Assembly (NCBI GenBank): GCA_964006375.1
Contig: OZ023265.1
Location: forward strand, 157,794,118 to 157,858,117
Direction of reading: 5' to 3'
DNA length: 64,000 nucleotides
DNA from: Tillus elongatus
Lineage: Eukaryota; Arthropoda; Insecta; Coleoptera; Cleridae
Position numbers and translations under genes: made by a program
Shown: piece after piece, positions 1 to 64,000 of the stretch
Layout of the letters: each line of letters opens with the position of its first letter
Position numbering within the stretch: position 1 is the first letter of the stretch
Notes under the pieces: generated by a model
What the model saw: the letters and a program-made list of their open reading frames with translations, nothing else
Databases searched by the model: none
What the model was told of the DNA's origin: nothing

Positions 1-275
1 GTTATGGTAGCGAATTTTCATTAAATGCTTCAAATTTGAATAGCTGAATTTGCTCTAAACTTATAAGGTTTGTTGGAAACACTTTAAGTTTATTTTTGAA
101 CAATTTTTATACACTTCAAGCAATAAAGTTATTCTCATAAAATATGGTACAATGTGTCTACTATATAGGTTATACTGGTAACCAAGTTTGATGCCTGCTC
201 TCTTATAAAACAGACATGTGCTGTTAGAATATTTTTATGAAAATTCACTACCATAACGCACTTGCTGCGTCCAGA
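1..275 (+). mobile_element. MITE family A, right-hand part (left end outside window)
   Basis: The segment begins inside the left terminal repeat (GTTATGGTAGCGAATTTT at position 1) and ends with the complementary terminal repeat, TTGCTGCGTCCAG, near 275. The inside matches other ~310 bp copies, for example 4684-4995 and 7246-7559. It has no coding capacity. The ends are inverted copies of CTGGACGCAGCAAGTGCGTT, so I read it as a non-autonomous DNA transposon. Its superfamily is unknown. Confidence 0.8.
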
Positions 276-303
276 CTTTTTCTTCATTTCCGAATATCAA
301 AAG

Positions 304-380
<77 letters not shown>
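304..380. repeat. (AT)n microsatellite
   Basis: Uninterrupted TA dinucleotide tract of about 77 bp, directly to the right of a MITE family A end. The apparent YIYIYI reading frame across it is an artefact of the repeat. Confidence 0.97.
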
Positions 381-384
<4 letters not shown>

Positions 385-820
385 TAGCAAAATGTATTGA
401 AACCCATCAATGGACCACGAACGGAAATTATGGGGCGTTTAAGAGGAGGATTATTCTGTAGTGCTTTGAAGTATACAGGTGACCCAGAAAAAAACGCAGC
501 TAATTAGAGTTTTTTTTTATGAAGCATACTGTATTTGACCTCAGTTTTCGATTTTTTGAATAACTTAAATCTAATCTTCTGTAAAACACCCTATGTCAAA
601 ACTCACTCGTTATCGCGTTATCACCATTTAAATTTAAGTTGCGCAGTAACTGCGGAAATAACTAAATATCTAAAATCAATGTGTATTTATGAAAATTTAC
701 ATTTAAAACAACAATCTACATTTTAAGTAAAGTGCAATACGACACAACTAAACTGAGAAAACGACTCTAGTGTAAACGTTTAAAATGCTGGTCGTTAACG
801 ATTTGACAAAACTGCAGTCT
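385..820. other. unassigned AT-rich DNA
   Basis: No repeat family, RNA or protein similarity recognised. Short open frames here have no domain features. Confidence 0.5.
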
Positions 821-821
821 T

Positions 822-1120
822 TTAATAAAATGTCTAATCGAAACCTGTAAACAAATTGGTGGCATCTGATTTATATCTTGTGACAGCCGGTCCTTCAGAC
901 ATTTAAAAGTGACTAGCCTATCTTGATACACTTTCTTTTTAAGTTTTCCCCATAAAAAATAGTCTAGCGGGGTTAAGTCTGGTGATTGGGGTGGCCATTC
1001 TACCGCGCCCTAACGTACTATCCATCCCTGCGGGAACACTGTATCTAGGAATGTGCAAACGGCTTGAGTAAAATGAGGGGTCAGATGAGTTGCAGTTAGA
1101 TTTTAAAGCCCATTTACTAG
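822..1120 (-). pseudogene. mariner-like transposase, C-terminal fragment
   Basis: On the minus strand the conceptual translation contains the block WPPQSPDLTPLDYFLWGKLK, typical of the third catalytic Asp region of insect IS630/Tc1/mariner transposases. It is preceded by a degenerate stretch with the sense of FLDTVFPQGWI. A short frame change lies near 1013 and there is no start codon, so this is a broken fragment covering only the C-terminal part. It could derive from the same transposase family as the N-terminal fragment at 13905-14430, which keeps the complementary half. No terminal inverted repeats were found next to it. Confidence 0.85.
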
Positions 1121-1129
1121 TCATTTTTA

Positions 1130-1500
1130 TAATATATTTAGGAATGTTTTACAGATATCATATATTGGTATTATTATTGTAGTTCAGAATTGTTGTAAAA
1201 TCTTTTTAGACACTTGTTTAGATTTGAGTTTTAACATAGGCTATTATAGAATATATCATTTAGAAATTTATTTTAAAAAATTATGTATTTATTTATTTTC
1301 TTAAACGTAAGTACGTAATATAAATTTGAAGTCGGACAACTTCTTGTAAAGTTTGATCTAGTTTTAGGCCAGGGAATGTTTTTTGCTCACATAATTATAT
1401 TAGGGGCCTTAATGTCTGAACTTTGTGCCTGGGCATAAAAGGCCAGAGGGTAATTAAGACGGTCTGCTAAAACACAAATGATGTACAACATGCTTGATTA
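1130..1500. other. unassigned AT-rich DNA
   Basis: Nothing recognised beyond low-complexity A/T runs. Confidence 0.5.
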
Positions 1501-1502
1501 AT

Positions 1503-3066
1503 CAATGCCAGGAAAGCGTCTGGCCTTGACAAGATCGCAGAAATTGTTCTCAAAAAATGCACACCAGAACTTGCTCCTGTCCTGACTCGTCTATTTCACA
1601 CATCTTACAATAGAGGCATATTCCCCAGTAACTGGAAAACTGCTCGAGTACAACCCGTCCTCAAAAAGGGATCCACAGCGCTTCCTAGCAACTACAGGCC
1701 TATCTGTCTCCTTTCAGTCGTTTCTAAAGTGATAGAAAAGTATATTAACACCAAATTACTGAAATTTCTTGAAAAACAGAGCATAATCCACTACAGGCAG
1801 TATGGACTCCCTCAGCGCAGATCAACTGTCGACCTCCTTTCCTTTGTCACCCATTCTTGGAAGAAGTCTATGGAACTACACGGTCAACCCGTGATTGTCG
1901 CTCTGGACATATCCAAAGCATTCGACCAGGTCTGGCACGCAGCGCTGCTTAATAAATTTCCGGCCTATGGCCTACCACCAAAACTCTGTACCTGGACAGC
2001 AAATTTCCTCTCCAACCGGAGCATTTCGGTTGTCGTGGATGGCTATTCCCCTAAACTATATCCAATTAATGCAGAAGTCCCTCAAGGTTCAGCTTTAGCC
2101 CCTACTTTGCTTCTTTTTCACATGAATAACCTCTATAGCACATCCAACCCAGTTCACAGTTACGCGGAAGACAGCACCCTCCACTCAAATATACAATATT
2201 CTAAGCCCGTCTCTTTAGCCCAATTAGCCGAGGAGGATCGCAGACTCTTTCTCTGTGGATCTCCAAAAAAATATTAGACTGGGGAAGTAGAAATCTTGTA
2301 TAATTCAACTCCACCGAATCACAGTATCGCTTTCTATCTCATAAGAGATACACCAGCCCTAGACCCATCACAATAAACAACCAAATTATTCAAAATAATG
2401 AAACCATTTCACTTGTTGGCATTTCTATGGATCGAAATATAAATTGGCACCAACATCTCACATCAATTGCAGAAGCGGCTGCTAAGAAATTAGGTTTCCT
2501 CTTCCGGGCTCGCAAATACTTTTCGCCAGCTAATCTCTATATCTTATAAACTTCACAAATAAGGCTAAACCTCGAATTCTGCTCTCACATCTAGGGTTCC
2601 GCTGTCGCTTCTACACTCGCTATCACGGACTCCATTCAGACGAGAGCTATGCGTCTCATCGGTGACCCTACTTTCACCCAAATGTTGCCATCCCTTGCCC
2701 ACCGACGTGCAGTTGGTGACCTCTCTCTCTTTTATAGATATCTGCACGGGTACTGCGCAGAGGAGCTTTCTTCCCTAGTTCATCCACCGGCTGCCCCCAA
2801 CAGATCTACCAGGGGAAAAGAGCGAATGCACCCTTTTAATGTCCAGGTCACTAGACATAGAACATCCTGCTATGCCCGCTCTTTTGTCCCGAGGACTTCC
2901 GAGTTGTAGAATTCCTTGCCGGAACATGTTTTTCCTTCTCCTCCGAACTTCCAAACCTTCAAGTCCAGAATTAACAAGTTGCCTCTTTCCTTCTTGTCGA
3001 CACCCACGGTACGATAGTATCTAGGCTGTAAGCCCTGATGGTGTGGTGTTGAAATATTTAAAAAAA
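1503..3066 (+). mobile_element. LINE family J1, copy A (5'-truncated Jockey/CR1-like element)
   Basis: Truncated non-LTR retrotransposon. Reading frames show reverse transcriptase blocks in order: ASGLDKI and NYRPICLLS near 1515-1715, then the frame 1729-2277 with ALDISKAFDQVWH (palm motif A) and VPQGSALAPTL (motif B). Motif C is altered: YAED at 2161-2172 instead of YADD, so this copy should lack polymerase activity. A degraded C-terminal region follows (ATRAMRLIGDPTFTQ block, 2649 onward) and a 3' end with an A-rich tail near 3060. Premature stops and frameshifts occur, for example after 2277. Endonuclease and any ORF1 are missing. The 3' terminus is the same as in copies B and C. Clade placement is by general resemblance only. 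Confidence 0.92.
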
Positions 3067-3095
3067 ATTCCCTTTAAAAACGACATTAAAAACAT

Positions 3096-3146
3096 TTTTA
3101 ACAAAATTCGCTACCATAATGCACTTGCTGCGTCCAGGCTTTTATT
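3096..3146 (-). repeat. solo MITE family A end
   Basis: Only the terminal TTCGCTACCATAATGCACTT and following TGCTGCGTCCAG are present, immediately before a complete copy at 3174. Confidence 0.75.
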
Positions 3147-3173
3147 TTCTGGGTCAAGATTGGAAAATATAAA

Positions 3174-3487
3174 GTCTGGACGAAGCAAGTGAGTTAGGGT
3201 AGTGAATTTTTATAAAAATAGCAAATATGTTTTTTTTTAAAGAAAGCAGTCATCAAATGTGCTTATCAGTATAACCTGTATAGGCGAAACACAATGTACC
3301 ATATTTTATCAAAATAACTTTATTTTTTTACAATTCACAAACATTTTCTGAAAATTAACTCAAAATGTTTCCGAAAAAACTGGTTTCCCGGCAAACGCAC
3401 CTTGTAGGTTACTAAAAAATTTAGCTATTCAAATTTGAAGCATTTAATGAAAAGTCGCTACCATAACCTTCTTGCTGCGTCCAGGCT
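3174..3487. mobile_element. MITE family A, complete copy (~314 bp)
   Basis: Left end CTGGACGAAGCAAGTGAGTT and right end ...TTCTTGCTGCGTCCAG are inverted repeats. The orientation of the inner sequence is opposite to copies at 4684 and 7246. No open frame. Confidence 0.85.
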
Positions 3488-3629
3488 TTTTTAAGTTTCA
3501 TTATCAAGTTGAATTAAAGGCAAGATTAATGCTATTTTGTGTATGTCTATAGAAATAATCCACTAACTGAGAATTATCATAACGTAATCCAGGTGTATTG
3601 TTAACAAAATTATTGTTTATATAATTGGA

Positions 3630-4680
<1,051 letters not shown>

Positions 4681-4683
4681 ATT

Positions 4684-4995
4684 CTGGATGCAGCAAGTGC
4701 GTTATGGTAGCGAATTTTGATCAAATGCTTCATATTTCAATATCCCAATTTGCGATTAACCTATAAGGTTGACCAAGAAACGAGTTTTTCCGGGAACATT
4801 TTAAGTTTACTTTTGGAAATTTTTGTACATTTTCACACAATAGTGTTATTTTGATGAGACATGGCACATTGTTTTTACTATAAATGTTATACTGGTAACC
4901 AAAATTGATGCCTGCTTTCTTAAAAAGAAAACACATACTTTCAATAAAAACATTTTTATGAAAATTCACTACCATAACGCACTTGCTGCGTCCAG
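4684..4995. mobile_element. MITE family A, complete copy (~312 bp)
   Basis: CTGGATGCAGCAAGTGCGTT at the left and the inverted counterpart ending TTGCTGCGTCCAG at 4995. It adjoins family B copy 1 directly. Confidence 0.88.
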
Positions 4996-4999
4996 AGTT

Positions 5000-5625
5000 T
5001 TTTTAATGATTTGGTAGCGTAGTATTATCTTTGTCATTACTACTATTATAGAGTCACAATGGTTTTGAGTGTAATTTGTAAATAATACCGCTTATAATAA
5101 CCCATATTTCAAGCGAGAGTAAGCTGGATGTAATATTTTATAAATTTATCAACCAACAGCCTTGCTGTTGCATATAAACAGCCTCATATAACAAAGTAAT
5201 GGGTTCCCAGTGATGAACAAGATAATTTCGAACAAAATGTTCCGGATAATCCAGACTTATACGTAGCGTAGACTAAATGCCCGTTGGGATCGCCAAAAAA
5301 GTAGAATTGTGGACTTTGCTGCGACCTGGGAGAAGGAATAATAGCGCTGTTAGGTATTTGAAATGTGATTCCCACAGGAATACAGGCTACAAAACTGGAG
5401 TAAACCGAAGTTCCCTAACTTTATTAATAATAGAAACCAGAGATATATTCTGTGTAACCAGAAATGACACCACGGCGGAAATGAGACCGCAATATTTTTT
5501 ATGGTGAAAATGTCACCCGTGTGCTTAGTCTACTACAATATTAATAGAGCGCAAGTATTCGTTACGAATATTGCCGCGCCGAAGTTACTTATACATTGGG
5601 AATGTGTGGATAGATACAACAAAAG
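5000..5625. other. unassigned region
   Basis: Somewhat less AT-rich than its surroundings in 5270-5500, but the open frame there (5277-5507) shows no domain I recognise. No repeat family assigned. Confidence 0.45.
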
Positions 5626-5627
5626 TC

Positions 5628-5690
5628 TGTACGCAGCAAGTGCGTTAGAGTAGTGAATTTTGATAAAAATGTTTTTAGTAGCAAATAGGT
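5628..5690 (+). repeat. MITE family A left end, truncated
   Basis: CTGTACGCAGCAAGTGCGTT followed by ~45 bp of MITE interior, then fused to family B at about 5690. Confidence 0.75.
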
Positions 5691-5826
5691 CTTTTTAGTG
5701 AATTTTTATTTTAAAAAAATCACTAGTAGAGAGGTATCGATGGTGAGACTTTGCAAATGAGCGCGAGTATGGGCCCCTAGAACCCATATCCGGGGTCAGT
5801 TTCAATTTTTATATGTTTATATATAT

Positions 5827-5908
<82 letters not shown>

Positions 5909-6890
5909 CCAACCGATAACTCAAAAAATAATTAACCGATTTTGATGAAACTCGGCAGGTGCCTTTCTTTTATTGCAGCTTGGACGAGTTCGTTAGCCAG
6001 GAAAATCGGACAAGGTTTTCCGGGAAAATGTTGAGTTTCCTTTGGAAAAAAATTTTCTCCAAAAATTACAAAGATATTTCGATGAAATTTGGTGTACATA
6101 TTGCTTTAGGAAAGACCTAACTATGTGCCAAAATTTTATTTATTTTTAATATCACCGCGTTTCATTGACAATGGCTTATATGAGATCTAGTATGTCGTTG
6201 CCCTGGTAACGGAACATTTGATATTATTGCGCAGGTCTGTTAGACGCTGTAACTGATGTCGTATGGTATTGGTATGAGATTATTTATATGTTTATTTGTT
6301 TGAGTCAACGAATTATTTGTGTCATTTGGGAAATTTTTATATACAAGTGCAAATTATTCCTTTATTAATGTTAGTGGGTGGATTAAACAGTGTTTGTTAT
6401 GTTTTATCAACACATAGAAAGGATCGAAGTTTTACAAAAGGGGCTGATATGCAACAAGTTAGTTATTTTCGCTTTGATGCTTTGGCGGTAGTTTTAGTTA
6501 ATTTTATGGTTTAACGGTCCCTAATTTTTAGCTAATTTTCGTACAAAAAATTCGTCAATGAGGAGACCGCGACTTTAGAATTTTAAAAAGATTTCTTCAA
6601 ATGAACGCAAACTAGGCATCCTGGAATCCATATCCGGGTTTACGTTCAGTTTTGATCTGCTTACATATATACAGGATGACGCGTTTCTACGGTAAAGCTG
6701 AATATAATTATTATTATACAAGAGACGAGAAAAATTGTATAACATAATTATAGGGTGTCTTGAGCTGCATCTTATAAAATTATTTTGACAATCACCGGCT
6801 GGCCCATAAGTCGTTGCTGATGCCTACAATTTTCTTTCGAACAGCCTTATTTTATTGCATTTTTTATCGAAATTTGTTTGTAAGAAAAAA
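5690..6890 (+). mobile_element. family B element, copy 2
   Basis: Same order of landmarks as copy 1: a CACTAGTAGAGAGGTATCG variant, the CCATATCCGGGGTCAG block, (AT)n at 5818-5904, CCGATAACTCAAAAAATAA, AGCCAGGAAAATCGG. The right part (6540-6890) repeats the TTCGTCAATGAGGAGACC block, so this copy may be two nested units. Confidence 0.72.
5818..5904. repeat. (AT)n microsatellite
   Basis: TA tract with a few imperfections at its left edge (CACATATATA), within family B. Confidence 0.96.
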
Positions 6891-6892
6891 AA

Positions 6893-7191
6893 TCAAGACG
6901 CAGTAAGTGCGTTTTGGTAGCAAATTTTCATTAAATGCTTCAGATTTCAATAACTCAATTTGCTATTAACCTAAGGTTTGTTGGCTAGGAAACCAACGTT
7001 TAAAGTTTATTGTCAGAAAATTTTTGCACATTTTCAAACAATAAGTTATTTAGATAAAATATGGCATATTTTTTCTACTATATAGGTTATACCGGTAACC
7101 AAATTAATGACTGCTTGCATTAAAAAGGCATATTTGATATTCAAATCATTTTTATAAAAATTCACTGCTATAACGCACTTGCTGCGTCCAG
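6893..7191. mobile_element. MITE family A, complete copy (~299 bp)
   Basis: Diverged left end (AAGACGCAGTAAGTGCGTT) and well-preserved right end at 7191. Some internal deletion relative to 7246-7559. Confidence 0.82.
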
Positions 7192-7245
7192 AGTTTTTTA
7201 ATCAAACACGTCTTATGTTTATTGCATTTTTGCATGCAAGAAATT

Positions 7246-7559
7246 CTGGACGCAGCAAGTGCTATATGGTAGCGAATTTTGATTAAATGTTTCATATTTC
7301 AATAGCTCAATTTGCTATTAACCTACAAGGTTGACACAGAAAAATTTTGTTTCGGGAACACTTTAAGTTTAATTTCGAAAATTTTTGTACATTTTCAAAC
7401 AATAAAGTTATTTTGATGAAACATGGTACATTATTTTTATTATATAGGTTATACTGGTAACCAAATTTGATGCCTGCTTTCTTAAAAAAACACACACATA
7501 TTTGTTATTAAAAACATTTTAATGAAAATTCACTACCATAACGCACTTGCTGCGTCCAG
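7246..7559. mobile_element. MITE family A, complete copy (~314 bp)
   Basis: CTGGACGCAGCAAGTGC at the left, inverted right end at 7547-7559. One of the best-preserved copies; useful as a family reference. Confidence 0.88.
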
Positions 7560-7574
7560 AATTTTTTAATTAAA

Positions 7575-8060
7575 GCAGCCATCAAATTTGGTTACCAGCA
7601 TAACCTATTTTTATTAAAATAGCTTTGTTGTTTCAAAAAGTACACAAATTTTTCGACATAAGACATAAAAAGTTCAAGAAAAAACTAGTCCGATTTTCCT
7701 GGCCAACAAACATCTTCAAGCTATTTACCCACCTAGTAAGACATAATTATTCACAAGAAGCTTTCCGACGAAACTCACAAAAAATTTCCATAAAAATTTT
7801 CAAACAATTTTTTCACGAAAATCCGAAAACATTTTTCTTATTATGTATTTATTACCAAACGGTCACAAATTTAAACAAATTTAGCAAATATTTCAGAGCG
7901 TAAATTCAGAGCTGAATACAGCATCTCGATTTTACTATCTCCCTATTGGTATGGACGCCATATCATAATTTTTCATGTGCCAAAAATGCGAAAAGTTTCA
8001 AAACAGTTGAATTAACTCAAAAACGTTGAACGCTTTCACTTTTTTCACTAAAAACAGCAA
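7575..8060. repeat. family C AT-rich repeat
   Basis: Shares blocks with 18490-19195: AGCTTTGTTGTTTCAAAAAG, GTCCGATTTTCCTGGCCAA, and CTCAAAAACGTTGAACGCT. Non-coding. It may be the interior of a longer relative of MITE family A, because the copy at 18463 starts with a family A end. Confidence 0.6.
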
Positions 8061-8067
8061 TATAATA

Positions 8068-10035
8068 GGATCAAAATGCTCACAAAAGGCTTCTACACAA
8101 TCCCAGTCAAGAAAACCGTCAAACATTTAACAACACAAGAAACCGCTATGCCCACATTCTTTCTGAAGCAAAAAGCCCGTTTAATAACCAGATCAAAAAC
8201 AAAGCCCTCTTAAGCTCCCGCGGCAGCAAACTCTTCTGGACTCTTGCAAAATCTATTGGGAATAATTTCTGCAAGAGCACGTTCCCACCTCTTGTCTCAG
8301 GGGATGATATTGTTTCTACCGCCCTGGGCAAGGTTGAACTTTTTGCTTCGTTGTTCGCCGGAAATTCTACTCTCAACCCACATTGAAATGTTCATCCACC
8401 AACAGTGACGCGCATAAAATGACGGATATCATTTTCAAAACTAAAAAGGTACGAAAGATGCTATCTTCTCTCAATACCAGGAAAGCCTCTGGCCTTGACA
8501 CGATCCCAGCAATTATACTCAAAAAATGCGCACCAGAACTTGCTCCTGTCCTAACTCGTCCGTTTCAGACATCTTACAATAGAGGCACTACTAGGGAATG
8601 TAACTGGAAAACTACCCGTCCCCAAGAAGGGATCCAAAGCGCTTCCTAGCAACTACAAGCCTATTTCTCTCCTTTCAGTCGTCTCTAAAGTGATGGAAAA
8701 ATATATAAACACCGAATTACTATAATTTATGCAAAAACGCAGTCTAATCCACGACAGGCAGTATGGATTCCGTCAGCGCAGATCAACTGCCGACCTCCTT
8801 TCCTTTGTCACCCATTCTTGGAACAAGTCTATGGAATTACACCGTGAATCCCAGATTATCGCTCTAGACATATCCAAAGAATTCGACCAGGTCTGGCACG
8901 CAGTACTGCTTAATAAACTTCCTGTCAATGGACTACCACCAAAACTCTGTACCTGGATAGCAAATTTCCTCTCCAACCGGACCATTTCTGTTGTCGTGGA
9001 TGGCCATTCCTCTAAACTGTTGTCAATTAATGCAGGAGTTCCTCAAGTTTCAGCTTTAGCCCCTACTTTGTTTCTTCTCCACATCAATGACCTTCTCTCT
9101 AGCACATCCAACCTAGTTCACAGTTACGCCGACGACAGCACCCTCCACTCAGATATACAATATTCTAAGCCTGTCTCTTTAGCCCAATTAGATGAGGATC
9201 GCAGACTCATGGAGAGTTCTGTCTCCGTGGATCTTCTAAAAATATTAGACTGAGGAAGTAGAAATCTTGTACAATTCAACCCCACCATATCACAGTCTTG
9301 CTTTCTTTCTTATAATTGATACACCAGCCCTAGATCCATTACAATGAACAACCACGTTATTCCAAGTAATGAGTTCTTTTCACTTGTTGGCATTTCTGTG
9401 GATCGAAATCTCAATTAGCACCAACATGTCACATCAATTGCAGAAGCGGCTGCTAAGAAATTATGTTTCCTCTTCCGGGCTCGAAAATACTTTTCACCAG
9501 CTAATCTCTATACCTTATATACTTCACAAATAAGAGCAAACCTCGAATATTGCTCCCACATCTGAGGTGCCGCTGCCGCTTCTACACTCGCTATCATGGA
9601 CTCCATTCAGAAGAGAGCTATACGTCTCATCGGTGACCCTACCCTCACCCAAAGGCTGCCATCCCTTGCTCACCGACGTGCCGTTGGTGACCTATCTTTT
9701 TTATAGATATCTGCACGGGCACTGCTCAGAAGAGCTTTCTCCCATAGTTCCTTCACCTGCTGCCCCCAACAGATCTACCAGGGGAACAGAGCGAATTCAC
9801 CCTTTTACTGTCCAGGTCACCAGACAGAGAACATCTTGTTATGCCCGCTCTCTTCTCTGGAGGACTTCCAAGTTGTGGTATTCCTTGCCGGCACATGTTT
9901 TTTCTTCTCCCCCGAACCTCCAAACCTTCAAGTCCAGCATTAACAAGTTGCCTCCTTCTTCCTTGTCGACACCCACGGTACGATAGTATTTAGGCTGTAG
10001 GCCCTCGTGGTGTGTTGTTGAAATATAAAAAAAAG
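8068..10035 (+). mobile_element. LINE family J1, copy B (5'-truncated)
   Basis: The left part carries the linker between endonuclease and RT (TRFYTIPVKKTVKHLTTQET-like). Frame 8383-8649 has the RT N-terminal block (KASGLDTIPAIILKKCAPEL). Frame 8729-9253 holds motif A (ALDISKEFDQVWH, with K-E in place of the usual K-A), motif B (VPQVSALAPTLF, where the usual G after Q is V) and an intact motif C YADD at 9125-9136. Frameshifts separate these frames, so the copy is dead. The C-terminal domain (9430-9990) contains EYCSHI-like and NRSTRGTERIHPF blocks. The 3' end is A-rich at about 10035. It lies between family C and a MITE end. Confidence 0.92.
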
Positions 10036-10069
10036 AAATAACATAATGTGTGTTCCATTAAAAAAAGTC

Positions 10070-10115
10070 TGGACACAGCAAGTGCGTTATGGTAGTGAAT
10101 TTTCATAGAAATGAT
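10070..10115 (+). repeat. MITE family A left end, truncated
   Basis: CTGGACACAGCAAGTGCGTT and about 25 bp of interior only. Confidence 0.75.
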
Positions 10116-10119
10116 CTGG

Positions 10120-10320
10120 AACGAAATATTTTTATACCTTTTTTGTCCTGTAACGTATAAATACAAATTTCGGCATACAGTTTTCTTTTAATGTCATACA
10201 CTTGTGTTCCAAATTTGATTACTATAGCTTTATGATTTATGGACATATTTTTTCCGTAAGAAAACGCAAAATTTCTGGGAAAACCTGGGCCGATTTTCCT
10301 GGCTAGCGAACTTCGTATTT
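10120..10320 (-). repeat. family B fragment, reverse orientation
   Basis: Contains the complement of the family B block around AGCCAGGAAAATCGG (here CCGATTTTCCTGGCTAGCGA at about 10291). It ends where the retrozyme-like array begins. Confidence 0.7.
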
Positions 10321-10399
10321 CGTGTCATATATTTAGTGTTGGAGGGCTGGATACCGTAGCCGTTTAGCTTTATAGGTGTATTTTCGCTGCAATTAGTAT

Positions 10400-10436
10400 A
10401 CCGGACTGACGAGCTGTATTTAGAGCGAAACCGGTT
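10400..10436 (+). ncRNA. hammerhead ribozyme, damaged (unit 1 of + array)
   Basis: Core CTGACGA is at 10406-10412, then a stem II with mismatches (GCTGTATTTAGAGC) and GAAACCGGT. The cleavage C and the 3' strand of stem I (CTACGGT in the other units) are missing, a 7 nt deletion between two GGT repeats. Predicted inactive. Confidence 0.75.
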
Positions 10437-10708
10437 CTAATTGTGGAGAGGATGCATCTAGTCTTACATACTTCCCTATATTTGGGTAAAAATGGGCCTG
10501 GGCTGACAATTTACTAATTTGTTAGTTGGTTGCATACAGTCTCTATTTTTTAACATTCTGTGTTATTTGGAGCTGCCGCGACAACATACTATTTGGTTCC
10601 GCAACGAGGTGGCGGCACGTGTTTCGTTTCTTACATCTCACTTAGTATTGGAAGGCTGGCTACAATCTCTATATTACTTTATAGGTGTATTTTCGCTGCA
10701 ATTAGTAT

Positions 10709-10751
10709 GCCGTACTGACGAGCTCTAATTAGAGCGAAACCGGTCCATGGT
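10709..10751 (+). ncRNA. type I hammerhead ribozyme (unit 2 of + array)
   Basis: Stem I strand GCCGTA (10709-10714); core CTGACGA (10715-10721); perfect stem II hairpin GCTCTAATTAGAGC (10722-10735); GAA then ACCGGT palindromic stem III (10736-10744); cleavage C at 10745; stem I return strand CATGGT (10746-10751), with one A-C mismatch. All invariant core residues are present. Stem III has no loop as a monomer, so activity would need a dimeric transcript or a very tight turn, as proposed for minimal animal hammerheads. Confidence 0.85.
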
Positions 10752-10869
10752 TCTAATTGTGATGAGAATGCATCAAGCCTTACAGATTTCACCTTTTATT
10801 CATTTTTTTAGTCATTCGTTTCATTTTACCCTTGTCTGATCAGATTGTTGTTATTCCGATAATTTTTTT

Positions 10870-11606
10870 GGGTATGCGTCATAACAATAAATTTAGTACC
10901 AAAATCTACATCTGTACATTTCTTGACAAAAAAGTTAGAGGCATTTAAAGAAAAATTGGGATTTTCCTCTTAAAACGTCACTATTTGAAACGTCAAAATT
11001 GGCAACATTTTGGGCAAAAAACGTGAAACGAATAGGGATTATATAGAGAAAATGTTGCAAGATCAGTGTTTTGCAAACGCTTAAGTTTTAGCGACAACCG
11101 TAATTGTCCTTTTTACTAAAATACTTGCAGAAAATTAATTTTATCTAGACCCTTTCTCTAATGCTTTGGCAATAGTTTCAGTTATAGAGTTTATCGTTTA
11201 ATGATATATAATTTTTGTCGAATGTTTGCAGAAAAAATTCGTTAATGAGGAGGCAGTCACTTTTGAATTTTGAAAAGGTTTCTTCAAATGAGCGCGAAGT
11301 AGGATCCGCAGAACCCATATTCGGGGTTAGTTTCAGTTTTTATCCGCTTTCATATACACGGTGACGCATTTCTACGGTTAAGCTCAATATATCCGTTATT
11401 ATATAAGATGCGAGAAAAATTGAATATGTTACTTATAGGCTGTCTTGAGCTGCATCCTATAAAATTAGTTTTACAATCATAGATGGCCCATAAGTTGTTG
11501 GTAATACCAATTATCTTTTTTTTTTCTTTTCAATCAGACACACCTTATATTATTATATTTTTGCATTGTCCATGGAAATATAATGGATTTTTGTAATAAA
11601 AGAAAC
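10870..11606 (+). repeat. family B, right half without (AT)n
   Basis: Blocks AAAAACGTCACTATTTGAAACG, TAGACCCTTTCTCTAATGCT and CTCAATATATCCGTTATTAT follow in family B order. It ends at a MITE family A copy, the same arrangement as 3630-4995, so family B plus MITE A may be one composite element. Confidence 0.7.
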
Positions 11607-11916
11607 TCAGGACGCAGCAAGTGCGCTATAGTAGCGAATTTTCATTATATGTTTCAAACTTCAACAGCTCAATTTGATATTAACTTCACGTTCGTTGGCT
11701 AGGAACCAGTTTTTTCGGGAACATTTTGTTTGTTAGTTTTCGAAAAATTTTTACATTTTCAAACAATAAAGTTGTTTTCTTGAAATATGGTACATTGTTT
11801 CTGCCTATATAGGTTATACTGGGAACCAAATTTCATGACTGCTTTCTTTAGAAGAAACTGCTTTCTTTAGAAGAAACCTGTTTACGAAAGTTCACCACAA
11901 TAACGCACTTGCTGTG
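11607..11916. mobile_element. MITE family A copy
   Basis: Left end CTCAGGACGCAGCAAGTGCG and right end ATAACGCACTTGCTGTG. The outermost right bases are replaced by a T run. Confidence 0.82.
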
Positions 11917-11950
11917 TTTTTTTTTTAAATAAAATACAAGGAAATATAGA

Positions 11951-12292
11951 GCCTAGGTGGTTCAGGGGCAAGAACTTGTGCCTCTGAACTGAAGGGTACT
12001 GGGTTCAATCCCAGGGTTCTTCTTTCAATTAACATCAACCAAGGTTCTGGCATTCTATTTGAGCAAGTTTAATGTCTGCTCGTTTCGCTCTTCGGAGGGG
12101 GCAGCCGTCGGTCCCGTGTCCACGCGAGATTCGGCACGTTAAAGATCCCTACTCTCCTTGCAGAAAGGCTGGGGTTCGGCGGAATTTCGAGGATAATGAG
12201 GTAAAACTGCTCCCTGGCGTCAGTGATTGGCCATAGTCGCGGAAATCGGCCGACGGCAAAAACACAAAAAAAAAGCACACACACACAAGTAA
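11951..12292 (+). mobile_element. tRNA-derived SINE, family S, copy 1
   Basis: The head has box A-like GGTGGTTCAGGGGCAAGA and box B-like GGGTTCAATCCC about 45 nt later. A ~200 bp body contains GCATTCTATTTGAGCAAG, TCCCGTGTCCACGCGAGAT and GGCACGTTAAAGATCCC, and an A/CA-rich tail ends near 12292. Six copies occur in this window. The apparent 12069-12284 minus-strand frame is incidental. RNA polymerase III promoter function is inferred from the boxes. Confidence 0.85.
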
Positions 12293-12299
12293 ATGTTTA

Positions 12300-13070
12300 C
12301 AAAACACCATTTTTTTTTTATAAAAGGCCACATAGTTAATAAGTTTGTTGATTATCAAATTCCAGGCACGAACAATTACATTATATTAAATTTCTGTTTA
12401 TTTCGCATGTAACCCTGAAAATCCTGGGTGAGCAACTTGACCCAATTAATGCAATAACATGATGTTTAGATCATGCCGAGCTCTTCTCCAGTCGTTATTA
12501 GAGATGCTGACTCATATGAAGGAGATTAGTTATCTCCATGACAGTGGCTTGTAGAAGGACATGATAGGGAGACTTGGAGTTGATGAGCGAGTGCATTTTG
12601 AGCTACTTCGTTATCTTCATTCAGCCGAATATATTCAGAGACATTATTACAATAAAGTGGTATAATTATAATACCGGTACAAGTATTTTACTTCTTTATA
12701 AATGCAAAAAATGCAAAAAAAAAAAAAATATATATATGGAAAGAATATATTATGTGATTATGTGTATGTGTATATAGGTGTATGTAGGTATAAGGGTTGT
12801 ACTAATTTTAGTAACTATAAGATTATTATGCAAGTACATATATGTATATGGTAGGGATATATTTTATCTCCGACAATTTCCGGCTGCAAAAGTACAAAAT
12901 AAAAGTCTGTGGCTGATGGACGAAGAGTTCAAGGCCATCTCAAAACTCAACTCAACTCAACTCAACTTCTTTATATTCACACAGGGTATGTTACTCTGAT
13001 ATAATAAACAAATAAATTCACTACATCATACTGTGTGTCTCAGAACAAGACTGCTCGTGTATACACAGTC
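12300..13070. other. unassigned AT-rich region
   Basis: Contains a short imperfect (AT)n at about 12726 and a short ACTCA run at 12945-12965. No gene or known repeat recognised. Confidence 0.5.
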
Positions 13071-13076
13071 GAATAG

Positions 13077-13107
13077 TAATAGTAATAATAATAATAATAA
13101 TAATAAC

Positions 13108-13194
<87 letters not shown>
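13077..13194. repeat. (AAT)n microsatellite
   Basis: About 118 bp of AAT with a few interruptions (AAC, AGT). On the minus strand it is an (ATT)n tail directly following the 3' end of a LINE, so it probably grew from that element's tail. The poly-N, poly-L and poly-Y frames are artefacts. Confidence 0.95.
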
Positions 13195-13760
13195 TGTTTA
13201 TTGGTGTCTTTGCCCAATGGTGCATTACACAGGTCATGTACTTATGCGTACAAACAAAATCACAAGAGTGATAACATACATATACACAAATATACATACA
13301 TAACCCGAGCATAGGTCAAAACATACAATTAAAAGCTGCATCAACCAATAAATCATGGACGTACAGAAACATTAGAAGGTAGACAAATATCCAAACAAAG
13401 AAAAATAAGAAAATACAGTACAGTAAAAAAAAGTCCCAGTATACAACAATATCGGTGCAAATTGAAGTTACGAAAAACAGCATGGCGTGGGAGGGTTTAT
13501 TTTATACGATAAGCAAAATATTCATCAAATGAATAAAAAGCATTGCTTATCAAAATTTTCTTAATGGCAGATTTGAATTTGTTGTAGTGTAAATTTCTTA
13601 TATTATGAAGGAGCTCGTTATAGACTTTCATTCCATAGTAGTTGGTTCCTTTCTGTGTTCTTTGTAAGCGCGTAAAATCGACTCCGAAGTTACCTTTGCC
13701 GCGCGTAAGGTGGCTGCGAATGGCATTGTGCCTATTGAAGTTTGAATCGTGACACTTAAC
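13195..13760 (-). mobile_element. LINE 3' end (third LINE family), interrupted by mariner
   Basis: On the minus strand, 13757 to about 13498 is an uninterrupted reading frame with no start codon. It contains the blocks FNRHNAIRSHLTRGKGNFGV, KGTNYYGMKVYNELL and NAFYSFDEYFAYRIK followed by a stop. This is the usual C-terminal end of insect non-LTR retrotransposon ORF2. About 300 bp of 3' untranslated DNA follow, then an (ATT)n tail. The upstream part of the element is cut off at 13764 by the mariner insertion and was not found beyond it. Confidence 0.85.
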
Positions 13761-13763
13761 ATA

Positions 13764-14928
13764 CAGGGTGGCGCATTGAAAACAGATCGATTTGCGTCCA
13801 GAGAAATTTATTTTTTAAGAAACGCTGAAATACGTCATTTTTAATATTGAGGGGGACATGTTTTGACATAAAACTCAACTTTGTCACATCAACCCCTTAA
13901 GGGTGGTGATAACAAACCTTGTATTTCTAGGATTATTTTCTGCCCAGTAACGACAATTATGACGATTGACTGTAGAGTTTAATAAAAACGTACACTCGTC
14001 TGAAAAACAGATATTGAACAGAAAGTTCCCGTTATCAGCTATTCGTGCAGTCATAACTTCACGAAACTCCAGCCGACCATCAAAATCATCTTCATTCAGT
14101 TGTTGTACAAGATGAATTTTATACGGGTGAAATTTATGATGCTTCAATATTCGCTGAATAGTTATTCTTTTGATGTTCGAAACAGTGGCCAATTTTCTCG
14201 TGCCCAAAGTTGTGTCTGCAGCAATTTGTCCTAAAACTCCAGTCTCAGTAGTCTCATTTCCAGCCGAAAATTCACGTTCAGGATCCCGTTTTTTGTTGGC
14301 TACTTAACCACTTTGTCGAAACTTTGCAACTAGCTCCACAATGTATTTTCTGTTAACATGTCTGTTCCGATGTCGTTCATTAAACAAATTTGCGGTACGG
14401 TTGGCACAGTCATCGTTTTTGAAAAAAAAAAAGAGTAATTATTTCAACTCTTTCTTCTACAGAATACACCATTGTGAAATTAATTTTCGGTAGTACTACC
14501 AAGTATCAAACAGACCGATAAACTGAAATAATAAACCGCATTTCTCTAATTCCGATAAGAAATGTTCTGATAATCAATTTTTTGTTTATAAACCAACAAA
14601 ACATTGACTATCACCACATTTTATATCGTAATGAGTAAAATGCGTTTTTGCATCTTCAACTGTGAAAATTTTTTAAACGAGTTGATAAAACTTCCAAAAA
14701 AATTAGTGTGCTGAATTCAGAAAAGAAAGAGGTTTCAAATTATGTAACACACAACCTATTTAAAATATAAGTGTTGTTATCACCACCCTTAAGGGGTTAA
14801 TGTGACAAAGTTTAGTTTTATGTCAAAACATGTCTCCCTTAATATTAAAATTGACGTATTTCAGCGTTTCTTAAAAAAAATATATCTGGACGCAAATCGG
14901 TCTGTTTCGTTTTCAATGCGCCACCCTA
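13764..14928 (-). mobile_element. mariner-like element with ~150 bp terminal inverted repeats
   Basis: The left terminus starts AGGGTGGCGCATTGAAAAC after TA(C); the right terminus is its complement, ending GCGCCACCCTA before TA. The inverted repeats extend about 150 bp (13764-13914 and 14776-14928), down to AAGGGTGGTGATAAC and its complement. Flanking TA dinucleotides fit the target duplication of IS630/Tc1/mariner elements. The inside holds the N-terminal half of a transposase on the minus strand; the rest is deleted, so this is an internally deleted, non-autonomous derivative. Confidence 0.9.
13905..14430 (-). pseudogene. mariner-like transposase, N-terminal half
   Basis: The translation from about 14430 downward gives a helix-turn-helix region (LFNERHRNRHVNRKYIVELV), one in-frame stop near 14303, then RILKHHKFHPYKIHL, LNEDDFDGRLEF and FNICFSDECTFLLN, where the Asp of FSDECTF is the first catalytic residue, followed by NRHNCRYW. 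After about 13905 the frame runs into the terminal repeat. The second and third catalytic acidic residues are therefore missing. The clean 107-residue frame at 13884-14207 is part of it. The missing C-terminal half is of the type seen at 822-1120. Confidence 0.9.
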
Positions 14929-15183
14929 TATATTGCTAAATACACTAATAATAAGTAAGTGTATGAATCTCGCTTCGCCGTCTATGAGCAGTGCTGATAG
15001 ATTGCTTTGCAAAATAAATACCTAAAAGAGCACGTCCGATAGATAATAAAATAATACAGATATTTCCACCAAACGAAATATGTTAACTTTGGTGTCGTTG
15101 AATATCCCTAAATCGTTAGCGACTGACTACTTGCAGGAAAATCTAAATAGAGTTGTTGATATAAGATATTTATAATTATCCAT

Positions 15184-15224
15184 CCTCTGATGATGGTAAC
15201 TTGGTTAGTGAAACGATCGTCAGG
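15184..15224 (+). ncRNA. hammerhead ribozyme motif, solo, PLE-type
   Basis: CCT (15184-15186), core CTGATGA (15187-15193), an imperfect stem II region with TAAC and GTTA arms, GAA (15210-15212), palindromic stem III ACGATCGT (15213-15220), cleavage C (15221), and AGG closing stem I (15222-15224). The invariant core is intact; stem I is short and stem II imperfect. No PLE coding sequence was found next to it, so it may be a relic terminal segment. Confidence 0.55.
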
Positions 15225-15491
15225 TTTTTTTAATGTGTTGTAACGATGTGGGTTCTCCAACTGTCCTAATAAGTGGTCCTTACAGGTTCCAATCTTCACT
15301 TAGTGAAAAATCACCCTGTATAATATTATCAATATTTGGTAATTGTGTCGCCTACCTAGCTGCAATTAACAATCGGAATACTTACAAAATTTTCGTACTA
15401 CTTCGATTATTCGGCAACACTGTACCAAAAATCAAAAAGTCAAAAATCTCTGGAAAGATAATTGTACGCAGAATTATTCGAAAGTGTGAAA

Positions 15492-15676
15492 ATATACAGG
15501 GTGATCCATTTAACAAAATTGATCTCAAAGGAGCGGTAGTAAATCATCCTGTGTATTTGGAAATAATTTTAAAGTGTGCACCTTTGATATCATAGGATTT
15601 GCATAAAAATGTTTCCAGATCTGTTTAATAAGGCCGACATTAGACTTTGACGCACTAATGGGACACCGTGTATGTA
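15492..15676. repeat. short MITE-like element
   Basis: Starts TACAGGGTGATCCATTT and ends AATGGGACACCGTGTATGTA, imperfect inverted repeats of mariner type. A further outward end CACCCTGTATA lies at 15313. Confidence 0.5.
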
Positions 15677-15689
15677 TCCTTTATAAAAC

Positions 15690-16430
15690 TAACTTTTCGA
15701 TGGGGCTTCCAGAGGTTTCAATTTGCTCCCAATTTGAATATTTAAATTCGTGCGTCTCTATTGGCACTTTTTTTAATTTGCTTAAAGTTATTGGAATACA
15801 AGTTTAATGGATTTTGGGATTTCAAAAACGGTTTAGTGAAATTTTCAAATACTGATCTGGAAAGATATAAAAGGTTCAGCGCCACTACTTTTTAAAATCA
15901 ATTCTAAATTGAAAATTACATATGTCCAAAGAAGAAAGCAATCCATTTAATGCTCACAATGTTTAGTAGTACGTTATAAACGAATATAGAAATGATCGCC
16001 TCTGCAACACCGAACAAAATATTGGTAAGCGACGCAGACATTTATCTTCATAAAAGATTATTTCGGCAACTCCCAAAAGTACAAAAGATCTCTCTCCAAG
16101 GCAGTAAAATATGCAACCAAAATCCAACAAAAACATTTTACTAACGCATATTGAAAAATATATAAGATATATTGAGTTCTCATCTATACACCAGTCGCTT
16201 TTTTATCACTTTCTGCTCGAGAGGTTTGATTTCTTTTTGAAATATATTTCGGTTATACATGTATGTCTGCGTAGAGGCTTAACCGATACAAGGATGACTG
16301 GATTCAATATTATAATACGGTAGGTTTTTGCTTGTGGAATATTGTCTCTAGTGGGTGTCTTTATTTCTTTACTTGCATTAGGTCTTTATTTGTATGATTA
16401 TATTTTGTTGATGATACTAAATGTTAAAAG
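15690..16430. other. unassigned AT-rich region
   Basis: No gene, RNA or repeat family recognised. Confidence 0.5.
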
Positions 16431-16431
16431 T

Positions 16432-16744
16432 CTGGACGCAGTGAATGCATTATGGTAGTGAATTTTCATTAAAATATTTTAATGGCAAATATGTCTTTTC
16501 CTTTAAAGAAAACAGGAAAGAAATTTGGTTACCAGTATAACCTATACAGTAGAAACAATATATCATATTTCATCAAAGTAATTGTATTGTTTGAAAATGT
16601 AAATAAAGTTTCGAAAAGAAACTCAAAATGTTCCCGAAAAAACTAGTTCCTAGCTAACGAACGTTAAGTTAATAGCAATTTGTGCTATTAAAATTTGCAA
16701 CATGTAATGAAAATTCGCTCCCATAAGGCACTTACTGCGTCGTG
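16432..16744. mobile_element. MITE family A, complete copy (~313 bp)
   Basis: CTGGACGCAGTGAATGCATT at the left, inverted right end CACTTACTGCGTCGTGAG. Confidence 0.82.
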
Positions 16745-16789
16745 AGTTTCTTTTTCCTACAAACGTATATTAGCATTTGGCTTATCTGA

Positions 16790-18400
16790 ATCACTCCAAA
16801 AACTGATTGCGAATAATCTTATAGACAGGAAGCAATATGTGGTTGTGGATGGCTGCAGATCAAAATATATTTCAGCCACATCAGGGGTCCCTCAGGGGTC
16901 TATTTTGGGTCCTTTGTTCTTTACTATTTTCATTAACGATCTTGTTGGTGGTTTGAGAGTTGAATGTCTCCTGTATGCCGATGACATCAAAATTTTCTGT
17001 GAGGTGAAGTCGGTGGATGACTGTATTCGACTTCAATTAGCATTAGAGGATGTGGAGGACTGGTGCAATATAAATAATCTTTATTTAGATATTGCCAAAT
17101 GTAGCTGTCTTTCCTTTATTCTTAGGTTAGTGCCCATACAATTTGATTATTGTCTTAATAATGTGTCTCTGGCTAGGCCGGTATCTATCCGTGATCTGGG
17201 CGTAATATTTGATAGAAAATTGTCTTTCTTATCTCATATTGAGAATGTTGTATCCGAAGCATTTAAACTAATGGGCTTTATTATTAGGAATTGCCGCGAG
17301 TTTAGTAAAATTGACACATTTATAATGTGTGTGTGTTTTGTTTCTTTAATGTCGACCTATTTCCGCGACTATGGCCAATTACCGACACCAGGGAGCTGTT
17401 TCACCCCACTATCCTGGAAGTTTTGCTTAACCCCTGCCTTTCTTTAAGGACAGGAGGGATCTTTAACGTGCCCATCATCGCATGGACACGGGACCGGCGG
17501 CTTTACGCCCCCTCCGAAGGGCGGAACGTGCTGACATTCAACTTGCTCAAATACAATGCCAGAACCTCGGTTGATGTTAATTTTACAGTTTGTACTGAAA
17601 AAGTTAAAGAAGTACCCTGGGATCGAACCCAGTACCCTTCGGTTCAGAGGCACACGTTCTTACCCCTGAACCACCGAGATTCTTCACATTTAAAATGATT
17701 TTTTGTACTTTTATCCGTAATAGACTTGAGTATACTCAGTTGTATGGTCTCCGGGTTACCAGAACCATATTCTCCAGTTGGAAAAGATCGAAAGACGCTT
17801 TCTAAAATATCTTTACTTCGGCCTCAATGGTATATATCCCTCTGTGGGTTACCCTTCGGAGTATATGCAGCGGGACTTCTTGCTACCAAGTCTAGAATCT
17901 AGAAGGGGATCCTGTGACTTCTCTCGTCTACTTGAGCAACTAAACTTTAATATTCCGAGAATGTCTTCGCGAAATCCGGTCACCTTTTGGTTACCTACGC
18001 CGCGAACTAATCTTGTGAAGTTCTCACCGCTTTATAGATTGTGTTCTGTTGCCAACAGGCACGCGTCTTCCATTGATATCTTTGTGTCGGATCCAAGGTT
18101 GCTCAAAGGGTTGGCAGTCTCACGGTTATAAAGGACTGGTTTGTATTTCACAGTTATGGAGGACTGATTTGTGTTTCTGATTATTTTTTACTCATTGTTG
18201 ATTGTTGTGATTTTTTATATTTTTCTGTTTTAGTTACATTCAGTTATGTAATTGTAAATTATGGTTTAAAATGCTTATTTTTAGTTTTAATTTTAATTTT
18301 TAATCCTGTTTTTGTAGTTCATTTCTGTATTTCCTACCCAATATTTGGGCTTGTCCTGTTGGGTAGTGTAATGTTAAATAAATAAGAAGATAAACAAATA
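16790..18400 (+). mobile_element. LINE family J2 (RT and C-terminal domain), split by a SINE
   Basis: 5'-truncated non-LTR element. Frame 16839-17330 shows motif B (SGVPQGSILGPLFF), motif C YADD intact at 16974-16985 (LLYADDIKIF) and the thumb-region block RDLGVIFDRKLSFLSHI. The reading frame is interrupted at 17328 by a SINE and resumes after 17697 with CTFIRNRLEY, then 17778-18131 (ERRFLKYLYFGLNGIYPS ... SVANRHASSIDIF). A 3' untranslated region follows to about 18400, with a TTAAATAAATAA-type tail. It is a different family from J1. Without the SINE, the RT part has few lesions, suggesting a younger insertion than most here. Confidence 0.92.
17328..17684 (-). mobile_element. tRNA-derived SINE, family S, copy 2, inserted in LINE J2
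   Basis: Full-length SINE in minus orientation: the tRNA-like head, with box B GGGTTCGATCCC in complement, is at the right and the A/CA-rich tail at the left. A near-perfect 13 bp target duplication flanks it: CACATTTATAATG at 17315-17327 and CACATTTAAAATG at 17685-17697. Removing it rejoins the LINE reading frame. Confidence 0.92.
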
Positions 18401-18462
18401 AATTATATGTCGATGGAGAATTCAAAAATATAATAATCTGATGTGTGTTCGATTACAAAAAG

Positions 18463-19194
18463 GCTGGACGCAGCAAGTGTGTTATGGTAGCAAATTTTCG
18501 TATAAATGTTTATAATGGAAAATATACCTTTTTCTTAAAGGTCACTGAGTTGGCTGTATAACCTATATAGTAGTAACAATGTACCACATTTCCTTAAAAT
18601 AGCTTTGTTGTTTCAAAAAGTAGAAATATTTTCAGAAAGTAAAATAAAATGTCCCAGAAAAACTGGTCCGATTTTCCTGGCCAAAGAACCGCTATTTACA
18701 CACTTGCCAAGATATAATTATTGCCAAACAGCTTTATGACCCAAATTTTAAAAAATATGAAAATCTAAAAAAATATTTACAAAAATTCAGCATTTTTTTG
18801 CCGAAATTCCCTTCAGTAATGTTGCACTAAATTATTATTTTTTTAAATTCGACAACTTTTTTTTACAGTTGCTTACAAAACATTTATTATTAATTAAAGA
18901 AATTTTAGAAAAGTGTTGCAAATATAATTTCTACAGAAACGCTAAATACATTTCTGCGAAAACTTTTCAAATTAAGCCACTATTTGAGAGTGCCTGTATA
19001 CGGCAGCTCGATTTTTTCGATGCGTAATACAAACAAAAAGCTCTCTAAATGCGTCATTTACATGGGGCTCCGCTATCTATTGGTAAAAACGCCGTTTCTT
19101 AATTTGTGTTACGTGTTTGTGCAATGTGCCAAAAACATGAAAAGTTGCAAAACGATTAAAAATAACTCAAAAACGATGAACGCTATCATTTTTT

Positions 19195-19195
<1 letters not shown>
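18463..19195. repeat. MITE A left end joined to family C
   Basis: Begins CTGGACGCAGCAAGTGTGTT, then continues for about 700 bp of AT-rich family C sequence shared with 7575-8060. No complementary right end seen. The frame at 18984-19244 has no recognisable domain. Confidence 0.6.
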
Positions 19196-20265
<1,070 letters not shown>

Positions 20266-20395
20266 AGACGCAGTAAGTGCGTTTTGGTAGCAAATTTTCA
20301 TTAAATGCTTCAAATTACAATAACTCAATTTGCTATTAACCTAAGGTTTGTTGACTAGGAAACCAACGTTTAAAGTTTATTGTCGGAAAATTAAC
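20266..20395 (+). repeat. MITE family A left part, truncated
   Basis: AAGACGCAGTAAGTGCGTT plus ~110 bp of interior, most like the copy at 6893-7191. The preceding family B copies also match, so this whole composite was duplicated. Confidence 0.75.
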
Positions 20396-20399
20396 TGAA

Positions 20400-20700
20400 A
20401 CCTAATGTAACCGGGTTCTTTGAAGAAAAAAAAAAGAATATTAACAAAATTGTGTTTCCGAAGTTAATTAAAATATTTTAATAAGAATTCTCCACCCTAC
20501 TTGCTAAGTTCAAACTTGTTATCCTTATGATTGGCAGAATCATCGCCACATGATTTTGTATTATTGCCATATTATGTTGGTTGTATTTTTACACGATTCT
20601 GCAATAATAATGTTTTTACTCTTCCTAAACTCACTGGCCAAATTTCCCAATTATATTTGCTTTAATGTTCAAAGTTTTAGTGTTTTCTGTGTCGAACCTA
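20400..20700. other. unassigned region
   Basis: Nothing recognised. Confidence 0.5.
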
Positions 20701-20705
20701 ATTAA

Positions 20706-21280
20706 TACAGACTTTGAGACTATTTCTCTGGCTTCACTGTTGGGTTTCGTTTCTGTAGGTGAAGGGCGTAACCAGCGCGTAAGCTAACTGGAGCAAGAGG
20801 CCCTTATGAATTCTACATGTTCTCTGATGCTTTTCAACGTTTATGTGCTTGACAGCATCCTCAGACAGATAAAAATTAAATTAGTACGAAATCATGACAA
20901 CTACAAATAAATATTTGTTGCTATGTTATGATGTTTTGTTCAAAAAATGCATCAAACTTAAAATAAAATGAAACATTGATAACGCATCTGTTTTATTTTA
21001 TTTTTAGTTTGATGTGTTTTTTAATTAAAACATCATAACATAGCAACAGATCTTTATTTGTAGTTGTAATAATTTTCTACTAATTCAATCTTTATCTGTC
21101 TGAGGATGCTCTCAAGCAGCGAAACTAGTCACAGAAACGTTGAAGAACATTCGAGAACATCTAGAATTCATAATGGCCTCTTGCTCCAGTTAGCTTATGC
21201 GCTAGCTACGCCCTTCACCCACAGAAACGAAACCCAAGAGTGAAGCCAGAGAAGTAGTCTCCAACTCTGCATAAAGTATT
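20706..21280. mobile_element. inverted pair of PLE-type terminal segments
   Basis: Two arms of about 270-290 bp in inverted orientation (20706-20972 and 20993-21280) meet at about 20983. Shared landmarks are TTAGCTTATGCGC / its complement, CATCATAACATAGCAAC, and ATTTATTTGTAGTTGT. A third copy of the same segment lies at 26210-26508, directly downstream of a PLE endonuclease frame, which is why I assign it to PLE terminal repeats (pLTRs). The right arm keeps a hammerhead motif; the left arm has lost it by a 13 nt deletion. Confidence 0.78.
21095..21135 (+). ncRNA. hammerhead ribozyme motif in PLE terminal segment
   Basis: Stem I TCTGT (21095-21099) pairs with ACAGA (21131-21135). Core CTGAGGA (21100-21106); stem II TGCT / AGCA around a CTCA loop (21107-21118); two unpaired bases; GAA (21121-21123); AC-TA-GT minimal stem III; cleavage C at 21130. 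The core agrees with CUGANGA/GAA/GUC. The stem II junction is irregular, so activity is uncertain. Confidence 0.68.
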
Positions 21281-21479
21281 GACCAGTTTCACCAAGTAAG
21301 GGCAACAGCAGTCAATGCACCTAATTAAGTAAATCAAAACGTAACGTTAGCGAAGTCACTAATAAATTGTTTTATTAAAACGATAAACATTAACCAAATA
21401 AATTACCTTGCAAAGTAGTAAATTAGATTAGATTCACGCCTAATTTCTTCAGTTACACCAATCAAACCTAGCTTCAGCC

Positions 21480-22340
21480 GCTCGCCAGGTTAGAAGCTCA
21501 AAGAGAGATAACCTCTCTACAAATTTATCTGGATCCGACATCCGTCAGTGTTTGACTCGAGGCGGTATCATGAAGCTCCGCTCTTAAGCAGCATTCAAGC
21601 GGGGTTGTTCGCCCGTTTCGAGGCTCACAGAGGAAGCCTCAATCTCCAGGTGTATTTAACCCCAAATATCTCAGCTTCCTCCGCGTTCGTCTAGACCCGA
21701 TACCCGTCAGTGCTTAATAAGTTTTACCCAATAAATTGAGCTCTCCGCACGAGACGATATTTTTGAGGGTAACAGTTGGTTTATCAGGCGTACTGTCATC
21801 TTAAGTCGAAGCTCACAAGGAGATGGCCTCTCTCAGACTTCGTCCGGTCCCGACACTCGCGCGTGTTTAATTCGAGGCGGTGTCGTGAACCCGTGCGTGT
21901 TTGACTCGATGCAGTGTCATGAAGTCCCGCACCCCGGCAGCATCCAGGCGAGGTCGTTTACCCGTTTAGGAGCTCACAAATGAGGCTCAGTCTCCGGTTT
22001 GGTTCAACTCCTGGGATCTCAGGTCTCCTTCTGGTTTGTCGGGATTCGATACCCATCAGTGATCGACTCATTGCGACATCCCACCGAGTTCCGCTTCCCA
22101 GGATTACGCAAGCGAGGTCCTTTTGAAACATACAGTGACGACCTCAAAACTTGAATGTATACCACCCCAGAAATATCAACACCCTCCGGGTATGGTTTGA
22201 CACCCACCAGCGCTTAATCCAAGGCGCTCTCATTTGGAACTCCGCTTCCAAGTAGCAACCAATGCGAGACAAATTGTCCGCTTCGAAACCCACAGTGGAA
22301 TCTTCAAAATGTATATCACTCCCAAGAGAGCCTTCGGCCT
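21480..22340. repeat. degenerate GC-richer tandem repeat, period ~150-162 bp
   Basis: Recurring landmarks: CCGACATCCGTCAGTG (21537), CCGATACCCGTCAGTG (21698), CCGACACTCGCGCGTG (21850), TTCGATACCCATCAGTG (22045), TTGACACCCACCAGCG (22197). Between them blocks such as CATGAAGCTCCGCT, GGCTCACAGAGGAAGCCTC and CAAGCGGGGTTGTTCGCCCG also recur. About five units, strongly diverged, plus a ~35 bp partial duplication at 21889. Base composition is clearly richer in G+C than surroundings. No protein frame spans it. Confidence 0.75.
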
Positions 22341-22344
22341 ATTT

Positions 22345-23060
22345 TTTCAGTTCACCTTCAGACCCACAGGTGACTTGGAAGGTAGTAATGTTTATATAAA
22401 AAAAAGATATAACAAACCAATGGTTGTGATGTGTTTACGCAGGTACTTAAAAACTAGGAGTTAAACATATAAAATATATAAATTAAAATTATTTATTTAT
22501 ATTTGACCTTAAAAAAGTATTCTACTGTATAACGTTTTAAAATAGAACAATATTTGAAATTTGTCGCATTACTGTATTTTTGATTGACACAAGTCCCCTT
22601 TACAGACAATTTATATTAGATTAAATAGAAATAAATGGAATATATGTGTATATATAAATAATAAATCTAATTAAAAGCTTGGTCAATTATGTCAATGTTT
22701 AATGAGCAAAATTTAGTATAGCAATCATTAATTATTTTATGCCCTGAAGATAGTTGCTTTTAATATACGAAAATCCATTTGTGAAGTTAAATCCAAACTA
22801 AAACCTGTAGAATATTTATATGGTCCTCTACATGATATGATGAATTGTTATTTTCAAAGAGGTTGATAATTATGTAATATAGCTATGCCAGTATGCAATA
22901 AAGCGGGTAATAATCTTCCTCTTTTACTACACAACTATAAATTGATTACTTAACTGATTAATAATTTAGTGGTAAATTATTGCATTTAAGATAAGAGATA
23001 AGAGTGTCATAATTTTTGTACTACAGGATACATTTTTTGGGGAGTTTTGATTTGAAATAG
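22345..23060. other. unassigned AT-rich region
   Basis: No gene or repeat family recognised. Confidence 0.5.
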
Positions 23061-23061
23061 A

Positions 23062-23266
23062 GAATAAAGGTAAAGGTAAGATGCTTATTGGCAATTAAGC
23101 CATTGCTGACCATTTTTGCTCATCTAAACTAACTTACGCTTCACCTTGAGCTCGATCTCAACGACGACACTGATTTGAAAAATCATCCGCCGCCGGTGAG
23201 TCTCGAACTGTCGTCCCCCGAGTCCGTATTGGAAAGTCTAAATCGACAGCCACGGAGGCGCTGAAA
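23062..23266 (-). repeat. possible second SINE (tRNA-like head)
   Basis: On the minus strand it starts TCAGCGCCTCCGTGGCTGTC and has a box B-like GTTCGAGACTC about 45-50 nt further. The body contains a CCGCCGGCGG-like palindromic block. Seen only once in this window, so the SINE interpretation rests on the two promoter-like boxes. Confidence 0.45.
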
Positions 23267-23452
23267 CAGGGAATAGTTTTGGTATTAAATGGATTCTAAA
23301 TATGCACGGCTGTAGCAGGAATGTTGGTGGGAATAGGAACCGCAGCTGAAGAAAAACTTAAGGTGAAAATTAGAAAGTGTGAGAGCAGAATAATTTAACA
23401 TTTATACGTTTAAGAAAAGTAAGGCTAGATGTATTCTCATCACAATTAGAAC

Positions 23453-23495
23453 CGTAGACCGGTTTCGCTCTAATTAGAGCTCGTCAGTACGGCAT
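23453..23495 (-). ncRNA. type I hammerhead ribozyme, canonical (best copy)
   Basis: Read on the minus strand from 23495: stem I GCCGTA; core CTGACGA; perfect 5 bp stem II with AATT loop (GCTCT-AATT-AGAGC); GAA; palindromic stem III ACCGGT; cleavage C (complement of 23459); stem I return TACGGT. Stem I forms six pairs including one G-U. Every invariant hammerhead residue (C3, U4, G5, A6, G8, A9, G12, A13, A14, GUH) is present with no insertion. The loop-less stem III suggests cleavage from dimeric transcripts. Confidence 0.9.
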
Positions 23496-23767
23496 ACTAA
23501 TTGCAGCGAAAATACACATATAAAGTAATACGGCTATGGTAGCCAGCCTTCCAACACTAAGTGAGATATAAGACAAGCTTTTTACACGTGTCGCCATCTC
23601 GTTGCGGAACCAAGTAGTATGTTGTCACGGCAGCTCCAAATAACACAGGATTTGAAAAAAATTAGACTGTGTACAACCAACTAAAACTTAGTAAATTGTC
23701 AGCCCTGGCCCATTTCTTCCGCAATATAGGGACAAAGTATGTAAGGCTAGATGTATTCTCAATTAGA

Positions 23768-23810
23768 ACCGTAGACCGGTTTCGCTCTAATTAGAGCTGG
23801 TCAGTTCGGC
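23768..23810 (-). ncRNA. hammerhead ribozyme with G8 mutation
   Basis: Same architecture as the copy at 23453, but the core reads CTGACCA, replacing the essential G8 by C, and stem I has one mismatch (GCCGAA). Predicted inactive. Confidence 0.8.
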
Positions 23811-24371
23811 ATAATAACTGCAGCGAAAATACACCTATAAAGTAATACAGCTATGGTACCCAGCTTTGCAAAACTAAGTGATATGTAAGACAAGCTGTTT
23901 ACACGTGTCGCCATCTCGTTGCGGAACCAAGTAGTATGTTGCCACGGCAGCTTCAAATAACACAAAATGTTAAAAAATAGAGACTGTGTACAACCAGCTA
24001 ACAATTTAGTAAATTGTCAGCTCTGGCCCACTTCTTACCCAATACAGGGAAAAAGTATGTAAGGCTAGATGTATTCTCACCACAATTAGAACCGTAGACC
24101 TGTTTCGCTTTACTTTACTAAATTTTTAGTTCGTTGTACACTATCTGTATATTTAACATTACGACTGTATTAAATATGGAACGGTTTCAATAGGTTTGGG
24201 CAAGAACAAACAACCATATATGCTATTCGAATTGAATGAAGTCTTAAAAGTTTTAATTTCCTCTTTATTAAATTATTTTGTATACAAAAACTGGCTTAAA
24301 GATTCATCCGAACAACAACAATTTGATCAGATAACGGCAAAGTGAAATGAGACTAAAAACAAGTAAAAAAA

Positions 24372-24651
24372 AAAAAGAAAACCGACTTCAGTACGGATAA
24401 CTCACAAATGCGTATCAGCGCTGCCACCTTTTGTTAAGCGTGTTATCGTGAGGTAAATTAGGGATAACTCAAAAACTACTGGTCAGATCTTGATCAAATT
24501 TATATGGGATCACATGAGAAGCGCCAGCTTTCAAATAAAAAATGAATCAGTAAAATCGGTTTACCTAGAAAAAGTTCTGAGATAACACACATAAAAAACA
24601 CAGTCGAATTGAGAACCTCCTCCTTTTTTGAAGTCGGTAAAAAAATTGATA
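24372..24651. mobile_element. MITE with AAACCGACTTCA ends
   Basis: Inverted ends AAAACCGACTTCA (about 24377) and TGAAGTCGGTAAAAA (about 24639). The interior includes GATAACTCAAAAACTACTGG and GAGAACCTCCTCCTTTTTT. I recognise this pattern as a repeat common in lepidopteran genomes and present in other insects; this is from memory, not a search. Confidence 0.7.
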
Positions 24652-24657
24652 AAAAGT

Positions 24658-24742
24658 GATGTCACTAACTAGGATTAGAACTCGTCATGTAGGAGTCGAA
24701 TATCTGATGTAGAGGGCTTACCCCACTCGGCCACGCTCGATA
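24658..24742 (-). repeat. tRNA-Ser/Leu-like sequence (SINE head or tRNA relic)
   Basis: On the minus strand GTGGCCGAGTGGGGTAAG resembles box A of class II tRNAs, and AGTTCTAATCC resembles box B. There is no clear acceptor stem, so a functional tRNA is unlikely. Confidence 0.5.
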
Positions 24743-25009
24743 TGCATGTACTAGCAGGTATATCCGGTAGTATTTTAATGATCTAATCTTTTATTTACAC
24801 CAAACATGTCTTATTTACAATGGCTTTGTTGTTCACATTTGAACGAAATGAAGGAATATAACGACTTAGATACAGATTTAGGAGCTTGTTAGTCATTTAG
24901 TGTCATATTTTTTTCTCACATTTGTACTCCTACCATAATTATCAATTTTGAGGTTTTAACTTTCTTAGATTTAATTAATTAAAAATTTATTTACCTCTAA
25001 CTTTTTTGT

Positions 25010-25253
25010 CTTTTAACATAGAGACCTGAATTTTGGTACGTAGGATACTCTTTCTGACAGACACCAGCGTACCAAATTCGTTGTCCTTACTTTGTTATTT
25101 ACAAAGGTATACATTTTTTCGAAAGAAAACACAAAATTTCCCGGGAAAACCTGAGCCGATTTTCCTGGCTAACTAACTTATCCAATCCACATGCAAAAGG
25201 AAGGAATTTGCCAACTTTTATCAAACTCGGCCCATTATTTTTGAGTTATTGAT

Positions 25254-25319
<66 letters not shown>

Positions 25320-25400
25320 AAATTTAAACTGACCATGGATATGGATTCTAGGGGGGCTAGTTCGCGCTGATCAAGACATCTCTAATTTAATAATGGCTAC
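25010..25400 (-). repeat. family B fragment with (AT)n, reverse orientation
   Basis: Complement of the family B order: CCGATTTTCCTGGCTAAC, then ATTTTTGAGTTATTGATG, (AT)n at 25257-25313, AACTGACCATGGATATGG. It lies immediately upstream of the PLE frame. Confidence 0.75.
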
Positions 25401-25421
25401 TCTGTTAAAATAATAGATAAA

Positions 25422-25982
25422 ATGATAGAGAGAAAAGAATACAAATTAGCGATTAATTTAATTTATCCAAATATTAGAGACAAAGAAGACAACAGATACG
25501 TTTCGATAACTTATTTTGGAACCATTTCAGAAAACATTTCAAAAATTTTAAACAATTGTACAAATACAAAGGTAATTTTTAAATCTTACAACACGACGCG
25601 TGATTTGTTATTTAACGCGAAAGAAAAATCTTGTTTCTTGACAAAAGCTGGAGTTTATAAATTAGCTTGTACACATTGTAACGCAATCTACATAGGTCAA
25701 ACTTCTAGAAATTTTAACACCCGATACAAAGAACACATTTCTGCATTTAGAAATAACCACGCTGACAAATATACATTTGCAAAACATATTATTGATACCG
25801 AACATAGACCTACAATAAATAACCGCATACAACCACAACATTTTTATAATGACAAACGTAAACTAGACTTTTTTGAAGCTTTAGAAGTCAAAAGGCACAC
25901 ACACGACAATAACTACCTTGTTTTAAACGAGCAAACTGATTTAATGAATTCCCCTTTCTTGGATATTCTTCTTTCTAATTAA
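25422..25982 (+). CDS. Penelope-like element, C-terminal GIY-YIG endonuclease fragment
   Basis: An intact 186-codon frame. The GIY-YIG nuclease domain is visible from about residue 78: GVYKLACTHCNAIYIGQTSR supplies the GVY and YIG strands, NTRYKEH the catalytic Arg and His region, and FFEALEV the catalytic Glu. In PLEs this domain follows the reverse transcriptase and nicks the target; here no RT remains upstream, because family B sequence begins at about 25400. The first ATG is probably just an internal Met. The TAA stop at 25980-25982 looks genuine, and a terminal segment with a hammerhead motif follows. AT-rich codon usage matches the surroundings. A UvrC/SLX-type host GIY-YIG protein is less likely, given the CxxC-linker type before YIG and the flanking terminal repeat. 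Confidence 0.85.
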   Translation: MIERKEYKLAINLIYPNIRDKEDNRYVSITYFGTISENISKILNNCTNTKVIFKSYNTTRDLLFNAKEKSCFLTKAGVYKLACTHCNAIYIGQTSRNFNTRYKEHISAFRNNHADKYTFAKHIIDTEHRPTINNRIQPQHFYNDKRKLDFFEALEVKRHTHDNNYLVLNEQTDLMNSPFLDILLSN

Positions 25983-26209
25983 ATATGTCAAAGAAAATAA
26001 ATTTAACTATTATTTCAAAAAAGTTGTAATATAATAATGAGTTGATGTATGTCGATATTTTCGTTGTATAGAGACTACTTTTATACTGTTGTCGTTTAGT
26101 TATTTTATTGTTGTAACTGTTATCATAGTTATTATAGACTAGTTCTAGTTTTTATGTTAAATATTGACATACATCACATAGACATTTTGAAAACCTCATC
26201 TGTCATCTG

Positions 26210-26508
26210 TGTTTCATTTTATTTTCAATTTGATAAAAAATTTTTGATCAAAACATCATATCATAACATAGCAACAGATATTTATTTGTAGTTGTCATGA
26301 TTTCGTACTAATTCAATTTTAATCTGTCTGAAAATGCTGTCAAGCAGCGAAACTATAGTCACAGAAGCATTGAAGAACATCCTAGAACTTCCAGAATTCG
26401 AAGGGCCACTTGCTCCAGTTAGCTCACGCGCTGGCTACGTCGTTCACCACTAAAAACCAACAGTGAAGCCAGAGAAGTATTCTCCAAGTCTGTATGCAAT
26501 CTCTAAAA
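26210..26508 (+). mobile_element. PLE terminal segment (pLTR) downstream of GIY-YIG frame
   Basis: Colinear with both arms of 20706-21280, from TTCATTTTATTTTCAATTTG to GAAGCCAGAGAAGTATTCTC. It starts about 230 bp after the endonuclease stop. This link between the segment and a PLE coding frame supports calling the inverted pair at 20706 a PLE remnant too. Confidence 0.75.
26323..26365 (+). ncRNA. hammerhead ribozyme motif, PLE 3' region
   Basis: Stem I TCTGT (26323-26327) with ACAGA (26361-26365); core CTGAAAA (26328-26334; G8 replaced by A); one extra T; stem II GCTG-TCAAG-CAGC (26336-26348); GAA; ACTATAGT stem III (26352-26359); cleavage C at 26360. G8 is normally required, so this copy is probably inactive, though its architecture is complete. 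Confidence 0.65.
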
Positions 26509-26509
26509 G

Positions 26510-27110
26510 AGACTTTTTAAATAAAAATTCGTTATTATTAGATCAAGATTGCTTTGCTTATTTGTTTGACATACTTTTGAGTTTTCAGCAGAAATTGCAT
26601 ACCCAGAGAACAAAATATCAAAGAATATTCGCCGAGTTGTTTACGTTTACAAGTCACTGGCTCTGTCAGACAGTTTAGTAAATTATTATTACTTTACACA
26701 TGAATCAGCAATATCTTACGATTAGAAGCAAAATATGCTCGTCGCTTTTTGTTTAGTAGTTCGGTTCAGTTATCTTCTCTTCTAGGTTAGCTGAGTTGTA
26801 AACATTTGTTAGCTTAGACTTTGTTTCCAGTTATGCACAGATGACAAACAACCAACCTACCTAAAGCGATTTAGATTAAGTTAAAGCCTTTGTATTGCAC
26901 ATGTGAAAGCTCTGGGACTTGCTTTAATTTTATCACTCAAGTTGAAATATTTATTTAATTACATTATTAAACTGTCAAACAGCCATAAATGAGAAACGTA
27001 ATTTACAACAATTTCGTGAATACAAATTTAGATATTATTTCTCTGACTTCACAAATGGTCGTTTTATTTTTATTTTCTGTAATTCATTGCTTCGCGGCAT
27101 CATCATACGG
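26510..27110. other. unassigned region
   Basis: No domain in the 26463-26678 frame; no repeat family recognised. Confidence 0.5.
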
Positions 27111-27114
27111 GATT

Positions 27115-27990
27115 TCTGAATACCCTTCCTCCAAGGTCACTATTCTTGGTGACTTCAATGTATAAAATAACGAATGGCTAGGATCTTCAAGACCCGATCC
27201 ACAAGAAAGAGCAGCGGAGGCCTTCGCAGTGAGCAATTATTTAGCCAATATGGTTTAACAACCTACTTACTTTCAACGCATCCCAACAGACAGCTCCAAT
27301 CCCTTGGATCTCCTTCTTACTTACAAAATCTGAATGCTATAAGACATCAGTCACCGCCGCCCTTGGTCGCTCAGACCACGGCATGGTCACTGCTTCCTGC
27401 GCAATGCAACCCGAGGTCACACAGTCATCACACTCACGTATCGTTTGGTACTACAACACCGCGGACTGAGACGAAATGCGGGATTACTTTTCCTCATTTC
27501 TATGGGTCTGTCTACTTCTCTCATCCTGACCCCTCTGATATCTCACAACACGTCACCGGGATCATCCAAGCTGGCATGGAATTATTTATTCCACGTATAC
27601 AGAAAACCTCTTCGTCCAGTCAAAAACCCTGGTTCTCTAAATCCTGTGACAAGACCAGACTTGAAAAGATCAAAGCTCACAATACGCTTCTACACAATCC
27701 CAGTCAAAAAAACCGTCAAGCATTTAACGACGCAAGAAACCGCTATGTCCGCATTGCAAAAAACTAGTTTAATAACCACATCAAAAACATATCAAGCTCC
27801 AACGGCAGCTAAACCTTCTACACTCTTGCTAAATCTATTGGAAATAATTTCTGCAAAAGCACGTTCCCACCTCTTGTTTCAGGGGATGAAATTGTTTCTA
27901 CCGCCCTGGTGGCAAGGCTGAACTTTTTGCCTCGTTATTCACCGGCAATTCTACTCTCAACCCACCTCCAAATGTTCAACCACCCACATG
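27115..27990 (+). mobile_element. LINE family J1, copy D (endonuclease to RT linker)
   Basis: This copy keeps the part absent from copies A-C: the C-terminal half of the apurinic-type endonuclease. GDFN is at 27148-27159 and SDHG at 27371-27382, both with their catalytic Asp, although frames differ along the way. The linker follows (LHNPSQKNRQAFNDARNRYV, 27700). It is truncated on both sides: it starts just before GDFN and stops at about 27990 before the RT. No function retained. Confidence 0.85.
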
Positions 27991-28240
27991 CATTAAGAAA
28001 ATTTGGAATGTTCCAAAGTAAGTCAGATAAACATGCGTCAACAACACAGTGTCACTCCTACATCTGCAAATCATATTATTTACACCCAACGTCGTCGTAG
28101 CGTAAATAACCCCATGGAACCATTAAATTTATGCAATGAAAAGTGCAAAGGACATTTTTAGGCTTAAGACTATTTTAAATGTAAGCTGATCGTATGCGTT
28201 CTGGCCAATAAAAAGTCATCATTATGTTCTTTTTAATACT

Positions 28241-28532
28241 TTAACGTAGGTTGGCCTATTTCCGTGACTATGGCCAATCCCCAACGCCAGGGAGCAGTTT
28301 TACCTCACCTAGAAATTTTGTCGCACTCCTACCTTTCTAGAATGAGGGTAAGGATCTTTAACGTAGCCAACCTTGCATGGACACGGCCGACGGCTTTACG
28401 CCACCTCCGAACCTTGGTTGATCTTAATTTATTACAGCTTGTACTGAAAAAATGAAAGGGAAACGCTGGGAATCGAACTCACAGTATCCTTCGGTTCAGA
28501 TGCACGAGTTCTTACCGCTGGACCACCGAGTC
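28241..28532 (-). mobile_element. tRNA-derived SINE, family S, copy 3
   Basis: Minus orientation. Box B complement GGGAATCGAACTCACAG near 28468 and the head ends with CTGGACCACCGAG at 28532. Body shortened by deletion at about 28405. Confidence 0.85.
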
Positions 28533-28539
28533 TTTAATC

Positions 28540-29325
28540 ACCATGTTTCCATTGCTGTTATCCTGTTATTTTATTATTATGTTTTTGGAACGAATATCAT
28601 TGCTAAAATTAGCTTACGATCTTTTACCTGTAATGCTACCATAACCTAGATATTTAAGAGGCGTAATTTGTGATCTTATTTTATTCCTCCAAAAAAATTT
28701 CAAAATACTCGAATATATAACTTTTATATCCGGTGACACTGTAAAATCTGAACTGGTTGCAGAAGAGATAAGAACCTGTTGTGAAGCAGGGGAAAAGCCT
28801 CTGTAGCTGTAAAGTTAAAGTTACTAAACCTTGAAATGTCATCTCTGTAGTGTTTGTCACAAATTCTGATGAGTAAACATTCATTATTTATTCTCTCTCT
28901 AACAAATCTAATTAAAATGTATTTAGAGAGTAAATTCTGTGTACCTTACGAAGCTTCTAGAAGGAGACCCATTGGCGCACATGTTAAATAAACATATTAG
29001 TTTTCTACGTCAACAACACAGTGTCACTCCTACAATTTAGAAAATCGATAATACTATCGTGCGTTACGTGTTAATCTGATAGTGCTGGGTGACTATAAAT
29101 TAGAGAATATATTTAATCCAAGCAAACAAACAGAGCAACTTGGCTAAGGGCAAGTTGCTCTGTTCAGGTAATAAGTAATAAATTCAGAAGTTTATATCCT
29201 GCAGAATACAGCAACTCGTAAGGTAACATATCTTGCGTCATTATTTTCCCAATACGTAATACACTCTATTAGCGCTGGATGAGGTAATGAATTAAGTTTA
29301 CTTACAGCAAAATAATCGATGATAC
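28540..29325. other. unassigned AT-rich region
   Basis: No gene or repeat family recognised; two short direct repeats of AACAACACAGTGTCACTCCTAC-type sequence occur at about 28041 and 29010. Confidence 0.45.
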
Positions 29326-29583
29326 TTAGATATTAACCCTACCCAACTGCTTAAAGCCGTACGTTTACGACAGCAGTAAGGCTCTTTACCATTTATTTAA
29401 TTCAGTACAGACGAGAAAACTTTTTCTGGCTACAGATATGTTGTTATGTTCTTTGCGACCCGTTTCGCATTTTACGACGAAACTGGCCGCGGAGAAGAAA
29501 ACAGGCCCCTATGAAGTCATAGAAGAATTCTCTACATTCGCATTCAGTAAGGAATTTGTTTAAAAATAAGGACAATGACACAG

Positions 29584-30317
29584 TATGCGATAAGAAATCT
29601 TGTACAATTCAACCCCACCAAAACTAAGTCTTGCTTTCTTTCTCACAAGAGATACACCAGCCCTAGACCCATCACAATGAACAACCAAGTTATTCAAAGT
29701 AATGAGTCCTTTTCTCTTGTTGGCATTTCTGTGGATCGAAATTTTAATTGGCACCAACATGTCAGATCAATTGCAGAAGCGGCTGCTAATCTCTATACCT
29801 TATATACTTCACAAATAAGGCCAAACCTCGAATACTGCTCCCACATCTGGGGTGCCGCTGCCGCTGCTACACTCGCTATCCTGGACTCCATTCAAAAAAG
29901 AGCTATACGTCTCATCGGTGACCCTACCCTCACCCATAGGCTGCCATCCCTTGCCCACCGACGTGCCGTTGGTGACCTCTCTCTCTTTTATAGATATCTG
30001 CACGGGCACTGCTCAGAGGAGCTTTCCTCCATAGTTCCCCCACCTGCTGCCCCCAACAGATCTACCAGGGGAACAGAGCGAATGCGCACTTTTACAGTGC
30101 CCTGTCACCAGACTTAGAATATCTTGTTATGCCCGCTCTTTTGTCCCGAGGACTTCCAAGTTGTGGAATTCCTTGCCGGCACATGTTTTTCCATCTCCTC
30201 CGAACCTCCAAACCTTCAAGTCCAGAATTAACAAGCTGTCTCTTTCCTCCTTGTCAACACCCACGGTACGATAGTATTTAGGCTGTAAGCCCTCGTGGTG
30301 TGTTGTTGAAATTAAAA
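29584..30317 (+). mobile_element. LINE family J1, copy C (3' end only)
   Basis: Frame 29575-30117 is nearly clean: LVQFNPTKTKSCFLSHKRYT, GISVDRNFNWHQHVRSIAEA, YTLYTSQIRPNLEYCSHIWG, DSIQKRAIRLIGDPTLTHRL, LSLFYRYLHGHCSEELSS. This is the C-terminal domain after the RT. An internal 48 nt deletion after GAAGCGGCTGCTAA removes the segment KLGFLFRARKYFS seen in the other copies. The 3' end is A-rich at about 30317. Best-preserved C-terminal region of the family. Confidence 0.92.
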
Positions 30318-31047
30318 AAAGAGGGGTTTTTAGTTATTTAACTATTTTGAAAGTAACTAGCGATGGTAGTAAAACAGGTTGTTTCTCACGTCTCACAAAT
30401 TTTTCTCGAAACCTACTATAACCTATAAGTCCCCTGTATATATGCATGTTAGGGTACGATATTCGTTATATACAGTAACCGACGTAAAAATACAAAACCA
30501 GAGGTTCATGTTACCGCTTTTCACAAAGACTCTCAGCCTACTCTTCGATGAAACATTATGTATTTTAAATGCCTATTCCTGAAATAAATTTGGACAAAAA
30601 TTAATAAATAGGTAGGTAGTTTTTAGTAACTGTTACTCAATTATTATGATAGACCTAAATAAACACGCATTAGCGCTAAATTGAATTTGTGCAAATACAA
30701 GTAGCAAAAGAAGACAGCAAGCATATTTTGATGACTTACCTACTTTGAGAACATTACACAAATATTATTAAAACTGATTGTAATTCTACCCAACTGTCTA
30801 GAAGCTTGTATTGATTCCAGTAATAACTTGATCATTGTTTTTTTAATTAAAGACAAAAATGGAGAGGATTTTTCTTGCTACACAAATATTGTTATATTCT
30901 ATTCGACCGGTTTTGCATTTTACAGCATAGTCATTCGAAGCCGATCGTCGCCAAGAAAACAAGCATCTGTAAAAACAAACAAACAGTTTCTACATCTGTA
31001 TCAGTAGGGAATTTACGAAAAGCATATAACAATGAGTCTGGTAATAG

Positions 31048-31325
31048 AGTCTCAGTGTTCCAGGGGCAAAAACGTGTGCCTCTAAACCGAAGGGTACTGG
31101 GCTCGATTTCCAGGATTTCCCTTTCACTTTTTTAAGTACATACTGTAAAAATTAACATCAGCCGAGGTTTCGGCATTGTATTTGAGCAAGTTGACTGTCT
31201 ACACGTTCTGCAGGGGTTTGCCAAAATTTCCAGGTTTGTTAGGTAAAACTGCTTCCTGGCGTCGGTAATTGGCCATATTTGCAAAATAGACCAACGTCAG
31301 AGAAATAAAAAAACACACACATCCA
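31048..31325 (+). mobile_element. tRNA-derived SINE, family S, copy 4
   Basis: Head GAGTCTCAGTGTTCCAGGGG and GGGCTCGATTTCCAGG. The middle of the body is deleted around 31212 (the TCCCGTGTCCATGCG segment is missing). CA-rich tail. Confidence 0.85.
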
Positions 31326-31469
31326 AAAAAATTACTTAGTTATTTTTAAAGGTAACTATCAAAAGACCGTAGTCTAATAGGTTGCTTGTCAGCACTCAGC
31401 AATCCTGTAATTCGAAACCTACTGTATATTATAGGTGTCCTGTATTCGTATGTAGGTATGTACTAGGGG

Positions 31470-31850
31470 GTACCCAAACCAAACCGAACTTTTTTTAATA
31501 GTCTATTTTCTTTTAAAACCAAGAACCTTAAATCCACTCCAGAGTACTCTCCACTGACACTAGTACATTTATCTAATCTTTTATTCCATTGTTAAAAACA
31601 TTTTTTGAAATTCTTCTTCTGTGATGCCCGACAACGCTTCTGTAGTTTTTTATTCACCTCAGCCACGTTGTCAAAACATGTTCCCTTCATTTCATTCGAG
31701 GAAATTTTAAGAAAATCGTAGGGAGCAAGGGTTAATAGGGGGGATGTGTAAGAGGTTTCATACGAATTTAGGTCAAAAGTTGGCGTACAAAGAGGTCTGT
31801 GTAAACAGGGTCGTTATCGTGGTGGAAACCAGTCGCTAGACTGCCACAAA
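31470..31850 (-). pseudogene. mariner transposase C-terminal fragment (second lineage)
   Basis: On the minus strand the translation has, in broken frames, LAPYDF, EMKGTCFDNVAEVNKKLQK, EEEFQKMF and a tail with SGEYSG and RFGLGTP. This matches the layout of the C-terminal third of mariner transposases, with LAPYDF after the third catalytic residue region. Several stops and frameshifts. It ends at a GGTACCCCCT sequence near 31470 that may be the terminal inverted repeat. It differs from the elements at 822 and 13764. Confidence 0.72.
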
Positions 31851-31918
31851 TCAGGGCTTGTCCGCCGAAAACTGTTCAGCAATATTTTCAGAAGTTCCAG
31901 ATATAAACTTTGGTTAAA

Positions 31919-31940
31919 CTGACCTGACCTGACCTGACCT
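31919..31940. repeat. (CCTGA)n, about four units
   Basis: CTGACCTGACCTGACCTGAC; complement is (TCAGG)n. Confidence 0.9.
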
Positions 31941-31944
31941 TATA

Positions 31945-32335
31945 GATCAAATTCTGAATGGTCTATTTTATATCTCGCATAATAACAACGCTATGGTAAC
32001 CAAATTGTACGCGGGTTTATATCATAAAAATACAATCATGTGCCAAAATTTAGATCTCTACGTTAAAGGAAAAAAATAATAGACATTATAGGTTTTTTTT
32101 TTCTTAAAACGTCTAAGTCGCGATTGTAAACGTCAAAATTTACACGTTCTAGATTGAGAACCTGAAACCAATACGGGTTATGTACAAGAAATGTCGTAAG
32201 AAGTGTGTTTTATAGAGCCTTAAGCTTCAGCCTCAGCCGTCGTTGTCTTTCTTTTTACTTATATATTTGGAGAAAATGATTTTCAAATAGACCCCTTCTC
32301 TAATTCTTTGACAGTAGTTTAAATTATAGGGTTGT
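31945..32335 (+). repeat. family B fragment, right half
   Basis: Contains AAAACGTCTAAGTCGCGAT and CAAATAGACCCCTTCTCTAA in family B order; no (AT)n tract. Confidence 0.65.
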
Positions 32336-32481
32336 AATACATTAAAAAAAAATATGTACACCTTTTTAAGCACATTGCGCGCACGGAGCAGTGTGAGCTT
32401 TGGCATAGTTAAAGTTCATATAAAGAAGCAGAGCAGAAAAATAAAATGTATGTATAATATGTGTTACAAATAGAATAAACA

Positions 32482-32800
32482 ACAGTTGTAGGGACGTGTG
32501 CCTCTGTACCGAAGGGTACCGGGTTCGAACCCAGCGTTCTTCTTTCACTTTTTTAGTACATACTGGAACACTAACATCAACCGAGCTTCTGGCATTGTAC
32601 TTGAGCAAGTTGAATGTCTGCACGTTCCGCCCTTCGAAGAGGGCGTAAAACCGTCGTTCCCGTGTCCATGCGATATTGGGTATGTTAAAGATCAATACCC
32701 TCATTAAATGAAGGAAGGGGTTCGGCAAAATTTCCAGGGTAGTTGGGTAAAACTGCTCCTTGGCGTCGCGGAAATAGACCGACGTCAAGGAAGCAGAAAA
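32482..32800 (+). mobile_element. tRNA-derived SINE, family S, copy 5
   Basis: Head truncated by a few bases; strong box B GGGTTCGAACCC at 32521. Body with CCCGTGTCCATGCGATATT and GTATGTTAAAGATC. A shortened tail follows GACGTCAAGGAAGCAG. Confidence 0.85.
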
Positions 32801-33171
32801 AATAGATTAAACAATGATTTGTTCTATTTAGACAGTAGGATTTCCAGTGCCAGGTTTGAGCTGTCATATATTAATATGTCAATCTAAAACACATATTACT
32901 GTATGGTCGAATAGATGTATATGGATGCGTTTTCAGTTCCTAAAACGTAACTACAAATTTAATAGAATAATTGAATGTTCCGGTAGGATATTAGTGAATT
33001 TTCACTAAACGTAATATTTTATCTTTGTGGTTTTTTGTTTGTTTCCACAGCCATTTTAGTATTTGGGTTTTTTAGTGGATTTTCTTACAAACCTATAAAA
33101 AATTACAAACGTACAGCAAACAAATAAAGTGTATATTTAAAAGTGATTACAGTGTAGTGCAATATTCCAAA

Positions 33172-33173
<2 letters not shown>

Positions 33174-33241
<68 letters not shown>
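33174..33241. repeat. (AT)n microsatellite
   Basis: TA tract to the left of the hairpin. Confidence 0.96.
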
Positions 33242-33329
33242 TCTATTTGCTTCCTGTACTCTTTGTGATTCTCTATTGGTTTACGTGGACCGTCCCGGTT
33301 CATCATCAGCACGCTGCTGACTGTCAGTA

Positions 33330-33374
33330 GCGTGCTGATGATGAACAGGGACGGTTCGAAACTGCAGTCCACGT
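33330..33374 (+). ncRNA. hammerhead ribozyme motif, full consensus core
   Basis: Stem I GCGTG (33330-33334) with CACGT (33370-33374, one G-U pair); core CTGATGA (33335-33341); one extra T (33342); stem II GAAC (33343-33346) with GTTC (33354-33357) around AGGGACG; GAA (33358-33360); palindromic stem III ACTGCAGT (33361-33368); cleavage C at 33369. Only the T between A9 and stem II departs from the textbook core. Confidence 0.78.
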
Positions 33375-33458
33375 AAACCAATAAAGAATCACAAAGAGTA
33401 CAGCAAGCAAATAGAGTGTATATTTAAGTGATTACAGTGTAGTGCAACATTCCAAACG

Positions 33459-33564
<106 letters not shown>

Positions 33565-33729
33565 GTCAAACATAATTAGTTTTCGTAAAAAACGTAATTT
33601 TCGTGTAGCATTACTTTAACCAATTTTTGTACAAAAAATGGCAATTTTCGTTGAAGAAACTGCAAATTTTCAGGAAAACATTTTTTTTGTGAAAAAGCTT
33701 TTTGTGGATAATTATATTTTAGCAGGTGT

Positions 33730-33906
33730 GTAAATAGCGTGAAGAGGTTCGTTGTTCAGGAAAAAACAATAAAGTTATTTGGCTGAAATAGTGTACACTG
33801 TTTATATTATATGTAAAATATATCACATTCAATGCCTTTTGTTTGGAAAAGAGATATTTTTCATTAAAAATATTTTATAGAAAATTCACTACCATAACGC
33901 ACTTTT
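33730..33906 (+). repeat. MITE family A right part, truncated
   Basis: Ends TTCACTACCATAACGCACTT, then diverges; the last ~13 bp of the terminal repeat are missing. Confidence 0.7.
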
Positions 33907-33909
33907 TTG

Positions 33910-35230
33910 AAACTCAGTCCCTTTCGGTTGTTCGGTTGTTTACTGATTTATTCATCTAGCTATCTGCTTAACTGTCAGATTAGTTTACACTTCATTATGT
34001 AGTTTCGTACTTACTTCCTTTAGACATTTAAGTTATGGTGATCAGCGTAATCGGCCTGTGGTTGACCATATCCAGTATATCACTCGACCTAAAGAAGGCC
34101 TCTATGATACCAAGCTTCAGAAATGCAGGAGGCTCCCCAGTCTCAATGATTCTATTCAATAAATTAAATTATATTAAATATTCCATTTAATAAATTGATT
34201 AATCACAAACGCACCATTTGCGGATAAAACAGTTAGAGGTTTTGGTACTTTACAAGAATATTTCTGCTACTTAATGAATATAAATTATCATATGTTTTTT
34301 AATAAAATTTAATTTTCACACCATCATTTTTCTATGTCAAGACATTTTTGCAAACATACTTCATACGATCAACAATGAAAATCGAGTTCTGGATGCACAG
34401 ACAAATACAAAATGCCTGAAATAATTCACAGAATGGCTTGTGAAACGTCTCACAGCCTACCTTCTTGTTTTCAGTGAATGCGCAAAGCCTTTTTGTCCCT
34501 TAAAATGCTTCCTATTGCCGTCGAAAATCGTTCCAGCAAACCGTCGTCATCTTATCACGGGACAGCTGAACCGACCGTAACTTCTCAATCAGTTTCCTTT
34601 TTTTATACTAAATCTCACCCTTGCATATGAGGAGCTGAAATCTTTATGCAGGGTAGGGATGAAAGAAAATTTCATTGTAGACGAGAGCTCCTGAAAGCGT
34701 TCTTTAAATTCTAGTAGAAAAAGGTGTACTTATATGAAATAAAATCTGTTATAGAAGCTCTTTTATTGTTAGGGTAACCCAGGTTTGTGGAAAATATTTG
34801 TTAGAGGTAGGAAAATATACTGACTGAATTTAAGCACATCATTCAAGCAATCCCACGTTTAGTTATACAAGGTGCCGCATAGAAAGTGTGTAATTTTTTT
34901 TTATTAAAGAAATATTGGCTTCTCTAATTAGTTTCCAGTAAAACTCAGCAAAGCTGTAGAGCTTTGCAAGCACCACTCGAAACATATTATATTCGCGTTT
35001 CTATCTCAGTGTATTGCAGATTTATAATAAGGCTTCTGCTTTTATAGGAAATTAGCAATTGCAGAATTTTATATTTAGTCATTTTACTTTTATTGTAAAT
35101 GGGCTTAAGTTTTAAATGCAGTTTTTAAAAGCCTTTAAAAAGAGGATGAATTTTTTGGCGACCTTGTTCATTTTCAATGAAGATAGAGGTTTCATTACAG
35201 ATGTTGCAATGAATCATATAACGGCAACGT
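33910..35230. other. unassigned region
   Basis: No gene recognised. A possible mariner-type end (TATACAAGGTGCCGCATAG) lies at about 34866. Confidence 0.45.
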
Positions 35231-35235
35231 AAATA

Positions 35236-35337
35236 ATTAACAAGTGCGTTATGGAAGTGAATTTTCATAAAAATGTGTTTAATAGCAAATATGTCTCTCC
35301 GGTATAACCTATATAATAGAAGCAATGTACCATATTC

Positions 35338-35340
<3 letters not shown>
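35236..35340 (+). repeat. MITE family A left part joined to (AT)n
   Basis: AACAAGTGCGTTATGGAAGTG, about 100 bp of MITE interior, then an (AT)n tract (35341-35412) where the MITE would continue. Confidence 0.72.
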
Positions 35341-35412
<72 letters not shown>

Positions 35413-35415
<3 letters not shown>

Positions 35416-35580
35416 GAACAATCTCTATATAATAACTTAGACTTGCTGTATCTGCTTTCGACCCATACATATGTCATAATTTGGGAATCAATTTTGATAT
35501 AGATTTTTGGCTGCCAAGACATCGTACACACCAAAAGTAAGTTCTTGTTTGTGTTAGGTTTTGTGTGAGTTGTTGGCTTG

Positions 35581-35658
<78 letters not shown>

Positions 35659-35841
35659 CATACATACATACAAGCCAAAAACAACTCACACAAAACCTAA
35701 CACAAACAAAAACTTACTTCTGGTGTGTACGATGTCTTGGCAGCCAAAAATCTATATCAAAATTGATTCCCAAATTATGACATATGTATGGGTCGAAAGC
35801 AGATAAGGCAAGTCTAAATTATTATATAGAGATTGTTCGAA
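35413..35841. mobile_element. foldback element with (AT)n loop
   Basis: Nearly perfect inverted repeat: arms of about 172 bp (35413-35585 and 35655-35841), each containing GACATCGTACACACCA or its complement. Outer ends are TTCGAACAATCTC and GAGATTGTTCGAA, bounded by TA. The loop is an (AT)n tract, 35585-35654. The four apparent frames across it are mirror images of each other and are not genes. Probably a foldback MITE. Confidence 0.85.
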
Positions 35842-35890
35842 TAGTTTAAGGTGTTTGTTGCAAAATTGTTGCTAATTTTAACAATATTAC

Positions 35891-36230
35891 GTGCGTTTTG
35901 TTTCTTTAACGTCGGCCTATATCCGCGACTATGGCCAATCACCGACGCCAGGGAGCAGTTTCACCTTACTATTCTGGAAATTTTGACGAACCCCCGCCTT
36001 TCTGTAAGGAGGGTAGAGATCTTTAACGTGCCCAACATCGCATGGACACGGGACCGACGGCTTTACGCCCCCTCTGAAGGGCGGAACGTGCAGACATTCA
36101 ACTTGCTCATATACAATGCCAGAACCTCGTTTGATGTTAATTTTACAGTTTGTACTGAAAAAGTACCCCGGGATCGAACCCATTACCCTTCGGTTCAGAG
36201 GCACACGTTCTTACCCCTGAACCACCGAGG
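35891..36230 (-). mobile_element. tRNA-derived SINE, family S, copy 6
   Basis: Minus orientation, full length and the cleanest copy: head complement GAACCACCGAGG at 36230, box B complement GGATCGAACCC at 36170, tail complement TTTTGTTTCTTTAACGTCGG at 35896. Confidence 0.88.
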
Positions 36231-36239
36231 TTATCTTAA

Positions 36240-37660
36240 CAATATTAAAAAGTGAAAGTTATATCAAGGAGAGAAAAAGACTGCATAAAAATGATATAAC
36301 GTAGTGTGGGTAAATAAAAATGTATGACTAGTTTTTAGGTAGTTCAAAGTGTTATTGTTTACTAGCCTTAAGAATATTGTTTGATAGTTTTTAAGAATTT
36401 GAAGATGTAAGAGTGTTGTATGTAACTTTAAGAAATGTCATGTCGTAACCTAGATATAAGATCAGCTGTTTTATTTTATTTTAGGACAAATGTCAAACTG
36501 ACACATAAAATTATAGTATAGGTTAACAGATAAGAACCACATGTCAAACTGACAGAAAATGTAAAATGTAGGTTAACTTATCTGTCAGGGAACAACAATG
36601 AGAAATTATGTATCCCGGGAAATAATGTACAGGATGATGATTGTAGCAATTTGTTATGATTTTTGTTTGGAAGAAGGCCGAAAGAGCAGTTCGTTTTAGT
36701 TAGTTACGCTGATTATGGAAAAAAAAAAGATTGGAAAATTTTGATAAAATTATTAAATGGGAATTTTTCGTAGTGAGAAAATAGTTTGAAAATTTTTTAT
36801 AAAAGGGATTTGAAAAGAAATTTATTAGAAAGAGGGAATTTTCGGAAAATCAGATTGAAATTGTGATTAAAAATTGATGGATGGAATTTTTTTTGGTTGA
36901 AGAAAAACAGGCGTCACTGGTCATACAGACAACGTGCAATTTCAGAGCAGGGCAACTTTACAGGCGATAAAAAACTAAGTGAGTAATAAGACTTACCTAA
37001 TTTATGTGATACATCTGCAACTTCAGGAGAGTGTGGCAAAGGTCAATTAAGACTTTATAAAGCAGACATAAAAACGTGAGGCCGATACATTCAAGTAATC
37101 ATATTTGTTTTACCTTCTGCTATCAATAATATTGAGGTGTGTGTAGAGACATCTCTCAGCCGTAACGTCCATTAAGCGCATCATCGCCTAACCGAGAAAT
37201 CATCTACTGACTACGCGTATAAACTATACATTGAATCCCTAGGCCAAGCAGATGCCAGTAGATGTCGTTCTTTTTTAGTTCATAGTTCGAAAACATTTTT
37301 GTTTATATATGTATAACTAATTTTAAAAATTTTAAGCAAGAAATACAGGCCTACACTTTTGGGGGGTATCATAAGAAGGAGCTCTAAATTAAACAAAAAT
37401 ACATTGAAAATAGTAAGTAGCATTAGAATTTTGTCATTTGTTCTTTAATTGTAATAAACATTCAAGTTTGGTGATCATTCGAAACCTTTGCCTTATTTTT
37501 TTTCTTTATACATATGTGAGTATTTGGGAGGGAAGAACTGAAATCAGATAGGGAAATATGTTACAAAATTTAAAAAGAAACAAACATATTTCGGACTTAT
37601 AAACAACATATTCAGTGTTTTAAAGATCTAACTATACTTTTGGAAATAATAATAAAAATT
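36240..37660. other. unassigned region with a short tandem duplication
   Basis: 36489-36588 holds two ~51 bp copies built on ATGTCAAACTGACA ... TAGGTTAAC. The remainder is AT-rich with no recognised gene or element. Confidence 0.5.
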
Positions 37661-37710
37661 TTGATAGGACTTGAACCCACTAGCATAATAAGCATAACAA
37701 CATTTTAGCC

Positions 37711-37835
37711 GACCATGGAAATGGTTCCATAGGCCCTAATTCGTGCTCATTTGAAGAAATTTTCCGAAAGTCTCACCATCGATACCTCCCTATTAGTGAA
37801 TTTTCTTAATGAAAATTCACTAAAAATTATGTTTT
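37711..37835 (-). repeat. family B fragment
   Basis: Complement of the left block: CCATAGGCCCTAATTCGTGC, CTCACCATCGATACCTC, then AATGAAAATTCACT. Confidence 0.7.
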
Positions 37836-37839
37836 TTCG

Positions 37840-38450
37840 TGCTTTTGTGTAAGCTTTAATATTTAAATTTAAATGTTCTGGCGTAATATATAATTGGTTT
37901 GTTACGATTTCAACGATTTTAAAATTTTAAATTGGCTTCCATACCAAAACTTTTTAATTAGCTTCACACGTTTTCATGTATATTATTTGTGCTGTAATGT
38001 AGATTTATGCAACAAAACACTAAAGCTTTGCAAAGAGACACAAGTATCATATCAAAAGCTTTTGCAAGGCCCTCTTCATTAAGCCATGCTTTTTATTTTA
38101 CATTTTATATATACGGACATAAACCACTCGCTTATTTGGCTACATATTCGCTTTAATTAGTAGCGGTTTATATATTTTTTATGATTTTCACTAGAAAATT
38201 CTACCAGCTTTATACGTAGGTAGCTTTGATGGAAACATATGAATCACACTTAACACATCGTTGAGTAAACTTACAAAATTCACTACAAGTATTCACTATT
38301 GCTATCATCACAGTCTAAATTCAAGGTCGCCTTGTAATCGCATTCGTCACCTTCCTCCGGTAATTCTTTAAATTTCGCTCCAGCTTCCGCCCTATATCCA
38401 TACAACTAGATTTTTGAGAATCTTTTCTTGGTCAGGCTCTTTCCATTTTA
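37840..38450. other. unassigned AT-rich region
   Basis: Nothing recognised. Confidence 0.5.
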
Positions 38451-38487
38451 GCGAGTTTATAAAAAATCTCTAATGAGGAGATCTGTG

Positions 38488-38494
<7 letters not shown>

Positions 38495-38563
<69 letters not shown>
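38495..38563. repeat. (AT)n microsatellite
   Basis: Follows a short family B remnant (CTAATGAGGAGATC at 38469) and precedes the PLE fragment by ~45 bp. Confidence 0.95.
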
Positions 38564-38564
<1 letters not shown>

Positions 38565-38607
38565 TCAAAAAACTGTGGGAAAGCCGTCAGTTGCAAAATA
38601 AAACTCT

Positions 38608-39118
38608 TTATTAAAAGCCGAACATTCGGAAAAATTTATTCCATTCTCAAGGCTACAACATGGAAAGAAAAGCTTACAATTTATATAGGAAAAATTGAAA
38701 AATTTAAAATACTTACATATAACGTGAATTTTACTATGACTAATTATGCAATAACAAACATGAAAAAACCTTTATTTAAATTTGATTGAAGTCGAAAAGT
38801 GCCAAACTGACATATAAGCTAACTATTGTTTATTTGAATTTGTTTTTTGTTTTTGTCTAGGAAATATAAGTAGGGGTAGTGATTTCTAAAATTATTACGT
38901 TTCTTTAAGTTTATTAAATTGTCGTTAAGAGTAATTTCAAATTCTTCTAAACACATTCTTTTATTACTTAAGGTTTCACAGTGTATAATATAAGCATTAC
39001 TAAAATTTATATTGTGGCCAATGTCGAGATTATGTTCAGACAGAGCGCAAGTTCCTTTTTGGAAACGTATGTCACTTTTGTGCTGTGTTAATCTAAAAAA
39101 GAACTTGCCTGCTCGCAT
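38608..39118 (-). mobile_element. second Penelope-like element fragment
   Basis: Minus-strand frame 39118-38819 (99 codons) is the C-terminal part of a GIY-YIG domain: FRLTQHKSDIRFQKGTCALS, EHNLDIGHNI, NKRMCLEEFEI. The catalytic Glu region is EEFEI; the GIY-YIG strands themselves are missing because a MITE family A end begins at 39121. It is clearly diverged from the copy at 25422. About 165 bp downstream of the stop is a hammerhead-like relic (38617-38653). Confidence 0.8.
38617..38653 (-). ncRNA. hammerhead-like relic, PLE 3' region
   Basis: Minus strand: GCC/GGC stem I, TTGAGAA core (C3 and G8 altered), stem II GGAA/TTCC, GAATGTTC in place of GAAACGTC. Recognisable by position and symmetry, not expected to cleave. 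Confidence 0.4.
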
Positions 39119-39120
39119 TT

Positions 39121-39176
39121 GCTATTAAAAACATTTTTATGGAAATTCACTTCCATAACACACTTGCTGCATCCAG
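39121..39176 (+). repeat. MITE family A right end
   Basis: TTCACTTCCATAACACACTT followed by GCTGCATCCAG. Confidence 0.75.
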
Positions 39177-39192
39177 ACTTTTGAAAAATGTT

Positions 39193-39356
39193 TATATATT
39201 TTCAAACAATAAAGTTATTTCGATGAAATATGGTCCATTGTTTCTACTATATAGGCAAGCAATTTTGATGCCTGCTTTCATCAAAGAAAGATATTTGCTA
39301 TTAAAAACATGCTTATGAAAATTCGCTGCTATAACGCACTTGCTGCGTCCAGACTC
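39193..39356 (+). repeat. MITE family A right half
   Basis: About 160 bp of interior plus the end TAACGCACTTGCTGCGTCCAG. Confidence 0.8.
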
Positions 39357-39664
39357 TTTATGTACGTGTAATTCAAATAATGTCACAAAATGATGGTGTG
39401 CCAGTATTTGTAGTGAATTATTGTAGGAAAAAATTGATTATGTGATGTGTAATGTATATCCTAACAATAAAACAGGTCAATGTCACCTAAATGACACAGG
39501 AACGTTTACAGGTTAACAATAAAAATAACATAACGCATACAATCATATAACAATTAAGAAAAAAATTTCTTAAATAAGACATTAAAGCAAAACATTATTA
39601 ATTATAAAACATACACTAACGTTCAAAAGAAAAGTAGCAGAATACAGATCTAAATCCAATATTG

Positions 39665-40071
39665 TTTAAGTGAATTTTCTTTTTAAAAAATCACTAATGA
39701 GGAGATGCCGACTCTTGAATTTAGAAAAAAAAATTCAAATAAGCGCGATACTTAGTTCTCGGGTTAAACTGCGTCCAAAATTTTTGAAAATTCGACGTTA
39801 CGACTCCTGTTTTGGAGGCCTAAGAGAGATCTAGGGTTGAACACACTGAGTCCCTAGAGACGATTTCCGGCGAGATTTGGAGAGTATGCAGATTGAGGCC
39901 CTGTTATCGAGCTACAACAACCCGTCACAAGATTGTCCACCGCTCCAGGAGTAGGCAGATTAAGGCCTTAGAGTTCATGCCCTTACATATTTTCTTTACC
40001 TGTTGAAAACGGCTCCAAAAGAGGAGCAGCAAATTCTGGACGCGGTTCAACCCGAGAACCAAGTATGCTTC

Positions 40072-40133
<62 letters not shown>

Positions 40134-40740
40134 TGTATTTATGTGTCACACCGATAACTCATGAAATAAGGGACCGTTTCTGAGTAACTTACTTTTACAA
40201 GCGGCTGAGATAAGTTCGTTACCCAGGAAGATTGGCCCAGGTTTTCCCCACAAATGTTGTGTTTTCTTTCGAAAAGAATTTATATCTTCGCAAATAACAA
40301 ACGAAGGGCAACCAAATTTGGTACGCTTGTTTCCATTATAATTGGTAAACAATGTGCCAAAACTTAGATCTGTAAGCTTAAAGACAAACAAGTTATGGGC
40401 ATTTAAAGAATAAAAAATGGGGTTTTCCTCAAAATGTCAAAGTCGCGATTTAAAACGTCAAAATTGGCAACATTTAGGCAAAGAACCTGTAGCAAATACG
40501 GATTATGTAAAGAATATGTCGCAAGAAGAGTGTTCGGCAAACCCTTAACTTTCAGCCTCAACCGTCATTGTCCTTCCTTTTACTAAAATGTTTCCAGAAT
40601 TTTCATTTCAAATAGACCCTTCTTCTGATGCTTTTGCGGTAGTTTTAGTTAAGTTTATGGTTTAATGGTATATACTTTTTTATATAATTTTCGTAGAAAT
40701 AAATCGTTAATGAGGAAAGACTTTTGAATTTTAAAAAGAA
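39665..40740 (+). mobile_element. family B element, copy 4, containing a PLE terminal segment
   Basis: Left block TCACTAATGAGGAGATGCC at 39695 and, after the insertion 39762-40066, (AT)n at 40076-40131, CCGATAACTCATGAAATAA, and the right half through 40740. Confidence 0.72.
39762..40066 (+). mobile_element. PLE terminal segment with inverted 55 bp ends
   Basis: Ends TTCTCGGGTTAAACTGCGTC (39766) and GACGCGGTTCAACCCGAGAA (40043) are inverted. The interior (CTAGGGTTGAACACACTGAG ... CTTTACCTGTTGAAAACGG) is the same sequence as the minus strand of 43876-44260. The left arm keeps a hammerhead-like motif on the minus strand (about 39787-39812), the right arm has lost ~16 nt including GAAACGTC. Confidence 0.7.
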
Positions 40741-40750
40741 CGGCCCCCTA

Positions 40751-40840
<90 letters not shown>

Positions 40841-41596
40841 GTGTGTGTGTGTATTACACCGATAACTCAAAAAAAAAAAAGAATTGGCTGATTTTGTTCA
40901 AACTTCGTGAGTACCTGCCTTTTACAAGTGGCTTGGGCAAGTTCGTTACCCAGGAAAGTCGAGCTGAAAATTTTGCGTATTCTTTTGGAAAAATTTTATA
41001 GCTCCGGAAATAACAAAGTAATGGCAACCAAATTTGTTACGCAGGTTTATATCGTTACAAAAAATTAAGTACCAAAATTTAGATCTGTAAGTTAAAAGAC
41101 AAAACTTATAGGCATTTAAAGAAAACAAATTTGGTGTTTTCCGAAAACCGTCAAAGTCGCGATTTAAAACGTCAAAATTGGCAACATTCAGGCAAAAAAC
41201 CTGAAACTAATATGGATTATCTAAAGAAAATGTCACAAGAAGAGTATTTTACAATCCCTGAGGTCTCAGCTTCAACCGCCATTGTCCTTTATTTTCTGAA
41301 AATATTTTTTTTGGAATATCTTTTTAGCTATAGAGTTTATCGTTTAATGGTATATAATTTTTGGCGAATTTTCGTAAAAATCAATAAAGCTCAATATATC
41401 CGTTATTATAGAAGATACAAAAAAAAACTTGTATACTCTTATTATACGGTGTCTTGAGCTACATCTTAAAAAATATTTCTACAATCACAGGCTGGTCCAT
41501 CAATCGTTGGTGATACAAATTTTCTTTTTTTTAATCGAACACGCTCAATTTGTGAATTTTCCATCGAAATATAATTCACGTTTGCAAGAAAAGAAA
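40700..41596 (+). mobile_element. family B element, copy 5
   Basis: (AT)n at 40755-40836, then CCGATAACTCAAAAAAAA, AACGTCAAAGTCGCGATTTA, TAAAGCTCAATATATCCG. It runs into a MITE family A copy at 41597, as copy 1 does. Confidence 0.75.
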
Positions 41597-41880
41597 TTTT
41601 GGCCTCAGCATGTACGTCATAGTAGCGAATTTTTATTAAATGCTTCAAATTTGAATAGCTTAACTTGCTACTAACCTATAAGGTTCGTTGGCCGGGAGAC
41701 CAGTTTTCTCGGGAACATTTTTAGGTTTATTTTTGGAAAATTTGTGTACCTTTTCAAACAACAAAGTTATTTTAAAGAAATATGGTACATTGTTTCACCT
41801 ATACAGGTTATACTAGTAAGCAAATGCCTACTTTGTTTAAAGAAAACACGTACTCTTATAAACATTTTTATTTCGTAAAT
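41597..41880 (+). mobile_element. MITE family A, right end missing
   Basis: Diverged left end (CCTCAGCATGTACGTCATAG) and interior to about 41870. Confidence 0.72.
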
Positions 41881-41884
41881 AATT

Positions 41885-43530
41885 TTGAACTTAGGTTTTC
41901 TCCTTTTCTACCCGTGAGTTAAGTAAGGACTTTCTAAATGAAACTAGAAACATGCAAGACTGAAAAAGTGTATTAAGACGAAGCAAAAGCATATTGTGTT
42001 CTATTTGAAATTATTGAGTTATGAATAGAATAAATGGCTCTAATTAAACATTTGTTATAAAATGCTCTGCATAAGTTCATGAAAGCATTAACTGAGCTTT
42101 ACTTATCCTCAGCCTCCTCGTAAAGGCAGAATGTCAAACCTTGGTCAATAGCGCAAATACTTAATGATTCTGATTTTATTGAACACATTTTGAAAATTTC
42201 TGAAAAATATAAATTACTCGAGAACGTCGCATTTTTGACAGATGACGCTTTTGCGACATTACAACATCAATTTTCTATAAACCTAAGAACTAAATGTTGC
42301 TATATTTGTAGATAGGGTAAGTCTCTTCAAAATAAACTTGTACTACAAATTTTGTTAAAGTTATACAGAAGATTTCCAGAAAGAAACTTAATTAATATTT
42401 AGAAAAGTAAAGTATGTGTCAAAAAACGTAGCAGTTATTTTTCTTTATTAGTCGCCAGTATGATTTTGTTTTAGTCAACCTAATCAAACCGGGTTTTTCA
42501 ATATCAACAATATCAAAATTATAATTTCAGATTCAAAGGTGACTTATTTAGGCGTTTTAAACAAAAATGAGATCTTGTTCAAAACGTATGAAATCTGTGT
42601 ACCATGGTTTCTTCAAATGTCAAAATAAAGCATAGAAAACCATACGTTCATATATCTAGATTCGATAGGGTAACCCTCTGCTTAGGAGGCAAGCTCGGTG
42701 CCCCCTGCCCCATCTAGTCACATGTCAACTAAGGTTTTAATTGCGTAATACTTTAAATCGGCTTCATGCCCGGGATATTATATTCAAAATATACGTAACA
42801 ATTAAAGAATTAGTCGAATTACTATTGAAACCCGTACCACGACTATTTCGGTCTTATATGTGGTCTTACGTTTAAGTTTAAAGATAAAAGAAACTATTTT
42901 AGAATAATTTCTATAAAGACTTGGCTTGATTTTGGTTATAGTACTACTATATTATGCGACAGCATAATATATCTATAGTCTATGCTGCGCTACAACTGTA
43001 TTTGTGGCCGTTAATAAAGCTACAAATATAGTGTATTTTAATAATTGATTAATTTCCCAGTCAAATAACAATCACTTGGGAAATTTTTAATTTCATGTCA
43101 TCTGTATTTTTGCATAATTGCGGCTGAGATTTCATGATTGCTGGTTGGAGTAGTATGGTTTATGCCTGTTGTACAAATCAATCTACGTGTGTCAGTTAAC
43201 TACTCTGTCTGTCAGCCATTTAACTTTAACCACTAAGTCGCTTCAATGCATATCTTTGGGATTTCATATTTAATTTGGAAAAACTCTATATATTGTGTAC
43301 CAAATTACTTAAAATTCGAAACATAGGTTTATTTACACTATTTCTAGCTACATGCAAAGTATCATTGCAGTTACTCTGATACTTACAAAAATATAGCGTT
43401 TTTTTAAGTTTTCCCCGATTTTCCGCCGGAAAAACTTGAGTATAAAGGCTAATCAACGAACTCGACCTCCGTTTTCGCGGAACCAAGTTTCTTGCCAAGT
43501 TTTACTGTAATCAGTTTAGTATTTTTTGAG
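41885..43530. other. unassigned AT-rich region
   Basis: Longest stretch (about 1.6 kb) without a recognisable element. Scattered frames are short. The end (43380-43530) has a family B-like TTTTCCGCCGGAAAAACTTG block before the (AT)n tract. Confidence 0.5.
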
Positions 43531-43863
<333 letters not shown>

Positions 43864-43910
43864 AGACATTCTTTGTTCTCGGGTTAAACCGCGTCCAGAA
43901 TTTATGGAAA

Positions 43911-43950
43911 CTCGACGTTTCGGCTCCTGTTTTGGAGCCATTTTCAAGAG
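43911..43950 (-). ncRNA. hammerhead-like motif with altered core
   Basis: Minus strand: CTC/GAG stem I; TTGAAAA in place of CUGANGA (C3 to U, G8 to A); extra T; strong 6 bp stem II GGCTCC/GGAGCC; GAA; palindromic ACGT stem III; GTC cleavage triplet. The fold is kept, the catalytic core is not. Confidence 0.5.
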
Positions 43951-44160
43951 GTAAAGGAAATATGTAAGGACACTTTAAGGCCTCAATCTGCCTACTCCTT
44001 AGAGTGGTGGACAAAAGTGGGTAAAGGAAATATGTAAGGACACTCTAAGGCCTCAATCTGCCTACTCCTTAGAGTGGTGGACAAAGGTAGGTAAAGGAGA
44101 TATGTAAGGACACTCTAAGGCCTCAATCTGCCTACTCCTTAGAGCGGTGAATAAAGGTAG
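43951..44160. repeat. three tandem copies of a 70 bp unit
   Basis: GTAAAGGA(A/G)ATATGTAAGG starts at 43951, 44021 and 44091, so the period is exactly 70 bp, with only a few substitutions. A diverged half unit (GGCCTCAATCTGCCTACTCC) follows at 44187. Confidence 0.93.
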
Positions 44161-44460
44161 GTTGGGTTGTTGTAGCTCGATTACGGGGCCTCAATCTGCC
44201 TACTCCCCAAACCTCGCTGGAGATCGTCTGTGAGGTCTCAGTGTGTTCAACCCTAGGCCTCAGAGAGAGCTGGTAGTTCGTTGCAAGTCTTGTCTTATAT
44301 AAGTCGTTCCGTCTACCTGTTTCGTCATCCGTGAAAGTAGTGGGGTCACCGTCAATTAAGTGGGGGGCATTGGTCACGGTATTTAGAGGATGATGAAGAG
44401 GATCACCGGCATTTGTTGAGGCAGATAATGATGCAAGTGATAGTGACCCCACGGACCTTG

Positions 44461-44571
44461 GTTTTGGATTCTAGGTACCCAAATTCGCGCTCATCTGAAG
44501 AAATTTCTTCAAGTGCTTTTCATTCTGACCCCTCTATTAGCGAATTTTTCCTAATGAAAATTCGTTAAAAT
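44461..44571 (-). repeat. family B fragment
   Basis: Complement of the left block, from GATTCTAGGTACCCAAATTC to AATGAAAATTCGTTAAA. Confidence 0.7.
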
Positions 44572-44574
44572 GCA

Positions 44575-45415
44575 GAGCTTATCTGCAGGCTTAGGAAAAT
44601 GCTAGCTGAGGGGGTCATTATGTGCTAATGACTGATCAGAAACACAGCCAGTAATACTAAGCACACATACTAAAAGTCGAGCTAAATTTTATTTCAGTCC
44701 CTATACACATCGTTTCTTTTGAATTCATTTTTTCATAAGTATCTTAGATGCTATAAGATTTGAAATTTTCAATTCAGCTACTGAAATAATATGACAGCTT
44801 GCCTGATTCTCTCGTCTGTAGTTTAGCAGAGTCGAAGCAAACGTAAACACTGCAGATACAGATTTGGGAGGTCCCAGAGCGCTAACTTAGTGATAGACAA
44901 TATCTCAGCATTCTCGGCTAGTGTCATTTATCACGGTTGAGCAAAAGCCCAACCTTCCTGGATGTCTTCAGCTAGTGCTCTGCCCGAATTATGCTCACGG
45001 CTCCGAGATAATTCACTTACCTAACTGACGTCCTAATCTGTGCTGGGACTGCCACCTTCCAGCGAATTCTGTGGCCTGGAATTATGCTCGTTCTCTCCAG
45101 GGGATAGATATGTAAGATATGGCTGGAATCCACAGGGGTGGACGTTACCTATACTTGAGTATGATTAATTCCGGTTGTAGACAGTGAATCATATCCGGTA
45201 TTTACTGAAAGTGCACGGTAACAAATTACATGTGAATTACTGCTGAACAAGCCATAAATCAAACAAGATAAAATTTACCGCTAATTCAGAAAAGAATGTA
45301 AATTCACTGACGCACAGCATTTTCTAAAATATGGTGTTTTAATAAGAACCAACGCGTTTTTCATTTTATATGTATATCCTATAAAAGACATTGATGGTAC
45401 AGTCTAGACGTCATC
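44575..45415. other. unassigned region, moderately GC-richer at 44820-45180
   Basis: No domain or family recognised; the composition change at 44820-45180 may mark a decayed element. Confidence 0.45.
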
Positions 45416-45418
45416 AAG

Positions 45419-45419
<1 letters not shown>

Positions 45420-45510
<91 letters not shown>
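45420..45510. repeat. (AT)n microsatellite
   Basis: About 90 bp of TA followed by a short (GT)n run. Confidence 0.97.
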
Positions 45511-45512
<2 letters not shown>

Positions 45513-45899
45513 GTGTGTGTGTATACGGTTAGTAAAAAGCATGGAAAGGCACATGTATTTTCTGAAAAAACAATTTAAAAAAAATTAAAGACATTGCGCT
45601 CGAAGGTACTCACAAGTTTCACCCTGCTCAAATCCCAAACTAAGTCGTTTGGCAGAAAAGAGAAAAATTTGTTAGTTGATAATGAAATGCTCCAATTTTC
45701 ACATCGTAGCCGAATGACTTGAACTGATCTTGCTTTTTTTATGATGGTACTATAAAGTACCTTTGGGTGTCAAAACATCACTATCCAATTTAAAGTATTT
45801 TCAAAAAATAGAGAAGTAAAGAGCATTAGAAAGAAATATTTTAAAGGAAGAAGGAAGGAAATATTTATTTTAGATAACTACTTCATCTACTTCAACTCT

Positions 45900-47030
<1,131 letters not shown>

Positions 47031-47034
47031 TTGA

Positions 47035-47455
47035 GTTTTTGCCACGACAACCAAATTTTTTTAATCTGTAGTTGGTTGTATTACGCCCTGATTGACTAAC
47101 CGGCTGTTAGGTAATTAATCGAGCTTTGTGAAACTGGGAATATCTTATCTACTTCTATTATAAATAAATGCGAATTGGCCATTGAATATATCCAAAATTG
47201 ATCAAACTTTTTTTGGCTTTGTTTTGCGTTGCCATTTAGGTGCAGAAACTTAGCAATTTTGTAGAGACCTATTTATTGGCATACTTGCTGATATTATAGA
47301 TACGTTCGTGTTTTTAGATAATGACCAACAGCTGTAATTACTTGGTAGTACATGATAACTTATTACAACATTAATTCCAAGGAAAATTAATAGTTCTTCT
47401 TTATCTGGTCAATTATTTGGCCTTGCACTGTTCCTAATAATTCAAGAAATACTTC
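47035..47455. other. unassigned AT-rich spacer between two piggyBac copies
   Basis: No terminal repeat or promoter recognised. Confidence 0.5.
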
Positions 47456-47460
47456 AACAC

Positions 47461-48925
47461 ATGTTTGATTTCACTTTCATTGATTTGTGGACATTCTTGA
47501 CAATCGGGAATAACTGTAGATTCCTCGGAGTAAATATGATCATGACTTTGAAGAAGATGCCTAGCTATCGAGATTACTGGTCATCCAGAGAAGAAATGAG
47601 AGACTTCTATATAAGTTCTGCAGTTTCAAGGAACAGATTTTCATGGCTACTCACCAAGTTACATCTGAATGATAATGCTTTGCAACCCAAGAAAGACGAA
47701 GTGGGGTTTGATAAGTTGTACAAAGTAAGACCACTACTGACGAAATTATCAGACTTTCGCTGCAGCATTAGATCCAAGTGAATACGAATCAATCGATGAA
47801 TCGATGATCAAATTCAAAGGACGAAGTAACATCCGGCAGTACATGCCGATGAAACCGACCAAACGTGGATATGAAGTTTGGGTACGCGCCGATTCTACCG
47901 GTTATATGTGCCAATTTCAAATATATACGGGAAAAGTTAGTGGTGCTGTTGAAAAAGGAAGTCATGTTGTAAAATACCTAACAAGAAGCTTAGTTGGTAA
48001 ATACCATAGAGTTTATTTCGACCATTTTTTCAACTCTGTGCAGCTTCAGCAAGATCTGCTTCAAGATAGAATTTACTCTTGTGGGACAGTTCGTCGTGGT
48101 AGAACAAATCTACCTGATTTAAAAGCAGACAGAATTAGACAGAATTCTAAAACGAGCAGAGTCAGAGTCCAGGGACGGTGTAGCCGCTTTGAAGTGGATG
48201 GAGCAATTACCAAAATCCTTCCATAGTAGAAACAGCCTCAAGAAAAAGGAAGAATGGTTTGGTAGAGGAAATAAACTGCCCTCTGCTCGTGAAAGAATAC
48301 AATCGACATATGGGATATGTCGATAGATTTGACATGTCCAAATCATTATATGAAATGGATCGAAAATCGCACAAATGGTGCCACATAATTTTTTGGTATT
48401 TTCTGGACGCATGTATAGCAAACGCCTCCATTTTGTACCAGCAGAGAACACCAGCAAAAACTATGAGTCTTAAGTAATTTCGTTTATCAGTTGCTGTTGG
48501 TTTGATAGGTGCCTCACCTGAAAATGAGAAACGTGGCCGTAAATCGTCCAGCACATCTTCAAATAAATTCAAAAAAATTGTGCAATTAGAAGTACGATAT
48601 GATAACTGTACACATTTTCCAGAACCTTGTAGTTTACTAAGATGTGCTAACTGTCGCACTTCAAAAGATGTCCACAGAACCATGTGGCAATGTTCCATTT
48701 GTAATGTGGGACTCTGTCTTAACAAGGACCGGAATTGTTTCACCGCGAACCACACTAAGTGAGCAGGTGCCCAGTGGTTACTAACGGAAACCATATCCTG
48801 CAGGACAAAAGACGTTTCAAACAAATAAGTGTGTCATTTACTTTATATTCAATAAGTATAATAAATATGCGTTTATAAGCAAAACAGATTTTTTTTCAAA
48901 AATAAATTAATTGTGTCCTCAAGGG
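47461..48925 (+). pseudogene. piggyBac-like transposase, copy 2, with right terminus
   Basis: Frames in order: 47461-47781 (FLGVNMIMTLKKMPSYRDYW, NRFSWLLTKLHLNDN, FDKLYKVRPLLTKL), 47766-48226 (SIDESMIKFKGRSNIRQYMP; VYFDHFFNSVQLQQDL; CGTVRRGRTNLP), 48259-48477 (YNRHMGYVDRFDMSKSLYEM; KWCHIIFWYFLDACIANASI), 48502-48762 (CANC ... CSICNVGLC, a Cys/His cross-brace like the piggyBac C-terminal zinc domain). The three catalytic Asp codons remain at 47795, 48020 and 48322. Frameshifts at about 47760, 48140 and 48270 and a stop near 48475 kill it; the N-terminus is missing. The right terminus GTGTCCTCAAGGG followed by TTAA (48924-48927) fits piggyBac ends and target. Confidence 0.9.
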
Positions 48926-49285
48926 TTAAGGTTGGAAAACTACCTGCCCCATTTATAATTTGACAGATTCTGTCTTTGTCTAAATATGGATTTAGTTTTC
49001 TTGTAGAAAGCTGTTGTAGCTTTAATAAAATTTGTAATAAAAGTTTCTCTGAAAGGTACTACTATTACTGTACCTAAATAGGTAGGTATACTTAATTTTA
49101 ATTTTCTAGCTTCATACAAAATTCAATTTTTTGCATTTGTCGCAAACGGAGCTAGAACACAAGATTAAAATGAGTTTTTCTTGATAATAGAGAGATGTCA
49201 ATTGTAACACTTCCAAAAAATTCTTCGAATGAGCCTGTATTTTCCACTGCGATAGTGCACTTGCTGCATCTCGAAATTGTATATG

Positions 49286-49289
<4 letters not shown>

Positions 49290-49365
<76 letters not shown>
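49290..49365. repeat. (AT)n microsatellite
   Basis: TA tract bounding the PLE inverted pair on its left. Confidence 0.96.
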
Positions 49366-49366
<1 letters not shown>

Positions 49367-49878
49367 CAAGGAAAAAGGTTAAGGCAAGATCGCAAGGAGA
49401 CAACCGCATACAGGTGTTTCAAGCTTATTAGCTATCATCAGTACGGTATAGCGAGGTGATGATGGAAACACTCTGGATGAAGAAGCAAAAAGACACGGAG
49501 TCACAACAGGCAACCAGTGCACATTTGGAGCATCATTCGGAAGACCCCCAATTCGAGGGAAACAACCAAAATCGCCACGGAGGCAAAGAAATCCCCTGAG
49601 TGAGCATCCGGAGCCCAGGAGTCATACTGAACTTAACCTTTTTCCTTTTATAGTATACAGAAATGCCGTATTAAAAATCCTGTTATAAATGATATGACTC
49701 CTGGGCTCCGGATGCTCACGTAGGTGACTTCTTTGCCTCCGTGGCGATATTGGTTGTTCCCCTCGAATTAAGGGTCTTCCGAATGATGCTGCAAATGCGC
49801 ACTGGTTGCCTGTTGTGACTCGGTGAATTTCTGCTTCTTTACCTAACCCTTTTCCTTGCAGAGTACACAGAAATGCCG

Positions 49879-49885
<7 letters not shown>
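49366..49885. mobile_element. inverted pair of PLE-type terminal segments (third type)
   Basis: Arms of about 150 bp (49483-49635 and 49695-49845) are inverted: left arm GACACGGAGTCACAACAGGC and CGCCACGGAGGCAAAGAA; right arm GCCTGTTGTGACTCGGTG. The motif AGTATACAGAAATGCCGT at 49657 recurs at 49862 (AGTACACAGAAATGCCGT), each in front of a T-rich or TA stretch. The left side carries a hammerhead (49403-49447); the right arm lacks ~110 bp including the corresponding ribozyme. No coding sequence. Confidence 0.68.
49403..49447 (-). ncRNA. hammerhead ribozyme motif with GUA cleavage triplet
   Basis: Minus strand from 49447: stem I ACCGTA; core CTGATGA; T; stem II AGCT-AATA-AGCT; T; GAA; stem III AC-ACCT-GT; cleavage A (GUA triplet); stem I return TGCGGT. 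Stem I has six pairs including one G-U. Core residues are all present. GUA obeys the NUH rule but is less common than GUC. Confidence 0.72.
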
Positions 49886-50385
<500 letters not shown>

Positions 50386-50394
50386 ATTTTTTAT

Positions 50395-50845
50395 TAACTT
50401 CTTTACCCCAGACAAATGGAGCTGGTTTTAGCATGTACCTTTTTGTTACTGTTATAGACAAACTGATTTAAAAAGGTTAAAATCGCTTTATTTCCTTAAT
50501 CTTTGAAATCCATAACTTTTCAGCAACTTTTAGTAATTATTAATAAAATACCTGTCTTATAGGAAACTTTAAAATAGTTCTTATATATTTTCTCACTAAA
50601 AGTGTACACAAAAATCAAACTCAAACAGCGCCGTAATATGCTTCATGCTGTTGCCTTCTGAGAGGGGTTTAGAAAATATTTCAAATTTATGAGAAGCGAG
50701 ATGCATGTGCTTGCAAGTTCAAAGTTCTAACAGGGCGCTTGCTGTGAAAGCAAGGCTTCCTAATTATGTTTTCATGCACATGTTGCAATGCAATATGAAA
50801 TACAAACTTTAAGTTTGTCGACAGGGAGGAGGAAGGAATAGCAAG
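50395..50845. other. unassigned region
   Basis: Nothing recognised. Confidence 0.5.
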
Positions 50846-50849
50846 TTCA

Positions 50850-50948
50850 CGTAATATAAAGTGCCCCGGGAACTGTTGTTGAGAAAATCTCTAAGTGGAT
50901 AATTAAAATGATAAAAACACTGCACAAAGTATACAGCCTGCAAGATGA

Positions 50949-51047
<99 letters not shown>

Positions 51048-51110
51048 CTCACTAATAGAGAGGTATCGATGGTGAGACTGAAAACTGTTTTTCAAATGAG
51101 CGCGAGCTAT
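50850..51110 (+). repeat. family E segment, (AT)n, family B left block
   Basis: AAGTGCCCCGGGAACTGTTG through TGCAAGATGAAT (50860-50950), (AT)n 50953-51042, then ACTAATAGAGAGGTATCGAT. Family E recurs at 51998-52092, again ending in (AT)n. Confidence 0.7.
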
Positions 51111-51426
51111 ATATATACTCATTTACTCATACTCATTTATTACTGGTCAAAATTATACATTCTGCCTTACAAATAAGCTGTGCTTGTGCTTGTATTAATA
51201 TAATTTTGTTAAAATCTTCAAATAATCCAACTGTCGAAACAATTCTATTTTAATGTCACTTTCTGAATTTTGATCGATCTTGCTTTTTCTTCTCTTTCTT
51301 CTTCCACAAACATTTCTATAGCCGTTACAAAGATTTATCTTCACTCTCGCCTTACTATTTCTCTTTATTTCAACCAAACCTTCTTTGAAAAAACATAATT
51401 CTTCAGCACAGAAATTTTGACATACA

Positions 51427-51587
<161 letters not shown>

Positions 51588-51594
51588 GTGAGTG

Positions 51595-51912
51595 GGTGTG
51601 GGTGTGTGTGTATCCAACCGATACCTCAAAAAGTAATTCACCTATTTCGTTGAAACTCTCCCAGTACCTTTACTTTATTGATAGCTTGGGCGTGTTCGTA
51701 AGCCAGGAAAATCGGACAAGATTTTCAGAAAAAATATGTTTTTCTAATTTTATCTCTGAAAATTACAAAGCTATTTTGTTGAAATTTGATGGATTGGTTG
51801 CCTTGGGTATTTTCTTACCAGACACCAAAATTCAACTTTTTAGGTTCATAGAAAATTGAGTTATTAAAATTTGAAACATTTAATGAAAATTCGCTACCGT
51901 AACGCACTTGTT
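51595..51912 (+). repeat. family B right block fused to a MITE A end
   Basis: CCAACCGATACCTCAAAAAG at 51614, AGCCAGGAAAATCGGACAAG, ending TAACGCACTTGTTGCATCC. Confidence 0.72.
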
Positions 51913-51939
51913 GCATCCCGAAGTTTTCTATCTATTTTT

Positions 51940-52089
51940 AAATTTGCAAAATAGACTAATAACAGTTAGATAGGGTCAAACAAGGCAGATCCATCATATA
52001 AAGTGCCCCGGGAACTGTTGTTGAGAAACTCTCTGACTGGATAGCAAAAATAATAAAAACACTGCACAAAGTATACACCCTGCAAGATG

Positions 52090-52159
<70 letters not shown>

Positions 52160-52168
52160 ATATGTATG

Positions 52169-52230
<62 letters not shown>
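51940..52230 (+). repeat. family E segment followed by (AT)n
   Basis: GGTCAAACAAGGCAGATCC (51973), AAGTGCCCCGGGAACTGTTG (52001), TGCAAGATGAAT, then TA/TATG tract 52093-52230. The first block recurs at 53972. Confidence 0.7.
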
Positions 52231-52233
<3 letters not shown>

Positions 52234-52235
52234 AT

Positions 52236-52345
52236 AGTGTGTCCCAAACTGGATGGGAATGTATTGCTACCTCCGTTATTATTAGAGATAGGGAGACGGT
52301 CAAATTAGCAATAATTTGTAGAATGAATGAACAAATATGACTTGC
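52236..52345 (+). repeat. mariner-type element end
   Basis: TAGTGTGTCCCAAACTGGAT is of the type seen at insect mariner termini; no matching opposite end found. Confidence 0.4.
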
Positions 52346-52456
52346 ATTTTGCACTGCCTCTTTCCGTTTTTGAGTTATTTATACCTATATATAGGTATAC
52401 ATATCAGGCTGCACCTGTTCAATATTGATTATGTGTATCTCTTTGATACTGTTTTT

Positions 52457-52544
52457 CTTAGTACTTAGTTACTTTTGTTTACTTCTAAACGCAAAAACGC
52501 CTTAGTACTTAGTTACTTTTGTTTACTTCTATACGCAAAAACGC
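52457..52544. repeat. tandem duplication, two 44 bp copies
   Basis: CTTAGTACTTAGTTACTTTT begins at 52457 and again at 52501; the copies differ by one base. Confidence 0.92.
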
Positions 52545-52730
52545 CTGGGTGTGACATAGTTACATTGACTTCAATAAAATAATTTTTCTTCTAGGCACAT
52601 TTTAATTTTAGTCTACACGTTTAGGCTGCTCGACACCCATCTTCAGGAGACTGTAAAATTAGAATATAACACTGTGTCAGGTGGTCTCAACACTGCGATA
52701 TAAAATCTAAACATTAGAAAAAATTCTGGA

Positions 52731-52765
52731 CGGAGCAAGTGCATTATGGTAGTGAATTGTAATAG
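52731..52765 (+). repeat. MITE family A left end, truncated
   Basis: CTGGACGGAGCAAGTGCATT only. Confidence 0.7.
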
Positions 52766-53019
52766 GAATAATGTATAATTGATTTCGCCTCATAATAAAA
52801 GTTATAACAAAAGTTAGTTTATTTCATTAGAAACAGTAGCAAATAAGGCAAAGAAGTGCAAACAAAAACATACGTTGCAGAAATTCGTCTTTACGTTGTC
52901 TCGCTGGCTAGATATGATAAGTTTAAATCAACACTATTTTTATTTATTTTTAATGCAATTTTTTAATCTGCTTTGTGTTGTTTTCTCCAACGTTTTTGTT
53001 TAGGTTAGTTCAGTGCCAT

Positions 53020-53300
53020 ATCGGGCCGGGTTTTTTTTTGTTCCCTCAGGGCTCGTCGGCGGCCTTGCCGCCCCGATAGCACCGCAACCCTTGGTTGATT
53101 GTGCATACCCTTAGTCTTACTCGACCCATTCCTTGAACTAGTCTGCACAGCGATTGGTAGGGTGAAGTTTTATATTTCTCTGTCTCCGGCCTAGAGTGAC
53201 CGTAGATCAGTTGTCTTTTCCGGTCCAGAGCTTAACACTCACGGTCGTTCAGCCCTGCTTCATAGAGTGTTCTGCGTATAAAAGACAAGAAAAATGTCCC
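53020..53300. other. GC-richer block of unknown nature
   Basis: CTCGTCGGCGGCCTTGCCGC at 53050 and CACTCACGGTCGTTCAGCCC at 53238, then GTATAAAAGACAAGAAAAATG. It could be the 5' end of a retroelement (promoter-like TATAAAAG before an ATG), but no coding frame follows. Confidence 0.35.
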
Positions 53301-53440
53301 TTCAAAATGGTAGGAGTTTAATTTTGTTAATATGGTTATAAGATCATGGTTGACAAATTAAACTTCACGTGTCTCAGCGTTTTCCACAATAACTATTTTT
53401 TGCTGAATAATGAATTTTATTCCATAAGTGTGTTTCACAC

Positions 53441-53936
<496 letters not shown>

Positions 53937-54009
53937 TTAAGTTTGCAAAATAAACTAATAACAGCTGATATGGTCAAACAAGGCAGATCCATCATATACA
54001 ATGAGCTCT

Positions 54010-55830
54010 GAAAACATCTGGTTTCTATTTACAACCTTCCTTCAAATCAGCCTCCTTCTAAAATAAGAAACTTAGTCACTCTTTAATGTGATACAAGCTA
54101 GGATTCGCTCACGGCTTTAAATTCGTTCCAAATAAGCTTTAAAGTGTATACTGAGAGGTTCGCTGGAATCAGTCTTTCCTGAGTAGTCACAAGTTGGTTT
54201 ATTACATGTATGCACGGGACCCATAAGTGGCAACTCACACAAAAAAAAACTGCTTTCGTGGTGCGACGAAGAATCATGACGCATATACGTTTTTCGAGCA
54301 ATGCAACAGTGGCAACCCCAAAAAGTTGCCACAATCTGAGCGGTAGCCACAATACAGGATTATGCTTACACACGTCTGTGTTCAGTTGACGGTAGAACCT
54401 AGCTGACAACTACTTTTTAAAGATAAAGTGATACTTGCCGCGCGTTTCAGTATACAGGGAGATTCATAAGTGGTGACCTTAAATGAAACCCCATGTTCTT
54501 TGAACAATTTTGGAGAGGGTATGTCCTATAAAAAATTTTCCTATGATGCTTCATTAAAAAGATACAGGGTGTTGAAGTTGAATTTCAAAAAATAAAATTT
54601 CCCAATTTTTAAAAAAGTAGTACATAGATTTTGCTGAAACTTCGCATGTGTAGGCTGTTATGGGAGGCGCGTATTCTATTATAACAACTGAATCGGCTAA
54701 TCCAGCAGTGGCGCGCGTACCCACATGTCATTGGTTATCCCTCAAGAAAAAAACGGGTACGCCAATGATATTTTTTTTATTTTCTATTTTTTGAATCTTT
54801 CATTCGTGAACAAAATCATTCTCTTGATAATTTTCTGTATGACGCATATTTTACGAGTAAGCAATGAATCAGACGCGTAGCAGGCATTGTATTGGCATAC
54901 CTTATCATAGCGTTAATAGAACGCAGTGTGGAAATTCATATGTGTATAACATTTTTTAACAAAATACCAAAATTTTTGAAACTGTATAAAACACACTTTT
55001 CTACAGTTTTCATTGTGTCAGATTTTTACTCGTAAAACGCTTTCATTTGGTACCCATATCGCAGGGGTGGTGAAGAAAAAATAGTCCGCGGTCTTGCGTC
55101 AACTGCCATTTTTTATTCTTACAAATTCGATGGTATCATAATATTGTATTGTCGCCTGAATTAAACAAGCTTGCAAAATTTCAAATCAATCGGATAATCG
55201 GAAATGAAATCCAATAAGAAGATTGGATTGTCAGACAGCTAAATAAAATCGTTTAATATATAAAATCTTTTAATAATTAATAAAAGCTTCAACGTCTCTG
55301 GTTCGCTATATAGAAATACAATTTGAAAATATCTACGCTCGAGCAGTTCCATTAGTTGGCAAGGATATTTTGTTCTGCAAGATCAGCCTTGTAGACTAGA
55401 CTAGATATCGATTCATCCTCGTATAAAAACACTAAAATGTTTGCTATTCTGTGGTGCACACACATAAACTTGTAAAATATTGATAAACCAGAGGGCGCAA
55501 CTTCCGCCTCTGCATGTACTCTTCTGGGAAATTCTGTTCTACAATTCGCCTACCACATTTTCATTATTCACACTGCTGTACATGATTTTTTCTGTATCAG
55601 CACGCGAGGGCTTAGTAAAGATATATGGTCACGTGCTTAATTTAGATTGTGTTGGCTACGAATAAAAACAATTTGCTGTTGATATCATTATTTTCAATAA
55701 TTAACAACAGTAGCGTTAATAAGGTTGGTAATATAGATGGAAATTGCTGCCATCAATTCACCTAATTGATTACTTTGTTATAGCAAAATATCTACAAATT
55801 GATTTGTTAGTTACAATTTCGTTAAACATA
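54010..55830. other. unassigned region with a mariner-type repeat end
   Basis: 54455-54600 has ATACAGGGAGATTCATAAG and GATACAGGGTGTTGAAGTTG, typical of degraded mariner MITEs. The GC-richer frame 54117-54350 has no recognisable domain. Otherwise nothing assigned. Confidence 0.45.
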
Positions 55831-55839
55831 CTATGTAGT

Positions 55840-55990
55840 AAATACAGATGTAGAGACGGATGATTATTGATGACACACCCAGTGCAAATAGTTTCTCCAG
55901 AGAATTGAGGTGGTCTACAGAATCAAACGCTCGTTTGAAAACGATGAACGTCACATAGACTTTGCCACCCTTGAGATGGATGTGGAGTGG
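55840..55990 (-). pseudogene. LINE reverse transcriptase motif A fragment
   Basis: Minus-strand translation KGGKVYVTFIVFKRAFDSVD followed by SLEKLFALGVSSIIIRLY is the RT palm motif A region; the usual Asp in F-x-D-F is replaced by Val. Only about 50 residues, cut on both sides. Confidence 0.75.
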
Positions 55991-56152
55991 AATAGTAATT
56001 TTAAATAAACAGTTTATTTGTGGCATCACAGCAAAAACAGAGCAAAGGTGTAACAAAATTAAAAAATAAAATATTTATAACGAAAAACAAAGAAAGATAC
56101 GATTAGTAGGTACACTTGAAAAACCCAAATCACCACAACCCATTTAAAAAAA

Positions 56153-56180
56153 GTCTGGACGCATCAAATGCGTTATGGTA
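56153..56180 (+). repeat. MITE family A left end, truncated
   Basis: CTGGACGCATCAAATGCGTT then unrelated sequence. Confidence 0.65.
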
Positions 56181-56360
56181 GACAGAAAAATTCATTCAAC
56201 ACGGAGCAAATATTGACATTTAAAATCTTACTTTCCTTATGTGTTTGACAAAGCTGAAAACCTCAGCGAAACTGCAGTTATACGTTCAATAAAATAATGT
56301 AAGTCAATTTGTTAATTTATTTAAGTTAACAAGCAGTTCTCCATACGCATAGACCGGTAT

Positions 56361-56948
56361 ATAGGGTGGCCGATTGAAAACGAGCTGGCAGCCATAATTG
56401 TCAGGAAAACATTTCGTCGAAAAAAACTGAAACACGTCAAGTTTGCTTGTGAGGTGGACAAATTTTGACTCAAAAGGTATAGCCCAAACTTTACCCGCCA
56501 AAGCGGATTCTTGCGTTATCACAAGACATATGTTGCTGAGTTTTTTTCTGTAGCACCTTATACTAAATGGCTTTTTATTACCTAAGCAAACATTTAACAA
56601 CATTTTCATCCTGTAATGGGCGCTGGTGAGGCCCAAATCAATGCATTAGTGATATTTTAAAAAACGGATATCTTCTAAACGAATAGACTGAACTTCAAAA
56701 ATAAAAAGCTATATATAGGAAACCAAAAGGTTTTTTCAACAAGCTTTCACATGACCCCTACTCCCATTTGATTTTTTTTAAGGATGACACCGCCGCTTAG
56801 GAGGGTGAAGTTTGGGCTACAATTTCTGCCTCAAAATTACTACCACTCTCATGTAAACTTGACGTTTTTCAGGGTTTTTTTCCACAAAATATTTTCCTGG
56901 CAGTTATGGCTACCAGTGGTGGTTCTCAGTGGGCTATCCTGTACAGAT
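56361..56948. mobile_element. mariner-type MITE with ~170 bp inverted repeats
   Basis: Left end TAGGGTGGCCGATTGAAAAC and right end (complement) CAGGATAGCCCACTGAGAAC. The arms continue through GCCATAATTGTCAGGAAAAC / complement of GTTTTCCTGGCAGTTATGGC-like sequence, to about 56520 and 56785. End sequence and long repeats resemble the element at 13764, so it may be a deletion derivative of a related family. Confidence 0.78.
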
Positions 56949-56949
56949 A

Positions 56950-57640
56950 AACCATGCCAAGCATTAATAAGACTAAAGGACACGGTTTTAAAGCTGAAAA
57001 GAAAGTAGCTAACAAAATATACTACAAATGCCGTGTGTTTCAAAATAATAAGGGTGTTATAAAACATCTACTCTAACCTCGTTATATACCAAAGTATGTG
57101 TATTTCTAGCGTCACAAGAATTAACGCTTCTTAGTTACAAAACCCTGCGTATTTTCTAAAAAGCACTTACTTTAGAAAGTGCCAGTACTTTATACTTTAG
57201 AACTGAATGCTTGTTACAGCATTTTAATGTTAAAGAAAAGGTTCTGAAATTAGTTGAAAAACCACACAGAACTTGTTTAAAAAAATGGTGATGCAGAAAG
57301 TTCCACATATAAGCGATCTTTACCAAATAGTATATAGTATACTTGGACAGAACATTAGTTAATATTCATTAATCATGGTTGAATTTACTTGGTGTAACCA
57401 TTCCATACTAAATCCAGATCTAGAGATTTAGTCTCTGGCATCACAATTGTAATAAAATCATGCCGGCTACAGTAGCCGCGTCATCTAGAGCGAATGGGTG
57501 AGGAGAGAATGGCAGAACAAATGTGTTTGGTCAAATTCAGTGACGCGGTTCAACAACACTTGCCAAAAACAGTATTTGAGACAGGAGGCAGTAAAAAGTA
57601 TCAGCAAGTTGATTTTATTTTCATCCTAAATAATGCCATC
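56950..57640. other. unassigned AT-rich region
   Basis: Nothing recognised. Confidence 0.5.
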
Positions 57641-57649
57641 TTCATTTCA

Positions 57650-57770
57650 TTTTTTATACAAACATTATTTTAAACGTAGCAACGATTTTTATTTGTAGCT
57701 GGCATGAATTCCTGAATGCCCATCTAAAAAGGGTTAAACTGGCTACAGAAAAGAAACCGCCATTATGAGT
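57650..57770 (+). repeat. degraded PLE terminal segment
   Basis: AACGTAGCAACGATTTTTAT, TTTGTAGCTGGCATGA and GGCTACAGAAAAGAAAC follow the order of 26250-26370. The ribozyme core is not recognisable. Confidence 0.4.
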
Positions 57771-58120
57771 AACAACTAAATCAATCTTGTTCGTTTATTC
57801 AACGTAGCTTTGGCACCCAACACCTTGAAGATCTCTATATGAAAATTTAAAATAGGCACATCGGAAAAGTCTAGGGATGTTTTTAAATAATACAAAAAAG
57901 GGAGCTAATTGATTTTAAAATCGATCAAATTGCACTCACGATGTATGTATTTAATCAATCACTCAATATAAAACCATCTGTTGTTAAAAAATGATATCAA
58001 AATAGATAAATCCGATATGTCATAAAAGTAGAATTTTCATATGTACCGGTGAATTTAGTTTCGACTTCAGTCATTCTTCAGTTTTTGTTTAGTACCTGCA
58101 TTTAAAATATTGTGTTTACC

Positions 58121-59114
58121 ATGGAACGGCGACATTTGGCTTTAGACGATCGGTAGGCCTTCATAAAGCGGGCATGCGGCAGAATGAAGTAGCTGAGCGG
58201 ATGGGTTTTTCCCAAGCTGTGACAAGTCGTGTATGGAGGCGTTTTAGGGAAACTGGCAGTCTGTCCGAGCAACATCCAGGACGAGGACGCTCTACGAGCA
58301 GGTTAGGATAGATTTTTATGTTTAACTGCCAGGAGGCAGCCTACAATTGCGGCACCTGAATTGGTTACGACTCTGCAAAGGGCGCATAATGTAACCATTA
58401 GCCAAAATACTGTAATACATCATCTTTACGAAGCAAATCTATCTAGTAGACGTCCACTCAGTTTTCCACCTATTTCCAGAGGCAAATGCGCTGCAAGATT
58501 GAACTGGTGTGAAAATTATCTTAATTGGACTGCAGATAACTGGGCTACAGTTTTATTCACAGACGAATCTAGGTTTGTTTCCATCGGGATTCTCGTCGAG
58601 TAAGGGTGTGAAGACGATCTGGAAATGCAAAACGCTTAAAACATATTCAGGAAGTGTATCCATACAGAGGTGGTACAATAATGGCATGGGGCGGAATAAT
58701 TATTGGTGGCAGAACAAAACTCGTTTTTACAAATCGCTTTATCTGGATACGATTCCTAAACCCATCGTGCATCCATTTGCAGGCCCTGTTGGTCAAAACT
58801 TCCGCCTAATGCATCATAATGCCCATCCACATACCGCGCGTATCGTAACCAACTGGTTGGATAACGCGGGAATTCAAGTTTTACCATGGCCAGCACAATT
58901 CCCGGATCTGAATCCGATAGAGAATGTCTAGGATATGCTTCAACGAAGAATGACTCCACATATGGGCAACATCCGTAATGCGTTTACATTCCATGAGCTT
59001 CTGACAGCAGAGTGGGCACCTTTACTGCAAGGATACCTTGACGATCTCATTTTGTTTATGAACAATAGACGTAGAGCTGTAATTACTCAATGTGTAGGTC
59101 ATACTTTGTATTAA
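58121..59114 (+). pseudogene. Tc1-like transposase
   Basis: Starts MERRHLALDD; the paired-like DNA-binding region includes QAVTSRVWRRFRETGSLSE and HPGRGRST. Catalytic core: first Asp in LFTDESRF (codon 58562). The second Asp is replaced by His (MHHN, codon 58815, where the family has MHDN). The Glu remains in DLNPIENV (58920), a DD34E-type spacing. The W after NV is a stop (TAG, 58927). Frameshifts near 58155, 58300 and 58590, plus an in-frame stop near 58610. Full expected length of about 330 residues if lesions are ignored. It ends HTLY then TAA at 59112-59114. Cannot be functional. Confidence 0.9.
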
Positions 59115-59169
59115 ACTTTTTTTTCACATGCTCAGAAATTTTTGAATAATTATGAAAATTTGTCTTTCA

Positions 59170-59253
<84 letters not shown>
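59170..59253. repeat. (AT)n microsatellite inside the Tc1-like element
   Basis: TA tract between the transposase stop and the right inverted repeat. Confidence 0.96.
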
Positions 59254-59255
<2 letters not shown>

Positions 59256-59419
59256 CAATAATCTTCTAGGTTTCTTGAATAAAACATTTCATTTTATGTA
59301 ATACTAAACACTTACTTATACAATACATTTTTTGTTTTCTTCTTAAATCGTATCAAGAAAAAAATACGTGCATTTTTAAAAATATCCCTGGACTTTTCCG
59401 ATGTGTATATTTTTATGAA

Positions 59420-60450
59420 AATTTACCACAATAAAGTTTTTTTAGGAACACCTTGTCAATAACATCATTTCAATGCTTTTTAAAATACTGTGCATCACGT
59501 TGGAAAACCTATTGAAGAATGCAAACAAAAAACTCTTAATAGCTACATTAGGTGGGGTATTCAACAAACCCCCCTCGCGTTCTCCGTGCAGGTACTATAA
59601 ATGTTGCGCAAGGTGTAAAATAGGAAAGTAATGGCTGTTGCAGTCGCTTACTGTCATAAAACTGTTTTCCCAGTAGACACATCGGTGGACATTACTGCCC
59701 TTCCTTTACGCTCACTCAACTTATCAACTTACGTGACCCGTCCGAGCGACTTTACGATCAATATTTAATAATTACCTTAACAGGGTATGTCAGGTCGGCT
59801 CACAGATTAGTCCTATGACAATGATATATAAGCGTGGAAGCCCCTCCATTTCAAGTTAATCATTATTCTTCATTTTCAGATATGCCTCGTGACGTGTCTT
59901 TGTTAAAATCTTTATGTTATTACACTTTTTTTTCTCATTAGGTTTGTAATACGTTGAGCTTAGTTGACATTAATATGAAGATGTGAGTATATTGGCTACT
60001 AAGCTTTTTTCCTCAATTAAAATAAGCCAAATGATATTGTGAAATAGAGGGAGGATGGTTATGCTACAGCTATGACATGTTCGCATGTGGTCTACGCTAA
60101 ATAAAGATTGGAACTTGCGATGAGCACTGACTATACTTTCTCCAATACCGAGTCACCACGAATGTTGTAACTATGATACGAGCCGATAGTGTTTAAATGT
60201 TTATTTTGTTTTGCATATAGTAAAAGTTGGTAAATATACATACAAGGTGCAGTCATTATTCCCATAAGAGGAAACAAACCCTCTACAGCTGGTTTGCATA
60301 GTGTTTCCCGTCATAAAACCAGTTTCCCTCTTTTGCATCCTAAACACCGTCACAAAGTCAGCAGCGAAACCCCACCCCAGAATTTTTTAAGAGATTCTCG
60401 ATTGCATGTTTGAGAAGCAGAATAACTTTAACATCCCAAGGTCAACAGTA
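59420..60450. other. unassigned region
   Basis: A TATA-like ATATATAAGCG at 59823 and a splice-acceptor-like pyrimidine run ending TTTTCAG at 59880 precede an ATG, but the frame after it is short. The part near 60180-60450 may be the decayed C-terminus of the LINE at 60455. Nothing firm. Confidence 0.35.
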
Positions 60451-60454
60451 TCTC

Positions 60455-61210
60455 TCAACGGTTTGATTGTATAACAAGCCGCCGAAGGCCACACAATCCA
60501 TTAATGTGAGCCGACCACCCTAGTCTGTAGTCTAATGTAACTCCCAAGAACTTTGCTTGAGTAGTATTCGTTATGTGAAAACCTCCAGGAGAAACCAGAG
60601 TATTCCCCGAGGAACGTCCGGCAGCCGAAATGTCATAGCTAAGGCATACCGATTTACCTGTGTTGAAGACAAGTATATTTTTTATAAAATATTGATCGAG
60701 TTCCTCAAAGACAACGTTTGCTTGCTCCGATAAGGACGAAGCGACCCTACTAGTGACTAGCAATCAATCCGGAACAATATACAGCCATTAGGCGACATGT
60801 CGAAAGCATGGATTAAATAGAGTAAAGGGCCCAACACAGACCCCTGTGGGACACCCCACTTTACCGCCAATACATCCGAATTTATAACCCGAGTGATACA
60901 AAGTGTTTCCTCTAGCTCCAATAACTGATTAACCCATTAAGAGTCACTCCTTGGACTCCAATGGACTCGAGCGTAGGCACAAGCACAGCATGATCGACTA
61001 AGTCAAAAGCCTTTCTCAGGTCCAAAAATAGACTGAAACAAGACTCACCCTCATCAATAGTGCGGTACGCTTTATCCAAACAGTAATCGTTGCAGTATTC
61101 GTGGAGCGCCCCACACGAAATCCATGCTGAACATAATTAAATAAATGATGCTTCAAAAGATAATCCATAAGCTTTCCAGCCACCATCTTTTCAAATATTT
61201 TAGAACAAAA
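60455..61210 (-). pseudogene. LINE reverse transcriptase, antisense, fourth family
   Basis: Minus strand from about 61207: IFEKMVAGKLMDYLLKHH, QHGFRVGRSTNTATI, then frame change, SLFLDLRKAFDLVDHAVLVP (palm motif A, Asp present), frame change, GVPQGSVLGPLLYL (motif B), damaged motif C region (CILFRID), and 60763-60455 with FHITNTTQAKFLGVTLDYRL and GWSAHIN. Several frameshifts. 5' and 3' ends not resolved. Confidence 0.88.
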
Positions 61211-61379
61211 TCAACCACAGTTATGTGTCTACCATGGACAAAATTAATGAATAAACGAAAAAACTGACCTTAAGGAAAGCTTCAATCGAAAAAAAGAATT
61301 TTGATTTATTTCAGTGCCTTCAAACCGTAACTCATGAAATATGTAACTTATACTTGCAAGTGGTGGTGGACTTTTCCTT

Positions 61380-64000
61380 TACGTGATAGTTAGGGATTTT
61401 TTCACGCCCGTGGGGGTACCACCCCTTACATCAAGGGGCCGGTGAAGTCCCAACGGACGTTTCCAGTTCTGGTTTATGAGTCGGTTTCCCTTATAAACAA
61501 AAATGATGATGGCTCCTCTTGTACAAAAGATTCCGGAGATAAAATACCCATCCATTCGGATCTTCGGGAGACGGGTGTGCAGTGGCGCCGGCATCAAGAT
61601 TTAACATATCCTTCTCGAATATATGTGGCGTAAATTCTAACCTGAATTCCGTCCACTATTTCCTCCAGGCTAATATCTTCCTCACCGAAACCCAAATCAG
61701 TGCCAAAACAGCCACTAATCACATTAATTTCCCGGGGTATGAGCTCCTTACTTCCTTTAGATTGCATGGAGGTGTGTGCGCATGCGTCCGTAGCAATATA
61801 CCCTGCACCAGGCTCCCCAAATTAGAAGCTGGTAGAAAAGACATACTTTTGATTAAACTCACTCTCATGGCTGCAACTAAATAAATATGTTGCATTTACC
61901 GGTCACCTTCTGACAACCACTCTGTCCAGCTCTTCGACAACCTTTCTGAAAAAACTGACTACCTGAATTATGAATATCCTTCCTCTGAGGTCACTATTGT
62001 TGGTGACATCAATATCCATAACAAGGAATGGTTAGGATCTTCAAAAACCGATCCACAAAGGAGAGCAGCGGAGGTTTTGCACTTAGCAATTCTTTAGCCA
62101 ATATGGTTCAGCAACCTACTCACTTTCCTTGCATCACAACACACAGCTCAAATCCCTTGGATCTCCTTGCTACAAAACCTGAATGCTATAACACATCAGT
62201 CACCGCCCCCCTTGGTCACTCAGGCCACGGCATGGTCACTGCTTCCTGCGCAATGCAATCCGAGGTCACATAGTCATCACACAGAGGTATCGTTTTTCAC
62301 TACAACTCCGCGAACTGGGACAAAATTCTGGATTACTTTTCCTCATTTTGATGGGCGTCTGTCTGCTTTTCTCATCGTGACCCCTCTGATATCTCACAAA
62401 ACGTCACAGAAATTATCCAAGCTGGCTTGAAATTATTTATTCCAGGTACAGAGAAAACCTCTTTAGCTACTCAAAATCCCTAGTTCTCTAAATACTGAGA
62501 CAAGGCCAGACTTGAAAAGGTCAAAGCTCACAAAATGCTTCTACACAATCCCAGTCAAGAAAACCGTCAAGCATTTAACGACGCAAGAAACCTCTATGTC
62601 CGCATTCTTTCTGAGGCAAAAAACTCGTTTAATAACCACATCAAACACAAAGTCTTCTCAAGCTCCACCGGCGGCAAACCCTTCTGGACTCTTGCTAAAT
62701 CTATTGGGAATAATTTCTAAAAAAGCACGTTCCCACCTCTCCAGGAGATGAAATTGTTTCTACCGCACTGGGCATGGCTGAACTTTTTGCTCGTTGTTCG
62801 CCGGCAATTCTACTCTCAACTCACCTCCAAATGTTCAACCACCAACATCCCCAATGTCGCGCATAAAATGACGGATATCATTTTCCAAACTAAAAAGGTA
62901 CGAAAGATGCGCTCTTCTCTTAATATTCTGGCCTTGACGAGATCCCAGAAATTGTTCTTAAAAAAGGCGCACCAGAACTTGCCTGTGTCCTAACTCGTCT
63001 GTTTTAGACATCTTACAATAGAGGCATATTCCCTAGTAACTGGAAAACTGGTCGAGTATAATCCGTCTCCAAGAAAGGATCCAAAGCGCTTCCTAGCAAC
63101 TACAGGCCAATTTATCTCCATTCAGTCGTCTCTAAAGTGATGGAAAAGTATATAAACACCGAATTACTAAAATTTCTTGAAAAACAGCCTAATCCATGAC
63201 AGGCAGTATGGATTCCGTCAGCGCAGATCGACTGCCGACCTCCTTTCTTTGTCACCCATTCTTAGAACAAGTCTATGGAACTACACGGTGAATCCCAGAT
63301 TGTTGCTCTAGACATATCAAAAGCATTCGACCAGGTCTGGCATGCAGCGCTCCTTAATAAACTTCCGGCCTATGGCCTACCACCAAAACTTTGTACCTTG
63401 ACAGCAAATTTCCTCTCCAACAGGAGCATTTCTGTTGTTGTGGATGGTCATTCCTCTAAACTGTATCCAATTGATGCAGGAGTTCCTCAAGGTTCAGCCT
63501 TAGCCCCTACTTTGTTTCTTCTCCACATCAATGACCTCCTCTCTAGCACATTCAACCCAGTTCATAGTTACGCGGACGACAGAACCCTCCACTCAAATAT
63601 ACAATATTCTAAGCCTGTCTCTTTAGCCCAATTAGATGAGGATCGCACACTCATGGTGGGTTCTGTCTCTGTGGATCTTCAAAAATATTAGACTGGGGAA
63701 GCATAAATCTTGTACAATTCAACCCCACCAAATCTCAGTCTCGCTTTCTGTCTCATAAGGGATACACCAGCCCTAAACTTATCACAATGGACAACCAAGT
63801 TATTCAAAGTAATGAGTCCTTTTCACTTGTTGGAATTTCTGTGGATCCAAATCTCAGTTGGCACCAAGATGTCACATAAATTGCAGAAGCGGCTGCTAAG
63901 AAATTAGGTTTCCTCTTCCGGGCTCGCAAATACTTTTCACCAGCGAATCTCCATACCTTATATACTTCACAAATAAGGCCAAACCTCGAATACTGCTCCC
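61380..64000 (+). mobile_element. LINE family J1, copy E, longest copy, continues beyond window
   Basis: The only copy with most of the endonuclease: NICGVNSNLNSVHYFLQ and IFLTETQI at 61610-61700, CCIYRSPSDNH near 61895, then GDIN at 62002-62013 (the family motif is GDFN) and SGHG at 62220-62231 in place of SDHG, so the endonuclease catalytic Asp is lost. Linker at 62530. RT: YNRGIFPSNWKTGRV, frame 63275-63691 with ALDISKAFDQVWH, VPQGSALAPTLF and intact YADD at 63569-63580. The C-terminal domain starts at 63710 and runs off the edge. No ORF1-like zinc knuckle seen upstream; the 5' end at 61380 is a guess. Confidence 0.9.

Follow-up and report, generated by a model that had tools for sequence, protein, structure and literature searches.

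The window analysed here, that is, the whole stretch of 64,000 nucleotides from the beetle Tillus elongatus, carries two loci, A and B, of a short tandem element with hammerhead motifs, and pieces of Penelope-like elements (PLE) lie in the same stretch (Table 1). At locus A, the array of two full units and a partial one described in the initial annotation is present, with units of 318 and 322 nt, a start-to-start spacing of 317-323 and a left end at 23419; it is not among the repeats reported for the window by Tandem Repeats Finder. The GC content of one unit is 0.41, no ORF of at least 100 aa in the window's ORF list overlaps locus A or locus B, neither of which has an RT or GIY-YIG endonuclease ORF, and no LTR was seen at these loci on inspection. 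To judge from its likeness to unit 2, the short inverted piece next to the partial unit is a probable remnant of a second arm, placed head to head with the array. A convincing target-site duplication was not found at locus A, the sole candidate being a 9-nt match in an offset position. Besides PLE, the window has a DDE_Tnp_1_7 fragment, a weak DDE_3 match and RT fragments (Pfam RVT_1), and long (TA)n repeats occupy 23 of the 31 rows of its tandem-repeat table, the longest spanning 329 bp at 43532-43860.

Table 1. Coordinates of the retrozyme-like and Penelope-like features of the window (sites 1 and 2 are defined in the text).
Feature	Position	Strand	Remarks
Locus B, about 1.46 units	10333..10784	+	3' end at site 1, as in locus A
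Locus B, first hammerhead	10398..10446	+	7-nt deletion spanning the cut site and the 3' strand of inner stem I
Locus B, second hammerhead	10709..10760	+	core intact; stem I pair beside the cut mismatched (A.C)
Older PLE arm	20705..20983	-	head-to-head partner of the arm at 20989..21272
Older PLE arm	20989..21272	+	hammerhead-like motif at 21099, overlapping ATG
Locus A array	23419-24110	-	two units of about 320 bp and a 52-nt partial unit
Locus A, unit 1 (3'-most), 322 nt	23419..23740	-	3' end exactly at site 1 (...CATCTAGCCTTAC|)
Unit 1 hammerhead	23451..23493	-	no core residue changed; cut predicted between 23457 and 23456
Locus A, unit 2, 318 nt	23741..24058	-	hammerhead with G8C (CUGACCA at 23798-23804), predicted inactive
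Locus A, partial unit, 52 nt	24059..24110	-	5'-truncated; hammerhead reduced to its 3' half
Inverted retrozyme piece, about 47 nt	24114..24160	+	83% identity to unit 2
Young-family PLE copy, 5'-truncated	25386..26498	+	GIY-YIG endonuclease ORF at 25386-25979; tailless 3' end

The hammerhead that the initial annotation had placed at 23453-23495, in unit 1, has the full core attributed to it (CUGACGA, GAAA and ACCGGU-C), a stem II formed by GCUC/GAGC (4-5 bp), a stem I of six pairs, one of them G.U, and a palindromic stem III; the term "minimal" applied to its type does not suit it, as stem I continues through an internal loop into further pairs and builds a long hairpin. This hairpin folds at -35.4 kcal/mol (z = -5.6), a value equalled by none of 200 shuffled sequences, and the circular fold of the unit is weakly better than that of shuffles (z -1.76, with 5 of 100 as low). 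Stem III, the palindrome ACCGGU without a loop, forms no hairpin by itself, and its pairing is thus expected only between two copies. A type I hammerhead had been claimed for each unit, which stands for unit 1, with its intact motif, and fails for the other two, since unit 2 carries G8C, a change that, according to PMC11167929, abolishes hammerhead activity, and the third copy is without its 5' half. The covariance-model search gave no match to Rfam in the window at gathering cut-offs and, at relaxed cut-offs applied window-wide, Hammerhead_HH9 on both full copies of locus A (E 0.0011 and 0.0093) and on locus B (E 0.062). A structured scan of the window for the core and stems I-III returned one canonical match, that of unit 1, and two in which A9 is followed by a bulge, compared with 2 matches in total over 200 dinucleotide-shuffled windows. 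One of the four ribozymes in the window is intact in both core and stems, and the window copies look mostly dead or largely decayed.

Locus B, a further retrozyme locus missed by the initial annotation, was located with a loose hammerhead pattern that gave 15 matches in the window against a chance mean of 3.0, and it is 84-88% identical to locus A by BLAST. Neither a target-site duplication nor an empty site was found for it. In the sense direction both loci end in CCTTAC or CCTTACA, 38-39 nt past the predicted cut, and their 3' flanks are mutually dissimilar; it was this common 3' end that led to the genome-wide analysis of ends described below. A block of 75 bp, with 79% identity between its two copies, is found by BLAST at 24298-24370 (-) and 10794-10867 (+) and nowhere else in the window, so that one copy lies near each retrozyme locus, on opposite sides of the arrays (5' of A but 3' of B). 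Two further hammerhead-like motifs were noted. One, at 49376-49451 (-), has a stem II that is mismatched at its base (U.U), belongs to about 105 nt found in one arm only of a fold-back element, and is followed by ATCTTGCCTTA, which is similar to the site-1 end of the retrozyme; the other, at 33334, has one extra U after A9 and lies in an imperfect palindrome at 33240-33450 (+) adjoining TA repeats.

The assembly of the host, which comprises 1.72 Gb and 30 contigs, was searched with one unit of each locus, yielding 3,829 unverified first-look candidates for the locus A unit (40 scored, 111 matches) and 4,935 for the locus B unit (40 scored, 90 matches); two patterns run against viral contigs and two against prokaryote genomes gave no match. 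The absence of other tandem copies had been named as grounds for abandoning the retrozyme interpretation, and such copies were found in the 80 loci sampled (39 from each query list plus loci A and B); a dispersed and old retrozyme-like family is present in the host genome. The loci come from the best-scoring 40 of each query and are therefore a non-random sample, a caveat for the interpretation developed below. Arms range from 16 to 1,560 nt in length and exceed 330 nt in 47 of 88 cases among head-to-head pairs (44 pairs) and in 33 of 35 single-arm loci; some arrays contain several units, among them L013, with a span of 1,760 bp, and L073, which fills an entire fetched stretch of 1,701 bases.

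Positions in the family are given in a unit of 322 nt that closes with the final C of CCTTAC. Two places stand out among the outer ends on the sense-3' side of the arms: site 1, which follows the ribozyme cut by 38 nt (window 317-322/1-7) and receives 65 of 122 ends, 56 of them exactly at 320-322, against 4.9 expected under uniformity; and site 2, which precedes site 1 by 137 nt (window 178-196) and receives 30 of 122, 27 of them at 183-192, against 7.2 expected. The remaining 27 ends lie elsewhere, and the outer 5' ends scatter, 28 of 34 being at neither site, four in the site-1 window and two in the site-2 window. The same pattern appears in each query set of 39 loci, with 34/13/15 and 29/17/11 ends at site 1, site 2 and other positions, respectively. 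Four of the 160 possible outer ends were left out, the fetched stretch ending there (L016 left, L034 right and both of L073); these three loci were kept in the configuration counts and omitted from the duplication test. An apparent preferred 5' end at query position ~274, which lies 11 nt before the cut, disappeared under other alignment settings, the 5' ends then scattering. None of the 122 outer 3' ends and two of the 34 outer 5' ends come within 3 nt of the position where the ribozyme cuts, which makes linear monomers with ribozyme-made 3' ends unlikely templates for insertion.

Head-to-head arms are present in 45 of the 80 loci, the other 35 having one recognisable arm. In the 22 head-to-head loci with both outer ends at sites, 20 are mixed, that is, have one arm ending at site 1 and the other at site 2, and the other two are one site 1/site 1 and one site 2/site 2 locus, a distribution with P = 6e-5 if each arm had chosen with p = 0.5 (L016, of complex structure, is counted among the 20). 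Exact duplications of at least 10 nt flank 14 of the 77 loci with enough flanking sequence and none of 913 swapped controls, and they are concentrated in the mixed loci, where 13 of 19 testable cases have one of 10-14 bp, compared with one of 58 other loci, this last being a TA repeat. In 12 mixed loci the pattern is directly visible at the duplication junctions; L090 is counted in the 13 even though its match is offset into the element, and is absent from the 12, and L032 and L044, which have common flanks, are both counted. When mismatches were tolerated and low-complexity matches excluded, a score of 9 was attained by 15 of 19 mixed loci, 4 of 58 other loci and 59 of 3,812 controls. In the mixed loci, the outer end of the second arm lies at site 2 and adjoins the duplication, the two arms are usually unequal in length, and the head-to-head junction falls at variable points.

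Two loci first classified as single-arm, L035 and L043, have duplications of 12 and 11 nt located 42 and 23 nt beyond the array, respectively, which adjoin what remains of a second arm, itself ending at site 2. They are the 2 of 26 single-arm loci ending at site 1 that gained a duplication in a longer-range search, in which 4 of 505 controls had matches of at least 10 nt. Most single-arm loci are without a duplication. A Penelope insertion lacking a duplication, with a 5' junction formed by microhomology, is described in PMC3846280, and by analogy may serve as a model for the single-arm retrozyme loci.

Regarding the state of the family, all 12 core residues tested are kept in 68 of the 105 full units of the genome sample, core conservation is 0.953 compared with 0.942 for the rest of the unit, and compensatory changes are almost absent. 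Since the core is hardly better kept than its surroundings, the sampled copies look like neutral remains of a formerly active family, with no sign of current activity. Divergence between units of one locus is 6.9% (46 pairs), compared with a mean of 9.1% between loci, and for 27 of the 48 units of multi-unit loci the nearest neighbour is in the same locus (under permutation, 0.84 on average and at most 5), the other 21 being closest to a unit of another locus. This likeness within loci fits repeated copying of one circle, and would fit copying of one multimeric transcript equally well.

The PLE of the same genome provide the comparison for these ends. The ORF of the young-family copy in the window is a GIY-YIG endonuclease fragment with a Pfam E-value of 0.0015, which does not reach the cut-off, and a relative with 45% identity to it, P0001, passes the cut-off; an additional ORF at 38819-39121 (-) resembles by eye the C-terminal part of another PLE endonuclease and has no Pfam match. 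Searches with the young family gave 38,624 first-look candidates, of which 150 were scored; many have a stop-free open frame of 836 aa, and the scored copies are 96-98% identical to the query protein and younger than the retrozyme sample. In a comparison set of ten head-to-head places and four others, chosen by eye from the 150 rows, the 3' ends of the young PLE occupy two positions, ...CTGTATGCA| and ...CAATCAATGA|, separated by about 41-43 nt, and each of the ten head-to-head pairs combines one tailed and one tailless arm. Eight of these pairs are flanked by duplications of 11-14 nt, one by a TA repeat and one by none, with no match of at least 9 nt in 90 controls; by the ends used, the test gives 8 of 10 with BLAST ends and 9 of 10 with motif-defined ends. 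The hammerhead-like motif of the young PLE, at 26326-26365 (+), overlaps an ATG and carries G8A in both copies read (that of the window and L061); since long open frames occur in many members of this family, the young PLE may do without this ribozyme. In the older PLE arm, the motif at 21099 retains CUGANGA and GAAA and has a bulged U after A9. A solo retrozyme piece of 122 nt (unit positions 68-189), ending at site 2, was seen at L067:467-584, about 108 nt from a PLE insertion, and such a case occurs in one of the 14 PLE loci.

The literature on PLE describes a comparable anatomy. A typical Penelope insert, as outlined in PMC3846280, has an inverted pLTR, a short duplication (8-10 bp in the examples given) and, in some inserts, a tail on one inverted end; for the Anolis PLE studied in vitro, PMC11167929 reports that both DNA strands are cut and extended, that reverse transcription begins inside the RNA at two adjacent sites, and that the tail is the stretch between these two start sites. 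As to animal retrozymes, PLE figure as strong candidate movers in PMC7229834, the discussion of which treats the question as open; "LINEs or PLEs" are named in PMC11722881, and PMC8969392 states that retrozymes "may rely on PLEs".

Taken together, the two fixed 3' sites, the mixed arms and the duplications, which match the anatomy of PLE insertions in the same genome, argue for a PLE-type mobilisation, and we hold it likely that the retrozyme was moved by machinery of this kind, with reverse transcription starting internally at two sites of a circular or multimeric RNA. Sites 1 and 2, where 95 of the 122 outer 3' ends lie, would accordingly be the putative start sites, which we infer from the distribution of ends. 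In the corresponding sequence of events, the array would be transcribed and the multimer cut by the hammerheads, probably as unit pairs because stem III is a loopless palindrome; the monomers would be ligated into circles, as in published animal retrozymes; and a PLE-type RT/endonuclease would make a staggered cut of about 10-14 bp and begin reverse transcription at an internal point of the RNA instead of its end. One arm would be started at site 1 and the other at site 2, presumably with one start site per DNA strand, the cDNA could pass beyond one unit and so generate tandem units, and the two cDNAs would be joined head to head at variable points, leaving the duplications outside, an anatomy which is the one seen in the mixed loci. 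Counted against this interpretation are the 3' ends at neither site, the frequent lack of duplications in single-arm loci and the lack of clear similarity between the retrozyme unit and the 3' region of the young PLE (best E 0.34, with one PLE family compared), so that a shared RNA signal for recognition in trans is not apparent. On the same side stand the self-priming offered in PMC3846280 for head-to-head PLE structures, the 21 units closest to a unit of another locus, the scarcely better kept core with its near lack of compensatory change, the weak result of the circular fold and the want of a convincing duplication at loci A and B. The retrozyme copies are older than the scored PLE copies, and the partner may therefore have been another PLE. 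A BLAST comparison of the PLE loci L059 and L067 with the 80 retrozyme loci found no retrozyme arm attached to PLE sequence.

Several rival explanations share part of this evidence. An enzyme of the LINE type, acting by ordinary target-primed reverse transcription, with the inverted arms as LINE-like 5' inversions produced by twin priming, would be in line with the other RT fragments of the window (Pfam RVT_1), and LINEs also yield 5'-truncated and inverted copies; nevertheless, a fixed second end, which 20 of the 22 informative head-to-head loci have, would not be expected from twin priming, and the retrozyme pattern matches the tailed/tailless PLE pairs (10/10), making this explanation quite improbable. 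Simple satellite DNA, with unequal exchange or DNA rolling circles as the means of amplification and the hammerhead as a passenger, would account for short tandem units, several per array in places such as L013 and L073, but is contradicted by the dispersed short arrays, the fixed 3' and variable 5' ends, the head-to-head arms and the duplications of 10-14 bp, and can be given hardly any credence. The same low standing applies to a fold-back or terminal-inverted-repeat DNA transposon that contains hammerhead units by chance: direct duplications flanking inverted arms are what such an element would leave, whereas the arms of the mixed loci end at different sites of the unit, their lengths vary (16 to 1,560 nt) and the junction between them is not constant.

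Other rivals retain PLE-type machinery. In one of them, self-priming or template switching, with an antisense copy as the template, gives rise to the second arm in place of an independent start on the second strand, and PMC3846280 does read head-to-head Penelope structures as self-priming on an antisense RNA template; the 27 outer 3' ends at neither site also speak for it. Against it, the second arm of the mixed loci has its outer end at site 2, beside the duplication, and the arms usually differ in length and meet at variable junctions, so that self-priming appears rather unlikely as the source of the second arm. In another, which is a variant compatible with the preferred PLE-type mobilisation, uncleaved multimeric transcripts are copied and neither ribozyme nor circles have a role in insertion. 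The dispensability of the PLE hammerhead for insertion in vitro (PMC11167929), the G8A of the young PLE in the two copies read and the total absence of insertion 3' ends at the cut site favor this variant; the nearest-neighbour result (27/48 in the same locus) is what a circle predicts, although a multimer from one source array would match it too, and circles are known to accumulate from published animal retrozymes (PMC7229834). Overall, copying of uncleaved multimers is possible, if somewhat unlikely.

A more specific version of the PLE-type mobilisation concerns the way in which both sites might be used. Each site of the modal unit is preceded, at a distance of 8 nt, by the end of a similar heptamer, TACATCT for site 2 and TGCATCT for site 1, and nowhere else does this unit match TACATCT with one mismatch or fewer; of the 105 units, 31 contain exact TACATCT twice, 48 contain it once and 26 lack it. 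Between the two sites is the ribozyme hairpin (224-310), and its folding would reduce the distance of 137 nt to about 51 nt, near the 41-43 nt or so of the PLE. Each insertion might then be one reaction with two ends, carried out on a single RNA circle, in which a dimeric PLE particle starts one cDNA per strand, with U[A/G]CAUCU about 8 nt upstream of both sites, and the hammerhead hairpin serves as a scaffold mimicking PLE RNA as well as a cutter. This proposal is speculative and on balance improbable, and the study of the Anolis PLE (PMC11167929) found no start-site difference between the two DNA strands, which disfavors one site per strand both here and in the sequence of events given above.

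The insertion scars in this genome are direct evidence for PLE-type mobilisation of an animal retrozyme, two exact candidate RT start sites are on offer that are suited to in vitro work, and the two-site, two-arm pattern of the genomic copies recalls the internal initiation of one purified PLE. The findings also suggest that such retrozymes be annotated as PLE-dependent, SINE-like elements with head-to-head arrays, and not as satellite DNA. A published report of such insertion ends for a retrozyme was not found among titles and abstract openings, which does not establish priority.

In relation to known systems, the assignment to animal retrozymes made in the initial annotation is supported by the units, the type I hammerhead, the GC content, the dispersed family and the duplications. 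Metazoan non-LTR retrozymes, reported also in insects, are characterized by Cervera and de la Pena 2020 (PMC7229834) as tandem units of 170-400 nt with a type I hammerhead, a GC content below 50% and neither LTR, PBS nor PPT, and the present family agrees with them in its unit of 318-322 nt, its many tandem copies, its type I hammerhead, its GC of 0.41 and the lack of a visible LTR or ORF, as well as in having duplications of more than 4 bp when present (here 10-14 bp) and hammerhead-bearing PLE in the same genome (here the young PLE motif with G8A). It differs in that most invertebrate retrozymes self-cleave efficiently according to the same source, whereas stem III is here a loopless palindrome, and in the head-to-head twin arrays, the two fixed 3' sites and the duplications of 10-14 bp, which do not figure in the description given there. 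Amphibian retrozymes, including newt satellite 2, have similar units of about 330 nt and a weak stem III that needs dimers, in which form they are more active, but their stem III consists of one pair and a palindromic tetraloop instead of a palindrome without a loop (PMC7229834). The plant LTR retrozymes (PMC4918200) are likewise non-autonomous and bear a hammerhead, RNA circles being described for them; in contrast, following the features listed in PMC7229834, they have a type III hammerhead, LTRs, 600-800 nt, duplications of 4 bp and probably Ty3/Gypsy machinery. The pDo500 repeat of Dolichopoda cave crickets is also an insect repeat bearing a hammerhead, but is presented in the accessible text of PMC2837043 as satellite DNA, with no description of its insertion ends. 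Finally, with Penelope/Poseidon PLE the family has in common the head-to-head arms, the tail at one end, the short duplications, the full and partial tandem copies and the two internal RT starts (PMC3846280, PMC11167929), and is distinguished by the absence of an ORF, by the ribozyme hairpin between its sites and by their spacing, 137 nt in the retrozyme compared with about 41-43 nt in the PLE of this genome and 30-40 bp in the PLE tails published. Head-to-head arrays with two start sites thus fall outside the retrozyme description as published in these sources, and may be a general feature of such elements.
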